Positions 1-64,000 of a DNA stretch of 64,000 bases are shown piece after piece. The notes under the pieces were generated by a model that saw only the letters and a program-made list of their open reading frames with translations, searched no databases and had not been told where the DNA came from. Positions within the stretch are counted from its first letter, which is position 1, and each line of letters begins with the position of its first letter. The DNA is from Seongchinamella unica (lineage in GTDB: Bacteria; Pseudomonadota; Gammaproteobacteria; Pseudomonadales; Halieaceae), in NCBI RefSeq assembly GCF_004354085.1, contig NZ_SMSE01000001.1:735724-799723 (forward strand), given 5' to 3'. Position numbers and translations under genes: made by a program.

Positions 1-3000
1 CGAACTGCCGTCGTTGTCCTCAACCACCACGTTCACCGTGAACGGGATGGTATCCGTCTCAACATCGTCTGCCGCATCCACCGCGTGATGCAGCAACGGC
101 TGCAACAGCGCCAGCGTGTACGTCGCACCGGTATTGGTCACGTTGCTCAGCGTAATGGTGAACACCTGGTCATTGGCATTCGTCGGATCACCGCCCGACT
201 TGTAACCCACCAGCTGCCCACCCGCGCCGTTCGCCACAAAGGTGGTCACCACCTCGGTGCCATCCAGCGTGCTCAGGCCCGTCGCACCAGTGGACAGCGT
301 CACACTGTCAACCGGGGTGTCAGCAATGTCGTAGGTGATCGCACCCACCAGTGACTGGGGATCATCCCCCGGACCAGCCGGGTTACCACCCGCTCCGCTG
401 ATGTCGTCCTCGTCAGCCACCAGGTTCGTATCCGCACTGGCCGTAAAGCCGCGGTCCGTCAGCGACACCTTGAAGGTCGCTGTATCCTGGTCGCCATCCG
501 CATCCGTAATAATGTAGGTGAACGTCTCTTCCAGGGTCTGGCCATCCGCAACGTTGGCATTCGAGGTGTACACCAGGTTGCCGCCACCATCGATGGTCAC
601 CGTACCGCCCAGGCTGCCAACGCCACTGTTGGCGATAGTGACACTGCCGGCACCGTCTGCACCGTAGCCCTCACCCACACTGCTCAACAACTCAGCAACC
701 GTACCGATCGTCACATTGGTCGCAGACTCAAGCAGCCCGGTACCTCCGGCCAGCAGGCCGTCATCAATCGCCACCGGCGTATCGTCGTCAACCATCACCG
801 TGAAGCTGGTGTTCGCCGTACTGCCGTCGTTGTCCTCAACCACCACGTTCACCGTGAACGGGATGGTATCCGTCTCAACATCGTCTGCCGCATCCACCGC
901 GTGATGCAGCAACGGCTGCAACAGCGCCAGCGTGTACGTCGCACCGGTATTGGTCACGTTGCTCAGCGTAATGGTGAACACCTGGTCATTGGCATTCGTC
1001 GGATCACCGCCCGACTTGTAACCCACCAGCTGCCCACCCGCGCCGTTCGCCACAAAGGTGGTCACCACCTCGGTGCCATCCAGCGTGCTCAGGCCCGTCG
1101 CACCAGTGGACAGCGTCACACTGTCAACCGGGGTGTCAGCAATGTCGTAGGTGATCGCACCCACCAGTGACTGGGGATCATCCCCCGGACCAGCCGGGTT
1201 ACCACCCGCTCCGCTGATGTCGTCCTCGTCAGCCACCAGGTTCGTATCCGCACTGGCCGTAAAGCCGCGATCGGTCAGGTCAACCGTAAACGTCGCTGTC
1301 GTCTGGTCCCCGTCACCATCAGTGATGGTGTAAACAAAGGTCTCTGTGTCGGTATCACCATCGGCCACGTTGTGCGCCGAGGTGTACTCCAGATTATTAC
1401 CGTTGATCACCACCGTGCCGCCCAGGCTGCCCTGGGCGATCGTAATGCTGTTGCTCGCAGCAGCACCGTCCGCACCGTAGGAATCATCGCCCAGCAGGTC
1501 ATTCAGGGTGCCGATCACCGCACCGCTGGCGTCCTCGCTCAGCGTCGCCAGCAGGCCATCGTTGGTCGCAACTGGACCATCATCACTAAAGTTAAAGGCA
1601 AAGACCCCTTCCTCGCTGGCACCGTTGGACAGGTCACCGGTCAATGCGACGGTTTCGCTATCGTTGTCGCCTTCGGAATCGAATACGGTCTGGGTCAATT
1701 GGATCGCGTAAAATACTGAGCCTCCCTCCTCACCATCACCTTCGCCGGTGAGCGAAACAATCTCGTCGTGATTGTCCGGCGCGTCCGGGTGCTCGATTGA
1801 ACCGGCATCGGTCTGCGTTAAGGTTACCAAACCACTGTCCAGGTCAACTTCAATGGTGAAGTACACGGCACCACCGGCGCGACCTTCGATCACACCGGCA
1901 TTGTTGTGCAGCATAATCTGTTCGCCAGCGCCTGGGCCGGAGGCGGCAAATACACCGGACTCGACACCCACGCTACCGTCTGCGGGCAGGTCGGCGCCAC
2001 CACTGGACAGGGTCAGGGCGTACCCGACGCTGCCGGCGCCATCTGCGCCGAATACCACGTCGTCATCAACCGTGGCGGTGGAGCCATTGGTGTCGTTCCT
2101 GAAGAAAGCGCTGAAATCAGCGCTGGACTGCCGATCGGCATCGGTATCTTCAGGATTGTCCTGCTGTCCGCTGGTTTCATCCACAATGAGTGTCGGGATG
2201 TCGCCCTCAAAGGCCTCGCTGTTGGCAATGGCCTCTCCCAGTGCGCTCAGCTGTGAATCGGGTACGTCATCGACAATCGATACGGTCTGGATCGCCGAGG
2301 CGGTATCGCCCTGCACATCACCGACCACAATCTGGACCCCAATCACCACGGTGTCCAGAGCAGCCACGTCGGCCGGTTCGCCACTGGTAGTTACTATATT
2401 TTCCAGCGTACCGGTCAGCGTAGCCGTATAGTTGACGGTGTATTCGCCGGAGGCATTTGGGCCAGACAACCCCGTGAAGGAAATTTCGATCGGCCCGATA
2501 TTGACCACGGCACCGGTGAGTGCACCGCCATCGGCGATGGTGACCGGCGAACCGACAACCAACTCTCCCGCCACAATCGCACCCGGCTGGATGGTGATGA
2601 AGTCCAGGCCATCTTGCGCGGTCAGGGTGAACGAACCGTCTCTGGACAGGTTGTCGTTCTTGTCAGACGGCGACAGTGTGGAGCGTCCTGTCGGCAGGAA
2701 TTGCTCGTCCCCCTCTGCTGAACCTCCCTGCACAGCGACTTCGCCAGGGGGAGGCGGCGGATCGTCGTTGTCGATGATGGTCACCTCACCCTGGGAATCA
2801 GCAATCACCGCATTACTGGCATTGCTCAGGTTGATGAACATATTCTCGGTGGGTTCCTCCGCCGCATCGTCCAGGGTAACCACAGTGACGTTCAGCGCAG
2901 TCTGGCCGGGCTGGAATGTCAGCGTCCCGGAGGTGCCCAGGTAATCGCCGTCGACTACCAGCGCGGTACCGTCGGCGCTGACAAAGTCCACGGTTACGGC

Positions 3001-4191
3001 CTCTTCCACCGCACGGGAGAGGGAGACGGTTACCGAGGCGGTTTCGCCTTCGACAACAATGTCGTCACCGATTGAAATCGTGGGCTCCTGATAAACATCA
3101 ATAATTTCCACGATGCCATCGCCGTCACCGATCACAGCATTGACCGCGTTGTTCAGCGTTACATTGAAAAACTCGGTGGGTTCGCGCAGGTTGTCTTCGT
3201 TGGTGACGAACGTCACCACCACCGAAGTGGAGCCTGCCGGGATAGTCACCATGCCTGACTTTGCGTCGTAGTCGCCGCCCAGAACGCTGGCCACGGCAGT
3301 GCCATCCGAAGTGATAAAGTCAACCTGGACGTCCTCGCTCCAGGTCTTGTCGAGGGAAATGGTGACCTCTGCCGTGTTGCCTTCGACAACGACATCGTCG
3401 CCGATATTGATCACCGGCAGTACGGGCGGCGGGGGCGCCGGTTCGGCAAGCACCGTGATGGTAACGACCGCTGTGTCACCCTGGGTGCCATTCGGGTTAA
3501 TTGCGGTGTAGGTAAAGGTGTCAACGCCGCTGAAACCTTCGTTGGGGGTATAGGTCACGGTATCGTCATCATTCAGTACCGCCACGCCGTTCTCCGGCTG
3601 GGTAATGGAGACAACGTCCTCACCTTCAACAAAAATATCGTTGGTTTCGATCTGGACAGTAACCGGCACACCTTCGTCGGTGGTGGCAGAGTCGTCGATG
3701 GCGTCCACTGGCACAAAGTTGTCATCAAGGATGGCTTCTTCTTCGGCGGCCTGGGTGCCGACAATACCGCTGAACTCGTCGGTCTCTTCCACAATCCGGC
3801 CCAGGCGGATAAAGCTGTGGCCATCCCCGCCAGGTCCGCTGGCGGTACCGGGGCCGGCGGCGGTCGCGTCCAGCACGTTGCTCAGGTCTTCGCCGCTTTC
3901 CAACGCGGCCAGCACCTGCTCAACCGTCTCGTCCTGTACGGCGCTCTCGTCGGCGCCGGGGGCAGTGTCGGCCACCAGGTCGGGGGTCAGGGTCACTTCG
4001 GGCATATCGGCAACCACCAGCGGGCTGCCATCAGACAGGGAAAGCTCTACCGTCGCCCCATCCGGGGTGACAATCGTCTCGCCTTCCATCAGGACATCAC
4101 CAGGGCGAATTTCGCGTAATTCGCCGTCCGCATTCCTTGCATAAGCTTTGCCGGTCACTGCTACTACAGTCGCAATCGCTACAGGTTCCAT
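1..4191 (-). CDS. Giant LapA-like surface adhesin, N-terminal part (retention-module protein)
   Basis: Predicted giant type I-secreted biofilm adhesin; 1397 codons are present and the C-terminus lies beyond the left edge. The ATG at 4191 follows AAGGAG. Residues 1-112 look like a LapA retention module: start MEPVAIATVVAVTGKAYAR, then a helical linker ending in TAAG at residues 110-113 (bases 3853-3864), the di-alanine motif cut by LapG-type periplasmic proteases. Residues ~155-245 form a cadherin/Ig-like domain. Two Calx-beta domains follow (~256-365 and ~369-475), then a Pro-rich linker and T1SS-143/VCBS-like repeats rich in D, G, T and V. From residue 975 a 272-residue unit recurs with 150 residues identical at DNA level. 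Known of the family: the retention module plugs the outer-membrane TolC-like pore until LapG cleaves it. The secretion operon lies just upstream; lapD and lapG are not in the window. Confidence 0.93.
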   Translation of the reverse strand, partial: MEPVAIATVVAVTGKAYARNADGELREIRPGDVLMEGETIVTPDGATVELSLSDGSPLVVADMPEVTLTPDLVADTAPGADESAVQDETVEQVLAALESGEDLSNVLDATAAGPGTASGPGGDGHSFIRLGRIVEETDEFSGIVGTQAAEEEAILDDNFVPVDAIDDSATTDEGVPVTVQIETNDIFVEGEDVVSITQPENGVAVLNDDDTVTYTPNEGFSGVDTFTYTAINPNGTQGDTAVVTITVLAEPAPPPPVLPVINIGDDVVVEGNTAEVTISLDKTWSEDVQVDFITSDGTAVASVLGGDYDAKSGMVTIPAGSTSVVVTFVTNEDNLREPTEFFNVTLNNAVNAVIGDGDGIVEIIDVYQEPTISIGDDIVVEGETASVTVSLSRAVEEAVTVDFVSADGTALVVDGDYLGTSGTLTFQPGQTALNVTVVTLDDAAEEPTENMFINLSNASNAVIADSQGEVTIIDNDDPPPPPGEVAVQGGSAEGDEQFLPTGRSTLSPSDKNDNLSRDGSFTLTAQDGLDFITIQPGAIVAGELVVGSPVTIADGGALTGAVVNIGPIEISFTGLSGPNASGEYTVNYTATLTGTLENIVTTSGEPADVAALDTVVIGVQIVVGDVQGDTASAIQTVSIVDDVPDSQLSALGEAIANSEAFEGDIPTLIVDETSGQQDNPEDTDADRQSSADFSAFFRNDTNGSTATVDDDVVFGADGAGSVGYALTLSSGGADLPADGSVGVESGVFAASGPGAGEQIMLHNNAGVIEGRAGGAVYFTIEVDLDSGLVTLTQTDAGSIEHPDAPDNHDEIVSLTGEGDGEEGGSVFYAIQLTQTVFDSEGDNDSETVALTGDLSNGASEEGVFAFNFSDDGPVATNDGLLATLSEDASGAVIGTLNDLLGDDSYGADGAAASNSITIAQGSLGGTVVINGNNLEYTSAHNVADGDTDTETFVYTITDGDGDQTTATFTVDLTDRGFTASADTNLVADEDDISGAGGNPAGPGDDPQSLVGAITYDIADTPVDSVTLSTGATGLSTLDGTEVVTTFVANGAGGQLVGYKSGGDPTNANDQVFTITLSNVTNTGATYTLALLQPLLHHAVDAADDVETDTIPFTVNVVVEDNDGSTANTSFTVMVDDDTPVAIDDGLLAGGTGLLESATNVTIGTVAELLSSVGEGYGADGAGSVTIANSGVGSLGGTVTIDGGGNLVYTSNANVADGQTLEETFTYIITDADGDQDTATFKVSLTDRGFTASADTNLVADEDDISGAGGNPAGPGDDPQSLVGAITYDIADTPVDSVTLSTGATGLSTLDGTEVVTTFVANGAGGQLVGYKSGGDPTNANDQVFTITLSNVTNTGATYTLALLQPLLHHAVDAADDVETDTIPFTVNVVVEDNDGSS
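4..453 (-). repeat. Adhesin internal direct repeat, copy 2 (450 bp)
   Basis: Second copy of the 450-bp block, encoding adhesin residues 1247-1396. The next repeat would run past the left edge of the window. The VCBS-like segments linking the copies have clearly diverged. Confidence 0.95.
820..1269 (-). repeat. Adhesin internal direct repeat, copy 1 (450 bp)
   Basis: This block is identical at every base to 4-453, 816 bp away. It encodes adhesin residues 975-1124 in the same frame. Identity extends to synonymous positions and stops sharply at both ends. Confidence 0.95.
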
Positions 4192-4324
4192 CTTTTTCTC
4201 CTTGGCGGGCCGTCAGGCCACAGTCAAATCTGACACTTGTTGGACTTTGGATCACCGATACTACGCCCCCTTCCGGGGATGCACATTGTACTTTTGGACA
4301 GGTAGGCGGACGGGTGTTCGGGAT

Positions 4325-4340
4325 TGTGATGGGGGTCACA
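4325..4340 (-). promoter_or_regulatory. CRP/Vfr-type binding site upstream of the adhesin
   Basis: TGTGA-N6-TCACA, a perfect match to both CRP half-sites, lies about 134 bp upstream of the adhesin ATG. On the minus strand a TACAAT -10-like hexamer lies at 4290-4285 with a poor -35, as expected for an activator-dependent promoter. The site centre is roughly 55 bp upstream of the inferred start of transcription. Regulation is inferred. Confidence 0.6.
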
Positions 4341-4455
4341 TTTGGGAGGGTCAGGAATAGAGCGAGGGCAATTATTCGCCTTTCCCACGTCTCCCGTCAT
4401 ACCTGCGATTTACTCCGTCATACCCGCCTTTATGGCGACATCTCCGCGATTTGCG

Positions 4456-4484
4456 CCGTCATTCCCGCGAAAGCGGGAATCCAG
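4456..4484 (+). repeat. REP-like palindrome, left arm of an inverted pair
   Basis: 29 bp containing the hairpin ATTCCCGC-GAAA-GCGGGAAT. It is an exact reverse complement of 4574-4602. Confidence 0.85.
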
Positions 4485-4573
4485 TGGTTGTTGTGGTAGA
4501 ACGCCGAAGTAAGTGCCGCGAACGACATGTTGATTGATTATGCACGGGACAGTAATCGCCAGTGTATGGCTAC

Positions 4574-4602
4574 CTGGATTCCCGCTTTCGCGGGAATGAC
4601 GG
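4574..4602 (-). repeat. REP-like palindrome, right arm of an inverted pair
   Basis: Exact 29-bp reverse complement of 4456-4484. The pair encloses 89 bp, a BIME-like arrangement. Confidence 0.85.
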
Positions 4603-4707
4603 GGGAGCGCGGGAATGACGGGGGAGCGCGGGAATGACGGGGGAGCGCGGGAATGACGGGGGAGCCGCGGGAATGACGGGGGAGCCGCGGGAATGACGGG
4701 GGACTCG
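4591..4707. repeat. Short tandem array, six 19-20 bp units
   Basis: Units begin at 4591, 4610, 4629, 4648, 4668 and 4688 and read CGGGAATGACGGGGGAG followed by CG, CCG or (in the last unit) a CTCG variant. Each unit is the tail of the REP-like palindrome, so the array looks like slippage or unequal crossover at the end of that repeat. Confidence 0.9.
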
Positions 4708-4723
4708 CGAAAACAGCAGATAG

Positions 4724-4743
4724 ATCCCGGCATGCGCCGGGAT
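4724..4743. repeat. GC-rich hairpin at the end of the repeat cluster
   Basis: ATCCCGGC-ATGC-GCCGGGAT is a perfect 8-bp stem followed by GATGACGAC, the usual tail of this REP-like family. It lies 58 bp past the stop of the LuxR-type gene. No U-tract follows directly, so a terminator role is unproven. Confidence 0.6.
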
Positions 4744-4801
4744 GACGACAGTGTGGCAAAAAAAAAGGGCAATATGTGGTGAAGGACTGAGGGAAGATCG
4801 C

Positions 4802-5431
4802 TCAGTTGACGGTGCTGTAGGTGGGGATATTGTTCATTGCCAGGGCCAGCTGCACCCGGTCGCGGACGCCCAGCTTTTCGAAAATGGCGGACAGGTGGGC
4901 CTTCACCGTGCGCTCGGTGATATCCAGGGCCGCAGCGATTTCACGATTGCTGGCGCCGTGGGCCACTTGCTCGGCCACCATCAGCTCCCGGGAGGTCAAT
5001 TCGTTCAACTCGGGCTCTACCGGCGCCTCGGTGGGGACCACCCGGGTGGAAAGCGCAATAAAGCGCTGCATCAGTTCGGGGGGCATCCAGAAGCCACCGT
5101 GTTCGACCACCAGGGCGATTTCTCGCAATTGCTCCGGTGCGGCCTTGACGTGGCAATAACCCACCGCACCCTGGTTGAGTAGCTGGAAGGCCTCGGATTC
5201 TCCGGGGGTCGCCGCCATGACGACCACGGGCCAGCCAAAGGCCGCTGCCGCCTGCACCTCGGCTGAGCGTTCGGCCGGTGGCAGGGAGGCAATATCCAGC
5301 CAGACAATGCCCCGCGGCCCGGAGGTCGCCTCACCAATCTCGGCAACCGCCACAGCGGCACGGGCGCCGGGGAACGCCTGTTTCCAGCGCTCCCGCAACC
5401 TGCCGGCCGGGGTGATAAACAAGTGCTCCAT
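4802..5431 (-). CDS. LuxR/NarL-type response regulator of the adhesin/secretion locus
   Basis: 209-residue regulator with a divergent receiver domain (1-~125) and a LuxR-type HTH (~145-205; LTSREL, then ASNREIAAALDITERTVKAH). D46 in GIVWLDIASL matches the phospho-acceptor position and K96 lies near the conserved Lys. The usual acidic pair at the start of a receiver is missing (LFITPAGRL), so activity without phosphorylation is possible. Its ATG overlaps the TGA of the HlyD-type gene (ATGA), so it is the last gene of the secretion operon and sits directly upstream of the adhesin. It is a good candidate local regulator of adhesin expression; that role is inferred. Confidence 0.88.
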   Translation of the reverse strand: MEHLFITPAGRLRERWKQAFPGARAAVAVAEIGEATSGPRGIVWLDIASLPPAERSAEVQAAAAFGWPVVVMAATPGESEAFQLLNQGAVGYCHVKAAPEQLREIALVVEHGGFWMPPELMQRFIALSTRVVPTEAPVEPELNELTSRELMVAEQVAHGASNREIAAALDITERTVKAHLSAIFEKLGVRDRVQLALAMNNIPTYSTVN

Positions 5432-6840
5432 CAGCGTTCCGTCATCGCGTATTGCTTGGCTCGCAACACCGGCTTCATCAGGTAGGCGAGAATGGTCTTC
5501 TTGCCGGTGAGGATATCCACTTCCACCGTCATGCCGGGAATAATCGGCTTGTCCTCGGCGAGGCCGGACTCATAGGTGCGCACCAGTACCTCGTAGAATG
5601 GATTGCCCTCTTCATCCATGACGGTATCCGCCCCTATGTGTTCAACCACGCCGTCCAGGCCGCCGTACACCACGAAGTCGTAGGCGGTAAATTTCACCAG
5701 TGCTTTCTGCCCCGGTACCAGGAAGGCAATGTCCTTGGGCCTGATGCGCACCTCCAGCAGCAAGGTATCGTCCGCCGGCACCACCTCGATAATTTCCTTG
5801 CCCGCCAGCACCACTCCGCCGATGGTATGGTAGTAAAGCTGCTTGACGGTCCCGTTGACGGGAGAGCGCACCGCAGTCTGCTTGACCCGGTCGGAAAGCC
5901 CCAGGCCCGCCTCGCGCAGCGCATTCATGCGGGTAATGGTATCCGCCATTTCCTCGCGGACCTCGTTGACGAACTCGAGCTCAACCGTGGCGACCTTGCG
6001 CTGGGCTTCCTTGATGGCCGATTCAATGCGGCTGATTTGCGCCGCAGCCTGCTTGCGCTCACCACTGAGCTGGTTCACTTCCCGCTCCAGGCGCAATATC
6101 TCCACTTCAGAAACGGCGCCCGATGCCACCATGGGCCTCGTCAAATACAATTCCTGCTCTGTCAGCTCCAATGATCGCGCGGCCTGCCGCTCCCGCGCGG
6201 TGACCTCGATCAGCTCCTGGCGACGCTGCAGCAACTGTTCTTCAGCGATCTGTTGCTGCAGGGCCAGTTCCGCCTGGCTGGACTCGAACAGCGCCAGCTC
6301 CTGACTGACAATGCCCGGTACCGCCTCAACCAGGGAGGGTTCCGGATTGAACTCGGCCTTGTCGATAACCGCCTGCAGGCGGGCGAGCTTTACCGCCAGG
6401 GCCTGGAACTCCGCCCGGTTTTCCCTGAAGGAGGACTGGGAACGGGTCTGGTCCAGCTTTACCAGTAACTGGCCCTGCTTAACCTCGTCACCTTCGCGCA
6501 CCAGTATCTCGGTGACCACGCCGCCATCCTGGGACTGGATCACCTGCACCTGGCGTGAGGGAATCACCTTGCCCTGGCCGCGGGTGACTTCATCGATCTC
6601 CGCCAGTGCCGCCCAGATCACCAGGCCGATGACTATCGCCGCCACCATATACAGCAATGCCCGGGCGCGCAGCGGCTGCTGCTCCACAAACGCCCGGTGC
6701 ACGTCCTGCTGCCAGTCGTAGGGCGCGGTATTGACGTCCTTCATCCAGGGCGAGAACAAGCGGTCGATCAGGCGGCGACCGGGGCCACGCTTCACCGGGG
6801 CCTCATCGGGCATCGCGTCGGGTTTCTGTTGTTCGCTCAT
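5431..6840 (-). CDS. Type I secretion periplasmic adaptor, HlyD/LapC-like
   Basis: 469 residues: a cytoplasmic N-terminus, one membrane helix (~61-80), a lipoyl/barrel-sandwich segment (~85-125), a long coiled-coil hairpin (~130-300) and a C-terminal beta domain with the HlyD signature region (VRSPVNGTVKQLYYHTIGGV). It would join the inner-membrane ATPase to an outer-membrane TolC-like channel. Its ATG overlaps the stop of the ATPase gene by 4 bases, and its own stop overlaps the LuxR-type gene, so the three genes are translationally coupled. No outer-membrane partner is encoded here. Confidence 0.94.
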   Translation of the reverse strand: MSEQQKPDAMPDEAPVKRGPGRRLIDRLFSPWMKDVNTAPYDWQQDVHRAFVEQQPLRARALLYMVAAIVIGLVIWAALAEIDEVTRGQGKVIPSRQVQVIQSQDGGVVTEILVREGDEVKQGQLLVKLDQTRSQSSFRENRAEFQALAVKLARLQAVIDKAEFNPEPSLVEAVPGIVSQELALFESSQAELALQQQIAEEQLLQRRQELIEVTARERQAARSLELTEQELYLTRPMVASGAVSEVEILRLEREVNQLSGERKQAAAQISRIESAIKEAQRKVATVELEFVNEVREEMADTITRMNALREAGLGLSDRVKQTAVRSPVNGTVKQLYYHTIGGVVLAGKEIIEVVPADDTLLLEVRIRPKDIAFLVPGQKALVKFTAYDFVVYGGLDGVVEHIGADTVMDEEGNPFYEVLVRTYESGLAEDKPIIPGMTVEVDILTGKKTILAYLMKPVLRAKQYAMTER

Positions 6841-8960
6841 TGGGCTTTACCTATCTTGCCCTGCTGCAGAGCCTGGATCACGCTGTCACGCGGGCCGTCG
6901 GCCACCAGCCTGCCATTGTCGATAACGATGATCCGGTCCACCATTTCCAGCAGCGAGTTGCGGTGGGTGACCACCAGCCAGGTGCGGCCCTTGACGAACT
7001 CCTGCAGCTGTTTTTTCACCGCGATCTCGGTGGAATGGTCCATGGAGCCGGTGGGTTCGTCCATCAACAGGATGGGCGGCTCGTTAATCACCCCCCGGGC
7101 CAGGGCCACCGACTTGCGCTGGCCACCGGAAAGAGACTCTCCCCGCTCGCCCACCATCATGTCAAAGCCCTGCGGGTGGCGGTTGACGAAATCCGCCAGG
7201 TTGGCGATCTCCACCGCCCGCACCAGCGCAGCGTCCGATACCTGTGGATCGGACAGGGTCAGGTTATCCCGCAGACTGCCATAGAACAGGGTGACATCCT
7301 GGGGCACATAACCCACCCGGGAGCGCAGCTCGGTGGGGTCCAGCTGGCGCAGGTCGATGCCGTCGATCATGATCGCCCCGTCGGTGGGCTGGTAAAGTCC
7401 CATGGCCAGCTTTTCCAGGGTTGACTTGCCGGACCCGACCCGGCCCAGTATCGCCACATGCTCACCCGGCCTGATCTTGAAGGAGACCCCGCTGAGGGAT
7501 TCCATCTCCGCCCCGGGATAGGCGAAGGACACATTCTTGAATTCAATGTCGCCGTTGAACATTTCCCGCGACAGGAACTGGGCGCCATCGGGACGTTCCA
7601 CCGGCTTTGCCATCACTTCATCCAGCGACTTCAGCGCGATCTCGGCGTTGTGATACTGGGTAATCAGGCCCGCCAGCTGGCCAAAGGGCGCCATGATGCG
7701 ACCGGACAGCATCGTACAGGCGATCAGCCCACCCATGCTCAACTCGCCGGCGGTAATCAGGTAGACACCGGTGACAATGACAAACATGGTCACCATTTGC
7801 TGCGACCACTGGGTGACATTGATCGCGGAACTGGACAGCAGCCGCAGCTGCACCCCCACATGGGCGAGGAAGGCGGTGGTGTCCTCCCAGCGGCGCTGCA
7901 TGCGGGATTCCGCCCCCATGGCCTTGATCGTTTCCAGCCCGACCAGCGACTCGATCAGGGTGGAGTTGCGCATGGCGCCGGCGCGGTAGGTGGTTTCGGC
8001 CAGTTCTTTCAGCTTGCCCTGCACCGACAGCGCAAAGCCGAGCACCACCAGCAGGCCTATCCCCAGCGGAATCAGGATCGGCCAGGCGATCCAGGCGATG
8101 ACCGCGATGAAGATCAGGGCGAAAGGAATGTCGATAATGGTGGTCACCGAGGCGGAGGTGATGAAATCCCGCACCGTTTCAAAGGAACGCAGGTTGACCG
8201 CGTAGGACCCCACCGACTGGGGCCGGTGTTCCAGCCGAATGCCCAGCACCCGCTCCATAATCAGCGCGGAAAGCTTGATATCCACCCGGCGGCTGGCGAG
8301 GTCCAGGAAATAACCGCGCATGCTGCGCAGGCTGATATCCGCGATGAGTACGATAATCACCCCCGCCGCCAGCATCCACAGGGTCTCTACCGCGTAGTTG
8401 GGCACTACCCGGTCGTAGACGTTCATGGTGAACAGCGGCAACGCCAGGGCAAACACGTTGATGAAAAATGCCGCCAGCAGCACATCCCGGTAGATGGGCA
8501 TGTTGGCGCGCATGGCGTCCCAGAACCAGTGGCCGCGATCGGAGGTGCCGGTACGGGGGGCGCGCTGGTCGAAGCGGAAGCGCGGGCGGCAAACAATGAC
8601 GGTGTCAATGGCGCGGGCGAGCAACTCCTCTGCCGGCACCTCGACCACCGCCTCGTTGAGCTGCGGGTAGACCACCCGGGCGGTCTCGCCCTCGTTGTCC
8701 CAGCCCATCAGCAGGCAGGCGCGCTCATCTTCCAGCAGCAGCACCGCGGGCAGCAGCGCCGGTTCGATCTCGCGGGGATTGCGGTACACGATCCGGCTGG
8801 TCAGGCCCACGCGGCTCGCGGCCCGCTCAAACAGGGACGGTGTCAGTTGGCCGCTGTCCACGGGCAGGCCGCCCATCACCGCCTCTGCCGTGGAGGCATT
8901 GCCGTGATAGCGGCACAGTGCCAGCAGGCACTGCAGCAGAGGATCTTCGGTGCGGGTCAT
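6837..8960 (-). CDS. Type I secretion ATPase/permease, LapB-like
   Basis: 707 residues from the ATG at 8960; an in-frame TTG at 8978 would add 6. Domains: an N-terminal C39-like domain (~1-130) without the catalytic Q...DCG signature, so a non-cleaving substrate-binding domain; a transmembrane domain (~160-440); and an ABC ATPase with Walker A GRVGSGKST (506-514), signature LSGGQ (610-614), Walker B ILLMDE (630-635) and an H-loop His (~666). The degenerate C39 domain and linked HlyD and adhesin genes fit LapB-type exporters. It is the first gene of the ATPase-HlyD-LuxR operon. Confidence 0.94.
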   Translation of the reverse strand: MTRTEDPLLQCLLALCRYHGNASTAEAVMGGLPVDSGQLTPSLFERAASRVGLTSRIVYRNPREIEPALLPAVLLLEDERACLLMGWDNEGETARVVYPQLNEAVVEVPAEELLARAIDTVIVCRPRFRFDQRAPRTGTSDRGHWFWDAMRANMPIYRDVLLAAFFINVFALALPLFTMNVYDRVVPNYAVETLWMLAAGVIIVLIADISLRSMRGYFLDLASRRVDIKLSALIMERVLGIRLEHRPQSVGSYAVNLRSFETVRDFITSASVTTIIDIPFALIFIAVIAWIAWPILIPLGIGLLVVLGFALSVQGKLKELAETTYRAGAMRNSTLIESLVGLETIKAMGAESRMQRRWEDTTAFLAHVGVQLRLLSSSAINVTQWSQQMVTMFVIVTGVYLITAGELSMGGLIACTMLSGRIMAPFGQLAGLITQYHNAEIALKSLDEVMAKPVERPDGAQFLSREMFNGDIEFKNVSFAYPGAEMESLSGVSFKIRPGEHVAILGRVGSGKSTLEKLAMGLYQPTDGAIMIDGIDLRQLDPTELRSRVGYVPQDVTLFYGSLRDNLTLSDPQVSDAALVRAVEIANLADFVNRHPQGFDMMVGERGESLSGGQRKSVALARGVINEPPILLMDEPTGSMDHSTEIAVKKQLQEFVKGRTWLVVTHRNSLLEMVDRIIVIDNGRLVADGPRDSVIQALQQGKIGKAQ

Positions 8961-9313
8961 CCCTTGGTTCCACTCCAATGACGTCGTCAGCGTGCCCTAC
9001 CGCTCATCCTGCGGTTTCAGGCAACATTTACTAAGCTGCTGAATACAAACAATTATTTGGCCAGAGAGCATAAGGCAGAAGCCGTCCATTTACTACGCGG
9101 GGAGTGCGGCCCAGGTCACAATTCTGGACATATATGCTGTTTTTACCCGGTTTGGCACAAGCCCCTTCACGGTACAGGTAAAAATACCGGCATTTCTTCT
9201 CATATTGACCCAGATCAAGCCCCCACCGGCTTTAGCCAAAATGAGGTATGTGGGCCAGTTATCCTGTCTCCATAGTGACTGCCATCAACGACAGTTACCA
9301 CGAGGAAGACGCC
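8961..9313. other. Divergent promoter region between secretion operon and oxygenase genes
   Basis: About 350 bp without a convincing gene. It is more AT-rich than its flanks (for example around 9020-9060 and 9130-9210) and should hold the promoters of both divergent operons. The one recognisable site is the FNR/ANR-like box at 9205-9218. Confidence 0.7.
9205..9218 (+). promoter_or_regulatory. FNR/ANR-like box
   Basis: TTGAC-CCAG-ATCAA differs by one base from the symmetric FNR/ANR consensus TTGAT-N4-ATCAA. It lies about 96 bp upstream of the flavin monooxygenase ATG. It suggests oxygen-responsive control of an oxygen-consuming pathway, which is inference only. Confidence 0.45.
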
Positions 9314-10501
9314 ATGAACGCCCCGCAAATCACCCAGGCCGAACAGCTCTACCAGACCGCTCGCGACCTGGTGCCCACCCTGCGCGAGCGCAGCGCAGAA
9401 ACGGCCGCCCTCGGCCACCTGCCCCAGGCCACCGTGGACGCCATGCAGCAGGCCGGCTTTTTCCGGATCATGCAGCCGGCACGCTACGGCGGCTTCGAGA
9501 TGGACCCGGAGGTGTTCTTCCGGGTGCAGATGATTCTCGCGGAAGGCTGCATGTCGACTGCCTGGGTGCTGGGCGTGGTCGCCATCCACAACTGGCAGCT
9601 GGCCCTGTTCGATGACCAGGCGCAGCAGGAGGTCTGGGGGGAGGATGACTCCACCCTGATTTCCTCCTCCTATATGCCGGTGGGCAAGGTCACCCCTGTG
9701 GCGGGCGGTTACCGACTGTCGGGGCACTGGGGATTTTCTTCCGGCTCCAAACACTGTGACTGGGCCTTCCTCGGCGCCATGGTTCCGCCGGCCAAACCGG
9801 GGGACGCCCCCGACTACCGCACTTTCCTCGTTCCCCGGAGCGACTACCAGATCGTCGAGAACTGGAATGTGTCCGGCCTGGAGGGCACCGGCAGCCACGA
9901 CATTACCGTGGAAGACGCCTTTGTGCCCGAGCATCGCACCCACCGTTCTATCCACGGTTTCGAGTGCAACAGCCCGGGCAATGCGGTCAACGATCACTAC
10001 ATCTTCCGGCTGCCCTTCGGGCAGATTTTCGTCCGCGCTGTGTCCTCCTCCAGCATCGGCTGCCTGAAGGGGGTGATCGACAGCTACGTGCAGGTCAACA
10101 GGGACCGGGTTGGTCTCAACGACGGCAACAAGATTGCCACCGACCCGGATGCGCAAATGGCCCTGGCCGAATGCATTGCCGCGGTGGACGAGTGCCAGAC
10201 CATCATGTTCCGCAATTTCGACAAGATGGTCGATGCCGCCCGCTCGGGCAGCCCACTGGCCATCGAGGAGCGCATCAAGATGCGTTTTGACGCCGCGCTG
10301 GTGTCTCGCAAATGCACCGAGGCGATCAACCTGATGTTTAACGCCTGCGGCGCCCAGGGCATTTTCCGTGACCACCCCCTCAACCGCGCCTGGCTGGATA
10401 TTAACGCCGGCCGCCAGCACGTGGCCAACAACCCCTTCAAGTTCGGCCGCAATGTGGGCGGGGTGATGATGGGCGCCGAAAATACCGACTTTTTCCTCTA
10501 G
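9314..10501 (+). CDS. HsaA-like flavin-dependent monooxygenase (acyl-CoA dehydrogenase fold)
   Basis: 395 residues from the ATG at 9314, preceded by GAGGAAG; this matches the length of HsaA (~394). The fold is the acyl-CoA dehydrogenase-like oxygenase component of two-component flavin hydroxylases. HsaA-like segments include GFFRIMQPARYGGFEMDP, ISSSYMPVGKVTPVAGGY, FSSGSKHCDWAFLG and GLEGTGSHDI. HsaA hydroxylates 3-HSA, a phenolic secosteroid, using reduced flavin from a reductase that is not present here. The next gene, 12 bp downstream, is KshA-like, which supports steroid-type ring degradation. A related phenolic substrate cannot be excluded. Confidence 0.85.
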   Translation: MNAPQITQAEQLYQTARDLVPTLRERSAETAALGHLPQATVDAMQQAGFFRIMQPARYGGFEMDPEVFFRVQMILAEGCMSTAWVLGVVAIHNWQLALFDDQAQQEVWGEDDSTLISSSYMPVGKVTPVAGGYRLSGHWGFSSGSKHCDWAFLGAMVPPAKPGDAPDYRTFLVPRSDYQIVENWNVSGLEGTGSHDITVEDAFVPEHRTHRSIHGFECNSPGNAVNDHYIFRLPFGQIFVRAVSSSSIGCLKGVIDSYVQVNRDRVGLNDGNKIATDPDAQMALAECIAAVDECQTIMFRNFDKMVDAARSGSPLAIEERIKMRFDAALVSRKCTEAINLMFNACGAQGIFRDHPLNRAWLDINAGRQHVANNPFKFGRNVGGVMMGAENTDFFL

Positions 10502-10513
10502 GGAGATCCCGCA

Positions 10514-11620
10514 ATGACTGCAGCACAACAAGCGACGACAGAGAAACCCGAACCCTACGTGATCAGGACTGACGAGCGTGAGGAGCGCTATGCTCGCGGC
10601 TGGTATGTTATCGGCCACGCCAACAGCGTCGGCCATACCCCGCGGGCGCTGAACGTTTTCGGCACCAGGCTGGTGGCCTACCGGGGCAAGGAGGACGGTG
10701 AGGTGCACATCCTCGACGCCTACTGCCCGCATATGGGGGGGGACCTGTGCGGTGGCGAGGTCAGGGACAACTCGGTGTTGTGCCCTTTCCACCTGTGGAG
10801 CTGGGGCGCCGACGGTGTCTGTGACGACATCCCCTACGCCAGGAAAATTCCCGACAAGGCGGTGATCAAGTCCTGGCCGGTGCTGGAGAAAAACGGACTG
10901 GTGTTCGTCTGGCAGGACCCGGAGGGTAATCCCCCGATTGCGGAACAGGAGCCCGCCACCCTGGACGACTGGTATGCCGAAGACTGGACCGACTGGGAGA
11001 TGGAGGCCATCCCCATCCAGTCGCTGGGCCGGGAACTGGTGGACAACATGGCGGACATGGCCCACTTCGGCCCCATCCACTATTCCTCGGTCAAATCGTT
11101 CAGGAACACCATGGAAGGCCACAAGTTCGTCCAGTACATGGTCGGCGGGCACGAAATCCTGACCGAGGGAGACGAGGGACTGATCACCTCCGTGGCCACC
11201 TATGAGGGGCCGGCCTACATGACCACGACCATGACCGGGCTGATGGACGGTCACCCGATGAAGGTCCACCTGCTGGTCAGCCATATCCCCACCGACATGA
11301 GCGAATTCGTGATCAATTTCGGGGTGATGATGAGAAAGGATCCCGGCCTCTCCGAGACCCAGAACAAGGCCATGGTCGAGGAATACATGGAGAAGAATAT
11401 CGAGTCCTTCCACCAGGACGTGGCGGTGTGGAACAACAAGTGCATCATCGACAACCCCTTGCTGTGCGATGGCGATGGCCCGATCAACCTGGTCCGCAAG
11501 TGGTACAGCCAGTTCATGACCAACGTGAACGACATCCAGCCGAACCAGGTCAAGGCGCGGGAGCACGTCACCATGGAGGGCCCGAGTGTGGCGGAAGCGC
11601 TGGCAAAAATGGGTTTTTGA
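10514..11620 (+). CDS. KshA-like Rieske non-heme iron oxygenase
   Basis: 368 residues. The Rieske cluster ligands are C71/H73 (CPHMGG) and C90/H93 (CPFHLWSW). The mononuclear iron motif is DNMADMAHFGPIH with H184 and H189. Segments IPYARKIP, GLVFVWQDPEGNPP and DNMADMAHF closely resemble 3-ketosteroid 9-alpha-hydroxylase (KshA), which opens steroid ring B. It starts 12 bp after the HsaA-like gene with GGAG upstream and is presumably cotranscribed. The ferredoxin reductase KshB is not in the window. Exact substrate is inferred. Confidence 0.87.
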   Translation: MTAAQQATTEKPEPYVIRTDEREERYARGWYVIGHANSVGHTPRALNVFGTRLVAYRGKEDGEVHILDAYCPHMGGDLCGGEVRDNSVLCPFHLWSWGADGVCDDIPYARKIPDKAVIKSWPVLEKNGLVFVWQDPEGNPPIAEQEPATLDDWYAEDWTDWEMEAIPIQSLGRELVDNMADMAHFGPIHYSSVKSFRNTMEGHKFVQYMVGGHEILTEGDEGLITSVATYEGPAYMTTTMTGLMDGHPMKVHLLVSHIPTDMSEFVINFGVMMRKDPGLSETQNKAMVEEYMEKNIESFHQDVAVWNNKCIIDNPLLCDGDGPINLVRKWYSQFMTNVNDIQPNQVKAREHVTMEGPSVAEALAKMGF

Positions 11621-11638
11621 GCGGATGGTGCCCCAAAA

Positions 11639-11654
11639 TGTGAGCTGTTTCACA
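11639..11654 (+). promoter_or_regulatory. CRP/Vfr-type site before the Arg-rich small protein
   Basis: TGTGA-GCTGTT-TCACA is a perfect pair of CRP half-sites, flanked by AAAA and TTCC. A -10-like TATACT lies at 11700-11705 without a good -35, and the spacing (centre roughly -65) fits class I activation. A further half-site (AAATGTGA) lies at 11664-11671. Confidence 0.6.
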
Positions 11655-11743
11655 TTCCGGGGCAAATGTGACTGCCATGGCAGCCTGTGTGGTCCAGACT
11701 ATACTGACATCAGGGCCAGAACAGGAAACACCGAGGTTGCATC

Positions 11744-11968
11744 ATGTCAGAACGAGCACAATTTGAAGTCAGGGATGTTGGCACCGGTTCGGGCAGCGCG
11801 GGCACAGACGGTCAGAAGAAGTACATGGGTGTGGAGCGCCGCCGCGGACATCGTCGAACCGGCCTCGATCGTCGCACCGATGTGCGCTTTGAGCCGGGTA
11901 AGGACGACCGTCGCAAAAACCACGGCCGCCGCCACGACGACGAGGACGGTTACCGCTTCCTCTCCTAG
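11744..11968 (+). CDS. Small Arg-rich hypothetical protein
   Basis: 74 residues with no known domain. The middle is strongly basic (GVERRRGHRRTGLDRRTDVRF; DRRKNHGRRHDDED), with repeated (E/D)RR motifs and a mixed-charge tail. The ATG at 11744 has GAGG about 10 bases upstream, and the gene sits behind the CRP-type site and a -10 element. It converges on ctaA, ending 2 bp from that gene's stop. A nucleic-acid or ribosome contact is possible from the charge but is speculative. Confidence 0.7.
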   Translation: MSERAQFEVRDVGTGSGSAGTDGQKKYMGVERRRGHRRTGLDRRTDVRFEPGKDDRRKNHGRRHDDEDGYRFLS

Positions 11969-11969
11969 T

Positions 11970-13004
11970 CTAACTCGCCTGTTTGACCAGGTAGTGGCTG
12001 CTAAACAGAGTGGCGGACAACAACAGCACCGCCCCGGCCTGGTGAGCCGCCGCCAACCACACCGGCACATGCAGCAGCAGTGTGCCGATTCCCAACACCA
12101 CCTGTAGCCACAACGCCGCCAGCAACAGGACCATGGCCAGTTTACCGCGACTGCCCAGGCCATTCCGCCAGCTCAGCCAGACGAACAGGTGCACCAGCAC
12201 AAACAGCAGGTAGGCAAACATCCGGTGATTGAACTGCACCGTGGTGATGTCCTCAAACATCGCCAGCCAGGCCGGCTCCATGGCGTACAGCCCCGCGGGA
12301 ATGAAACTGGTGCCCATCAACGGCCAGGTGCTGTAGGCAAAACCGGCGCGGGTTCCGGCCACCAGGCCACCGCTCAGGATCATCAGGTAGATCAAACCCA
12401 CCAGCACCCGGGAGAAACCCGCCCTGGGGTGCTTACCCGGCTTGCCCGGGAACAGCAGATCAAAGGCCACCCACAACATGTAGGCGTAAATGGCCACGGC
12501 GAGCCCCAGGTGGGCGGTGAGCCGGTACTGGCTCACCCGCGGGTTATCCACAAGCCCGCTCTTGACCATGTACCAGCCGAGCAGACCCTGCAATCCGCCT
12601 AGCGCAAACAGGATCCACAGTTTCGGCATCATGCCGGCCCGCACCCTGCCCTTGACGGCGAAGAACACCATGGGCACAAAGAACAGGACACCGATCACCC
12701 GCCCCAGTACCCGGTGCAGGTATTCGTACATGAAAATGGACTTGAAGCCGTCCAGGTCCATGCCGCGGTTGACCTTGTGGTACTCGGGGTACTGCTTGTA
12801 CTTGTCAAAGGTCTCCTGCCAGGCCTCCTCACCAATGGGCGGTATCACCCCCATGAGGGGCTTCCACTCCACCATGGACAGGCCGGAGCCGGTGAGCCGG
12901 GTTACCCCGCCGAGCGTGATCATGCCGAAGATGACCGCCGCGCACAGCAGCAGCCAGCCGGCAACCTGGCGGTCGTAGCGGGATTGTTGCTGCTGGTTGA
13001 GCAT
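11970..13004 (-). CDS. ctaA: Heme A synthase (COX15/CtaA family)
   Basis: 344 residues from the ATG at 13004, which overlaps the thiolase stop (TGATG). It is a polytopic membrane protein with the family features GGVTRLTGSGLSMVEWKP, EYLHRVLGRVIG, and late FNHRMFAYLLFVLVH; His residues in these motifs bind heme. It oxidises the C8 methyl of heme O to make heme A for aa3-type cytochrome oxidase. It is usually linked to cox genes, but here it is coupled to thiolase, an unusual neighbour. Confidence 0.94.
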   Translation of the reverse strand: MLNQQQQSRYDRQVAGWLLLCAAVIFGMITLGGVTRLTGSGLSMVEWKPLMGVIPPIGEEAWQETFDKYKQYPEYHKVNRGMDLDGFKSIFMYEYLHRVLGRVIGVLFFVPMVFFAVKGRVRAGMMPKLWILFALGGLQGLLGWYMVKSGLVDNPRVSQYRLTAHLGLAVAIYAYMLWVAFDLLFPGKPGKHPRAGFSRVLVGLIYLMILSGGLVAGTRAGFAYSTWPLMGTSFIPAGLYAMEPAWLAMFEDITTVQFNHRMFAYLLFVLVHLFVWLSWRNGLGSRGKLAMVLLLAALWLQVVLGIGTLLLHVPVWLAAAHQAGAVLLLSATLFSSHYLVKQAS

Positions 13005-14188
13005 CAAAGCCGTTCAAACAGCGCCGCAATACCCTGGCCGCCGCCAATACACATGGTGGACACCGCGTAGCGACCGCCGGTACGCTCCAGCTCATACAGC
13101 GCCTTGATCGTAATCAGCGCGCCGGTGGCACCTATCGGATGCCCCAGGGAGATACCAGAACCATTGGGGTTCACTTTCGCCGGGGCCAGGCCCAGCTCTT
13201 TCACCACCGACAGCGCCTGCGCGGCAAAGGCCTCGTTGCACTCCCAGACATCCACGTCGTCCTGGGCCACGCCGGTTTTCTCCAGCAGCTGGCGGACGGC
13301 GGGAGCCGGACCGATACCCATGATTGAGGGGTCAACACCCGCCAGGGAGTAGCCCACCAGGCGGGCCATGGGCTTGAGGCCACGCGCCTCGGCGGCGCTT
13401 TTCTCCATCATCACCAGGGCAGCGGCGGCGTCGTTAATGCCCGAGGCGTTTGCCGCGGTCACGGTGCCGTCTTTCTTGAAGGCCGGACGCAGGCTCGCCA
13501 TACTTTCGGCGGTGGCATCCATGCGTACGTGCTCGTCCTGGTCGAACACGGTGACGCCTTTACGGGTCTTGATCTCGATGGGCAGGATCTGCTCCTTGAA
13601 GTAGCCGCCCTCGATAGCGCGCTGGGCCCGGCGGTGGCTCTCGGCGGCCAACTCATCCTGTTCCTCACGGCTGACATCGTACTTCTCAGCCAGGTTCTCA
13701 GCAGTAATGCCCATGTGAGTATCCCCCATGGGGCAGGTCAGGGCGCCCATCATCGGATCCTCCATGGTGCCGTCACCCATGCGGGCGCCAAAGCGGGCCT
13801 GGGGCAACCAGTAAGGCACCCGGGTCATGGATTCTGCGCCACCGGCAACCACCGCATCACAGTCACCGAGCAACACCATCTGGGCGGCGGAAATCACGGC
13901 CTGCAAGCCGGAGCCGCACAGGCGGTTCACGGTCAGGGCGGGAGTCTCGATCGGCAGTCCACCCTTGAGCGCGGCCACCCGGCCCATGTACATATCGCGG
14001 CGATCGCTGTGGGTGACGGAGCCGATGACGCAATGGCCAATGTCCTCACCCTGCAGGCCCGAGCGCCTGACGGCCTCTGCAACCACCTGGCCGGCCAGCT
14101 CAGTGGGGGGAACATCTTTCAAACTGCCGCCAAAATCGGCGATTGCGGTACGAACACCGCTTAAAACTACTACTTCGCGATCACTCAT
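13004..14188 (-). CDS. Acetyl-CoA acetyltransferase (thiolase)
   Basis: 394 residues, the usual length for biosynthetic/degradative acetoacetyl-CoA thiolases. Catalytic residues are C91 (LCGSGLQAV), H350 ([11 protein letters not shown]) and C380 (CIGGGQG). The ATG has GGAGA upstream. Following acetoacetyl-CoA synthetase by 83 bp, it probably cleaves acetoacetyl-CoA to two acetyl-CoA, completing acetoacetate (ketone body) use. A role in polyhydroxybutyrate synthesis or fatty-acid oxidation is also possible. Confidence 0.93.
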
Positions 14189-14227
14189 CGGGATTCTCCG
14201 GGCTTTCGATCAAATCAATACAAATTT

Positions 14228-14255
14228 GCGGGCGCAACTTTACCAGAACGCCCGC
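14228..14255. other. Intercistronic hairpin between aacS and thiolase
   Basis: GCGGGCG and CGCCCGC arms separated by 14 nt form a stable stem in the 83-bp gap. There is no U-run. It may modulate mRNA stability; its function is unknown. Confidence 0.35.
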
Positions 14256-14271
14256 GGGAAAACAGGTCTGT

Positions 14272-16221
14272 TCAGGCCTGTAACTCGGGCAGATCCCGGT
14301 ACAGTTCCAGGGCCTCCGGGTTGGCCAGGGCATCGGTGTTTTTCACCGGACGGTTGTGGACCACGTTGCGCACCGCCAGCTCGACAATCTTGCCGCTGAT
14401 GGTGCGGGGAATATCGCTCACCTGGACAATCACCGCAGGCACATGGCGCGGGGTGGTATTTTCGCGGATCGACTGGCGAATCCTGGCCCTGAGTTCGTCA
14501 TCCAGAGTGATGCCTTCACGCAACACCACGAACAGGATCACGCGCACATCGTCCTGCCACTGCTGGCCGATAACAATGCTCTCCACCACCTCTTCCACCC
14601 GCTCGACCTGGCGGTAGATTTCCGCAGTGCCAATGCGCACGCCACCGGGATTGAGCACCGCGTCGGAACGCCCGTGGATAATGAAACCACCGTGTTCGGT
14701 TATTTCACCGTAGTCTCCGTGGGCCCAGATATTGGGATAGCTTTCGAAATAGGCGCCGCGGTATTTGCTGCCGTCGGGGTCGTTCCAGAAGCCGATCGGG
14801 GCACAGGGGAACGGCCTGGTACACACCAGCTCTCCCTTCTCCTGGTACACGGGCTGGCCCTCGTCATTCCAGATTTCCACTGCCATACCCAGCCCGGCAG
14901 CCTGGATTTCTCCCACATAGACCGGCAGGGTCGGCGCGCCGCAGACGAAGCAGGACAGGATATCGGTGCCGCCCGAGATGCTGGCCAGGCAGACATCCGT
15001 TTTGAAATCACGATACACGTACTCGAAACTCTCGTGGGACAAGGGCGAGCCGGTAGAGAGAATCGTCTTCACGCTGGCGAGATCATGGCTCTGCGCCGGC
15101 TTGTGCCCGGATTTCTCAAGGGCGGCGATGAACTTGGCGCTGGTGCCAAAAACGCTGATTTTCTCGCGGTCTATCGCATCGAGTAACAGCTTGCCGTCAT
15201 CGGCAAAGGGAGACCCGTCGTAAAGCACCAGGGTGACCTCGCTCGCCAGTCCGGTGACCAGCCAGTTCCACATCATCCAGCCACAGGTAGTGAAATAAAA
15301 CAGCACATCCTCTGGCGTCATGTCCACGTGCAGGCGGTGTTCCTTGAGGTGCTGCAGCAGCGTCCCTCCGGCACCATGAACAATGCACTTGGGCACCCCG
15401 GTGGTTCCCGAGGAGTACATGATGTACAGCGGATGATCGAACGGAAGGCGCTCAAACTCGACCTCCTCCGCGTCGGGGTCGAGGAAGTCAGGGAACAGGA
15501 CAGCGTCGTCGATCGCGCTGATATCAGGAGATTGCGACAGCACCGGTACCACCACGACTTTTTCAATGCTGTCGATTTGCGCGCGGATGGCCGCCAACCG
15601 CTCCAGGGAATCGCAGGCCTTGCCGTTGTAATAATAACCATCAGCGGCAAACAGCACACGCGGCTCAATCTGGCCGAAGCGGTCCATCACGCCATTGATG
15701 CCGAAGTCAGGCGAACAGGACGACCAGACCGCCCCGATGCTGGAGGCGGCCAGCATCGCGATCACCGTCTCCTCGATATTGGGCATGAAACCGGCCACCC
15801 GGTCGCCCGGCTTCAGATCCAGCCTGCGCATGGTGGCGGCCAGCTGGGCCACCCGCCGATAGAGCTGCTGGTAGCTCAGCTCGGAACGCTCGCCATTTTC
15901 CAGCAATGAAACCAGCGCGGGTCGTTCATCGCGGCAGCGCAGCAGGTTCTCGGCAAAATTCAACCGGGTCCGGGGAAACCAGCGAGCTCCCGGGAACTTA
16001 TCGCCATCCACCAGCTCCGGCTTAAGGTCCCCTTCGCCAATGACCTCGGCAAAATCCCAGATCGCCCGCCAGAACGCCTCCGGCTGGTCTATCGACCAAC
16101 GGTGGAGATGCTCATAGGTCGATCCCACCTCGTGGCCACCGGCCTGCAGGTAGTGCCGGAACCGGGTGATCTGGGCCGCATCGATGCGTTGCTGGCTGGG
16201 GCGCCACAGGGGCTTGTTCAT
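14272..16221 (-). CDS. aacS: Acetoacetyl-CoA synthetase
   Basis: 649 residues, an acyl-adenylate-forming enzyme that activates acetoacetate with ATP and CoA. The AMP-binding signature is [29 protein letters not shown] and [22 protein letters not shown], with the late [11 protein letters not shown] lysine motif, are characteristic of acetoacetate-CoA ligases. The thiolase downstream and divergent LysR gene upstream suggest a ketone-body operon. Confidence 0.95.
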
Positions 16222-16310
16222 ATCGTCTCCTCCTTCGCTGGTTGCGCAATATGCGTCATTGCCATATATTCATCAAATAGTATATTTCAATTAATTATTC
16301 GTTTTTGTAT

Positions 16311-17207
16311 ATGAATATTACCCTTCGCCAACTGCGGGCCTTCGCCACCCTCGCCCGCAGCCAGTCCTTCGCCGAGGCGTCGGAGCTGCTGCACCTGTCC
16401 CAGTCGGCGCTGAGTGTGGCCATCAAGAAAATGGAACAGGAGGTGGGTGGCAGCCTGTTTTCCCGCTCTACCCGCTCCCTGGAATTGAGCCCCGAGGGGC
16501 GTAACTTCCTGCCCACGGCCCGTCGGCTGCTGGCGGACTGGGATGAGGCCTTTGACGACCTGGGCCGCAGTTTCAGCCTGCAACAGGGCAAAATCAGCGT
16601 GGCGGTCATGCCCTCCTTTGCCATGAACCAGTTCCCGGAGGCGCTCGCCTCGTTCCAGCAGGAATACCCGGAACTGAACATCGGGGTGGAAGACGTGGTT
16701 ATGGAGGATACGATCGAGGCGGTCCGCAGCGGCCATGTGGACCTGGGTATCACTTTCGAGCCGGAGCAGCTCGACGGGGTCGACTTCACTCCCCTGTTTG
16801 AGGATCACTGGATCGCCCTGGTCCACCCCGATTCTCCGCTGGCAGGTGAACCGCAGCTGAGCTGGCAACAACTGGTACAGCAGCCCTTTATCGCCATGAA
16901 CCGGGGGTCCTGGTCCCGGGCGACCACAGAAGCGGCAATGGCCACGGCAGGCGTCAGTCCGGGCCAGCTGCTGGAGGCCCAGCAACTGGCGACCATCGGC
17001 CGCATGGTGTCGGTGGGACTGGGGGTGGCCGTGGTTCCCCAGCTGTGCCGCCAGCAAATGGAGGCGATGGCTATTGTGTGCAAGCCCCTCGATGGACCGG
17101 CCATTGCACGGCGGGTGGGAATATTCACCCGCAAGCGCCACGGCCTGTCACGGCCGGCCCATGCGCTTTTCCAGCACCTGCAGGATCATTTTGGCTCGGG
17201 GCTGTAG
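16311..17207 (+). CDS. LysR-type transcriptional regulator
   Basis: 298 residues from the ATG at 16311; a TTG at 16305 would add two codons. The N-terminal winged HTH (residues ~1-60; LRQLRAFATLARSQSFAEASELL) is followed by a LysR substrate-binding domain. It diverges from aacS across an 89-bp AT-rich gap. In this family such geometry usually marks the regulator of the neighbouring operon, so it probably controls aacS-thiolase in response to acetoacetate or a derivative. The effector is inferred. Confidence 0.92.
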   Translation: MNITLRQLRAFATLARSQSFAEASELLHLSQSALSVAIKKMEQEVGGSLFSRSTRSLELSPEGRNFLPTARRLLADWDEAFDDLGRSFSLQQGKISVAVMPSFAMNQFPEALASFQQEYPELNIGVEDVVMEDTIEAVRSGHVDLGITFEPEQLDGVDFTPLFEDHWIALVHPDSPLAGEPQLSWQQLVQQPFIAMNRGSWSRATTEAAMATAGVSPGQLLEAQQLATIGRMVSVGLGVAVVPQLCRQQMEAMAIVCKPLDGPAIARRVGIFTRKRHGLSRPAHALFQHLQDHFGSGL

Positions 17208-17266
17208 CGGCAGGCGCATCTGGCGTAGAATTCGCCTCCCTTTGAACCCACGCCCGCGATCTACCC

Positions 17267-19144
17267 ATGCCATTGCTTAAACTCGACAAGGCCAGCCTTC
17301 ACTACGGAACCCAGATCCTGCTGGACGAGGTGGAGCTGAGCATTACCCGCGGTGACAAGCTGGGCCTGCTGGGCCGCAACGGCGCCGGCAAGACCACCCT
17401 GTTGAAAATACTGGCGGGGGAGCAGGCCCTGGACAGCGGCGAGCGCTGGATACGCCCCGGCACCAAACTGGCGCGGCTGCAGCAAACCCTGCCCCAGGCC
17501 GATGAACTCTCGGTCTACGATGTGGTGGCCGGAGGCCTCGAGGAAGCGGGTGAGCTGTTGGCCCAGTATCATCACCTGATCCAGGCTGACGACATGGACG
17601 CCCTGGCCAGGGTGCAGCACAAGCTGGAAGCGGTGGACGGCTGGAACCTGCAACAAAAGGTCGAGACCACCCTCAGCCAGCTGCAACTGCCTGCCGACGC
17701 CAGCATGCAGGAACTATCCGGTGGCTGGCGACGGCGGGTGGCCCTGGCGCGCGCCCTGGTCAGCGAACCCGATATCCTGCTGTTGGACGAGCCCACCAAT
17801 CACCTGGACATCCCCGCAATTGCCTGGCTGGAAGAGCAACTGCGCAATTATCGCGGCAGCCTGATCCTTATCACCCACGACCGACGCTTCCTGCAAAACG
17901 TGGTCAACTGCATTGCCGAACTGGACCGCGGCCACCTGAGCCTGTGGCGCGGTGATTACCGGGGCTTCCTGCGCCACCGCGAGCAGGAGTTGGCGGCAGA
18001 GGAAAGGGCCAATGAGCTCTTCGACAAAAAGCTGGCCCAGGAAGAAGTCTGGATTCGCCAGGGCATCAAGGCCCGTCGTACCCGCAATGAGGGCCGGGTC
18101 CGTGCGCTCAAGGCAATGCGCGATGCACGCAGCCAGCGGCGCGAACGCCAGGGCAAGGCTGATTTCAATGTGGAAGAGGCGTCCCGTTCAGGCAAGATCG
18201 TGGCCGAGCTGCAAGGTGTCAACCACGCCTTTGATGACAAGGTGATCCTGCGCAATTTCAGTACCATCATCCAGCGTGGCGATCGTATTGGCATTGTCGG
18301 TCCCAACGGCGCCGGCAAATCCACCCTGGTAAAAATACTGCTGGGCGAACTGACGCCCGATGCCGGCTCGGTCAAGCTGGGCAGCAAACTCGAGATCGCC
18401 TACTCGGACCAGCTCCGGGACCACCTGGACCCGGAAAAAAACCTGATCGACAACGTGTGCGGCGGCCAGGACTTTATTGAAATCAATGGCAAGCGCCGTC
18501 ACGCCATCTCCTACCTCGGTGACTTCCTGTTCAGCCCCGAACGGGTGAGGACCCCGGTCAAGGCCCTCTCCGGCGGCGAGCAGAACCGCGCCATACTGGC
18601 CCGCCTGTTCAGTAAACCCGCTAACATGCTGGTGCTGGACGAACCCACCAACGACCTCGACATCGAGACCCTGGAACTGCTGGAAGAGATTCTGCTGAAT
18701 TTCGAAGGCACCGTACTGCTGGTCTCCCACGACCGCGAGTTCATGGACAACGTGGTGACCAGCCTGCTGGTGCTCAAGGGCAATGGGGAGGTCGAGGAAC
18801 AGGCGGGTGGCTACAGTGACTGGGAAGCCCGCGGCGGCCGACTGGAGGAAGCTGCGGCTGATGGGCCAAAGGCGGCGGCACTGCCGGCAGAAATGACGGA
18901 GACAGCCAGCAAGCCCACGGAGCGAAAACGCAAGCTGTCCTACAAGGAGCAGCGGGAACTCGACGCCCTGCCCGAGCGGATAGAGTCACTGGAATCACAG
19001 CAGGCGGCACTGGAGGAGAAAATGGCCGACCCGGAGTTTTACCAGCAGGAGCACACGGTGGTGCAAGAGGTGCTGGCGGAGGCCACCAGGATCGAGGAAG
19101 CGCTGGAACTGGCCCTGGAGCGGTGGACAGAGCTGGAGGGATAA
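17267..19144 (+). CDS. uup: ABC-F ATPase Uup
   Basis: 625 residues with two ABC domains (Walker A GRNGAGKTT at 36-44 and GPNGAGKST near 345; signatures LSGGWRRR and LSGGEQNR), no membrane segments, and a Uup-type C-terminal coiled coil (~545-625). ABC-F proteins act on the ribosome; Uup also affects excision of transposons and DNA branch structures in E. coli. It ends 2 bp from the convergent amidotransferase gene. Confidence 0.94.
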   Translation: MPLLKLDKASLHYGTQILLDEVELSITRGDKLGLLGRNGAGKTTLLKILAGEQALDSGERWIRPGTKLARLQQTLPQADELSVYDVVAGGLEEAGELLAQYHHLIQADDMDALARVQHKLEAVDGWNLQQKVETTLSQLQLPADASMQELSGGWRRRVALARALVSEPDILLLDEPTNHLDIPAIAWLEEQLRNYRGSLILITHDRRFLQNVVNCIAELDRGHLSLWRGDYRGFLRHREQELAAEERANELFDKKLAQEEVWIRQGIKARRTRNEGRVRALKAMRDARSQRRERQGKADFNVEEASRSGKIVAELQGVNHAFDDKVILRNFSTIIQRGDRIGIVGPNGAGKSTLVKILLGELTPDAGSVKLGSKLEIAYSDQLRDHLDPEKNLIDNVCGGQDFIEINGKRRHAISYLGDFLFSPERVRTPVKALSGGEQNRAILARLFSKPANMLVLDEPTNDLDIETLELLEEILLNFEGTVLLVSHDREFMDNVVTSLLVLKGNGEVEEQAGGYSDWEARGGRLEEAAADGPKAAALPAEMTETASKPTERKRKLSYKEQRELDALPERIESLESQQAALEEKMADPEFYQQEHTVVQEVLAEATRIEEALELALERWTELEG

Positions 19145-19146
19145 GG

Positions 19147-19920
19147 CTAGCTGCAATAGTGGGCGACGAATCGCCTGAGTATTTCCCGGGAGTGAGGTGT
19201 GGAGCTTCTGCGGACCTCGCGCTTGAGGCTTTCGGCTTCCACCGGATCGAAGTAACCGTGATTTTTATAGGCATTGATGCGCAGGACAAACTCGTCGGCA
19301 TCGGCTTCAGGATGGAATTGCGTGGCATAAATATTGTCTTTCACCCGGAACATCTGGACCGGACAGACGTCACCGGTCACTAGCAGGACGGCGCCCTCCG
19401 GCGTCGTATCACAGGCCTCCTTGTGACCCAGCAACGCGTCGATTCGCGGCGGCAAGCCGTGCAGCAGTTTGTCCTCCCTGCCGGCTGCCGTGATAGTCAG
19501 TGAAACGCAGCCGACGGGCTCGCCATACCGTTGGGAGATGGTTGCACCCAGGTGGTTTCCCAGCAGGCCGTTGCCCGAGCAGGCGCCGAGAAACGGAAAA
19601 TCGCGCTCTACCACCTGTTGCAGGAGGCGGGTAAAACCGGCCTCTACCTTTTTCTGTTGTGGGGATTTGCCCTGTTCCGGCGTGCTGATGTCGAACGGGC
19701 TGCCGCCAACGATAATCGCGCTGTAGTCATCGAGATTCAGGAAAGCAGGGATACCGGTCTGTTCGATCCGCAGTCGGTGGGTGTGCGCAGCCTGCAACCC
19801 ACCATACTTCAGGAAGCAGTCAAACTCGCTGTCGGCAATATCCCTTTCGGGACGCAGCTGGAGAATCAGTACGGGGCGGGGATGGGTCATGACACTATCT
19901 TGAGGGGAATGTGTCGACAT
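19147..19920 (-). CDS. Class I glutamine amidotransferase-like protein
   Basis: 257 residues with the type 1 glutamine amidotransferase fold: nucleophile Cys114 in GACSGNGLLG and a His in ATQFHPEADADE. It resembles stand-alone GMP-synthase-like amidotransferases rather than a synthase subunit, so a gamma-glutamyl hydrolase or similar role is possible. No clear RBS precedes the ATG at 19920, whose upstream bases form a 16-bp palindrome; an ATG at 19890 is the alternative start. Confidence 0.88.
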   Translation of the reverse strand: MSTHSPQDSVMTHPRPVLILQLRPERDIADSEFDCFLKYGGLQAAHTHRLRIEQTGIPAFLNLDDYSAIIVGGSPFDISTPEQGKSPQQKKVEAGFTRLLQQVVERDFPFLGACSGNGLLGNHLGATISQRYGEPVGCVSLTITAAGREDKLLHGLPPRIDALLGHKEACDTTPEGAVLLVTGDVCPVQMFRVKDNIYATQFHPEADADEFVLRINAYKNHGYFDPVEAESLKREVRRSSTPHSREILRRFVAHYCS

Positions 19921-19921
19921 T

Positions 19922-19937
19922 ATAGTCTCGAGACTAT
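19922..19937. promoter_or_regulatory. Perfect 16-bp palindrome at the amidotransferase start
   Basis: ATAGTCTCGAGACTAT lies 1 base upstream of the ATG at 19920, where an RBS would be expected. It is either an operator (translation then starting at 19890) or a hairpin masking initiation. Confidence 0.5.
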
Positions 19938-20024
19938 TCAGGCATCACGATCTGCTGTGAATATCGAGCAAGCTGACAAGCAATCGGTGCGAGGCCCACT
20001 TACACCTCAACAGGGACACCCAGA

Positions 20025-20062
20025 GCGCAAGAGAGGATGCCCGGGGGCAGGCGAGGATCCAG
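20025..20062 (+). repeat. Dispersed 38-bp repeat, copy 1
   Basis: Matches 38662-38699 at 34 of 38 positions. Begins GCGCAAGAGAGG and ends GGATCCAG. Both copies are intergenic. Confidence 0.75.
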
Positions 20063-20227
20063 GTGCAAATTACAATTTCGTCGCTAAAATTTGTTTGTTT
20101 ATCCGGACAAGACGCTGGATCCCGGGACACCGGACCGCCGCCTGCGCGGGGATGACGGGTAGGGGCACGGGCCAATAGCTATCGCCTGAAGGCTGAGAAC
20201 AACGAACAACGGACAGGCGGGTATCAG

Positions 20228-21418
20228 TTACAACACCTTGGCCACCGCGCTCGCCAGGTAATCAATATTGCGCGCATTCACCCCCGCCACGTTAATGCGA
20301 GACGAATTCAGCATGTAAACCGAGTGCTCTTCCCGCAGGCGGATCGCCTGCTCGGCGCTCAGTCCGAGGAAAGAAAACATTCCCTTCTCTTTTTCGATAA
20401 AGGCGAAGTCGCGGCCGCTGGCCGCTTCCAGTTTTTCCCGCAGGGACGTTCGCAGGCCGTTGATCCGGCCACACATGTCCACCAGTTCGCTGCGCCAGCT
20501 TTCTCCCAGGGCGGCATCTCCGAGGATACGCCCGGCGATGAGCGCACCGTGAGCCGGCGGCATGGAATACACCCTGCGGGCGGCAACCAGTGCCTGGCTT
20601 ACCAGGGCTTCGGCGTTGTCCCGGGTCCTGCCGATAAAAATGGTGGCGCCGGTGCGCTCGCGGTACAGCCCCATGTTCTTGGAGCAGGAGGCGGCGACGA
20701 TCATTTCCGGTAAACGCGCGGCGAGCAGGCGCAGGCCGGCAGCGTCCTGTTCCAGGCCGTCACCCAGGCCCTGGTAGGCGATATCCACAAAAGGCATGAA
20801 CCCCTGGGCCTCGGCCATTTCGGCGATCACCTGCCACTGGGCCAGCGACAGGTCGGCGCCGCAGGGGTTGTGGCAACAACCGTGGAGCAGCACCACGTCA
20901 CCCGACCGGGCCTGACGGAGATCTTCCACCATACCGTCAAAGTTGACCCCGTGACTGGCCGGCTCATAGTATCGGTAGGTTTCGAAGCTCAGGCCGACAC
21001 TGCCCAGCAATGGCAGGTGCACAGGCCAGGTGGGATCGCTGACCCACACCCGCGCGCCCGGGGAGGCGGCGTGAATAATCTCGGCGCCAATGCGCAGGCC
21101 GCCACAGCCACCCGGAGCCTGGACACTGCTGACCCGGCCGTCCACCAGCGCCGGATGGTCGGCACTGAGCACCAGCTCCTGCATGCCCGTATTGAATCCG
21201 GCCACGCCCTCCGGCGGGAGGTAGGCCTTGCTGACTTCCTCGGCGGCCAGCGCGGCCTGTGCCTCGGTCACCGCCCTGAAGACCGGGCAAACGCCCTCTT
21301 CATTCATGTAAATGCCGAGCGTCAGGTCAACCTTGTCCGGGTTGTCATCGGCGCGGGCGGCGGCGGCAAGACCCAGAATGGGGTCTGCGGGCAGGCGCTC
21401 AAGTTGTTCCAGCATCAT
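20228..21418 (-). CDS. Aromatic/aspartate aminotransferase (class I, PLP)
   Basis: 396 residues, the length of the AspC/TyrB family. Family segments: LTLGIYMNEEG, YLPPEGVAGFN, HGCCHNPCGADL and the PLP-lysine region SCSKNMGLYRERTGA, with a late Arg motif (SSRINVAG). It transfers amino groups between aspartate or aromatic amino acids and 2-oxoglutarate; the substrate preference cannot be set from sequence. RBS AGAGGAC precedes tandem ATGs at 21418/21415. It lies 12 bp after pepD, so peptide breakdown and amino-acid use may be coupled. Confidence 0.93.
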   Translation of the reverse strand: MMLEQLERLPADPILGLAAAARADDNPDKVDLTLGIYMNEEGVCPVFRAVTEAQAALAAEEVSKAYLPPEGVAGFNTGMQELVLSADHPALVDGRVSSVQAPGGCGGLRIGAEIIHAASPGARVWVSDPTWPVHLPLLGSVGLSFETYRYYEPASHGVNFDGMVEDLRQARSGDVVLLHGCCHNPCGADLSLAQWQVIAEMAEAQGFMPFVDIAYQGLGDGLEQDAAGLRLLAARLPEMIVAASCSKNMGLYRERTGATIFIGRTRDNAEALVSQALVAARRVYSMPPAHGALIAGRILGDAALGESWRSELVDMCGRINGLRTSLREKLEAASGRDFAFIEKEKGMFSFLGLSAEQAIRLREEHSVYMLNSSRINVAGVNARNIDYLASAVAKVL

Positions 21419-21430
21419 TTTGTCCTCTGT

Positions 21431-22873
21431 TTATAGTTCAGCCAGCAGTTGTTTCAGAAACTGCCAAAAAGGTTCGACGGTGTCGATTCGCAGGCGCTCG
21501 CTGGGTGAATGTGCGCCGCGGATGGTGGGACCGAAAGACAGTATGTCCACATCGGGCTTCTTGCTCTTGAGAATACCGCACTCCAGGCCCGCGTGGATGG
21601 CCTTGATGGCCGGTCGTTCGCCAAACATCCGCTGGTGCAGTTCACAACCTTGCTCCAGCAGGGGACTGCTGAAATCCGGCTGCCAGCCCGGGTAGCCCAC
21701 GTCGACTTCAACCTCCAGGTCAAAGGCGCGGGCCAGCGCCAGCACCGAGTTCTGCAGGGGTAGCGACTGGTCCGGATTGAAAAAACGATAGCTGGACTCA
21801 ATGAAAAGCTCGCCCTGCTGCAGGCGCACAACCGCCAGGTTAATACTCAGGTCCACCAGGTCCGCCGGCTGCTCGAGGCTGTAGGCCTGGGCACCGTGGG
21901 GAAAAAGTGAAATGAGATCAAGCAGGCGCAGGGAATCCACCGGGTCCAGGGCGGCGGCCAGTTGCGCCGGACAGAGCGCCAGCTCCACACCGTGGTCTGC
22001 TGGCGGCAGGTAGGCCAGCCACTGCTGGCGCACCTTGTCCAGGTGTTCGCGAATCCGCGCCTCGGAGCCCGGCTCACAGCAGAAGCTGACCGTGCCCTCC
22101 CGGGGGATCACATTGTGGGCGATACCCACCTCGATGCTGGCCAGGCGCAGGCCGGGCACCCCGCGCAGCGCCTCGGCAAGCAATTTGCCGGCGTTGGCCA
22201 GTTGCTCATGTATCTGCACGCCGGAGTGGCCGCCTGCCAGCCCGCGCAGGGTAAGCTGCCAACACTCGGCCGTGGCCGCAACCGCTTCCTGGGAAAAACT
22301 GCGGGCAAAATGCCAGCCGGCACCACCGGCGCAGCCGATGTAGAGTTCGTTCCAGTCCTCGGTGTCCAGGTTGAGCATCAGGGTGCCGCTGAGCAGGGAT
22401 GGGTCAAAATTCAAGGCCCCGCCCAGGCCGGTTTCCTCATCCACGGTGAACAACAACTCCAGCGCGGGGTGACTGACCTCCGGGTCGGTCATTACTGCGA
22501 TGGCGGCGGCACAACCGAGCCCGTTATCAGCGCCGAGAGTAGTGCGGTCAGCGCTCAACCAGCCATCCTCCACCTGCAGCGAAAGCGGATCGGTTTCAAA
22601 ATCGTGCTCGCGGTCCGCGGTTTTCACGGTCACCATATCCAGGTGGTTCTGGATGATGACAGTGGGGCTGTCCTCCCTGCCGGGGCTCGCTGGTATATAA
22701 ATCACCAGGTTGCCCGCCTCATCCAGCGCGTGCTGATGCCCTGCCTTTTCCGCCAGGTCGATCACGTACTGACGCACCGCAGCTTCCTGCCTGGAGGGGC
22801 GGGGTATCTGGGTGAAGCGGTAGAAGTGCTCCCACAGGTGGGCGGGTTGCCGGGGGTAGTTTGCGGGCATCAT
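21431..22873 (-). CDS. pepD: Cytosolic non-specific dipeptidase (aminoacyl-histidine dipeptidase)
   Basis: 480 residues, M20 metallopeptidase. Metal-binding motifs: NHLDMV, DNGLGCAAA and DEETGLGGAL; a late HAGLECGIL contains another metal ligand. PepD hydrolyses Xaa-His and other dipeptides in the cytoplasm with two Zn ions. It is the first gene of a likely two-gene operon with the downstream aminotransferase. Confidence 0.95.
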   Translation of the reverse strand: MMPANYPRQPAHLWEHFYRFTQIPRPSRQEAAVRQYVIDLAEKAGHQHALDEAGNLVIYIPASPGREDSPTVIIQNHLDMVTVKTADREHDFETDPLSLQVEDGWLSADRTTLGADNGLGCAAAIAVMTDPEVSHPALELLFTVDEETGLGGALNFDPSLLSGTLMLNLDTEDWNELYIGCAGGAGWHFARSFSQEAVAATAECWQLTLRGLAGGHSGVQIHEQLANAGKLLAEALRGVPGLRLASIEVGIAHNVIPREGTVSFCCEPGSEARIREHLDKVRQQWLAYLPPADHGVELALCPAQLAAALDPVDSLRLLDLISLFPHGAQAYSLEQPADLVDLSINLAVVRLQQGELFIESSYRFFNPDQSLPLQNSVLALARAFDLEVEVDVGYPGWQPDFSSPLLEQGCELHQRMFGERPAIKAIHAGLECGILKSKKPDVDILSFGPTIRGAHSPSERLRIDTVEPFWQFLKQLLAEL

Positions 22874-23018
22874 GGAGTTGCTGGTCCTGGTCTGCGAAGG
22901 CCGGGCATTATAGCCTCACAGGTCATTTTTCACACAATTTTGCGGCATTTTTTACGCCCAATCGCCTATCGGCCGTCCTAGACTGAAAGTGTGGAAGTCT
23001 GTTTACAGGCAAGAGAAA

Positions 23019-23204
23019 ATGAAAAGGATGGATGAAGGCAAGGTAAGCCTGGTGGAGTTTCTCTCCAGCATCAAGTTTGCCCGCCACAGTTCACAGGACT
23101 CTGACGCAGCTACCGGCAACCGCTTCGCCCGCTTCGATCAGCGCGTACCGGTTCCCCGCCAGTTTGGCGCCGAGGATTCCTTCCTGGTTCGCAGCGCGAA
23201 TTAA
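23019..23204 (+). CDS. Small hypothetical protein
   Basis: 61 residues from the ATG at 23019 (AAGAGA just upstream); a GTG at 22989 would add ten. It begins MKRMDEGKVSLVEFLSSI and is otherwise polar with many Arg and Phe residues. There is no signal peptide, membrane segment or known domain. It is the only reading frame in the gap between the divergent pepD and the convergent hydrolase gene. It may be real or chance. Confidence 0.4.
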   Translation: MKRMDEGKVSLVEFLSSIKFARHSSQDSDAATGNRFARFDQRVPVPRQFGAEDSFLVRSAN

Positions 23205-23265
23205 GCGGTAGAACCCGTTATTTGCGGGGACACCCCGATGCCGAGCTGCGCCCGCAGCAAGCCGA

Positions 23266-24099
23266 TCAGCTATCTACCCTGACCAACGAGCCGATGCGCT
23301 GGCTCTGGCATATACGCCAGCGCCGGTCGGGGGAAACCAGGTGGTTGGCGATGACCGCAAACACCAGGGGATTGAACGGAAAGCCCACGTGGCTGGCCAT
23401 TACCGCCATATTGGTCACGTAGCGAGGTTCTGCCTCGCAGCGCGCAATGCCTTTTCCGACTATACCGTCCGACTCGCTGTACAGCGTCAGGATCGGCACT
23501 CGCAGCTCACCGCCGCTATAGGTGTAGTCGACCCAGTGGCGCAGCGCTTCTTCCGACTCGGACTCAGGCGTACGCTGGTTTACGCGCGCCATCACGCTGT
23601 AAAGAGCCGTGCCCCGCGGGTCGCCAAAGGGCGTACCGAGGGTGACAACCTGGCGAATCCATTGCGGGTAGCGATGGGCCAGGGCAACCGCATACAGGCC
23701 GCCCAGGCTCCAGCCAATCAGGGTCAGTTTGCGACCCGTAGCAATAAACTCGTGCTCGATGCGCGCGGCGATTTTGTCTTCGACCCGCGCCCGGTGGGCC
23801 ATGAATTCGTCCATGGTACTCGCCCTGGCTTCACTGGCATTGCGGCCCAGCCCCCAGGGAATTGCCCGGTAACCCCGGTCTTTGAGAAACTGGCGCAACA
23901 TGCCCGTGGAACCATCGGCGCCCATAAAGCCGGGGATAGTCATCACCGTGTGGCCATCGCCATCCGGCAGGGTTTTGAATATTCCCTTGCACAGCGCGGA
24001 GGCCCCCGCTTCCAGGGCTACCCGCCCCAGTTCGCTGATGCTGTGACGCAGCCTGGGAGGACGGAGGTCGGCGACAAACCGGGTGGCGGCAGTGGTCAT
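23266..24099 (-). CDS. Alpha/beta hydrolase
   Basis: 277 residues from the ATG at 24099, preceded by AGGTGA. The lipase-type elbow LIGWSLGGLYA gives the nucleophile Ser131; Asp211 (YSESDGIVG) and His237 (MASHVGF) complete a likely triad. TVMTIPGFMGADGSTGML resembles esterase/lipase-like hydrolases with an oxyanion-hole Gly-Phe. There is no clear signal peptide, so it is probably cytoplasmic. Substrate unknown. The gene is divergent from cmoA. Confidence 0.88.
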   Translation of the reverse strand: MTTAATRFVADLRPPRLRHSISELGRVALEAGASALCKGIFKTLPDGDGHTVMTIPGFMGADGSTGMLRQFLKDRGYRAIPWGLGRNASEARASTMDEFMAHRARVEDKIAARIEHEFIATGRKLTLIGWSLGGLYAVALAHRYPQWIRQVVTLGTPFGDPRGTALYSVMARVNQRTPESESEEALRHWVDYTYSGGELRVPILTLYSESDGIVGKGIARCEAEPRYVTNMAVMASHVGFPFNPLVFAVIANHLVSPDRRWRICQSQRIGSLVRVDS

Positions 24100-24233
24100 T
24101 GTGTTCACCTGCGGGCGCTATCGTTATATCCCCATTGTGAGGGCTATGGCGGCCCGGGAACAGGGGGGTGAGCACCGATTGGTTCAATAATTCATGCTAG
24201 AATCCCGCCCCTCCGGGTATCGAGTCTGACCAA

Positions 24234-24965
24234 ATGAGCGAGAACAAGGACACCATCTACGCCGATCCATTGCGCGAGGCCGGGCTGTTCACATTTGATG
24301 AAAACGTTGCCCGGGTGTTTCCGGACATGATCAAGCGCTCGGTACCGGGCTACACCACCATTGTTGCCATGACCGGCTTGATCGCCCAGCGCTACGCCAG
24401 CCCCGGCAGCAGGCTGTATGACCTGGGCTGCTCCCTGGGGGCCTCCACCCTGGCGATGCGCCAGAACCTGCGCAGCGAAGATTGCCGCATTGTCGGCGTG
24501 GACAACTCCCAGGCCATGCTGGAACGCTGCCGCAACATCATCGACACGGACACCCACGAGACGCCGGTGGACCTGCTGTGCGCCAATCTTGAAAACGTCG
24601 TCATCGAGGATGCCTCCGTAGTGGTGCTTAATTTCACCCTGCAGTTTATCCCGCTGGCTATTCGCGACGAGGTGATCCAGCGCATCTACGCGGGATTGCG
24701 TCCCGGCGGCGTTATGGTGCTGTCGGAGAAACTCACCTTTGAGGATCCGCACCTGGATGAGCTCAATATAGACCTGCACCACGAGTTCAAACGTGCCAAC
24801 GGCTACAGTGAACTGGAAATTGCCCGCAAGCGCGCTGCGATCGAGAACGTATTGCGCCCGGAAACCCTGGCCACCCACAAGCGGCGCATTGCCGAGGCGG
24901 AATTCAGCTCCTGTGACGTCTGGTTCCAGTGCTTCAACTTCGCCTCACTGGTCGCGCTGAAATAA
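24234..24965 (+). CDS. cmoA: Carboxy-S-adenosyl-L-methionine synthase
   Basis: 243 residues, Rossmann methyltransferase fold ([14 protein letters not shown]). CmoA converts SAM and prephenate to carboxy-SAM, used by CmoB for wobble-uridine modification of tRNA. The N-terminal DTIYADP and [20 protein letters not shown] are typical. Its stop overlaps the cmoB start (TAATG). Confidence 0.96.
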
Positions 24966-25960
24966 TGGATTACCAGCCGCTGATCGATCGCTGGCGCGAC
25001 ACTGAAATGGATCGCTGGGCACAGTTGCTGCCACAGCAACTGGCGCAGGGCCTTTCCCATCAGCGCTACGGTGACCTGGCCCGCTGGCTGGAGGTTCTCG
25101 ATGCCCTGCCCGACATCGAACCCGACACCCGGAACCTCGACAGTGCCCGCGTCGGCGCCGACTGCAATTCACCACTTCCGGCGCAGGCGCAGGCTGACCT
25201 GAAGCAGACCCTGATGGGCCTGCACCCGTGGCGCAAGGGCCCCTTTGAGTTGTTCGGCGTGCACATCGATACCGAGTGGCGTTCGGACTGGAAGTGGGAA
25301 CGGGTGCGCAATGGTATTGCAGCGCTGACCGGCCGGCGGGTGCTGGATGTGGGCTGCGGCAGCGGCTACCACTGCTGGCGCATGCTCGGCGAGGGAGCTG
25401 CGGAAGTCATAGGAATCGACCCCACACCCCTGTTCGTGGTCCAGTTCTGGGCTTTGCAGAAGTACCTGCAGGCGCCGCAAGCCTGGGTTATTCCCGTCGG
25501 TATAGAGCAGGTACCGGCCAGGCTGCGCGCCTTCGACACGGTTTTCTCCATGGGTGTGCTCTACCACCGGCGTTCGCCCATGGACCATCTGCTGGAACTG
25601 CGTGACTGTCTGCGTCCCGGGGGACAACTGGTGCTGGAAACCCTGGTGATCGAGGGCGAAGCGGGCGCAACCCTGGTACCCGAGGGCCGCTACGCGCGCA
25701 TGGGCAACGTCTGGTTCCTGCCCAGCTGCGACACCCTGCTGGGCTGGCTGCGTAAAACCGGCTTCCAGCAGCCGCAGGTACTGGATGTGGCCGCCACCAC
25801 CAGCGACGAACAGCGGGCCACCGAGTGGATGACCTTTCACTCGCTGGCCAATTTCCTCGACCCGGAGGATCCAGCCAGGACCGTCGAGGGCTACCCGGCG
25901 CCCCGGCGGGCCGTCATCACCGCCCAAGTGCCGGGTAACTGGCAACCGGCTGAGTACTGA
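24965..25960 (+). CDS. cmoB: tRNA U34 carboxymethyltransferase
   Basis: 331 residues from the ATG overlapping the cmoA stop. SAM-fold motif VLDVGCGSGYHCWRMLGEGA and VFSMGVLYHRRSPMDHL match CmoB, which transfers the carboxymethyl group of Cx-SAM to 5-hydroxyuridine at tRNA position 34, giving cmo5U. Length matches E. coli CmoB (~323). Confidence 0.96.
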   Translation: MDYQPLIDRWRDTEMDRWAQLLPQQLAQGLSHQRYGDLARWLEVLDALPDIEPDTRNLDSARVGADCNSPLPAQAQADLKQTLMGLHPWRKGPFELFGVHIDTEWRSDWKWERVRNGIAALTGRRVLDVGCGSGYHCWRMLGEGAAEVIGIDPTPLFVVQFWALQKYLQAPQAWVIPVGIEQVPARLRAFDTVFSMGVLYHRRSPMDHLLELRDCLRPGGQLVLETLVIEGEAGATLVPEGRYARMGNVWFLPSCDTLLGWLRKTGFQQPQVLDVAATTSDEQRATEWMTFHSLANFLDPEDPARTVEGYPAPRRAVITAQVPGNWQPAEY

Positions 25961-26073
25961 TCGCCACCGGGCATTTCTGTACTCGCAGGTAATGGGCGGC
26001 TAAACTTGAGCCGGCGCCCGGGGTCCGGGTGATCGTACGCCCTCTCTTTCCGTCATCAAACAAGGAGCGCTAC

Positions 26074-27666
26074 TTGCCTTCCAACCTGTTACAACAACTG
26101 GAGACGCTGGTCGGCTCCGATCAACAGCAGCTGTTACGGGACATCGGCCGCGGAATCGAAAAAGAGAGCCTGCGCATCACTCCCGAGGGCTTCCTGGCGC
26201 AGACCCCGCACCCCGCGGGCCTCGGGTCGGCGCTGACCCATGGCTCAATCACCACCGACTATTCGGAGGCGCTGCTGGAGTTCATTACCCCGGTCAGTAC
26301 CCGTATTGAAGAAAGCCTGGCCACACTGGAGGATATCCATACCTACGTCTACAGCCAGCTCGGTGACGAGTTGTTGTGGTGTACCTCCATGCCCTGCCAG
26401 TTGGGCAACGACGCGGACATCCCGGTCGCTCGCTATGGCAGCTCCAATGTGGCCAGGATGAAAACTGTTTATCGCTACGGCCTGGGCTATCGCTACGGCC
26501 GGGTGATGCAGACCATCGCCGGCATTCACTACAATTTTTCCATGCCGCAGGACTACTGGAAGCGGGCCTGGGCCGCCGAGGACTCGCCAGGTGAATTGCA
26601 GGATTACATCAGTGCGCGCTACCTCGGCCTGATCCGCAACTTCCGCCGCTACTCCTGGCTGCTCATCTACCTGTTCGGGGCATCTCCTGCAGTGTGCGGC
26701 AGTTTCCTGCGCAATCGGGATAATCATGGACTGCAGCCCTTTGGCGATGGCCACAGCCTCTACCTTCCCTACGGCACCGCCTTGCGTATGGGCGACCTTG
26801 GCTACAACAGTGATGCCCAGAAGGGGCTTCGTATCTGCTACAACTCGCTGCCCAACTACGTGGAGACACTGCGCAGCGCCATCATGAAACCCCATCCCGA
26901 CTATGCGCGCTACAGCAGCGGGGCTGACGGAAATTACCAGCAGCTCAATGATTCGCTGTTGCAGATCGAAAACGAGTTTTACAGCCCCATACGACCCAAG
27001 CGAGTCACCCGCTCAGGAGAGACGCCCCTGCACGCCCTCACCGAGCGAGGCATCGAGTACATTGAGGTGCGCTGCCTGGATGTCAGCCCGTTCTCGCCCC
27101 TGGGCCTGGATGCGGTGGAAGTCCGCTTCCTCGATACCTTCCTGCTGTATTGCCTGCTGGAGGATAGCCCCCCCTGCAACGAGCAGGAACAGGACTGCAT
27201 GGCTGCCAACATGGAGGCGGTGGTCAATCGCGGTCGCGAACCCGGCCTGCAACTGCGCTGCCAGGGCGGCGCGCGCACAATGACTGACTGGGCCAATGAG
27301 CTGATAGCGGACCTGGAGCATATCGCCAGCGCGCTGGATTCGGCCCACGGTGGCAGCGCCTACGGCGAATCCCTGCGGGAGCAGGCCGCCAAGGTCGCCG
27401 ACCCGGAATTGACCCCCTCCGCGCGGGTACTGCGAGAAATGCGTGAGCAGGGCCAGCCATTCTTTCGCCTCGCAATGGCCTACAGCCGGCGCTGGGCCGA
27501 CCACTTCCGGCAACGTTCCCTGGACCCGGAAACCGCCGCCGACTTCGATCGCCAGACGCAGGATTCCCTGCAGGCGCAGCGCGAGCTGGAGGCCAAAGAG
27601 GACATCAGCTTCGAGCAGTACCTGGCCAATTTCTATGGCCAGTACGAGACCCTGCCCCAACCTTGA
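26074..27666 (+). CDS. gshA: Glutamate-cysteine ligase
   Basis: 530 residues from a TTG at 26074 with AAGGAG six bases upstream; the upstream GTG at 26029 lacks an RBS. It catalyses ATP-dependent gamma-glutamylcysteine formation, the first step of glutathione synthesis. Proteobacterial GshA signatures include GIEKESLRITPEGFL, SALTHGSITTDYSEALLEFI and QTIAGIHYNFSMP. Its TGA overlaps the start of acpH. gshB is not in the window. Confidence 0.95.
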   Translation: MPSNLLQQLETLVGSDQQQLLRDIGRGIEKESLRITPEGFLAQTPHPAGLGSALTHGSITTDYSEALLEFITPVSTRIEESLATLEDIHTYVYSQLGDELLWCTSMPCQLGNDADIPVARYGSSNVARMKTVYRYGLGYRYGRVMQTIAGIHYNFSMPQDYWKRAWAAEDSPGELQDYISARYLGLIRNFRRYSWLLIYLFGASPAVCGSFLRNRDNHGLQPFGDGHSLYLPYGTALRMGDLGYNSDAQKGLRICYNSLPNYVETLRSAIMKPHPDYARYSSGADGNYQQLNDSLLQIENEFYSPIRPKRVTRSGETPLHALTERGIEYIEVRCLDVSPFSPLGLDAVEVRFLDTFLLYCLLEDSPPCNEQEQDCMAANMEAVVNRGREPGLQLRCQGGARTMTDWANELIADLEHIASALDSAHGGSAYGESLREQAAKVADPELTPSARVLREMREQGQPFFRLAMAYSRRWADHFRQRSLDPETAADFDRQTQDSLQAQRELEAKEDISFEQYLANFYGQYETLPQP

Positions 27667-28250
27667 ACTACCTGGCCCACTTCCAGCTCGCCTGGCCCGA
27701 GGAAGGGCTGGTGGTGGGTGCCCTGGAAGGGGACTACCTCAAGGGTCCCCTGGGCGGCGAGTTACCCGAACCCATAGAGCAGGGTGTGAGACTGCACCGG
27801 GCCATCGACGCATTCACTGACCAGCACCCGCTGATGGCCGAGCTACGCCGCGAATTCCCGCCCCGACTGCGTCGCTACGCGGGGATCCTCATCGATCTCA
27901 GCTTCGACCATTATCTCAGCCGTCACTGGAGCCACTACAACAGCCAGCAACAGGCCGATTTCAAGCGTACCGTATACGCCAGCCTGGAGCGCAACAGGCA
28001 GTTCCTGAGCCCTCCGGCCCTGCGCATGTACGCGCGCATGCGGGAACACGACCTGCTGGGCAGGTACGGTGAATGGGAAACCATACCCGCAACCGCCGCC
28101 CGCATTGGTGAGCGCTTTCGCCGCGGCAACCCTTTTCTGCAGGCGCGGGACCACCTGGAACCGGTCCGCCAGCGGCTCGAACAATCATTTTTCGACTTTT
28201 ATCCGGAGCTGATGGATTTCTGCTCCAGGTTCAAGGTGAGGTTGAACTAA
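27663..28250 (+). CDS. acpH: ACP phosphodiesterase (AcpH family)
   Basis: 195 residues, beginning NYLAHFQLAWPEEGLVVGAL with the family motif GVRLHRAIDAFTDQHP and ILIDLSFDHYL; these His/Asp residues belong to the metal-dependent hydrolase site. AcpH removes 4'-phosphopantetheine from acyl carrier protein. The start is a TTG overlapping the gshA TGA (TTGA), so translation is probably coupled. Confidence 0.9.
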   Translation: MNYLAHFQLAWPEEGLVVGALEGDYLKGPLGGELPEPIEQGVRLHRAIDAFTDQHPLMAELRREFPPRLRRYAGILIDLSFDHYLSRHWSHYNSQQQADFKRTVYASLERNRQFLSPPALRMYARMREHDLLGRYGEWETIPATAARIGERFRRGNPFLQARDHLEPVRQRLEQSFFDFYPELMDFCSRFKVRLN

Positions 28251-28361
28251 ACTTCCTGGTCGCCATCGAAATGCCCGTGCCGCTTGCGATTGAGGCCAGG
28301 CCGTTGCACGGTGCCCCAAAAGCCCCTAACTTACCCCTTCCACTGCAAGGAAACACACTGA

Positions 28362-28871
28362 ATGCTGCAATCCCTATCCCCTCGCCTGGTTTTTGCGGGA
28401 CTGTTCCTGCTGGCAGTTACCTCCATGGCCTTTGCGATGATTTACCTCGAGCGCTTCCTGAACCTGGCGGCCTGCCCCCTGTGCATGACCCAGCGGGTAT
28501 TCGTGGTCGGCTGGGGTGTCATCGCCCTGATCGCCGTTATCCACAATCCCCGTAGCTGGGGCAACCGGGTCTACGCCGCACTGTGCGGCCTGTCGGCCAC
28601 CATCGGCGGTGCCGTCGCCGCACGCCACGTCTGGTTGCAGTACCTGCCTCCCGAGGAGGTGCCGGCCTGTGGCCCCAGCCTGCAGTACATGCTGGAAACC
28701 CTGCCCCTGGGCGAGACGTTTTCCATCATGATGATGGGCGACGGCAACTGCGCCGAAACCCAGTGGACATTCCTCGGTCTGTCCATACCTGAGCAAACCC
28801 TGCTGCTGTTTACGGTTACAACGCTGATCTGCCTGTGGCAAACTTTCCGCACCTACCCTCAGGAAAGCTGA
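28362..28871 (+). CDS. dsbB: Disulfide bond formation protein DsbB
   Basis: 169 residues, four membrane helices. The periplasmic redox pairs are C38/C41 (ACPLC) and C103/C130. DsbB reoxidises periplasmic DsbA and passes electrons to quinones. The ATG at 28362 sits after CAAGGAAAC. It is followed 1 bp later by rsd. Confidence 0.94.
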   Translation: MLQSLSPRLVFAGLFLLAVTSMAFAMIYLERFLNLAACPLCMTQRVFVVGWGVIALIAVIHNPRSWGNRVYAALCGLSATIGGAVAARHVWLQYLPPEEVPACGPSLQYMLETLPLGETFSIMMMGDGNCAETQWTFLGLSIPEQTLLLFTVTTLICLWQTFRTYPQES

Positions 28872-28872
28872 T

Positions 28873-29334
28873 ATGCCCCACAGGAACCCCGAGCAACAAT
28901 TTAACGCGGTCGAGGAACTGCTGACGCGCTGGCTCAAAGAGCGCCGGGAGGTTCTGGGCAAGTACACGGAAATCGTGGTGGGCATGGACGGCCTGCTTGA
29001 CCAGGAGGCCCTGGAAAAGCGCCAGCGCCTGCTCTGCCAGTTGCTGGTGGACTACGTGTCGGCCGGGCACTTCGAGGTCTACCACGAACTGCTGGAGGAA
29101 GCCGAAAGCTTTGCCGACGGCAGCAGCAGCCTGGCGGAAAAACTGATGCCGGCGATCGGGGATACCACGGAGGTCATCCTCGCCTACGAGGAAAAATACA
29201 CCTCGGCGAACTGCGACGGCGGAAAGTTGAAAAGGGACCTGTCGGCCCTGGGAGAAGTGCTCGAATCGCGCTTTCTGCTGGAGGACAAGCTGATTGCCGG
29301 CCTCCACAACAGTCACCGGCGCCAGCAGGGCTGA
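28873..29334 (+). CDS. rsd: Rsd/AlgQ anti-sigma-70 family regulator
   Basis: 153 residues, all-helical. The signature LVDYVSAGHFEVY matches the Rsd core, and LGEVLESRFLLEDKLI matches the C-terminal half. Rsd binds sigma-70 region 4 and favours alternative sigma factors in stationary phase; AlgQ is the pseudomonad orthologue. It probably shares a transcript with dsbB and ends 15 bp from the convergent FKBP gene. Confidence 0.93.
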   Translation: MPHRNPEQQFNAVEELLTRWLKERREVLGKYTEIVVGMDGLLDQEALEKRQRLLCQLLVDYVSAGHFEVYHELLEEAESFADGSSSLAEKLMPAIGDTTEVILAYEEKYTSANCDGGKLKRDLSALGEVLESRFLLEDKLIAGLHNSHRRQQG

Positions 29335-29349
29335 CGCCGGCCACCTGGC

Positions 29350-30102
29350 TTACTCGTCTGAGGCTTCTTCTGCCTGGCTGGGGATGGAAACCAGCTCGAC
29401 TTCAAAGATCAGCGCAGAATTGGGCCCGATCATCTGGCCTGCTCCGCCAGCACCGTAACCCAGCTCGGGTGGAATGTAGAGATTCCACTTGGAGCCGACG
29501 GTCATCAGCTGCAGCGCTTCGGTCCAGCCGGGAATCACCTGGCCAACCCCGAAGGTCACAGTCTCGCCACGCTTGTAGGAGGAATCGAACTCGGTGCCGT
29601 CAGCCAGGGTGCCACGGTAGTGCACTTCCACGGTATCTTCCGGGCCGGGCTTGGGACCTTCACCTGCTTCGATAATCTCGTACTGCAGGCCAGTCTCGGT
29701 GACAACCACACCCTCACGGGCCTTGTTCTCCTCCAGATAGGCGATGGCAGCGGCGAGATTGGCTTCACCCAGAGCGGCCTGGGCTGCCTGTTGCTCGGCC
29801 ATCATTTTTTCCTGGTAGGACTGCATTTCCGCCTGGATCTCTTCCTGGGTCAGCTTGCCTTCTTTACCCTCGGCCCCGTCACGGAAGCCGGCGGTGAAAG
29901 CATCAATGTCCATGGGCATGCCATCCTGGGCCATGCGCTGGCCAAGGCCAAAGGCAATGCCGTAGCTCAGGCGCTGGTCAGAATTTTCCAGGGCGACTTC
30001 AGCCGCAGGTGCGGAGGCACTCTCGGTGCTGGCAGTCTGTTGGTTACAGGCTTGCAGGCTGACCAGGCCAACCAGGGCAAGCGGCAGTGCATACTTCTTC
30101 AT
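29350..30102 (-). CDS. FKBP-type peptidyl-prolyl isomerase lipoprotein (FkpA/Mip-like)
   Basis: 250 residues from the ATG at 30102, giving a lipoprotein signal MKKYALPLALVGLVSLQAC; an ATG at 30114 adds four. The dimerisation helices (~25-130) resemble Mip/FkpA N-domains, and the FKBP catalytic domain (~140-240) carries VEVHYRGTLADGTEFDSSY and the late IPPELGYG and LIFEVELV. It is a periplasmic, membrane-anchored chaperone/isomerase. Confidence 0.92.
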   Translation of the reverse strand: MKKYALPLALVGLVSLQACNQQTASTESASAPAAEVALENSDQRLSYGIAFGLGQRMAQDGMPMDIDAFTAGFRDGAEGKEGKLTQEEIQAEMQSYQEKMMAEQQAAQAALGEANLAAAIAYLEENKAREGVVVTETGLQYEIIEAGEGPKPGPEDTVEVHYRGTLADGTEFDSSYKRGETVTFGVGQVIPGWTEALQLMTVGSKWNLYIPPELGYGAGGAGQMIGPNSALIFEVELVSIPSQAEEASDE

Positions 30103-30355
30103 ACGTTCATCCATTATCAGAAACTATCGGGGGCATTCAGAACGCCCTTGTACCTGCTACCGTCCTCTCCCGGTAAAACGGCCGCCAGCGACCGGGCATC
30201 TGCCATCAATCGTTAGCATGGGATAGGAGGGAGTTGCAGTGGGCCAACAGTGTACTATTCGCCTCACAGGGTTACTAGCCCCAGCAGGCAACAGCGGGAT
30301 AGGCGTCCGGAAGCGCTGGTTATGACCACGCCGCCAGCGTAAAATTCGCCGCCTC

Positions 30356-32254
30356 ATGATTATTTTACGTGACATCGAGCTCCGCCGGGGCAGCAAACTG
30401 CTGTTCCGGGATGCCCAGCTGACAATTCAACCGGGACAGAACCTGGCGCTGATCGGTGCCAATGGCAGCGGCAAATCCAGCCTGTTTGCCCTGCTGCTGG
30501 GTGAACTGGGTGCCGACAGCGGCGACATCCAGGGGATGAATAACCTGCGCCTTTCACACATGGCGCAGGAGGTTCACGCCACTGACATGCCTGCGGCTGA
30601 TTATGTCTGGCGGGGTGATAACCACCTCGCCGGGCTGATGGACAGGCTGGCTGAACTGGAAGCTCGCGGGGCCTACGAGGAAGCTGCCCCCCTGCACACC
30701 GAACTGGAGGCAATCGACGGCTACAGCGCACCGCGGCGGGCCGAATTGCTGCTCCAGGGCCTGGGGTTTGCCGACAATGCGGCCGCCCGTCCTGTCAGTG
30801 ACTTTTCCGGTGGCTGGCGCATCCGCCTCAACCTGGCCCGCGCCCTGATGACACCGTCGGATGTACTGCTGCTGGACGAACCCACCAACCACCTGGACCT
30901 GGACGCCACCCTCTGGCTGCAGCAGTGGTTGCAGCAATATCCCGGCACCCTGCTGATGATCTCCCACGACCGGGACTTTATCGATGCCACCTGCGAACGC
31001 ATCCTGCACATCGAGCGCCAGCAGATTGCTTCCTACAAGGGCAACTACTCCCAGTTTGAAGCCCAGCGGGCGGAACGTCTCGCCAACCAGCAGGCCAGTT
31101 TCGAAAAGCAGCAGCGGCGTATCGCCGAGATCGACGACTTTGTGCGCCGTTTTCGCTACAAGGCCACCAAGGCCAAACAGGCACAGAGCCGGCTGAAGGA
31201 GCTGGAACGCATGCAGACCCTCGCTCCCGCGCACATCGATTCGCCCTTCGACTTCACCTTCCTGCCACCGGAGAAATCCAGCGACCCGCTGTTACGCCTT
31301 GACCAGGCCACGCTGGGTTACGGCCATACACCGGTGCTTCAGGACGTCGACCTGGTACTGCGCCCCGGCAGCCGCTATGGCTTGTTGGGTCGCAACGGCG
31401 CCGGCAAATCCACCCTGCTCAAATCCCTGGTGGGACAGCTGCCGCTGCTGGCGGGCGATAGCAGTGCCGGTGAACACTGCCACATCGGATACTTTGATCA
31501 ACAACAGCTGGAAGCACTGGACATGGAGGCAAGTCCCGTCCTGCACATCCAGCGGCTGAGCCCGCAGGCGCGGGAGCAGGACATCCTCAATTTCCTCGGG
31601 GGCTTCAATTTTCGCGGTGACGCCGCCACCAGTCCCGTCGGCCCTTTCTCCGGCGGCGAGAAAGCGCGCCTGGCGCTGGCCATGGTGGTGTGGCAGAAAC
31701 CCAACCTGCTGGTGCTGGACGAACCCACCAACCACCTGGACCTGGAGATGCGCCATGCCATGGAGGTCGCCCTGCAGGCCTACGAAGGGGCACTGATCCT
31801 CGTCAGCCACGACCGCCACATGCTGCGCAACACGGTGGAAGAACTACTGCTGGTGCACGATGGCCGGGTGGACGAATACCAGCAGGACCTGGAGGGTTAC
31901 GAGAAGTGGATTTTGTCCAGTTTTCGGGCGGACAAGCCCACAGATCAGGCCGCTGCCGTCAGCGACAGCTCGCGCAAGGAAAAACGCCAGCAGGCGGCAG
32001 CCCGGCGAGAGCGGCTGCGACCTCTAAAAAAGCAGTTGGAAAAGACCGAGCGCGACATGGCGCAACTGGAGCGAGAACTCGCTCAAATCCAGTCCAGGCT
32101 GGCGGATGCCGACCTCTACAGCGAGCCGCGCAAGGCCGAGCTCGCCGAGCTGCTGCAGCAGGAAGGCGAACTCAAAACCAGCACCGACAGCCTGGAGCAA
32201 AGCTGGCTGGAGTTGCAGGAGGAAATTGAGACGCTGGAAGCCGCGAACAGCTAG
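30356..32254 (+). CDS. yheS: ABC-F ATPase YheS
   Basis: 632 residues with two ABC domains (ANGSGKSS and GRNGAGKST Walker A motifs; LVLDEPTNHLD) and a C-terminal coiled coil (~540-630). There are no membrane segments. The start MIILRDIELRRGSKLLFRDA matches YheS. YheS acts on translating ribosomes in E. coli. It is divergent from the FKBP gene. Confidence 0.93.
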   Translation: MIILRDIELRRGSKLLFRDAQLTIQPGQNLALIGANGSGKSSLFALLLGELGADSGDIQGMNNLRLSHMAQEVHATDMPAADYVWRGDNHLAGLMDRLAELEARGAYEEAAPLHTELEAIDGYSAPRRAELLLQGLGFADNAAARPVSDFSGGWRIRLNLARALMTPSDVLLLDEPTNHLDLDATLWLQQWLQQYPGTLLMISHDRDFIDATCERILHIERQQIASYKGNYSQFEAQRAERLANQQASFEKQQRRIAEIDDFVRRFRYKATKAKQAQSRLKELERMQTLAPAHIDSPFDFTFLPPEKSSDPLLRLDQATLGYGHTPVLQDVDLVLRPGSRYGLLGRNGAGKSTLLKSLVGQLPLLAGDSSAGEHCHIGYFDQQQLEALDMEASPVLHIQRLSPQAREQDILNFLGGFNFRGDAATSPVGPFSGGEKARLALAMVVWQKPNLLVLDEPTNHLDLEMRHAMEVALQAYEGALILVSHDRHMLRNTVEELLLVHDGRVDEYQQDLEGYEKWILSSFRADKPTDQAAAVSDSSRKEKRQQAAARRERLRPLKKQLEKTERDMAQLERELAQIQSRLADADLYSEPRKAELAELLQQEGELKTSTDSLEQSWLELQEEIETLEAANS

Positions 32255-32255
32255 A

Positions 32256-32534
32256 TCAGCCTCCGCCACTTATCCCGGGCATGTCCTGCCCGGCCAGGGT
32301 GAGTTTTTCCCCGCGGGTGAGTTTTTTAATGGCCGCTTCCCTTGCCTGGGCCAGACTGCGGTCGGCGGCAGACTCGGACCACAGCAGGCGAACCGGGCGC
32401 CTGCCTCTGGTATACCGGGGGCCGCCGCTAAGTTCGCCATTGTGCTGACGCAGGCGCCGCGACATATCCCTGGCGACTCCCGTGTAAAGGGTGCCGTCTG
32501 CACACTCGAGAACATATACCGTCCAGTCGGCCAC
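32256..32534 (-). CDS. GIY-YIG nuclease-like protein
   Basis: 92 residues from a GTG at 32534. The GIY-YIG motif reads VYVLECADGTLYTGVA with RRLRQHN and a late EAAIKKLTRGEK. It is a stand-alone domain of the YhbQ/UPF0213 type; the function is unproven. It lies 9 bp after elbB and 1 bp from the convergent yheS stop. Confidence 0.9.
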   Translation of the reverse strand: MADWTVYVLECADGTLYTGVARDMSRRLRQHNGELSGGPRYTRGRRPVRLLWSESAADRSLAQAREAAIKKLTRGEKLTLAGQDMPGISGGG

Positions 32535-32543
32535 GCGCAGGGG

Positions 32544-33197
32544 TCAGGCCAGTGCCAGTACTTCCTTGACGCAGTCCCCGATGCCGGCATAGGCCTCGGC
32601 AACACTGCCCGCGAGCATATAGGCAGGCGTCGTCACCATTTTTTTCTCGGCATCGACCCTCGCCTCGGTAACCGGGCACTCCAGGTGCTGGCCACCCATG
32701 GCGTTGATGGCCGCGGCCACATCCGGATCATTGCCTACCGTACAGCGCGTCCCTTCCCCGCAGATGGCGGCAGCCATCACCGGTGCAATGCAGATCAGTC
32801 CGATAGGCTTGCCCGCCCGGTGAAACCCCCGGGCCAGTTGCAGAAAATCCTCCTGCACGGTCATGTTTTCCCCCGCCACCGCGAAGTCGCACAGGTTCTT
32901 GGCGGCGCCAAAACCGCCGGGCACCAACAGGGCATCGAAATCCTCGACCCGGGCTTCCGCCAGCGGTTTGATATTGCCCCTGGCAATACGTGCGGCTTCT
33001 ACCAGCACGTTTCGGCTCTCGCCTTCGGCAGGTTCGCCAGAGAGGTGATTGATGACGTGCATCTGTTCGCGATCCGGCGCGAAGCACTGGTAGCTGGCCC
33101 CCTGCTGCTCCAGGCAGAGCAGGGAGAGCACCGCCTCGTTGATCTCCGCGCCATCGTACACGCCACAACCGGCAAGGATCACAGCCACTTTACTCAT
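32544..33197 (-). CDS. elbB: Isoprenoid biosynthesis glyoxalase ElbB
   Basis: 217 residues of the DJ-1/PfpI superfamily. ElbB segments include VAVILAGCGVYDGAEINEAV, LVPGGFGAAKNLCDFA and IGLICIAPVM, the latter holding the candidate catalytic Cys. E. coli ElbB has glyoxalase activity and has been linked to isoprenoid production. It probably shares an operon with the GIY-YIG gene. Confidence 0.94.
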   Translation of the reverse strand: MSKVAVILAGCGVYDGAEINEAVLSLLCLEQQGASYQCFAPDREQMHVINHLSGEPAEGESRNVLVEAARIARGNIKPLAEARVEDFDALLVPGGFGAAKNLCDFAVAGENMTVQEDFLQLARGFHRAGKPIGLICIAPVMAAAICGEGTRCTVGNDPDVAAAINAMGGQHLECPVTEARVDAEKKMVTTPAYMLAGSVAEAYAGIGDCVKEVLALA

Positions 33198-33312
33198 AGG
33201 AAATCTCCTGTTAACAGACCCCGGCGACTGCCGGGAGGGTTGGGTTTCTCAAAGGGAAATACTAAAGGATTAGCGCTGCGGCGAACACCGCACACCATCC
33301 CCGGGGTTGCGG

Positions 33313-35445
33313 TTAACCGCGCACGAACCTGTGGTAGCGCTCTACCCACCGCAGTAATTTTTCCGGCTTACGCGCCTTGCGCCACTCGCCGGCCAGGAAC
33401 TTGTTACTCTCACCGAGCGTCGGGTAAATATGGATGGTGCCGAGGATTTTATTGAGGCCCAGGCCGTGCTTCATGGCCATGACGAATTCGTTGATCAACT
33501 CCCCCGCGTGATAACCCACGATCGTCGCCCCCAGGATGCGGTCACTGCCCGGCGCGGTGAGTACCTTCACAAAGCCCCCGGCCTCACCGTCGGCGATGGC
33601 GCGGTCCAGGTCACTGATGTCGTAGCGACTGACCTCATAGGCGATGCCCCGCTCGATCGCCTCGATCTCGTTGAGTCCAACCCGACCCACCTCGGGATCG
33701 GTAAATGTGGCCCAGGGCACCACAGAATAATCCACCCTGAACTTGCGGAAACGCCCAAACAGCGCGTTGACCGCGGCGTACCAGGCCTGGTGACTCGCCA
33801 TATGGGTAAACTGGTAGGGACCGGCGACATCACCAGCCGCAAGAATCGTGGGCATGGTGGTACGCAAGTACTCGTCCACGATCACCTGCCCCTGCCTGTT
33901 GCAGTCGACTCCCACAGACTCCAGCCCCATATGCTCGACATTGGCGGTGCGCCCTACTGCCAACAGCACCTTGTCGAACCTCACGGTCTGCTGCTCTGCG
34001 TCTACCGACAAAACGCAGCTGTTTTCGGTTCCCCCGTCGAAGCTCAGCGGTTCGGCAGCGCAGCGCACGTCGATGCCCGCTGCGATAAAAACGGTCGCCA
34101 TATGCCCGGAAACCTCGGGGTCTTCCCGGGGCATGATGCGTTCTGCGTGGGTAACCAGGGTGACCTTACTGCCCAGGGCGGAGAAGGCCTGGGCCAGTTC
34201 ACAGCCAATCGGACCGGCACCCAGGACCAGCAGGCGCTCTGGTAACTGCTCCAGCGACCATACGGTGTCTGAAGTCAGGTAGTCGATGGCGTCCAGGCCG
34301 GGAATCGCCGGGATACGCGGCCGGGCGCCACTGGCAAGCACAATTCGCGGAGCGCTGATTCGGCGGCCATCAACTTCCACCTCCCAGGGAGAAACAATCC
34401 TGGCCTCGCCTTGCAGGCAGTCCACGCCCAGGGAGGTAAAGCGCTCGACCGAGTCGTGGGGTTCTATGGTTTTAATCACCCGATGGACCCGTCGCATCAC
34501 CTCACCAAAGCGGACCTCTACCGCCATCGGCGCCAGACCGAATTCTTCCGCCCTGCCGGCATAGCGCGCCATTCGCGCGGAGCGAATCAGGGCCTTGGAG
34601 GGCACGCAACCGGTGTTAAGGCAGTCCCCGCCCATCCTGTCCCGTTCTACCAGGGTGACTTTTGCTTTCACCGTAGCGGCAATCAGGGCAGCCACCAGCC
34701 CGGCAGAGCCAGCACCAATGACGATCAGGTTGGTATCAAAACGGGCAGGTTTGTCCCAATCGGCCAGCTTGCGCCTGCCCGCCAGCCAAGCCACCAGGAA
34801 TCTGGCCAGTAGCGGGAACAGGCCCAGCAGTACGAAGGAGCCCAGCAAGCCGGGGGAGACGATTCCAGACAGCGATTGCAATTGCCCCAGCTGGGTTCCC
34901 GCGTTCACGTAGACTGCGGTCGCCGGCAGCATGCCCAACTGGGATACCCAGTAATAGCGCCAGACACCGATAGGCAACAGGCCCATCAACAGGTTGATGA
35001 CGAAAAAAGGAAACAGCGGCACCAGGCGCAGGGTAAACAGGTAAAACGCGCCGTCACGGGCAAACCCCGCGTTGATCGCCTTCAGCTGACGCCCGAAGCG
35101 CCCCTGCACCCAGTCACGCAACAGCGTGCGCGACACCAGAAAAGCCAGCGTTGCGCCGATGGTGCTGCCAAAAGACACCAACAGGAGGGCATACCAGAAG
35201 CCGAACAGGGCCCCGCCCGCCAGCGTCATTACCGCGGCGCCAGGCACTGACAACCCGGTCACCGCGACATAAACGGCGAAATAGACCAGCCCGGCCAACA
35301 GCGGATTCTGCCCGTACCAGCTGCGCAGCTCCTCGATGCGCTCCTGAACAAGGGCCAGCTGCAGGTACTGACCCAGGTCGAGAGCAAACCAGGTAAACAG
35401 GGCCGCCCCTATTACCGCGAGAACCAGCAGTTGTTTTTTGTTCAT
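33313..35445 (-). CDS. Fused VTT membrane protein / flavin disulfide reductase
   Basis: 710 residues. Residues ~1-225 form a TVP38/TMEM64 (VTT/DedA-like) membrane domain with several helices and a family segment GLSVPGAAVMTLAGGALFG. Residues ~235-710 form a pyridine-nucleotide disulfide oxidoreductase: FAD motif GAGSAG (244-249), redox pair C275/C280 (GGDCLNTGCVPSKAL), NAD-binding GAGPIGCELAQAFSALG, and a C-terminal dimerisation domain. The active-site pair resembles dihydrolipoamide dehydrogenase and mercuric reductase; no N-terminal metal-binding domain is seen. The fusion suggests a membrane-tethered reductase; the substrate is unknown. Confidence 0.9.
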   Translation of the reverse strand: MNKKQLLVLAVIGAALFTWFALDLGQYLQLALVQERIEELRSWYGQNPLLAGLVYFAVYVAVTGLSVPGAAVMTLAGGALFGFWYALLLVSFGSTIGATLAFLVSRTLLRDWVQGRFGRQLKAINAGFARDGAFYLFTLRLVPLFPFFVINLLMGLLPIGVWRYYWVSQLGMLPATAVYVNAGTQLGQLQSLSGIVSPGLLGSFVLLGLFPLLARFLVAWLAGRRKLADWDKPARFDTNLIVIGAGSAGLVAALIAATVKAKVTLVERDRMGGDCLNTGCVPSKALIRSARMARYAGRAEEFGLAPMAVEVRFGEVMRRVHRVIKTIEPHDSVERFTSLGVDCLQGEARIVSPWEVEVDGRRISAPRIVLASGARPRIPAIPGLDAIDYLTSDTVWSLEQLPERLLVLGAGPIGCELAQAFSALGSKVTLVTHAERIMPREDPEVSGHMATVFIAAGIDVRCAAEPLSFDGGTENSCVLSVDAEQQTVRFDKVLLAVGRTANVEHMGLESVGVDCNRQGQVIVDEYLRTTMPTILAAGDVAGPYQFTHMASHQAWYAAVNALFGRFRKFRVDYSVVPWATFTDPEVGRVGLNEIEAIERGIAYEVSRYDISDLDRAIADGEAGGFVKVLTAPGSDRILGATIVGYHAGELINEFVMAMKHGLGLNKILGTIHIYPTLGESNKFLAGEWRKARKPEKLLRWVERYHRFVRG

Positions 35446-35562
35446 GCGTCCCCATCTTTATCGACAGCAGCGCAGGCAGGGCCACCTGGCCACCGCGCTA
35501 CCACATGGTCTGAGTTATAGCACAGAGCACTAAGGTCATTCCTAAAAACTCTGGCACTTTGC

Positions 35563-35590
35563 TTGTACCCCATTAAGCCGGTGGTATCAT
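35563..35590 (+). promoter_or_regulatory. Sigma-70-type promoter of trxA
   Basis: TTGTAC at 35563-35568 and TATCAT at 35585-35590, with a 16-bp spacer, 55 bp upstream of the trxA start. Confidence 0.5.
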
Positions 35591-35644
35591 GGCCAACTTG
35601 AAACCTACGCGGTGATGGCAACCGCAGATCAACCGGAGAACAAC

Positions 35645-35971
35645 ATGTCAGAACAGATCGTACACGTGAGCGACGCTACCTTTGACGCCGAAGTCCTCAA
35701 TTCGGATATCCCCGTACTGGTGGATTTCTGGGCGGAGTGGTGCGGCCCCTGCAAGATGATCGCTCCTGTGCTGGATGAAATTGCCGCGGAATATGAAGGC
35801 AAGCTCAAGATCGCCAAGGTCGATGTCGACGCCAATCCCGAGATTCCACCCAAATTCGGCATTCGCGGCATCCCCACCCTGATCGTTTTCAAGGATGGCA
35901 ACGCCGAGGCGACCAAGGTCGGCGCGCTTTCCAAGTCACAGCTCACCGAATTTATCCAGGAAGTGATCTAA
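35645..35971 (+). CDS. trxA: Thioredoxin 1
   Basis: 108 residues from the ATG at 35645, with CCGGAG upstream. The active site is [10 protein letters not shown] (C33/C36), and [13 protein letters not shown] holds the cis-Pro. It is the general cytoplasmic disulfide reductant. trxA-rho linkage is common in gammaproteobacteria, but here ppk2 lies between them. Confidence 0.97.
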
Positions 35972-36051
35972 GCTTCCTGACATTGATTCGTATCATTGTC
36001 TCGGCCACAGCGCGGTGGCTTCATTAAGGTTTTTGCAGTGGAGAAACCCCC

Positions 36052-37008
36052 GTGGCCGAGCAACCCCTCGCTTCCCGCGCTGCCGAGAGCGCGAACGACA
36101 ATCTGGCCCAGGCCAGTGAAACCAATCCCTATAACCCACCTCAGCTGAAAGAAGAGCTGGTGGGCACCCTCGACTCACCGGAAGCCATCCGCAACCTGTT
36201 TATCAGTGGCGTATTCCCCTACAGCGCCAAGATGAGTGCGGAGGAATACGAGGCGACCAAACGCCTGCTGCAGGTGGAATTACTCAAGGTACAGCGCTGG
36301 GTAAAGGATACCGGCCAGAAACTTGTGGTCCTGTTCGAGGGCCGGGACGCCGCCGGCAAGGGCGGAACCATCAAGCGTTTCATGGAACACCTGAACCCGC
36401 GCGGTGCCCGGGTGGTCGCGCTGGAGAAACCTGCCGAACAGGAAAAAGGTGAATGGTACTTCCAGCGCTATATCAAACACTTTCCGACCAGGGGTGAAAT
36501 CGTCATGTTCGACCGCAGCTGGTACAACCGGGCTGGCGTTGAACGGGTAATGGAATTCTGTACACCTGAGGATTATCTGGAATTCATGCGCCAGACTCCG
36601 GAACTGGAGCGCATGATGGTGCGCAGTGGTATACGCCTGTTCAAGTACTGGTTCTCGGTGACCCGGGAAGAACAACACGCGCGTTTCGACAAACGCCGCA
36701 ACGACCCGCTGAAACAATGGAAACTGTCACCTATCGATCAGGCATCGCTGGACAAGTGGGATGAGTACACCGAAGCCAAGGAAGCGATGTTTTTCTACAC
36801 CGACACCGCGGACGCTCCCTGGGCTATTGTAAAATCCTCCGACAAGAAACGGGCCCGCCTGGCCTGCATGCAGCACTTCCTCAACAGCCTCGACTACCCC
36901 GGGAAGAACCATGAAGTCGTCAAGACAGACCCGCTCATCGTGGGGCAGAGCTCCCACGTGATCGGCAAGTCACAACATATTCTGGGGCCATCACTGAACG
37001 CCTGGTAA
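36052..37008 (+). CDS. ppk2: Polyphosphate kinase 2
   Basis: 318 residues from a GTG at 36052 (GTGGAG upstream). The Walker A-like loop FEGRDAAGKGGTI and the downstream DRSWYNRAGVERVMEFC are the PPK2 signatures. PPK2 makes nucleoside triphosphates from diphosphates using polyphosphate. One domain and this length fit class I. It is inserted between trxA and rho on the same strand. Confidence 0.94.
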   Translation: MAEQPLASRAAESANDNLAQASETNPYNPPQLKEELVGTLDSPEAIRNLFISGVFPYSAKMSAEEYEATKRLLQVELLKVQRWVKDTGQKLVVLFEGRDAAGKGGTIKRFMEHLNPRGARVVALEKPAEQEKGEWYFQRYIKHFPTRGEIVMFDRSWYNRAGVERVMEFCTPEDYLEFMRQTPELERMMVRSGIRLFKYWFSVTREEQHARFDKRRNDPLKQWKLSPIDQASLDKWDEYTEAKEAMFFYTDTADAPWAIVKSSDKKRARLACMQHFLNSLDYPGKNHEVVKTDPLIVGQSSHVIGKSQHILGPSLNAW

Positions 37009-37030
37009 AAACCACCCCCGGCCTGGCGCC

Positions 37031-37081
37031 GGAGCCCTCAGCTCATCGGAGCCCTCAGCCAGTCAGAGCCCTCAGCTACGT
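37031..37081. repeat. Three 17-bp tandem repeats in the rho leader
   Basis: Copies start at 37031, 37048 and 37065 and share GAGCCCTCAGC. The third copy runs into a hairpin, CCCTCA-GCTACGT-TGAGGG (37069-37087). The array lies in the 289-bp gap between ppk2 and rho. Confidence 0.85.
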
Positions 37082-37297
37082 TGAGGGTCCCGACGCTGTT
37101 TGAAGAAAAGCGCTACATTGAAAAAAAACCTGTAGACGGCCCATTCCCACCGTGCTACATTTTCTTTGCCTGCACATTCCCGTGCCGCAATAATAACTCT
37201 GCTACTCATTATTAAGCTTCACTCTGCTGGCAACGAACGCCCGCGCGCTTTTTTATTTAAACCAATTCCCCCCGAGTCAAAAGCACATCTGTCATCT

Positions 37298-38566
37298 ATG
37301 AATCTTACCGATCTGAAAACCAAACCTACCCAGGAACTCATCGATATCGCCAAGGATATGGGCCTGGACAACATGGCCCGTTCCCGCAAACAGGACATCA
37401 TTTTTGCCATCCTCAAGCGCCACGCCAAAAGCGGCGAGGACATTTACGGCGACGGGGTACTGGAGATTCTCCAGGACGGTTTCGGATTCCTGCGTAGCGC
37501 AGACAGTTCCTACCTGGCGGGACCGGACGACATCTATGTGTCTCCCAGCCAGATTCGCCGTTTCAACCTGCGCACCGGTGACACCATCTCCGGCAAAATC
37601 AGGCCCCCCAAGGACAGCGAGCGTTACTTTGCCCTGCTCAAGGTCGGCGAAATCAACTTCAGCAAGCCGGAAAGCGCCAAGCACAAGATCCTGTTTGAAA
37701 ACCTGACTCCCCTGTTTCCCGACGAGCGCCTGACCCTGGAAAAAGGCAACGGCAGTTCCGAGGATCTCACCGGTCGTATCATCGACCTGGTCGCACCCAT
37801 CGGCAAAGGCCAGCGTGGCCTGCTGGTCGCTCCGCCCAAGGCCGGCAAGACCATCATGATGCAGAACATCGCCCAGGCCATCATCAGCAACAGCCCCGAT
37901 TGCTACATTATTGTGCTATTGATCGACGAGCGTCCGGAAGAAGTGACCGAGATGCAGCGCTCGGTTGGCGCTCGCGGCGCAGAGGTTGTGGCATCGACCT
38001 TCGACGAACCGCCCTCACGCCACGTCCAGGTGGCGGATATGGTGATCGAAAAAGCCAAGCGGCTGGTTGAACACAAAAAAGACGTGGTCATCCTGCTGGA
38101 CTCCATCACCCGCCTGGCCCGCGCCTACAACACGGTGATCCCCTCCTCCGGCAAGGTACTTACCGGTGGTGTCGACGCCCACGCACTGGAACGCCCAAAG
38201 CGCTTCTTTGGAGCGGCCCGCAACATTGAAGAAGGCGGCAGCCTGTCAATTATCGCCACCGCCCTGATCAACACCGGCTCCAAAATGGACGAGGTCATCT
38301 ACGAGGAATTCAAGGGCACCGGCAACATGGAACTGCACCTGGATCGCAAGGTGGCGGAAAAGCGTGTTTACCCGGCCATCAATATCCGTAGCTCCGGCAC
38401 CCGCCGCGAGGAACTGCTTACCGGTGAGGAAGAACTGCAACGCATGTGGATTCTGCGCAAGCTGCTCCACGGTATGGAGGACCTGCCAGCCATTGAGTTC
38501 CTGATCGACAAACTCAAGGACACCAAGACCAACGACGAGTTCTTCATGTCGATGAAGCGCAAGTAA
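37298..38566 (+). CDS. rho: Transcription termination factor Rho
   Basis: 422 residues from the ATG at 37298 (E. coli 419). It starts [15 protein letters not shown]; the RNA-binding cold-shock-like domain is at ~50-120 (GFGFLRS). Walker A PPKAGKTI lies at 178-185, and [13 protein letters not shown] and the Q-loop region follow. Rho is a hexameric RNA helicase that ends transcription. Its leader is long and repeat-containing, consistent with the autoregulated leaders known for rho. Confidence 0.97.
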
Positions 38567-38661
38567 GGCGCACGTTTTCCGACTCACCTGCAGTGGTCCG
38601 GGTATCTCTGACCCACTGGCCCCGATTGTCACCCCGGCGAACGAGGTGCATTGCGCTGCAG

Positions 38662-38699
38662 GCGCAAGAGAGGGTGCCCTGGGGCAAGCGGGGATCCAG
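38662..38699 (+). repeat. Dispersed 38-bp repeat, copy 2
   Basis: 34 of 38 positions match 20025-20062. Confidence 0.75.
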
Positions 38700-38747
38700 A
38701 GACTTCTAACGCCTGAGTTCTGTTCTACACCCGCCGCACCCGCGCGC

Positions 38748-38844
38748 CTGGTCAAGGGGGCGGGGACCGCCAAAAAGCGCACGTCCATGTGCAGGCTCGG
38801 CTGCGACCGTCCCTGGTCGCAGACGCCCCCGCCCCCTTGACCAG
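38748..38844 (+). repeat. Structured repeat element A
   Basis: 97 bp bounded by a perfect 18-bp inverted repeat (38748-38765 and 38827-38844). Inside lie a 34-nt core (38768-38801) identical to that of element B and a 7-bp hairpin TGCGACC-GTCCCT-GGTCGCA (38802-38821). Confidence 0.88.
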
Positions 38845-38926
38845 CCCCGCGTGCGCTAACATCGAGAGGTGCGGAAGCGAATCTGGTTTTTACCCATCGT
38901 TAATGTGCTCGATGCAGCCACAGGGT

Positions 38927-39029
38927 GGCAGTACCTCCCTGTTGGGGACGTCGGCTGCCAGGGACGGCAGCCGCCGAGCCTGCACATGGACGTGCGCTTT
39001 TTGGCGTTCCCCAACAGGGAGGTACTGCC
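38927..39029 (-). repeat. Structured repeat element B (inverted copy of A)
   Basis: 103 bp bounded by a perfect 22-bp inverted repeat (38927-38948 and 39008-39029) unrelated in sequence to that of A. The core at 38973-39006 is the exact reverse complement of A's core. Its hairpin at 38953-38972 has different stem bases (GGCTGCC/GGCAGCC) but the same loop as A when read on the minus strand. Confidence 0.88.
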
Positions 39030-39124
39030 GGCTTGGGGCGACCCCCTGCGAACCAAGGCAACATTGCGCCCATAAACTACAGAGTGTAGTGTCACCCGAC
39101 ACCAACGCATGGAACCAAAAGCGC

Positions 39125-40612
39125 GTGAAATACAAAGACCTCCGCGAATTCATCGCCGAACTGGAACAACGCGGCGAACTGGTGCGGATAACAACCGAAG
39201 TTGATCCCCACCTCGAGATGACCGAGGTCGCCGACCGCACCCTGCGGGCTGGCGGCCCTGCCCTGTTGTTCGAAAATCCCAAAGGCTATGACACCCCGGT
39301 TCTCGCCAACCTGTTTGGCACCGAACAGCGGGTCGCCCTGGGCATGGGCGAGGAAGACATTTCCGCGCTGCGAGAGATTGGAGAATTACTCGCCTACCTG
39401 CGCCAGCCGGATCCCCCCAAGGGCATGCGTGACCTGGTCGACAAGGCTCCGGTACTGAAGCAGGTATTGAACATGGGGCCGAGCACGGTGCGCAATCCCC
39501 CCTGCCAGTACCATGCGAAAACCGGCGATGAAGTTGATCTCTACCAGCTACCCATCCAGACCTGCTGGCCCGGCGATGCCGGGCCCCTGGTGACCTGGCC
39601 GCTGGTGATCACCCGCGGACCGGAAAAGGACCGGCAAAACCTCGGTATTTACCGCATGCAGTTGATCGGCAGGAACAAACTGATCATGCGCTGGCTGTCT
39701 CACCGCGGTGGCGCGCTGGATTATCGGGACTGGCAGCTCAGTCACCCCGGCAAGCGCTACCCGGTCGCCATTGCCCTGGGGGCGGACCCTGCCACCACCC
39801 TGGGGGCGGTCACGCCCATCCCCGACGGCATTTCCGAATACGCCTTTGCCGGACTGTTGCGCGGCAGCAAGACCGAAATCGCGGAATGTTTTACCCCGCT
39901 ATGCCGGGAACACGGACTGCAGGTACCGGCCAGTGCCGAATACATCCTGGAGGGCTACCTGGAACCGGGGGAAGAGGCTGACGAGGGGCCCTTCGGTGAT
40001 CACACCGGGTACTACAACGAGGTGGAACGCTTCCCGGTCTTCACGGTTGCGGCGATCACCCACCGGGAGTCACCGATTTATCACAGCACCTATACCGGCA
40101 GGCCCCCCGACGAGCCCGCAGTGCTGGGTGTCGCTCTCAACGAGGTCTTTATACCCTTGCTGCAAAAGCAGTTTCCTGAAATCAGTGACTTTTACCTGCC
40201 ACCGGAGGGCTGTTCCTACCGCATGGCCGTGGTCACCATGCGCAAGGAATATCCCGGCCACGCCAAACGGGTCATGCTCGGCGTATGGTCCTTCCTGCGC
40301 CAGTTCATGTACACCAAGTTTGTGATCGTGACCGACGAGGATGTGAACGCCCGGGACTGGAAGGATGTCATCTGGGCCATCACCACCCGCATGGATCCGC
40401 AGCGCGACTGTGTTTTTATCGACAACACGCCCATCGACTACCTGGACTTTGCGTCTCCTGTCGCGGGACTCGGGTCCAAGGTGGGCTTGGACGCCACCAA
40501 CAAGTGGCCGGGAGAAACGGATCGCGAATGGGGTGAGCCAATCGCCATGGACGAATCGGTCAAGCAGCGGGTGAACGAAATCTGGTCTGAACTGGGGATC
40601 GGTCCCGGCTGA
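39125..40612 (+). CDS. ubiD: UbiD 3-octaprenyl-4-hydroxybenzoate decarboxylase
   Basis: 495 residues from a GTG at 39125 (KYKDLREF aligns with the UbiD start). The family hallmark segments [33 protein letters not shown] and [20 protein letters not shown] are present. UbiD decarboxylates the ubiquinone precursor using prenylated FMN made by UbiX, which is not in the window. It ends 18 bp from the convergent hemY stop. Confidence 0.96.
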
Positions 40613-40630
40613 GCATCACCGGAAGCTCGT

Positions 40631-41881
40631 TCAGCTCCCGGCCAGACGCCTGGCGGCAGGAATCGTCGATTCCGGCATCGGCAACTCCGGCAGCCCGGTC
40701 TCCTTCAGCTGCAGACCCTCGCGAAAGTAAGCCGCCGCCACTTTGGGTTCGCCCAGTGCTACCAGCAGGCGCCCCAGTTCCGCACAGGTTTCAGCACTGC
40801 GCTCAAGCCGATAGCTGGACTCGAAGTAATCCCGCGCTTTGCCCCATAGCTTCTCTCTCGCCGCCAGCCTGCCCAGGCACAACAGCAGCTGGGGGTCGTC
40901 GGTATGGGCGGGCAACCAGCTTTCCGCCTGGGACAGCTGCCTGGCGCTGTCCTGTCCCTGGACATAGCCGAACTCGCGTACCAGCCTGGAATCCCAGTTC
41001 TGCTTGAGTGCGCGGGGTATGACCTTCTCCGCAGCCTCATGATTACCGCCCTGCACCAACAGGGCAACGTAGCGGTGAAGCACCGAGGCATCCTGCTTGA
41101 GTGCCGGCGGCATCTTTTGCCAGGCCTGGCTCAGCGCCTCGCCGCTGTCGTCCGCGGTGGCGCTGGCAGCCAGCATTTCGGTGTACACCTCACGCTCGAG
41201 GGATTCCAGGGCCTCCGCCGGCAGTACTTTGTACTTCTTCAGTTCCGGCAACAGGGTGACCAGTTCGGGCCAGTCCTTGAGACCATAATAGGCCCGGTGC
41301 AACAGGTCGAGTACGTACGGATGGCGGCCAGCATTGCGGCGGGCGCGAACCAGGGTGGCCAACGCCTGTTCGTACTTTCCAGAGAGCAGGCGCAACTCCG
41401 CCTGGGTCAGTTCCACCGCGATTCCCGCCTCGGACTCGGCGGCCTCCGCCGCACCGAGGTATTCCCGCATTTTGTCCGGCTCGTTGAGGCGATAACTGGC
41501 GCGGGCCGATATCAGGTAATTCACCAGCGGCGCCTCGCTGTTCCGGGCGCCGCGCAGCAGCTGGCGCCGCGCCCGGCTCCAGTTGCCCTCGATGAAGCTG
41601 ATCAGGCCACGGGTGGTCAGCCGGGACGCGGCCCGGGTCCGTCGCCCCCCCAGCCAGCTGGCCAGGGACCGCTGTCCGCCCAACAGCCGCCTGAACAATC
41701 GCAACAGCAGGTAAACGCCCAGGGTAAACAGCCCCAGGACGACAATTCCAACCCAGAGGCTGGTCTCTATCGTGTAATTGCCATAGGCGATCAACACGTA
41801 TCCGGGGTCGGTTTCGATAACGGCAACAATACCCACCCCCAGCAACAGGGCGATCAGGACCAGGGCGAATAGTTTGCGCAT
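40631..41881 (-). CDS. hemY: HemY-like TPR membrane protein
   Basis: 416 residues: two N-terminal membrane helices (~5-22, ~42-62), then TPR-like helical repeats. It starts MRKLFALVLIALLLGVGIV and contains IETDPGYVLIAYGNYTIETS, typical of gammaproteobacterial HemY. This is the HemY of the hemCDXY cluster, not the protoporphyrinogen oxidase of the same name. It follows hemX by 3 bp. Its precise role in heme metabolism is unsettled. Confidence 0.93.
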   Translation of the reverse strand: MRKLFALVLIALLLGVGIVAVIETDPGYVLIAYGNYTIETSLWVGIVVLGLFTLGVYLLLRLFRRLLGGQRSLASWLGGRRTRAASRLTTRGLISFIEGNWSRARRQLLRGARNSEAPLVNYLISARASYRLNEPDKMREYLGAAEAAESEAGIAVELTQAELRLLSGKYEQALATLVRARRNAGRHPYVLDLLHRAYYGLKDWPELVTLLPELKKYKVLPAEALESLEREVYTEMLAASATADDSGEALSQAWQKMPPALKQDASVLHRYVALLVQGGNHEAAEKVIPRALKQNWDSRLVREFGYVQGQDSARQLSQAESWLPAHTDDPQLLLCLGRLAAREKLWGKARDYFESSYRLERSAETCAELGRLLVALGEPKVAAAYFREGLQLKETGLPELPMPESTIPAARRLAGS

Positions 41882-41884
41882 GGC

Positions 41885-43087
41885 TTACTCGGCGCCTCCC
41901 TGTTGCAGGCGTTTCTTCACCGCCGCATCCAGCGCCTCCAGCGAGCGGGTCAGGTCAGGCATGGCCACCTGCACGGTACGCGATTCCAGCTGGGCTATTT
42001 CCCGCGACATGGCCCGGGCGGCGGCCTCGTCGGTGTCGAAGAACTCGGCGACCCAGTGCTGGGAGCGCTGCAGGCTTTCCACATACAGCGTCTGGTTCCC
42101 GGACAACAGGGCGACCTGCGCCTGCTCCAGCAACATCCGCAGGTTTTGCCGCACCAGCCCCTCCCATTGCGGGTCCATCAGGGCCTGCATGGGCACATCG
42201 CGGCGACGGATCACAATATATTCCGACAACTTGCGCGCCGCCTGCTCGTAACCCCGCTCCAGTCGTACCTGCCAGTCATCCTCTTCGGACCCGGAGTCGG
42301 CCAACCGCTCGTCCTGCTCCGGCATCTGGAAAATGACCAGGCTGTCGGCCTGTTCGATCAGCGCCGACAGCCTGAGATATATACCCTCCACATCGATCCG
42401 GGGTACAGCCCGCAGGGCGGCCTGCTCCGCTGCAATGGCCGCACGTACTTCATGCATGGAAACATCGTCGAGCTGGCGCAGAATACCGTCGGCACTGCCG
42501 AGCAGGGCCAGCGCAGATTCCGTATCCCGGGCCATGATCACCCGCTGGTTTGCCAGCCGCAGCAGGTACTGGACTTCCGCCCGCAGCCAGCTTTCGTGAT
42601 CATTGGCGCTGAACGAGGCCAGTCTCTCTGACTGGTTCTGCAATTGCTGGCCCAGCTGGGACAGCTGCTCGGACTGGCGGTCATTTTCCCGCCGAACCTG
42701 CTGCAGTCCCGCTTGCAGGCGCTCCTCCAGGGACCGTTCCACCGAACGCACTGCACCCTCAATATCGACCTCAACGGCTTCGACCTTCGCCTGGTTTTCC
42801 AGCTCGGCGATCCTGCTCTTGAGGTTTTTTTCACGTTCCACCGCCTGCATGACCGACCAGCCGCCGACGCCCGCGACAGCCAGCACCAGGAGCAGGGACA
42901 GCCAGCCCGCGACCGAAGAGCCACCGGAGCCGGAAGCCGGCTTGGCGGTGTTGTCCGCAACCGGCTGGGTTTCTGGCTCCGGGGCAGGGTCGGCCGGCTT
43001 GTTGATGGCTGGGGATTCAGCTTCGGTGCTGTCGCCAGCATCAGCCTGGGGTTCGTCGGCTGGCTGGTTGTTCTTGTTCTCGCTCAC
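41885..43087 (-). CDS. hemX: HemX-like membrane protein
   Basis: 400 residues from a GTG at 43087. An acidic, Pro/Ala-rich cytoplasmic N-terminus (~1-55) precedes one membrane helix (~58-77) and a long coiled coil (~80-150), then the HemX domain. Often annotated as a uroporphyrinogen-III methyltransferase, but no SAM-binding motif is visible. It is cotranscribed with hemD and hemY. Confidence 0.92.
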   Translation of the reverse strand: MSENKNNQPADEPQADAGDSTEAESPAINKPADPAPEPETQPVADNTAKPASGSGGSSVAGWLSLLLVLAVAGVGGWSVMQAVEREKNLKSRIAELENQAKVEAVEVDIEGAVRSVERSLEERLQAGLQQVRRENDRQSEQLSQLGQQLQNQSERLASFSANDHESWLRAEVQYLLRLANQRVIMARDTESALALLGSADGILRQLDDVSMHEVRAAIAAEQAALRAVPRIDVEGIYLRLSALIEQADSLVIFQMPEQDERLADSGSEEDDWQVRLERGYEQAARKLSEYIVIRRRDVPMQALMDPQWEGLVRQNLRMLLEQAQVALLSGNQTLYVESLQRSQHWVAEFFDTDEAAARAMSREIAQLESRTVQVAMPDLTRSLEALDAAVKKRLQQGGAE

Positions 43088-43090
43088 TCG

Positions 43091-43855
43091 CTAGTCTCCG
43101 GCTTGCCATTGCTGCAGGGCCTGCACCATGGCCGCGTCCGAGGCGTTAGCCGCGGTGACCACGTTGCTGAAACCCGCCTGTCGCGCCAGTGCAGCCACCC
43201 GGGGGGAGGGCACAATCAGGCCTATGTCACTAAACTTAGTGGTTTCTTGGGCGCTAAGCAATGTCAGCATGTTGCCGAGCCCCTCGCCGCTGCTGACCAG
43301 CACCACGTCGATTGCCTCATCACGCAACAGTTTGGGCAGCTCATCCGGCGGGAGTCGCGGGCGGCTGCGGCAGTAGCATGCCAGCTCATCCACCCGGGCA
43401 CCGCGCTGCTCCAGCGACTGCCTGAGGGTGGCGCGCCCGCCCCGCCCCTTGATGATCAGCACGCGCTGCCCGTCCACGGATTGCAGCTGAGGCAGTGACA
43501 ACAGCCCTTCGCTGTTCATGTCCTGTCCGGGGCTTAAGGGGGTAAGACCCCGTTCACGCAGCAACTGTGCTGTGGTTTCGCCAATGGCATACCAATGGAT
43601 ACCGGTGGGCAGCTGAGGCCAGTAGTCGTCGATGCGCTCCATACCATAGCGCACCGCATTGGCGCTGATAAAAATGATGTGCTGGTACAACTCGAGGTCC
43701 AGCAGGTGCTGGCGCTGAGCCGGGGCAAGCTGTTCCACCGGCTCGAGAACCAACATCGGGCAGTGGTGCAAAGGGCCGAACCCGGCGGCCGCCAGGGCGT
43801 CCAGCAGCGGCCCGGCCTGCCCGGCGGGACGGGTCACCAGCACGCTAGTCGTCAT
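43091..43855 (-). CDS. hemD: Uroporphyrinogen-III synthase
   Basis: 254 residues from the ATG at 43855, which overlaps the end of hemC. It starts [21 protein letters not shown]. HemD cyclises hydroxymethylbilane to uroporphyrinogen III; conserved features are the bilobed fold and segments [11 protein letters not shown] and [15 protein letters not shown]. It is the second gene of hemCDXY. Confidence 0.94.
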
Positions 43856-44777
43856 AGACCTCGGCCAGGATAGCCTCCGCCCCCTGCTCCAGCAGATCGT
43901 CGGCGACGGCGATGCCCAGTTGCTCGGCATCCTTCGGGCTGGCACTGCCTTCGGCGCGCAGGATCTCGCTGCCATCGGGCCTGCCCACCAGCCCACGCAG
44001 GCGCAATTGCCCAGCGGAAACATATTCGGCGTAACAGGCGATGGGAACCTGGCAGCCACCGTTGAGCCGCCGGTTCATGGCCCGCTCGGCAATCACCCGC
44101 CGGGCGGTGTCCTCATGGTGCAATGGCCGCAGCAACTCCATCACCTCGCCGTCATCACTGCGCAGTTCTATGCCGACGGCACCCTGCCCGCCTGCCGGCA
44201 GGGAATCATCGACGTGAATGCTGCCGGCAATGCGGTCTTCAAAGCCGAGCCGGAGCAGGCCGGCGCTGGCCAGGATAATGGCGTCGTACTCCCCTGCGTC
44301 CAGCTTTCTCAGTCTGGTGTTGACGTTACCGCGTAAAAACTTCACTTCAAGATCCGGCCGGCGGGCTCGCAGCTGGCACTCGCGACGCAGGCTGGAGGTG
44401 CCGACCACGGCTCCGCCGGGTAAATCGCCCAGACTCCTGTAACGGTTGCTGACAAATGCATCGGTAGGATCCTCCCGCTCACAGATCACGCCCAGGCGGA
44501 GACCCTGGGGGAACTCCATGGGCACATCCTTCATGGAGTGCACTGCGATATCGGCGCTGCCATCGAGCAGCGCGGTCTCCAGTTCCTTGACGAACAGGCC
44601 CTTGCCTCCCACTTTCGCCAGAGGTACGTCCAGTAACTGGTCCCCGCGGGAGGTCATCCCCAGCAACCTGACCTCCAGCCCCGGATGGGCGCGCTCCAGC
44701 GCGCCGCGAACATACTCCGCCTGCCAGAGGGCAAGCGGGCTCTCCCGGGTGGCAATAGTCAGCGTGCGGGTGGGCAT
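43845..44777 (-). CDS. hemC: Hydroxymethylbilane synthase (porphobilinogen deaminase)
   Basis: 310 residues from the ATG at 44777, the standard start ([20 protein letters not shown]). It polymerises four porphobilinogens. The dipyrromethane-cofactor Cys sits in [29 protein letters not shown] and [14 protein letters not shown] bind the growing chain. It lies 70 bp after algR. Confidence 0.96.
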
Positions 44778-44847
44778 ATCAGTGGATTCCTTGCAGTTGC
44801 GGAGAATGGCGGGTGGCCGCACATGATACCACCGCGCCGGGGCAGGA

Positions 44848-45573
44848 TCAGCGCCTGGCGAGTCGTTGTTTGACTTCCGTCAGGTGACGCCGACTGATCG
44901 CCGGCGTGATCTCGACACCGTCCAGCACCACCTGCCAGGACCCATCCCGGTTCTTCTGCAGCCGCTGGATATGTTCCAGCGCGACCAGCGCGTTGCGATG
45001 GACACGTAAAAACTGCCCGGAAAACTCCTGTTCCAGGTCCTTGAGCGTATCGGGAATGAGCAGCTCCTGGCCCGGAGCCAGCGCGGTGACATACTTTTGC
45101 TCCGCAAGAAAGCAACGCACCTGAGCCACCAGCAGGGACTCGAGGCCCCGATGGGTTTGACTGCTCACCGAGCTGCGAGCCCCATCGTCGCTGCGCAGGG
45201 CTGCCAGTTGCAGTCGATTGACCCTGCCCGCACTGGCCAGCGCCTGCTCCAGCTCGGCCTCGCGCACGGGCTTCAGGAGGTAGGCCACGGCCTGGTGTTG
45301 CAGCGCCTGAAGTGCATACTCGTCATAGGCGGTGCAGAACACGATCGCCGGCGGCGATTCCCGCTGCTCCAGTTCCGCCGCCACTTCGATGCCATCCTTG
45401 CCCGGCATCCGAATATCCAGCAGCACCAGGTCGGGATCGGCGGTCGCCACCTGGGCCAGGGCCTCGTTGCCGTCGCCCGCCTGCAGGCAGGTCGCCTGCG
45501 GTCGAATATTGCCCAGCAGCCGCACCAGGCGCTCCCGGGCCAGCGGTTCGTCGTCGACCACCAGAATTTTCAC
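44848..45573 (-). CDS. algR: AlgR-like LytTR response regulator
   Basis: 241 residues: a receiver (1-~120) with phospho-acceptor D53 ([10 protein letters not shown]) and a conserved Lys (LLKPV), then a LytTR DNA-binding domain (~140-240; [12 protein letters not shown]). It matches AlgR, which in Pseudomonas regulates alginate, pili and virulence. It overlaps algZ by 4 bases and sits upstream of hemC, the same order as in Pseudomonas. Confidence 0.94.
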
Positions 45574-46631
45574 AGCCCGCCCCCCGGGGCATAGCTGAGT
45601 TCCACCCGGAATAACTGTTCGCCGGGAAAGGTCTGCAGCGTGGCGGTAGCGCCATAGGTCGCCTGCAGGCGCTGCTCCACGTTGACCAGGGCCAGGTGAT
45701 TGCCGCCGGGCTTTCCGCTACCGTCGGGCACCGGGTTTTCCACCTCTGCGTACACACGTTCCCCGTCAAGCCGCAGGGCAATGCGGATGCAGCCACCCTC
45801 GGGCAGCCGGGCGATACCGTGATACACCGCATTTTCCACCAGCGGTTGCAGTATCAGGCTGGGCATGGGTTGTGCCCTTACCCGGTCCGCCACCTGCCAT
45901 TCGACCGCCAGCCGTTCCCCCAGCCGCAACTGTTCAATACCGAGGTACAGTTCGCACAGCCGGATTTCGTCCGCCACCGTGGTCTCGCCCCTGTTTTCCT
46001 TCAGGCTGGCCCGGAACAGTTCCGCCAGGTCCTCCACCGCCTGCTCCGCTGACTGTGGTCGCGACATGATCAAGCTGGCAATGCTGTTGAGGGTATTGAA
46101 GAGGAAATGCGGGCGTATACGCGAGCGCAACGAGTCCAGCCGCGCCAGCAGTTCCAGCTTCTCCTGCCTGCGCAATAGCTGTTGCAGATAGAAATAGCGC
46201 AGGACAATGCCGCCCATCACCAGTGCCACCAGCAGATTGCGCAGCATCCACCATCCCAGGTCGGTGGCCCCGGACAGCCGCGGAAACACCTGCAGGGCGA
46301 TCATACTCGTCCCCGCGGTCACCGCCAGAATCAGGGCCAGGCTTAACAGGGTCGCCAGGGGTAGCTGCAGGCGGCTGAATGGCTTGCGGGTCCAGCACAG
46401 CAACAGGGCAGATACCAGTACTACCCACTGCACGAACAGCGAACAGCGGGCAAACAGGTCCCAGTTGAAGCGCGGTAAATTGCTGGCCCCCAGGCTGAAC
46501 ACCAGCACCAGCAATTCGGCGAGCAGCACCATGACAAAGACCGCGCGCGGTGCGCACAGGTCGGGAATAAAAAACTCCCCGGCGTCCGGTGTTCCCGAAT
46601 CCCGTTCCCGCTCAGCCGGCACAGGCTGCAT
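45570..46631 (-). CDS. algZ: AlgZ/FimS-like membrane histidine kinase
   Basis: 353 residues from the ATG at 46631, chosen because GEFFIPDLCAPRAVF aligns with the AlgZ start; an ATG at 46670 would add 13. Four to six membrane helices (~25-165) are followed by a LytS-type kinase domain with SRIRPHFLFNTLNSIASLI and an ATPase region with LQPLVENAVYHGI. No periplasmic sensor domain is seen. Partner of algR; divergent from argH, with ~100 bp between. Confidence 0.92.
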   Translation of the reverse strand: MQPVPAERERDSGTPDAGEFFIPDLCAPRAVFVMVLLAELLVLVFSLGASNLPRFNWDLFARCSLFVQWVVLVSALLLCWTRKPFSRLQLPLATLLSLALILAVTAGTSMIALQVFPRLSGATDLGWWMLRNLLVALVMGGIVLRYFYLQQLLRRQEKLELLARLDSLRSRIRPHFLFNTLNSIASLIMSRPQSAEQAVEDLAELFRASLKENRGETTVADEIRLCELYLGIEQLRLGERLAVEWQVADRVRAQPMPSLILQPLVENAVYHGIARLPEGGCIRIALRLDGERVYAEVENPVPDGSGKPGGNHLALVNVEQRLQATYGATATLQTFPGEQLFRVELSYAPGGGL

Positions 46632-46734
46632 GGAGGCGCGCTGGTGAATACATAGCTGGTATACTTGCATCCCTTTTTCACCCGGACAAGATAAAAAGTC
46701 ACGCCGGACAGGCTTTTGCACAACAGGACAGAAA

Positions 46735-48135
46735 ATGAGCGAGCAACAGGACACCAGTAAACTCTGGGGAGGGCGCTTCAGTGAAGCCACTGACAGCTTT
46801 GTACAACGGTTTACCGCCTCGGTAAATTTCGACCAGCGCATGGCCGCCGAGGACATCGCCGGCTCTCTGGCGCACGCCGAAATGCTGTGCAAGGTCGGCG
46901 TGCTGAGTGCGGAGGAACTCAGGGAGATCCAGGACGGACTCGCCCGGGTGAGCCAGGAGATCGAGGACGGCAGTTTCCAGTGGTCCATTGAGCTGGAAGA
47001 CGTGCACATGAATATCGAGGCACGGCTCACCGAACTGATTGGCATCACTGGCAAGAAACTGCACACCGGGCGCTCGCGCAATGACCAGGTGGCCACCGAC
47101 ATCCGCCTCTACCTGCGCCGTGCGATCGACCTGATCGGCGCGGAACTGACCCGGCTGCAGGCCGGCACTATCGAGCTCGCCGCTGCCAACACCGACACCA
47201 TCATGCCCGGTTTTACCCACCTGCAGACGGCCCAGCCGGTCACCTTCGGTCACCACCTGCTGGCCTGGAACGAAATGCTGCAGCGCGACTACGGCCGGCT
47301 GATGGACTGCCGGGCGCGGATGAACCAGTCACCGCTGGGTGCCGCTGCCCTGGCGGGCACGACTTATCCCATCGATCGCGCACAAACAGCGCGCGCGCTG
47401 GCCTTCGACAAGCCCACCGAAAACTCCCTCGATTCTGTGTCTGACCGGGACTTTGCCATCGAATTCTGCGCCTTCGCTTCACTGCTGATGACCCACCTGT
47501 CGCGCATGTCCGAGGAACTGGTGATCTGGACCTCGGCGCAGTTCAATTTTATCGAACTGCCAGACCGGTTCTGCACCGGCTCATCCATCATGCCGCAGAA
47601 GAAGAATCCGGACGTGCCGGAACTGGTGCGCGGCAAGGTCGGCAGGGTCAACGGCCACCTGGTTTCACTGCTGACCCTGATGAAGAGCCAGCCTCTGGCT
47701 TACAACAAGGACAACCAGGAAGACAAGGAGCCGCTGTTCGACACCATCGACACCGTGCTGGATTCACTGCGCGCCTTCGCCGACATGGTACCCGCCATCA
47801 GGCCCCGCAAGGAGCAGATGCGGGAGGCGGCACGCTCCGGTTTTTCCACCGCCACCGACCTGGCGGACTACCTGGTGGGCCTGGGACTGCCCTTCCGGGA
47901 TGCCCATGAGGTGGTGGGCAAGGCCGTCGCCCACGGCGTCGAGCATGACCTGGACCTGGCCGAGATGTCACTGGACACCCTGCAGGGATTCTGCACCGAT
48001 ATCGGGGAGGACGTGTTCGAGGTGTTGACGCTGGAGGGATCTGTGAGTGCGAGGGACCACCTGGGCGGTACCGCGCCGGCGCAGGTGGCCGCGGCGGCGA
48101 AACGCGCCACGGCGTTGCTGGCGGAAAGACACTAG
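46735..48135 (+). CDS. argH: Argininosuccinate lyase
   Basis: 466 residues, the standard family length. The lyase signature [12 protein letters not shown] holds the catalytic loop, and [13 protein letters not shown] binds substrate. ArgH releases fumarate and arginine in the last step of arginine synthesis. The start follows ACAGGACAGAAA. It converges with the DUF3187 gene, 1 bp apart. Confidence 0.97.
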
Positions 48136-48136
48136 G

Positions 48137-49102
48137 CTACCGCCGCCACCTCACCCCGGCCTGGAACACCACATCCGGCGCGGTCTCTACCTGGATATCC
48201 TCCACCAGGCTGACATCCAGCACCCAGCTTTCGGCAAAGCGCCAGCGGGCGCCCACGCTGAGCATGATCGCCGCGTCGCCGATGCCCTTGATATCACTGT
48301 CGGCCGGCGCAGCGTGGGCATCGACCTGCCCGAGCACAGACCATGACTCGCCGATGCGCCAGTCCAGGCCAAGGCCGGCGAACCACAGGTGCCGTTCCTG
48401 GATAGTTTCAATCAGCTCGCTTTCACCGGCATACAGGTAACCCAGCTGGCCGTGCCAGCGCAGTGGCAGGTCACCGTTATGGTCGCCTGAAAAGCGCAGT
48501 GCGAGATAGGCATCGGCGGCGCCGGAGCCGAGAAATTCGTCCTCATCCCCGGTGGCAAACTTGTAACCGGCAACGACGGCAGCGGCGGAGTTCCTGTCGG
48601 CAAGGAACCGGTAGCTGAGGGACAGGCTGGTGTCGCCGAGGCCCGAGCCGTCCTCCACCAGGGAAAAGTTGTCGGCACCCAGGTAGGTGTAATTCAGCAG
48701 ATCCTGCTCTGCGTCGGAGCGTCCGCCATCAGACATGCCCCAGAAGTCATGCCATTTGTCGATCAGCGAATCCAGGCTGCCACCACTGTGTTCGAGCCAG
48801 GGGACTTCCAGCTGCAAATCCCAGTTATCGCCGAGGGCGTAGCGGGCTTCCAGCGCCAACCGGGAGGTTTCGCCATCCAGGTTGAGGAATTCCCCGGTCT
48901 TTGCCTCCACCACGTAGTGGCTGGCGATACTGCCGTGCAGAGCGAGGTCGAACTGGCCGGCGGGTGAAATATCGGCGCTGCGCTGGGCGGGAAGCCCCAG
49001 CAGGCCCGCTACCGGGCTCAGGTTCCTGACGTACAGCGGCTCCGCTGCCAGGGCACCCTGAGCCCCTGCCAACAGCGCCGGCAACACCCACTTCAAAGCC
49101 AT
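48137..49102 (-). CDS. DUF3187 outer-membrane beta-barrel-like protein
   Basis: 321 residues with a cleavable signal peptide (MALKWVLPALLAGAQGALAA). The rest is alternating polar/aromatic strands ending in FQAGVRWRR, as in small outer-membrane barrels, and resembles the DUF3187 family. The ATG overlaps the cyaY stop by 10 bases. Function unknown. Confidence 0.85.
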   Translation of the reverse strand: MALKWVLPALLAGAQGALAAEPLYVRNLSPVAGLLGLPAQRSADISPAGQFDLALHGSIASHYVVEAKTGEFLNLDGETSRLALEARYALGDNWDLQLEVPWLEHSGGSLDSLIDKWHDFWGMSDGGRSDAEQDLLNYTYLGADNFSLVEDGSGLGDTSLSLSYRFLADRNSAAAVVAGYKFATGDEDEFLGSGAADAYLALRFSGDHNGDLPLRWHGQLGYLYAGESELIETIQERHLWFAGLGLDWRIGESWSVLGQVDAHAAPADSDIKGIGDAAIMLSVGARWRFAESWVLDVSLVEDIQVETAPDVVFQAGVRWRR

Positions 49103-49416
49103 TGAAAATCGATGTCCCCCTGGGATCTCATCTGCTCCACCACGAAGGGCCGGAACAGACTGCCGTCGCGGGTATTGCGCCAGTCCCCCGCTGCGGGGTC
49201 GTACTCGTAATGGAAGCCGCCGGCGCGAGCGGCGAACCAGAGCTGGCGCACCGGCGGCTGCCGGCTGAATACCATGGTGGTGCCATTCTCGAACTTCACG
49301 GTCAGGACACCGCCCCCTGCCTCGTAGTCGAGGTCACTGTCGACCTCATCCAGGGCCAGTTCCACCGCCTCGAAGGTCTGGTCAACCAGCTCGCCATATT
49401 CTGCTTCAGAAATCAC
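49093..49416 (-). CDS. cyaY: Frataxin-like iron-sulfur protein CyaY
   Basis: 107 residues from a GTG at 49416 (E. coli CyaY 106). The start is acidic (EAEYGELVDQTFEAVELALDE), as expected for iron binding, and GGVLTVKFENGTTMVFSRQ and QLWFAARAGGFHYEYD match the core. CyaY binds iron and modulates IscS-dependent Fe-S assembly. It is divergent from lptM, as in E. coli. Confidence 0.94.
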   Translation of the reverse strand: MISEAEYGELVDQTFEAVELALDEVDSDLDYEAGGGVLTVKFENGTTMVFSRQPPVRQLWFAARAGGFHYEYDPAAGDWRNTRDGSLFRPFVVEQMRSQGDIDFQWL

Positions 49417-49517
49417 GTCATACCATCCAGATTGTGCGTTGCGCACATGATACGGGCTGCTCGCACCGCTTACTACCGGCAGGTATAATCGCTGCTTTTG
49501 CACTTCGGGAACATCCC

Positions 49518-49667
49518 ATGCGCTATCTCGCTGCATTGACACTGCTGGTCCTGCTGGGCGGCTGTGGCCAGACCGGCCCCCTTTACCTGCCCGACGAGGC
49601 ACCGGAACCAGGGGCTCACGGCAACGCCAGTGACAACAGCGAAGAGCCAACTCCCGACGGCATGTAA
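49518..49667 (+). CDS. lptM: LptM (YifL) small lipoprotein
   Basis: 49 residues. A lipoprotein signal MRYLAALTLLVLLGGC is followed by GQTGPLYLPDE, the hallmark of LptM. In E. coli it binds LptD and helps its maturation. It precedes lysA by 16 bp. Confidence 0.92.
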   Translation: MRYLAALTLLVLLGGCGQTGPLYLPDEAPEPGAHGNASDNSEEPTPDGM

Positions 49668-49683
49668 ACCAAAGAGACCTTCA

Positions 49684-50934
49684 ATGGATTATTTCCCCTA
49701 TCGGGACGGCGAACTTCACGCCGAGGGCACCCCCGTCAGCAAAATTGCCGAGCGCCATGGCACGCCTTGCTATGTCTATTCCCGCGGCGCCCTGGAGGCA
49801 TCCTTCAGGGAGTACCAGGACGCCCTGGCCGGGTGTGAACACCTGATCTGCTACGCGGTAAAAGCAAACTCCAACCTGGCGGTGCTCGACACGCTCGCTC
49901 GACTTGGGGCCGGTTTCGATATCGTCTCGCTGGGCGAACTGGAACGGGTTATCGCCGCCGGTGGCGACCCGGGCAAAGTGGTATTTTCCGGGGTCGGCAA
50001 GAAGCCCCTGGAAATGGCCCGGGCACTGGAGCTGGACATCGCCTGTTTCAACCTGGAATCGGCGGCGGAGCTGGAAGTGCTGGCCGGGGTGGCCGCGCAA
50101 CTGGCCAAAACAGCCCGGGTATCGGTGCGGGTCAACCCGGATGTCGATGCCAACACCCATCCGTACATCTCCACCGGGCTCAAGGAAAACAAGTTCGGTG
50201 TCACCATGGATGAAGCCATGGCGGTCTACCAACGAGCCGCAGAGCTGCCATTTATCGAGGTGGTGGGCGTGGATTGCCATATCGGCTCCCAGCTGACCCA
50301 GATCAGTCCCTTCATCGACGCCCTCAAGCGCCTGCTGGCACTGGTGGACGACCTGGCGGACCAGGGCATCGTGCTGCATCACCTGGACCTCGGCGGCGGC
50401 CTCGGTGTCTGCTACAGGGACGAACAGCCGCCATCGATCGGCGACTACATTGCCGCAGTGCGCGCAGAGCTGGGCGAGCGACCGCTCACCCTGGTGTTTG
50501 AGCCCGGGCGCTCAATCGCCGCCAATGCCGGCCTGCTCCTGACCCGGGTGGAGTACCTGAAGCGGACCCCGGAACACAACTTTGCCCTGGTGGACGCGGC
50601 CATGAACGACATGCTTCGCCCGGCCCTGTACCAGGCCTGGCTGGATATTCGCAACGCCCGCCAGCAGGCCAGCGCGGCCACTGAATGCTGGGAAGTGGTT
50701 GGCCCGGTCTGCGAAACCGGTGACTTTCTCGGCAAGCAGCGGGAGCTGAGTATCGAGCAGGGCGACCTGCTGGCGCTGTCGGGCGCCGGCGCCTATGGCT
50801 TCACCATGAGCTCCAATTACAACAGCCGGCCCCGTGCCGCCGAAGTCATGGTAGATGGCGATTCGGTGCACCTGGTGCGGGAGCGGGAGACCCTGGCTGA
50901 TATCATGCGCGGTGAGCACCGCCTGCCGGACTGA
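49684..50934 (+). CDS. lysA: Diaminopimelate decarboxylase
   Basis: 416 residues from the ATG at 49684. PLP is expected on K60 (CYAVKANSN); [15 protein letters not shown] and CETGDFL are family motifs. It decarboxylates meso-diaminopimelate to lysine. It is directly followed by dapF, which makes its substrate. Confidence 0.96.
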
Positions 50935-50936
50935 CC

Positions 50937-51767
50937 ATGCTACTGAAATTCACCAAAATGCACGGCGCGGGCAATGACTTTGTCGTTATCGACCTGATCA
51001 GCCAGCACTGCAAGCTACGCCCCCGGGACATCCGCAAACTGGCGGACCGCCGCTTTGGTGTCGGTTGCGACCAGGTGCTGGTGGTGGAGCCACCGGGCAG
51101 CCCCGACGTGGATTTCCGCTACCGGATCTACAACGCCGATGGCGGCGAGGTTGAGCAGTGCGGCAATGGCGCGCGCTGTTTCGCCCGCTTTGTGCGCGAC
51201 AAAAAGCTGACCAACAAGCGGGTGATTTCGGTGCAAACCGCCGCCGGGGTCATCGAACTGCGGGTGCGCGACAACCACCGTGTTGAGGTCAATATGGGCG
51301 CTCCAACACTGGACCCGCAGCAGATCCCCTTCGACGCAGAACAGCAGGCCGCCAGCTACACGCTGGATGTCGGCGACCAGACCATCGAACTGGGTGCGGT
51401 ATCCATGGGCAACCCCCACGCCGTCACTCTGGTGGAGGACGTGGCAGCGGTGGATATGGCGCGCCTGGGTCCATTGCTGGAAAACCACCCGCGTTTCCCC
51501 CAGCGGGTCAACGCAGGCTTTATGGAGCTGGTATCGGACACCGAGATTCGTCTCCGGGTTTTCGAACGGGGCGTCGGCGAGACCCTGGCCTGCGGCACTG
51601 GCGCCTGCGCCGCGGTTGTGTACGGATTAAGCCGTGGCTGGCTGCGCGATACCGTGACAGTTAATCTTCCGGGCGGTAAGCTGTCCATATCATGGGCCGG
51701 CCCGGGCCAACCCGTGATAATGACCGGCCCCACCGCATCGGTGTTCGAGGGCACGATAAGAATCTGA
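50937..51767 (+). CDS. dapF: Diaminopimelate epimerase
   Basis: 276 residues. The two catalytic cysteines are C75 (EQCGNGARC) and C219 (LACGTGAC). It converts LL- to meso-diaminopimelate for lysine and peptidoglycan. It starts 2 bp after lysA. Confidence 0.97.
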
Positions 51768-51832
51768 GGCGCCACCCGCCTCCATCGAAGGCTCGCCGGG
51801 CGCAGCCTCCGGCAGACCAGGGGAGATACATC

Positions 51833-52519
51833 ATGTCCAACGACCAGGCCGAGGCGATTGCCACTGTTCCAGAGCTCAGCGAAGAGCAGGTGCGCGACTA
51901 CCTCAAGCAGAACGGCGATTTTCTGCAGCGCAATCCGGATATGCTGGATCACCTGCATATCTCCCACGCCTCCGGAAGTGCCATATCACTGGTGGAGAAG
52001 CAGGTCAGCGTATTGCGCGAGCGCAATATCGACATGCGTCACCGGCTCAACACCCTCACCGCCAATGCCCGTGACAACGACCTGCTCTATGAGCAGACCC
52101 GCCAGTTGATCCTGGCCCTGCTCGAGGCCCGCAGTGTCGACGCGCTGTACACAGCCTTCATGGACGCGATGAAAAACAGGTTCAAGGTCGATTACGCCAG
52201 CATGATCCTGTTTGGTGAAGCCACCGATGAAGGCCAGTGCCGGATGGAGTCGGCGGAAAAGGCCAGGATCGAGATAGGCGCCCTGCTCAAGGGCCGCAAA
52301 CCGGTCTGTGGCGTACTGCGCAAGGACGAGCTCGCCTTCCTGTTTCCCGATGCCGGAGAGGTGGGATCGGCGGCGCTGGTGGCTCTGACCCATGGCGAGG
52401 AACTGGGCCTGATTGCCGTGGGCAGCGCAGACGCCAATCGCTACAGCGGCAATATGGGCACCCTGTTCCTCACCCATGTCGCCGATGTCATCGTTCGTCT
52501 CCTGCCGCGTCTCGGGTAG
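51833..52519 (+). CDS. DUF484 family protein (YigA-like)
   Basis: 228 residues from the ATG at 51833 (GGGGAGA upstream). The N-terminal half has VRDYLKQNGDFLQRNPDML and a coiled coil; the C-terminal half is GAF-like. It always sits between dapF and xerC in gammaproteobacteria, as here. Function unknown. Confidence 0.93.
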   Translation: MSNDQAEAIATVPELSEEQVRDYLKQNGDFLQRNPDMLDHLHISHASGSAISLVEKQVSVLRERNIDMRHRLNTLTANARDNDLLYEQTRQLILALLEARSVDALYTAFMDAMKNRFKVDYASMILFGEATDEGQCRMESAEKARIEIGALLKGRKPVCGVLRKDELAFLFPDAGEVGSAALVALTHGEELGLIAVGSADANRYSGNMGTLFLTHVADVIVRLLPRLG

Positions 52520-52525
52520 GCTGAT

Positions 52526-53440
52526 GTGAGCACCACCCTGGCGAACGAATGCGCAGAGTTTATCGACTACCTGCGCGACGTACGCCAGCTATCGCCCCAT
52601 ACCCTGGAAAATTACCGCCGGGATCTCGCCTCGCTGCAGCGCTACAGCGAGGCCAACAACCGACCACAGGCCCGCGACCTGGATGAGGCGGATATTCGTG
52701 CCTGGGCAAGCCAGCTGCACCGCCGCGGCCTGGCCGGGAGCAGTATCCAGCGCAGTCTGTCGGCCGCTCGCTCCTTTTTCAACTATCTGGGCCGGATTAA
52801 TGGCCATCCTCGCAATCCCGCCGCCAGCGTGCAGGCCCCGCGCAAACCGCGCAAATTACCCCGTACCCTCGACGCGGACCAGGTCGACCGCTACCTGGAC
52901 TTTGCAGGCGGCGGCCCCACCGTATTGCGCGATCGGGCCATGGCGGAACTGTTCTACTCCTCCGGCCTGCGCCTGGCAGAACTGGGATCGGTGAATATTG
53001 ACGATATTGACCACGGCGCCCGGCTGTTGACCGTCACCGGCAAGGGCAACAAGACCCGCACGGTGCCCGTGGGCGCCACTGCCCTGGAAGCCATAGACCA
53101 GTGGCTGGCGGTACGACCGCAAACCGCCGCCGACGACGACTCGGCAAAGGCGCTGTTTACCAGCAACCGCGGGCAGCGCATCAGCAGGCGCAACATACAG
53201 GCCCGCCTGAAACTGCAGGGACGCAAGTCAGGCATGCACCAGGACGTGCACCCACATATGCTGCGTCACTCCTTCGCCAGCCACATGCTGGAGTCCTCGG
53301 GCGATTTGAGAGCAGTGCAGGAATTGCTGGGGCACGCCAATATCTCCACCACCCAGATCTACACTCACCTGGATTTCCAGCACCTGGCCAGGGTGTACGA
53401 TGCTGCCCACCCCCGGGCCAAGCGACGCAAACGCGACTGA
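52526..53440 (+). CDS. xerC: Tyrosine recombinase XerC
   Basis: 304 residues from a GTG at 52526. All catalytic residues are visible: R149, K173, H244, R247, H270 and nucleophile Y279. XerC with XerD resolves chromosome dimers at dif. Its place between DUF484 and yigB marks it as the chromosomal XerC rather than a mobile integrase. Confidence 0.96.
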   Translation: MSTTLANECAEFIDYLRDVRQLSPHTLENYRRDLASLQRYSEANNRPQARDLDEADIRAWASQLHRRGLAGSSIQRSLSAARSFFNYLGRINGHPRNPAASVQAPRKPRKLPRTLDADQVDRYLDFAGGGPTVLRDRAMAELFYSSGLRLAELGSVNIDDIDHGARLLTVTGKGNKTRTVPVGATALEAIDQWLAVRPQTAADDDSAKALFTSNRGQRISRRNIQARLKLQGRKSGMHQDVHPHMLRHSFASHMLESSGDLRAVQELLGHANISTTQIYTHLDFQHLARVYDAAHPRAKRRKRD

Positions 53441-53441
53441 G

Positions 53442-54149
53442 ATGGGCATCAAGGTCATTACCTTCGATCTGGACAACACCCTCTGGGATGTGGATCCGGC
53501 ACTCATCCGCGCCGAGGAAGCCCAGCGCCGCTGGTTGCTGGAGCACCGCCCGGGGGCGATTGAAAACTACGACCACGATGCCCTGTGGGAATTCAAGAAG
53601 TCCGTATGGAAGCGCCATCCGCAGCTACTGCACAATGTCAGCGCCATGCGCCGGCAGATGCTGCTGGAGTTGCAGTTGGCCGCTGGCTACTCGCAGGCCC
53701 AGGCGCAATCCGGCGCCGAGCAGGCCTTTGACGTGTTTCTCAACGAGCGCCACCGGGTGGAGCTTTACGAACAGGCCCTGGATGTGCTGCAGCAGTTGGC
53801 GGAAGAATTCAGCATCGGCGCATTGACCAACGGCAATGCCGATATCTACAAGACCGATGCCGGGGAATACTTCGACTTCGCCTTCCTGGCCGAGGATTTC
53901 GGAGCCAGCAAACCGGCGCCGGACATGTTTCACGCTGCCATGGAAAAATCCGGCGCGGCGGCGCACGAGATCGTCCATGTCGGCGACAACCCCGAGCACG
54001 ACATCAGGGGCGCACTCGAGGTGGGTATGTACACGGTGTGGATCAACCTGAAACGGGAACCGTGGCCCGGCGGCCCGCCGGCCCATCGGGAAGTCACCGA
54101 GCTGGTCCAGCTCCCTGATGCTATTGCCGCAATCCGCGCATTACCCTGA
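53442..54149 (+). CDS. yigB: HAD-superfamily phosphatase (YigB-like)
   Basis: 235 residues from the ATG at 53442. HAD motifs: I FDLDNTLWD, II LTNGN, III K in GASKPAPDMF, IV GDNPEHDI. YigB dephosphorylates 5-amino-6-(5-phospho-D-ribitylamino)uracil in riboflavin synthesis and other phosphosugars. It is the last gene of the conserved block, 1 bp after xerC. Confidence 0.9.
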   Translation: MGIKVITFDLDNTLWDVDPALIRAEEAQRRWLLEHRPGAIENYDHDALWEFKKSVWKRHPQLLHNVSAMRRQMLLELQLAAGYSQAQAQSGAEQAFDVFLNERHRVELYEQALDVLQQLAEEFSIGALTNGNADIYKTDAGEYFDFAFLAEDFGASKPAPDMFHAAMEKSGAAAHEIVHVGDNPEHDIRGALEVGMYTVWINLKREPWPGGPPAHREVTELVQLPDAIAAIRALP

Positions 54150-54164
54150 GGCATGCAGCCACAT

Positions 54165-54193
54165 TTGACAGCCTCCGGGGGCTGCTCTAACGT
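54165..54193 (+). promoter_or_regulatory. Sigma-70-type promoter before the lipoprotein gene
   Basis: TTGACA at 54165-54170 and TAACGT at 54188-54193 with a 17-bp spacer, ~50 bp upstream of the ATG at 54246. The -35 is perfect; the -10 is moderate. Confidence 0.5.
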
Positions 54194-54245
54194 GACTGGC
54201 TACATTTTGCACCATCGAGCCCGGCCAACGCCGGCGTGGAGGCCC

Positions 54246-55576
<1,331 letters not shown>

Positions 55577-55629
55577 CTAATCATAGGGGCATTTCAACCA
55601 AGAGTAAATTCGGGGGCAAACGAAGGGCG

Positions 55630-56679
55630 CTACTGCGGAGGCATGACCCTGTCTCCCGGGGCGAGCCCGGAGATCACCTCTACCATGCCTTCACCTGCCG
55701 GTTGCCCCAGGCGTACGAAGCGCCGGACCACCCCCGCCTCGCCGGCGACCCAGACCACATTCAACTGGCCCACTTCGGCCACCCGCTCCGCGGGCACCAG
55801 CATACGACTGCGCTCGCCGGCAGGTACCTGCACCCGGGCGTACATCCCCGGCAGCAGGTCGCGCTCCGCGGGCAACATAACCTTGATCAGGAAACTCCTG
55901 GCTCCGGGGTCGGCAGCGGGAACGATTTCCTCAATGATGGCGTCATAGGACTTTTCCACCGCCGGTACATCCACCCGCAGCACCTGCCCGGTCTGCAGCG
56001 ACAGCGCGAGCTGCTCGCGCACCCGGGCCTCCACCCACAGGGAAAACGGATTGTAGAGAGACAGTAACTTGCTACCCGGTGAAGCCGTATCGCCGGGTTC
56101 GGCAAAGCGATCGACGACCCTCCCGGCGATGGGCGAGCGAATCTCGCTGAAGCGGACCGCCGTCTGCGCTTCCTCCAGTGCCTGGCGCGCCGAGGACAGG
56201 TCGGCCTCCAGTGACGCGGCGTCGGCACTGGCGGCATCGCGGTCGGCGACCGCTATCAGCCCGCGCTGGTGCAGTTCCTGTGCACGCTTCAGGTTCTGGC
56301 GGGCCTCGTTAAGCCGCGCCTCTACCGAGCGCACCTGGTCCTCCGCCTGCCGGGCCCGGGCCTCCAGGTCACTTTTTTCCAGCTCCAGCAGTAGCTGGCC
56401 CTGTTCCACGTAGTCGCCGGCGCGAACATTGATCCGGATGATGCGTGCCAGCAGCCGGGAAGAAATGATCGTCGTCTCCCGGGCTTCAACGGAGGCGGGC
56501 AGGCTTTCACTGACGGGGCCCCGGACCACTGTCACCGCGACTGCGGCGGCGTCATCTATCGACGCCGGTGGCGCCAGGTCCGGTTCGATTTTGTCACTGA
56601 AATAACCGGCCATCAGTGCCACCAATAACAGCAGGCCGACAATCGCCACCACCGGCAGCAACAGTTTTTTCATGGTCAC
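55630..56679 (-). CDS. RND efflux periplasmic adaptor (membrane fusion protein)
   Basis: 349 residues. A membrane anchor (MKKLLLPVVAIVGLLLLVALMAGYF), a lipoyl domain, a coiled-coil hairpin (~100-170) and beta-barrel domains fit the HlyD_D23/AcrA-type adaptor. It overlaps the RND gene by 4 bases. Substrate unknown. Confidence 0.93.
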   Translation of the reverse strand: MTMKKLLLPVVAIVGLLLLVALMAGYFSDKIEPDLAPPASIDDAAAVAVTVVRGPVSESLPASVEARETTIISSRLLARIIRINVRAGDYVEQGQLLLELEKSDLEARARQAEDQVRSVEARLNEARQNLKRAQELHQRGLIAVADRDAASADAASLEADLSSARQALEEAQTAVRFSEIRSPIAGRVVDRFAEPGDTASPGSKLLSLYNPFSLWVEARVREQLALSLQTGQVLRVDVPAVEKSYDAIIEEIVPAADPGARSFLIKVMLPAERDLLPGMYARVQVPAGERSRMLVPAERVAEVGQLNVVWVAGEAGVVRRFVRLGQPAGEGMVEVISGLAPGDRVMPPQ

Positions 56680-59600
56680 GCTTCCTCTGGCGACACGGTA
56701 GCGGCCGCCGTACGCAGGTCAGGTTTATCGAACACCAGCAGGTACACAATAGGCACCACGATCAATGAGAAGGCGGTCGAGGCCACGATCCCGAAGATGA
56801 TTGCCAGCGCCAGTCCGGCAAATACCGGGTCCAGGGTGATAATCAGGTTGCCGAGCAGGGTAGTACCGGCCGTCAGCAACACCGGACGCATGCGCACCGA
56901 GCCCGCCTGGAGCAGGGCATCGCGAATAGAAGCACCGGCATTCCTGGCCTGGGATATGAACTCCACCAGGATCAGGGAATTACGCACCACAATGCCGGCG
57001 AGCGCAATCATGCCTATCATCGCCGTGGCAGTGAATAACACCGGCTCCGGCGCCCCCGCGATCCAGCGTTCGCCAAACTGGTTCATCAGCCAGAAGCCGG
57101 GCATGATGCCGATCACCGTCAACGGGATCGACAACATGATGATCAGCGACAGGGAACTGGAGGCGGTCTGCACCCGCAGGACGAAAAATATTGCCAGCAG
57201 GGCAAACGCGTAACCCAGTCCCATGTCCCGGAACACATCCTTGGTGATACGCCACTCGCCCTCGCCGGTCCACTGTACATCGGTGCCCTCCGGCAGAGAC
57301 CAGCCGTCTCCCGCCCCGCTGGACAGGAAGGTGCGGCCCTGCCAGTCGTCTCCCTCGCCCGCCGGTTGCCCCATGTCGGCATGGATGTCGGCAATAATCT
57401 CCGCCGGGGTTCGCCCGTTGAGCTCCGCCATCACATAAACGACCGGGCGCAGGTCCTTGCGGTGAATCATGGTGTCGGCAGAGCCGTGCTCGAAACGGCC
57501 CAGCTCTCCCAGCGCCACCAGCGGCTGTGGCGCCACCTCCAGGCCCTGGGCGGTATTCGACTTGGCCACCCCCTGCCTGCCCTTGACCAGCAAGCGCTGA
57601 AAGTCGTGATCTGACAGCCTGTCCCGGGGCTCCAGCCGCAACTCTATGGGCAGCGGGCGTGCTTCCCGTTCAAGCTGCAGATAGCCCGCCACATAACCTT
57701 CATTGGCCATGGCCAGGGTCTGCGCCACATCGTCAGCAGCAATACCGGAAAGGGCTGCCTTCTGGCGGTCAGTCACGAAACGCCGGCGCTGCCGGTCGGC
57801 CTCTATGGTCGAATCGATTTCGACCACGTGGGGCTCACGGGCCAGCCGCGCCATCAACGCGCGGGCACCGTCTTTCTGGATGTCGTAGGGCGTATGCGCC
57901 TCGCCGTAGATTTCCGCGACCAGGGTACTCAACACCGGCGGCCCGGGCGGGACTTCCACCACTTTCACGCTGATACCGTCGCGATTGAAGGGGGCGAGTA
58001 ACTGTCGCAGGCGCAGGACCAGGCCATGGGACTGCTGCTGCCGCTCGGTCTTATCGGCCAGGGTAATCCGCAGATCGCCCAGGTGAGGCCCGATGCGCTG
58101 ATAGTAACGGCGCACCATGCCATTAAAGTCGATGGCCGACGGCACCCCGACAAAGGCGGCCACCGCCTGCACTTCCGGTACCCGGGTCACAGTTTCGGCG
58201 ACATCACGCGCCAGCGCGGCGGTCTGCTCGAGGCTGGCACTCTCGGGCATGTCGATCAACACCTGCACTTCGTTCTTGTTATCGAAGGGCAGCAGCTTCA
58301 GCGGCACCAGGCGAAACACCGGCAGCGCCGCAGTGACCATGAACAAGCCGAGCACCGCCCAGAGCACCCGCTTGGCAAGCTGGCGATTATCCAGCAGTGG
58401 CGCCATGATCCGGGCGTACACGCCCGCGCCTTCAGGGCTGTCCTGGGACACCGGTTGTTCCTTCAGCAGGCGGCAGGCCAGCCAGGGGGTCACCAGAAAG
58501 GCCACCAGGGTAGAGGTAATCACGCTGGCGGGGACGTTGAAGGCCATGGGCGCCATATAGGGCCCCATCATGCCGGTAATACCTGCCAGCGGCAGGAAGG
58601 CAAAGATAATCGTTACCGTGGACAATATCAGCGGCACCCGAATTTCGGCCATGGCGGCCACCACCCGGTCACCGACGGAGAGGTCACGTCGCCCCATAAA
58701 CCGCGAAATATTATCGACACCGGTAATGGGGTCATCCACCAGCAGGCCGAGGGACAGGATCAGGGCGAACAGGGTCACCCGGTTGATGGTGTAGCCCAGG
58801 GCCATGTCCAGGGCCAGGGTAATGCCATAACAAATCGGCACCGCCAGGCCCACCACCAGTGCGGGTCGCCAGCCAAGGAATACGCCGATAAACACCACCA
58901 CGGTAAAAATGGCGAAGCCCAGGCTGATACTGAGATTATTGACCTTTTCATCGGCGGTCTGGCCGTAGTCGCGCAGCACCTCCACCTGTACTTCCGGCGG
59001 CAGTAGCTCCTGCTGCATATCCGCCATGGCCTCGTGCACCGCCGCTGCCACGGATACGGCATTGGACCCGCGCTGCTTGGCTACCGATATCGCCACCATT
59101 GGCCGGTCAGCGATTCCGCCCCGCTCGTGCTGGGGGGCAAACCCGATCCAGGTGTAACTCTCGGCTTCCGCCGGGCCATCGACCACTTGCGCCACATCGC
59201 GCAGGTAGACGGGAGCACCGTCAATCACGTTAACCACCAGGCTCTGCAACTCGGCGACACTGCGGATGACATCGCCGGCCTCCAGCAGTACCGAATCGTT
59301 ACCGACGGTCCAGTCGCCGGCGTCACGCAGCACGTTGGACACGGACAGCGCCATGACCACATCCTGCGCCGTGGTGTTGCGGGCGCCCATGCTCTCCGGG
59401 TCAATCAGTATCCGCACCGTCCGCGGTCGGCCACCGATCACGTTGACCTCACTGGTGGCCGGGATAGCCTGCAGGAAGGTGGAAACCTCCTCCGCCAGCC
59501 GCCGCAGCTCGAAATCGTCATAGCGCTGCGGATCATCGCTCCACAGCGCCAGCATCACGATCGGCACATCGTCCACTTCCACCGGCCGCAGCATCCAGTT

Positions 59601-59984
59601 ACTGATCACCGGCGGCATTTGATGCTGGTTGGAATACAGCTTGTTGTAGGTGTTGAGCAGGGAGTCTTCGCGGTCCTCCCCGACGTGGAACCTGAGGGTG
59701 GCAGTCACCCTCCCCGTCGCGGTTGCGGAGTACACATGCTCCACGCCCGGGATCTGCGCCAGCAACTTTTCCAGTGGAATGCCGACCTGCCGTTCAACCT
59801 GGCGGGCACTGAGCCCCGCCGCCTCGACAATAACATCCACCATCGGCACCACTATCTGGGGCTCCTCCTCGCGGGGCGTGAAGGTCAGGGCGAGGAAGCC
59901 GGCGAGCAGACCGACAACAAAGATCAGCCTGGGCAGGCCACCGCCCAGGGTAGAGCGCACCAGTCGGTCAACGGGATGGGGCAT
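56676..59984 (-). CDS. RND-family efflux permease
   Basis: 1102 residues, the usual size for AcrB-like pumps, with TM1 at ~18-36 (LIFVVGLLAGFLALTF) followed by REEEPQI, two large periplasmic loops and twelve predicted TMs. TM4 has the proton-relay-like LLVDDPITGVDNI. It exports substrate across the envelope with the adaptor downstream. Preceded by a DUF2892 gene and a BigR-like regulator, it may respond to sulfur stress; the substrate is unknown. Confidence 0.94.
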   Translation of the reverse strand: MPHPVDRLVRSTLGGGLPRLIFVVGLLAGFLALTFTPREEEPQIVVPMVDVIVEAAGLSARQVERQVGIPLEKLLAQIPGVEHVYSATATGRVTATLRFHVGEDREDSLLNTYNKLYSNQHQMPPVISNWMLRPVEVDDVPIVMLALWSDDPQRYDDFELRRLAEEVSTFLQAIPATSEVNVIGGRPRTVRILIDPESMGARNTTAQDVVMALSVSNVLRDAGDWTVGNDSVLLEAGDVIRSVAELQSLVVNVIDGAPVYLRDVAQVVDGPAEAESYTWIGFAPQHERGGIADRPMVAISVAKQRGSNAVSVAAAVHEAMADMQQELLPPEVQVEVLRDYGQTADEKVNNLSISLGFAIFTVVVFIGVFLGWRPALVVGLAVPICYGITLALDMALGYTINRVTLFALILSLGLLVDDPITGVDNISRFMGRRDLSVGDRVVAAMAEIRVPLILSTVTIIFAFLPLAGITGMMGPYMAPMAFNVPASVITSTLVAFLVTPWLACRLLKEQPVSQDSPEGAGVYARIMAPLLDNRQLAKRVLWAVLGLFMVTAALPVFRLVPLKLLPFDNKNEVQVLIDMPESASLEQTAALARDVAETVTRVPEVQAVAAFVGVPSAIDFNGMVRRYYQRIGPHLGDLRITLADKTERQQQSHGLVLRLRQLLAPFNRDGISVKVVEVPPGPPVLSTLVAEIYGEAHTPYDIQKDGARALMARLAREPHVVEIDSTIEADRQRRRFVTDRQKAALSGIAADDVAQTLAMANEGYVAGYLQLEREARPLPIELRLEPRDRLSDHDFQRLLVKGRQGVAKSNTAQGLEVAPQPLVALGELGRFEHGSADTMIHRKDLRPVVYVMAELNGRTPAEIIADIHADMGQPAGEGDDWQGRTFLSSGAGDGWSLPEGTDVQWTGEGEWRITKDVFRDMGLGYAFALLAIFFVLRVQTASSSLSLIIMLSIPLTVIGIMPGFWLMNQFGERWIAGAPEPVLFTATAMIGMIALAGIVVRNSLILVEFISQARNAGASIRDALLQAGSVRMRPVLLTAGTTLLGNLIITLDPVFAGLALAIIFGIVASTAFSLIVVPIVYLLVFDKPDLRTAAATVSPEEA

Positions 59985-60005
59985 GGATGTTCGCTCCGCG
60001 GCGAT

Positions 60006-60209
60006 TTACTGGAACGCGCAACCAGGTTGTTTGCCGAACTTCCGCAGGATCATGGCCAGGGGACAGAACCCGCTAAAGGCCGCCTGCAGCATATTGGCGC
60101 CGACAAAGGCTGTGAACCACAGCCAGTAAACCGAGTGCAGCTGGCTAAGCGCCAGGCTGGCCAGGATAAACACACCCGCAATAGCGAAAACAAGTCTGTC
60201 TACATTCAT
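60006..60209 (-). CDS. DUF2892 membrane protein
   Basis: 67 residues with two predicted TM segments (~8-24 and ~30-48), [23 protein letters not shown] and a C-terminal CAF. DUF2892 also forms the membrane part of the rhodanese YgaP. It overlaps the upstream regulator gene by 4 bases and precedes the RND pump by 21 bp. Confidence 0.9.
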
Positions 60210-60544
60210 TCTGGTATCCTCTGTTCAAGTTTGGAATCAACGGGGTCATCGACACAATATACCCGGTGCAGCGCCTCCAGCATGATTTGTGCCTTGCCGT
60301 CGCTGATAGAGTAGAAAATCCGCTGCGCCTCCCGCCGTGTCGCCACCATGCCGCTGTCACGCAGCCGGGCAAGGTGCTGCGACAGCGCCGACTGCCCCAG
60401 CCCGGTCAGCTCCTCGAGCTCACCCACGGTGTGCTCCCGGGTCACCAGCGCACACAGCACCAGCAGGCGACCGGGATGAGCCAGGTCCTTGAGCAACTCT
60501 GCGGCGGACGTCGCGTTCTGCTGCATAAGCTTTACATCAAGCAC
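60206..60544 (-). CDS. ArsR-family repressor, BigR/SqrR-like
   Basis: 112 residues with a winged HTH ([27 protein letters not shown]). C31 and C97 are the only two cysteines, 66 residues apart, exactly the spacing of the persulfide-sensing pair in SqrR (C41/C107) and BigR (C42/C108). No ArsR-type metal motif (ELCVCDL) is present. It should repress its own operon and lift repression on persulfide or oxidants. The operator candidate at 60573-60592 lies just upstream. Confidence 0.9.
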
Positions 60545-60572
60545 TGCGTACTCCTAACATAAGTTTTTACTA

Positions 60573-60592
60573 ATATAAGGCGTCCCTTATAT
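60573..60592. promoter_or_regulatory. Palindromic operator of the BigR-like repressor
   Basis: ATATAAGG-CGTC-CCTTATAT is a perfect 8-bp inverted repeat, 28 bp upstream of the repressor ATG and in an AT-rich promoter. Size and position fit ArsR/BigR operators. Confidence 0.65.
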
Positions 60593-60680
60593 ATGTCAAG
60601 GTTTGTGATTTTCACAGGGTTCGGTGCCGGTATCTGCTAAGCGGTCACCGCGAACGGGGTAACCCAAGACAAGGATGCAC

Positions 60681-60706
60681 AAAAAAGGGGGGCCAAAAGG
60701 CCCCCC
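60681..60706 (-). terminator. Intrinsic terminator of the amtB operon
   Basis: On the minus strand: GGGGGGCC-TTTT-GGCCCCCC followed by six T residues, 43 bp past the amtB stop. Perfect 8-bp stem. Confidence 0.9.
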
Positions 60707-60748
60707 AAGTACACGCATCATAACAATGCGCCCGCAAGATTGTCGTGT

Positions 60749-61984
60749 TTACTGGCTGCCGGAAAACTCGGGGTACGCTTCCATACCACATTCCGCCAGA
60801 TCCACACCTTCGTACTCTTCCTCTTCGCTGACCCGGATGCCCATGATCATCTTGAGCACGAACCAGACGATGAAGCTGGCGCCAAATACCCAGATGAAGA
60901 TGGTGGCCGCGCCGATCAGCTGACCGCTGAAAGAGGAGCCGTCGTTGGTCACCGGTACCAGCAGCAGGCCAAGCAGACCAACCACACCGTGTACCGAGAT
61001 GGCACCCACCGGATCATCGATCTTCAGCTTGTCCATGAAGACGATGGAGAACACCACCAGAATGCCGCCCAGACCGCCGAACAGGGTTGCCTGCAGGGCC
61101 GAAGGGGTGGAAGGTTCGGCAGTGATAGCCACCAGGCCCGCGAGGGCGCCGTTCAGGGCCATGGTCAGGTCGGCCTTGCCGAACATGATCTTGGCCACAA
61201 TCAGGGCGGTAATGAGGCCACCGGCTGCAGCCGCATTGGTGTTCATGAATACGATGGCTACCGAGTTGGCGCTTTCAACACTGGCAGTTGCCAGTACGGA
61301 ACCGCCGTTGAACCCGAACCAGCCCATCCACAGGATGAAAGTACCCAGAGTGGCGAGGGGCAGGTTGGCGCCGGGGATGGCATTGACCTGGCCGTCCGCG
61401 CCGTACTTGCCTTTACGTGCGCCCAGCAGGATGACACCGGCCAGGGCTGCAGAGGCGCCCGCCATGTGCACGATGCCGGAGCCGGCGAAGTCGGAGAAGC
61501 CCAGGTCGCCAAGGGTGTACATGCCAAATACCGCGCTGCCTCCCCAGGTCCAGGCGCCTTCCATCGGGTAGATGAAGCCGGTCATAACCACGGCGAATGC
61601 CAGGAACGCCCACAACTTCATACGCTCGGCAACCGCGCCAGAGACGATGGACATGGCAGTTGCCACGAATACCACCTGGAAGAAGAAGTCGGCGGAGGGT
61701 GCGTAACTAGCCGCTTCCTCTGCGCCGGCAACACCGTCGCCGGTGATCGTCGACAGGAACAAATCCCCGCCGTACATGATCATGTAACCGCAAACCATGT
61801 ACATGGTGCAGGACACGGCGAACAGCGCCACGTTCTTGAGCAGGATTTCAGTGGTGTTCTTGGAGCGGACCAGGCCAGCCTCGAGCATGGCGAAGCCGGC
61901 TGCCATCCACATTACCAGTGCGCCACACACCAGAAAATAAAAGGTGTCGAGCGCGTACTGCAATTGAAAAATATTGTCTTCCAT
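60749..61984 (-). CDS. amtB: Ammonium transporter AmtB
   Basis: 411 residues, eleven predicted TMs. Family segments: FILWMGWFGFNGGS, GGLITALIVAKIMFG and DPVGAISVHGVVG, the latter carrying a pore His. AmtB conducts ammonium/ammonia and is blocked by deuridylylated GlnK, whose gene lies 30 bp upstream. Confidence 0.96.
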   Translation of the reverse strand: MEDNIFQLQYALDTFYFLVCGALVMWMAAGFAMLEAGLVRSKNTTEILLKNVALFAVSCTMYMVCGYMIMYGGDLFLSTITGDGVAGAEEAASYAPSADFFFQVVFVATAMSIVSGAVAERMKLWAFLAFAVVMTGFIYPMEGAWTWGGSAVFGMYTLGDLGFSDFAGSGIVHMAGASAALAGVILLGARKGKYGADGQVNAIPGANLPLATLGTFILWMGWFGFNGGSVLATASVESANSVAIVFMNTNAAAAGGLITALIVAKIMFGKADLTMALNGALAGLVAITAEPSTPSALQATLFGGLGGILVVFSIVFMDKLKIDDPVGAISVHGVVGLLGLLLVPVTNDGSSFSGQLIGAATIFIWVFGASFIVWFVLKMIMGIRVSEEEEYEGVDLAECGMEAYPEFSGSQ

Positions 61985-62014
61985 TGGAATAACTCTCTCG
62001 TAGTCAGTTCAGGA

Positions 62015-62368
<354 letters not shown>

Positions 62369-62375
62369 TTAATTG

Positions 62376-62399
62376 AGGGGCGCCGCGGCGGACGCCCCT
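62376..62399. other. Hairpin between the porin gene and glnK
   Basis: AGGGGCG/CGCCCCT arms (7 bp) around a 10-nt loop in the 64-bp gap. No U-run, so probably not a strong terminator; it may set the porin/glnK transcript ratio. Confidence 0.45.
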
Positions 62400-62417
62400 G
62401 GTCAGACTCTGGTGCGC

Positions 62418-63137
62418 TTACATGCTCTTGGCGATGGAAAAGACCACGGTGTCCTCACCCCAATCGGTGCCGAACACTTCGTCCTCATCCAGGGTGGTGC
62501 CGACATAGGTGGCACCAAGGTCAACACCGAGCACGGTCCAGGTCAGACCCACGGAATAGTCGGTGTAAGAATCCTGGCCGTCAGACAAGAAAGTGGTGTC
62601 ATCTTCCAGGTCGTTGTAACCCGCATGCAGGTCAAGGCTCCAGTTTTCACCGAAGCTGAAACTGTAGTCAGCGTAGTAGTAGAAGAACTTGTCGGTTTCA
62701 CCGTAGTAGTCGTCGGAGTAAGCCATGCCCAGGGTCAGGTCGTGGAAGGAGAAACTGCCATAGATTTCCTGGTAATCGCCCTCGTCACCATCATCTCCGG
62801 GGTAGTCGTAGTACAGGTAGCCCACGTCAATGGCGGAATTCTCGCCAATGTCCATGCCCCAGCCGACGTAGTAGTCCAGTTCCAGGGAACCGTCGAAGCC
62901 GTCGATGCTGTCGAAATCGACGGTAGAGCCCCAGGTGCCGATGTAGATGCCGTTATCAAAACCCAGGTCAAAGCCGCCCTGGATGGCGATATCTTCGTCG
63001 GACTGGGAGATACCACGGAAGCGGTAGTCGCTCACCAGCGAAACGTTGGCGCTGATTTCAGCGGCCTGGGAGGTCGTTGCGGTAGCGCCAGCCAGGAGCG
63101 AAGCGGCTATCGCGGCAGGAAGTACTTTTTTCAACAT
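62418..63137 (-). CDS. TorF-type putative outer-membrane porin
   Basis: 239 residues with a signal peptide (MLKKVLPAAIAASLLAGATATTSQAA) and a strand-rich barrel with SLVSDYRFRGISQSDEDIAIQGG, the hallmark of the TIGR02001/TorF family. It is very acidic and rich in Tyr, Asp and Gly. First gene of the porin-glnK-amtB operon, so it likely admits a nitrogen source across the outer membrane; the substrate is not known. Confidence 0.92.
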   Translation of the reverse strand: MLKKVLPAAIAASLLAGATATTSQAAEISANVSLVSDYRFRGISQSDEDIAIQGGFDLGFDNGIYIGTWGSTVDFDSIDGFDGSLELDYYVGWGMDIGENSAIDVGYLYYDYPGDDGDEGDYQEIYGSFSFHDLTLGMAYSDDYYGETDKFFYYYADYSFSFGENWSLDLHAGYNDLEDDTTFLSDGQDSYTDYSVGLTWTVLGVDLGATYVGTTLDEDEVFGTDWGEDTVVFSIAKSM

Positions 63138-63238
63138 GTCTCAAATCTCCATGATTTGTGTGGTCTAGGTGTCAGATATGTATTGCGTCATCTCGTAACG
63201 GGCGCATTGTGTGCGCTATACAGATCCGCCGGTAATAT

Positions 63239-63254
63239 TGCAGCCGATGTGCCA
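63239..63254 (-). promoter_or_regulatory. Sigma-54 promoter of the porin-glnK-amtB operon
   Basis: On the minus strand: TGGCAC-ATCGG-CTGCA, with GG at -24 and GC at -12 correctly spaced, 102 bp upstream of the porin ATG. Confidence 0.75.
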
Positions 63255-63361
63255 AAGTCACCTTTATGTAATAAAAACATAGAGATAGAGAGTTTCGCCT
63301 GCTGTTTCGCCAGCGCCTGTGCACCAATAGCGGGCCGCTCGGTGCACCCAAATGACCTCGG

Positions 63362-63376
63362 GCACCAGTTTGGTGC
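63362..63376. promoter_or_regulatory. NtrC enhancer site
   Basis: GCACC-AGTTT-GGTGC is a perfect NtrC palindrome about 110 bp upstream of the sigma-54 promoter. GCACC at 63321-63325 and GGTGC at 63341-63345 may be weaker sites. Confidence 0.7.
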
Positions 63377-63511
63377 GTTTTTTCTGTGCCCTCCCCTTTC
63401 CCGCCCTGCCGTCCAGCGCGGTGGCCGAACCGGGAGCACTTCTGATCTGTGTAATGCCGACAAAAACAAGTAGACTTCTGTGCCTGTCACAGCATTGAAA
63501 GGTTGAGCACC

Positions 63512-63775
63512 ATGGCCATCAAACCACCGCCGCCCCCCTGGGACGTCCTGCAGCAGGTTAATGAACTGGTGGGTAACTCCGGCCTCAGGAACGAGGTCGA
63601 CAAGGGCGTAAGAGCCCTCGCCCAGTCCGCCCTGTCCCGCCTGGAGGTGGTCAGCCGCGAGGAGTTCGACACCCAGGCGGAAATCCTCAAGCGCACCCGC
63701 GAGCGGGTGGTTGCCCTGGAAGCTGAACTGGAAGAAATGACGAGGGAACTGGAAGCGCTCAGCAAAGAGAGCTGA
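63512..63775 (+). CDS. ubiK: Ubiquinone biosynthesis accessory factor UbiK
   Basis: 87 residues from the ATG at 63512 (AAAGG upstream). A short N-terminal helix, then a C-terminal coiled coil (~55-87) with SREEFDTQAEILKRTRERV, the UbiK/YqiC (BMFP) signature. UbiK helps assemble the soluble Ubi complex. It lies between amtB-glnK and comM, as in Pseudomonas. Confidence 0.93.
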   Translation: MAIKPPPPPWDVLQQVNELVGNSGLRNEVDKGVRALAQSALSRLEVVSREEFDTQAEILKRTRERVVALEAELEEMTRELEALSKES

Positions 63776-63812
63776 CGCCGGCCGCTGGCGGCCTTGTGCT
63801 CAGGGAAGAGCC

Positions 63813-64000
63813 ATGGAACTTTCAATCGTTCACAGCCGGGCGCTGTCCGGCCTGTCGGCACCACCGGTGCGGGTGGAAACCCACCTGTCCAACGGCCTAC
63901 CGGCATTCAATATTGTCGGCCTGCCGGAAACGGCGGTACGCGAGAGCAAGGAGCGGGTGCGCAGCGCCCTGCTCAATTCACATTTTGAATTTCCCGATCG
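63813..64000 (+). CDS. comM: ComM/YifB magnesium-chelatase-like ATPase, 5' end
   Basis: First 62 codons only; the gene runs off the right edge. The start MELSIVHSRALSGLSAPPV and NGLPAFNIVGLPETAVRESK are the N-terminal ComM signature. ComM is an AAA+ helicase that promotes branch migration in natural transformation. It lies 37 bp after ubiK. Confidence 0.92.
   Translation, partial: MELSIVHSRALSGLSAPPVRVETHLSNGLPAFNIVGLPETAVRESKERVRSALLNSHFEFPD

Follow-up and report, generated by a model that had tools for sequence, protein, structure and literature searches.

Inverted two-hairpin GGA elements between rho and ubiD of Seongchinamella unica: a dispersed, strand-biased family with MITE-borne relatives and a putative link to CsrA

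Introduction

What are the two inverted, structured copies that lie between rho and ubiD in the marine bacterium Seongchinamella unica, and in which molecule does their fold act? The first-pass annotation had placed elements A and B at 38748-38844 and 38927-39029, facing opposite ways, with an identical core, a GTCCCT inner loop common to both and stems that differ in sequence yet pair perfectly in each copy. It had read this as selection on a folded RNA or single-stranded DNA, either a mobile palindromic element moved by a RAYT-like enzyme or a structured RNA, of a family that it did not recognise. Here, we describe the pair within the window (the whole 64,000-nt stretch of DNA analysed) and the family to which it belongs.

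Results

Two inverted elements in the rho-ubiD intergenic region

Both elements were found at these positions, between rho and ubiD, and their description held in full: opposite orientation, identical core, outer stems of 18 and 22 bp, the GTCCCT loop, and stems unlike in sequence that nevertheless pair. The features, in window coordinates, are the following.

37295..38566, plus strand: rho, the upstream gene (above the cut-off of the NCBIfam rho equivalog; start provisional, the listed open reading frame beginning at 37166)
38736..38856, minus strand (probable functional strand): element A, whole, with a closing stem of about 30 nt per arm including mismatches and two hairpins
38748..38765: outer stem of A, 5' arm on the plus strand, 18 pairs
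38779..38792, minus strand: conserved hairpin of A, loop 38783-38788 reading AUGGAC on the minus strand
38801..38822, minus strand: variable-stem hairpin of A, loop 38809-38814 reading AGGGAC on the minus strand
38827..38844: outer stem of A, 3' arm on the plus strand, 18 pairs
38857..38916: spacer between the inverted elements
38917..39039, plus strand (probable functional strand): element B, whole
38927..38948: outer stem of B, 5' arm on the plus strand, 22 pairs
38952..38973, plus strand: variable-stem hairpin of B, loop 38960-38965 reading AGGGAC
38982..38995, plus strand: conserved hairpin of B, GCAC-AUGGAC-GUGC, loop 38986-38991, followed by GCUUUUU
39008..39029: outer stem of B, 3' arm on the plus strand, 22 pairs
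39125..40612, plus strand: ubiD, the downstream gene (above the cut-off of the NCBIfam 4-hydroxy-3-polyprenylbenzoate decarboxylase model)

The GTG start of ubiD was picked by eye, and its listed open reading frame extends further upstream, into element A. The strands assigned to A (minus) and B (plus) derive from the family-wide mismatch bias described below. A and B share an identical 33-mer (38768-38800 on the plus strand and 38974-39006 on the minus strand), for which 100 shuffles gave no match; by eye, the identity extends to 34 nt. This core contains a second hairpin, GCAC-GTCCAT-GTGC. On both strands, the fold energies of A and B are lower than those of all 200 dinucleotide shuffles (z -6.5 to -9.4). 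With mismatches included, the closing stem extends to about 30 nt per arm (38736-38765 with 38827-38856 in A; 38917-38948 with 39008-39039 in B). The fold is a three-way junction of about 120 nt, and the median aligned closing stem is 30 nt.

No sigma-70-like promoter was found in the intergenic stretch. In both copies CUUUUU follows the conserved GGA hairpin (38778-38793 on the minus strand, 38981-38996 on the plus strand), which scores as terminator-like, and a scan for intrinsic terminators returned three sites (the hairpin of A, that of B and one more) against 0.6 expected. An intrinsic terminator was not adopted as the explanation, given its short stem and the reduced U run of copies in other genomes; an alternative fold of this hairpin and its U run could act as a switch. 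Upstream of element A lies a repeat-like stretch, 38616-38697 (TCACCCCGGCGAA ... GGCGCAAGAGAGGGTGCCCTGGGGCAAGCGGGGATCCAGAG). Part of it is present twice, by eye, at the corresponding place of Seongchinamella sediminis, and a 22-nt copy with three mismatches occurs at window position 20024.

Copies in the genome of S. unica and in relatives

With up to three mismatches, the core pattern occurs at nine places in the genome of S. unica and the reversed core pattern at none. A covariance model (R1) built from ten of the copies in this genome matched 29 places there at E <=10 and 27 at E <0.001. Across 58 genomes, S. unica included, R1 found the element in 31, 28 of them from the family of the window; under the stricter filters of that search S. 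unica retained 26 copies and the richest genome had 48. A and B are two of about 27 copies in this genome. Among congeners, one genome (G001) has no element and another (G007) has one; S. sediminis (G006) is of the same genus, family Halieaceae. A pattern scan of named genomes retrieved 86 stretches, from S. sediminis, Mangrovimicrobium sediminis, Parahaliea aestuarii, Halioglobus japonicus, Halioglobus and Haliea metagenome-assembled genomes (MAGs), and three MAGs named only as Gammaproteobacteria. A second model (R2) matched 47 of 274 Gammaproteobacteria, in 41 of 222 genera, with up to 15 candidates scored per genome. Duplicates and the reverse-strand shadow hits L012 and L046 were removed before unique copies were counted (199, later 206, as used below).

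Two kinds of local elaboration were seen. At the rho-ubiD locus of G003 (L109, 2767-3508), partial and whole copies with a near-identical stem form an array, as if amplified in place. In several Halieaceae copies (L196 5036-5136, L035, L152 and L188) a small hairpin is inserted, by eye, in a hairpin loop; these insertions are of two recurring types, around CCCGATAA...GGGGCAG and CCGGAGCGCCGG.

Stem covariation across the family

The covariation first noticed between A and B extends to the other copies. In the ten copies from S. unica, 95.2% of cells are paired, against 36-41% when the partner is slid; 23 of 33 pairs show two-sided change, with 83 two-sided cells against 24 in shuffles, and none of 500 shuffles was as high on any of five covariation measures. 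In 100 distinct rows from named genomes, aligned by fitting to the covariance model, 96.7% of cells are paired and 28 of 33 pairs show two-sided change (875 cells against 252 in shuffles). Here, 23 of 500 shuffles reached the observed value for further pair types and none did so for the other four measures. Together with the fold, this supports the earlier claim of selection on a folded single strand.

Conserved GGA loops and the relation to TwoAYGGAY

In the model alignments of 206 copies, GGA is present in one loop of 203, in the other loop of 197 and in both of 194. Loops of the form C-A(N)GGA(Y)-G, where N is any base, were found in 196 and 184 copies, respectively, and one loop is the five-nucleotide AGGAC in 69. 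The median distance from GGA to GGA is 26 nt in the 191 copies in which both motifs were found.

At curated thresholds, no Rfam family was detected in the window. Low-threshold matches on the long stem (miRNAs, a CRISPR repeat) look like chance hairpin matches and were rejected. The family is nonetheless not wholly new. At E <=1, TwoAYGGAY (RF01731) matched 12 of 19 genomes, four of the 19 above the cut-off, and none of 14 control genomes; the relative locus L202 also scores over the cut-off. All 12 of its matches in S. unica at that threshold coincide with R1 places, on the GGA strand, the best scoring 42.5 against a gathering cut-off of 43 bits. The window pair itself is unmatched by RF01731 even at E <=10, so the element family is best described as a divergent relative of TwoAYGGAY and not as a formal member. 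In the window, the loop AUGGAC fits the AYGGAY motif; in AGGGAC the second letter is not a pyrimidine, and across the family this letter is free. The likeness includes two adjacent hairpins, A-Y/N-GGA-Y loops, a poorly conserved outer stem and Rfam matches that overlap on the same strand. When CsrA binding was suggested for TwoAYGGAY in 2014 (PMC4333381), this motif, on record since 2010, still counted as a family of 'unknown function'. Neither the core motif nor the suggested connection to CsrA is thus new. The available portions of the TwoAYGGAY accounts are silent on mobility, inverted pairs and tens of copies; new here are the mobility, the copy number and the strand evidence.

CsrA as the likeliest ligand

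Rfam clan CL00106 groups RF01731 with RsmW, and the RsmW model gives a weak, sub-threshold match over element B (16.9 of 52 bits, E 1.1). The elements have the paired GGA hairpin loops, typically of six nucleotides and closed by C-G, that mark strong ligands of CsrA/RsmA. The SELEX consensus for CsrA is RUACARGGAUGU, with ACA and GGA invariant; GGA lay within a hairpin loop in 51 of 55 ligands, and loops of six nucleotides with AC and GU paired occurred in 44 of 55 (PMC7652899). The conserved hairpin is GUAC-AUGGAC-GUAC in many copies, which is the shape of this consensus. A single CsrA dimer is described as spanning two sites separated by 10-63 nt, most favourably by more than 18 (PMC7652899), and by analogy one element probably binds one dimer. 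The closing stems exceed the length needed for a CsrA site.

Recognition of the GGA loops by a protein other than CsrA, in an RNA structured for a different partner, seems to us unlikely. The loop size, the closing pair, the invariant A and GGA, the free N and the paired layout all fit the published CsrA site; against this, one genome (G031) has ten elements and no csrA match at 93% completeness, which reflects either an assembly gap or elements that exist without CsrA. Genes for csrA were detected in 54 of the 58 genomes, that of S. unica at C1:72149. G016, 66% complete, has one element and no csrA match, and several csrA-bearing genomes have no element.

The sRNAs that sequester CsrA/RsmA are few, multi-site sRNA genes. 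The elements resemble CsrB, RsmY, RsmZ and RsmW in having more than one GGA-bearing hairpin loop in each molecule, and differ from them in being many dispersed two-site elements, in the window without a sigma-70-like promoter in the intergenic stretch. The closest published cases are an IS200-derived RNA suggested as a possible CsrA titrator (PMC12594629) and Beggiatoaceae repeats that were judged unlikely CsrA sites (PMC4679880). Of the titles and abstracts listed in searches for CsrA together with MITEs, transposition, dispersed repeats or palindromes, none reported the present link.

Inverted ends and target duplications in relatives

The first-pass proposal of a mobile palindromic element holds for relatives, which have inverted ends and target duplications, and finds no such marks in the window copies. 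In the distant genome G305, one end sequence occurs at 316 places with up to three mismatches (three for a control pattern). From 11 model matches and the first 30 listed of these 316 ends, 32 units with both ends were drawn, 162 to 353 bp long, and those printed centre on the two-hairpin structure. Nine of nine flanking bases are identical on the two sides in 22 of the 32 units and eight of nine in 2, against 2.4% in the control, a rate about that expected from drawing one unit twice. The structure is thus the middle of a miniature inverted-repeat transposable element (MITE) with 9-bp target duplications in this genome. The same build lies inside two other sets of ends in G261 and G124, which makes at least three unlike end types. 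RF01731 at E <=1 gave no match at one locus each of the G305, G261 and G124 MITEs; they are tied to TwoAYGGAY only through model R2 and by eye.

Among named genomes, 28 of 110 copies (nine genomes) are flanked on both sides by the end GTAGTGGCTCAGTTTGAAA, in a search that allowed up to seven mismatches in 19. By genome, these are 16 of 29 copies in 7_bin.18, 9 of 20 in Halioglobus sp. HKST-UBA220, then 2 of 4 and 1 of 4, with 0 of 53 in the other five, among them 0 of 24, 0 of 16 and 0 of 9 in three genomes. Twelve of the 28 have at least seven of eight identical flanking bases, against 0.2% in a control that addresses the flanking bases and not the ends themselves. Spread of the MITE type is thus evident, from inverted ends and duplications of about 9 bp, in G305 and in the two MAGs 7_bin.18 and HKST-UBA220. 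By eye, a filled site (L194) compared with an empty one (L171), with flanks 86.5% alike, shows an insertion bordered by ATTTGCC twice. RF01731 at E <=1 gave no match at the 7_bin.18 loci L194 and L197.

In S. unica, the GTAGTGGCTCAGTTTGAAA-type end is absent at up to two mismatches, and by eye the window pair has neither terminal inverted repeats nor a target-site duplication. Small searches for an autonomous parent found none in two G305 stretches bounded by widely spaced ends, which hold separate MITEs and ordinary genes, nor in L286-L287. End-like matches in G009 and G010 have no recognised transposase alongside, that in G010 lying inside an open reading frame, and a plasmid search with the G305 MITE gave no match. 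The elements are, like MITEs with 9-bp target duplications, short and non-coding, with inverted ends and duplications of about 9 bp in G305, 7_bin.18 and Halioglobus sp. HKST-UBA220; they differ in having as their centre a covarying, strand-biased structure common to unlike ends, and in the window copies in having no recognisable ends.

Some other features of these units were noted by eye. A 70-bp unit in G039 (L289, 1501-1570) has 7_bin.18-type ends and a flanking direct repeat and no hairpin core. In G305 (L251-L280, e.g. L255, L258 and L262), the second hairpin loop often carries nested modules of about 49 nt; these hold GGA-loop hairpins of their own (GCC-AAGGAU-GGC, TTTTGC-AGGA-GCAAAA) in the sense opposite to the host element. 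A G305 MITE core (L234, 1992-2094) gave a weak, sub-threshold match to DUF3800-IV RNA (33.7 of 60.7 bits).

Persistence at orthologous sites

A core found at the centre of MITEs whose ends are of three or more types may serve the transposon and not the host, as a folded barrier in read-through RNA or as the relic of the leader of a CsrA-controlled transposase. We consider this improbable, since orthologous sites keep the core and the pairing although the stems have drifted nearly like the flanks. The rho-ubiD gap is occupied in five of eight genomes of the genus, with unlike stems; in G001, the two genes are only about 14 nt apart. Four genera have a copy at another orthologous site (L127, L185, L196 and, in S. 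unica, the weak and partial L036). Since most orthologous loci had been retrieved for the elements that they contain, occupancy tends to be overestimated, rho-ubiD excepted. Twenty orthologous comparisons, chosen by hand, gave mean identities of 0.57 and 0.54 in the arms, 0.78 in the core and 0.51 and 0.50 in the flanks, against a random-pair baseline of 0.47 and 0.47, 0.74, and 0.47 and 0.47, respectively. With the four comparisons involving L196 excluded (its arm borders were mis-set), 16 remained, with 16-nt arms and 256 stem positions. Of these positions, 123 have changed on both sides and are still Watson-Crick, 20 changed on one side, 7 otherwise, and 106 are unchanged. The fold thus outlasts the letters of its stems, and the core and pairing are retained at the same intergenic place at several orthologous sites. 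New insertions replacing old ones at a hot spot possibly counter this argument and are, in our view, the weaker alternative to upkeep in place.

The tandem, near-identical copies of L205 (401-488 and 563-651, G020) differ by a T-A pair that has become C-G on both arms, by eye, and are a recent compensated change.

Inverted pairs and comparison with REP sequences

The copies are intergenic and often paired: 45 of 50 neighbouring pairs up to 600 nt apart are head-to-head (+-), with gaps of 66-332 nt, so that at least 90 of 206 copies stand in inverted pairs, a minimum in view of the shortness of many fetched stretches. None of the 144 copies with callable neighbours lies within a called gene; the neighbouring genes are convergent for 44, divergent for 22 and tandem for 78, and 102 of all 568 adjacent gene pairs at the copy loci are convergent. 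For this count an in-house codon-usage caller was used, and 55 of 199 copies were left out, their flanks being under 900 nt or one of their sides lacking a called gene. With such a mixed context, no single role in cis fits.

This arrangement recalls REP and REPIN sequences, which are likewise palindromic, intergenic and often in head-to-head pairs, and invites the reading that the element is a selfish repeat of this kind, moved on single-stranded DNA by a RAYT-like Y1 transposase. Matches to Y1_Tnp were detected in 33 of the 58 genomes, that of S. unica included, and folded single-stranded DNA could also yield the one-strand bias reported below. The mobilisation by a RAYT-like enzyme that had first been proposed nonetheless finds no support: of the 28 genomes of the family that carry the element, 13 gave no match to a Y1 transposase at E 0.001, and an element was present in the fetched stretch of none of 14 Y1 loci tested. 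REP sequences are described as short palindromes with a stem of 5-13 bp and a GTAG or CGTC tag at one end (PMC3733652). The present elements have instead a three-way junction of about 120 nt, with a median stem of 30 nt, stem sequences unlike between copies even within one genome, no link to a RAYT gene and, in some relatives, inverted ends with target duplications. Y1 enzymes are not known to make either of the latter. We therefore regard an origin as a REP-like repeat as very improbable.

The GGA strand carries the tolerated mismatches

The arms of 206 unique copies were re-aligned with G·U scored no better than any other mismatch. Read on the GGA strand, their outer stems contain 398 G-bearing mismatches (G·U, G·A and G·G) against 48 of the complementary kinds: G·U 218 against A·C 22, G·A 117 against C·U 17, and G·G 63 against C·C 9. 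A·A and U·U are equal, at 9 each. The G·U to A·C ratio is 60:14 in the first 18 positions and 158:8 further out, 117:12 and 101:10 in the two locus orientations, and 37:6 in the 27 copies of S. unica. Per copy, G·U is in excess in 121, A·C in 8, and 77 are tied (sign test 5e-27, a value that is too small because the copies are related). In the 77 copies whose ungapped inner 18 pairs include just one mismatch or two, the bias persists (G·U 44 against A·C 6, G·A 24 against C·U 7, G·G 9 against C·C 1). In the columns of the model itself, the G·U to A·C ratio is 67:24 in the outer stem and 11:12 in the inner helices.

The flanks 60-200 nt away are not G-rich in the GGA sense (G 0.277, C 0.310). 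The excess specific to wobble over the other G mismatches is small (odds 1.44, p 0.29): the skew of G·A and G·G is as strong as that of G·U, so part of the cause may be a base bias of the stems that is specific to one strand. Clearly, one strand is favoured, and it is the GGA strand, which carries the mismatches that a folded strand tolerates. RNA would be the natural reading of that strand, and folded single-stranded DNA is possible.

Covariation can also arise without selection, if intra-strand template switching perfects palindromes so that stems drift as a unit. The arms do diverge at nearly the pace of the flanks, which is fast for stepwise compensation, and two-sided changes are far above one-sided ones. 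Such a process is strand-symmetric, however, and the lopsidedness of 398 against 48 excludes a strand-symmetric cause; nor would it explain the invariant GGA loops. As the source of the covariation we find it hard to credit, and it may help to keep the stems perfect. Neutral palindrome correction was rejected as it fails to account for the strand bias.

Discussion

The element is folded, its stems covary, its loops are conserved and its mismatches favour one strand. The interpretation that we favour, with restrained confidence, is that it is a folded RNA element that binds a CsrA dimer, dispersed through DNA transposition and maintained because selection acts on the folded strand. A and B would be two inverted, aged copies of this dispersed element, acting through the GGA strand, and the acting molecule would most likely be a folded RNA, preferred over single-stranded DNA as the more natural reading. 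A long closing stem of free sequence would present two hairpins, C-ANGGAY-G (or C-AGGAY-G), with GGAs about 26 nt apart. The likeliest ligand, judged from the published site and the Rfam clan, would be one host CsrA/RsmA dimer, with one subunit per loop.

By the same interpretation, the elements would have spread across the genomes of Gammaproteobacteria as non-autonomous DNA transposons whose cargo is the hairpin core, the ancestors of the window pair presumably included. The recognisable ends would then have been lost, and the core and the pairing, not the stem sequence, retained at an intergenic site. A transcript reading through a copy would gain a CsrA handle. In cis, CsrA might be tethered to the untranslated region (UTR) of that mRNA, and the copies in sum could form a genome-wide CsrA sink. 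With an inverted pair, read-through from either side would yield one element in the GGA sense. For A and B themselves, we infer transcription, CsrA binding, a benefit to the host and a mobile origin.

A broader proposal, to which we hold only tentatively, is that several unrelated MITE families of Gammaproteobacteria regularly carry a CsrA-binding RNA as their cargo, sowing UTR sites that hosts keep, with their fold maintained, and so giving rise to a regulon and a distributed CsrA sink. For TwoAYGGAY, the present results add a strand test and a tie to mobile DNA with target duplications, and genomes with many copies are now named for work on CsrA, among them Seongchinamella, Mangrovimicrobium, Halioglobus and others. 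If CsrA binds, mobile elements would spread ready-made sites for a global regulator and rewire post-transcriptional control, a route for which no report was found among the titles and abstracts listed. If the broader proposal is true, the family would be a transposon-built counterpart of CsrB/RsmZ and would define a new post-transcriptional regulon.
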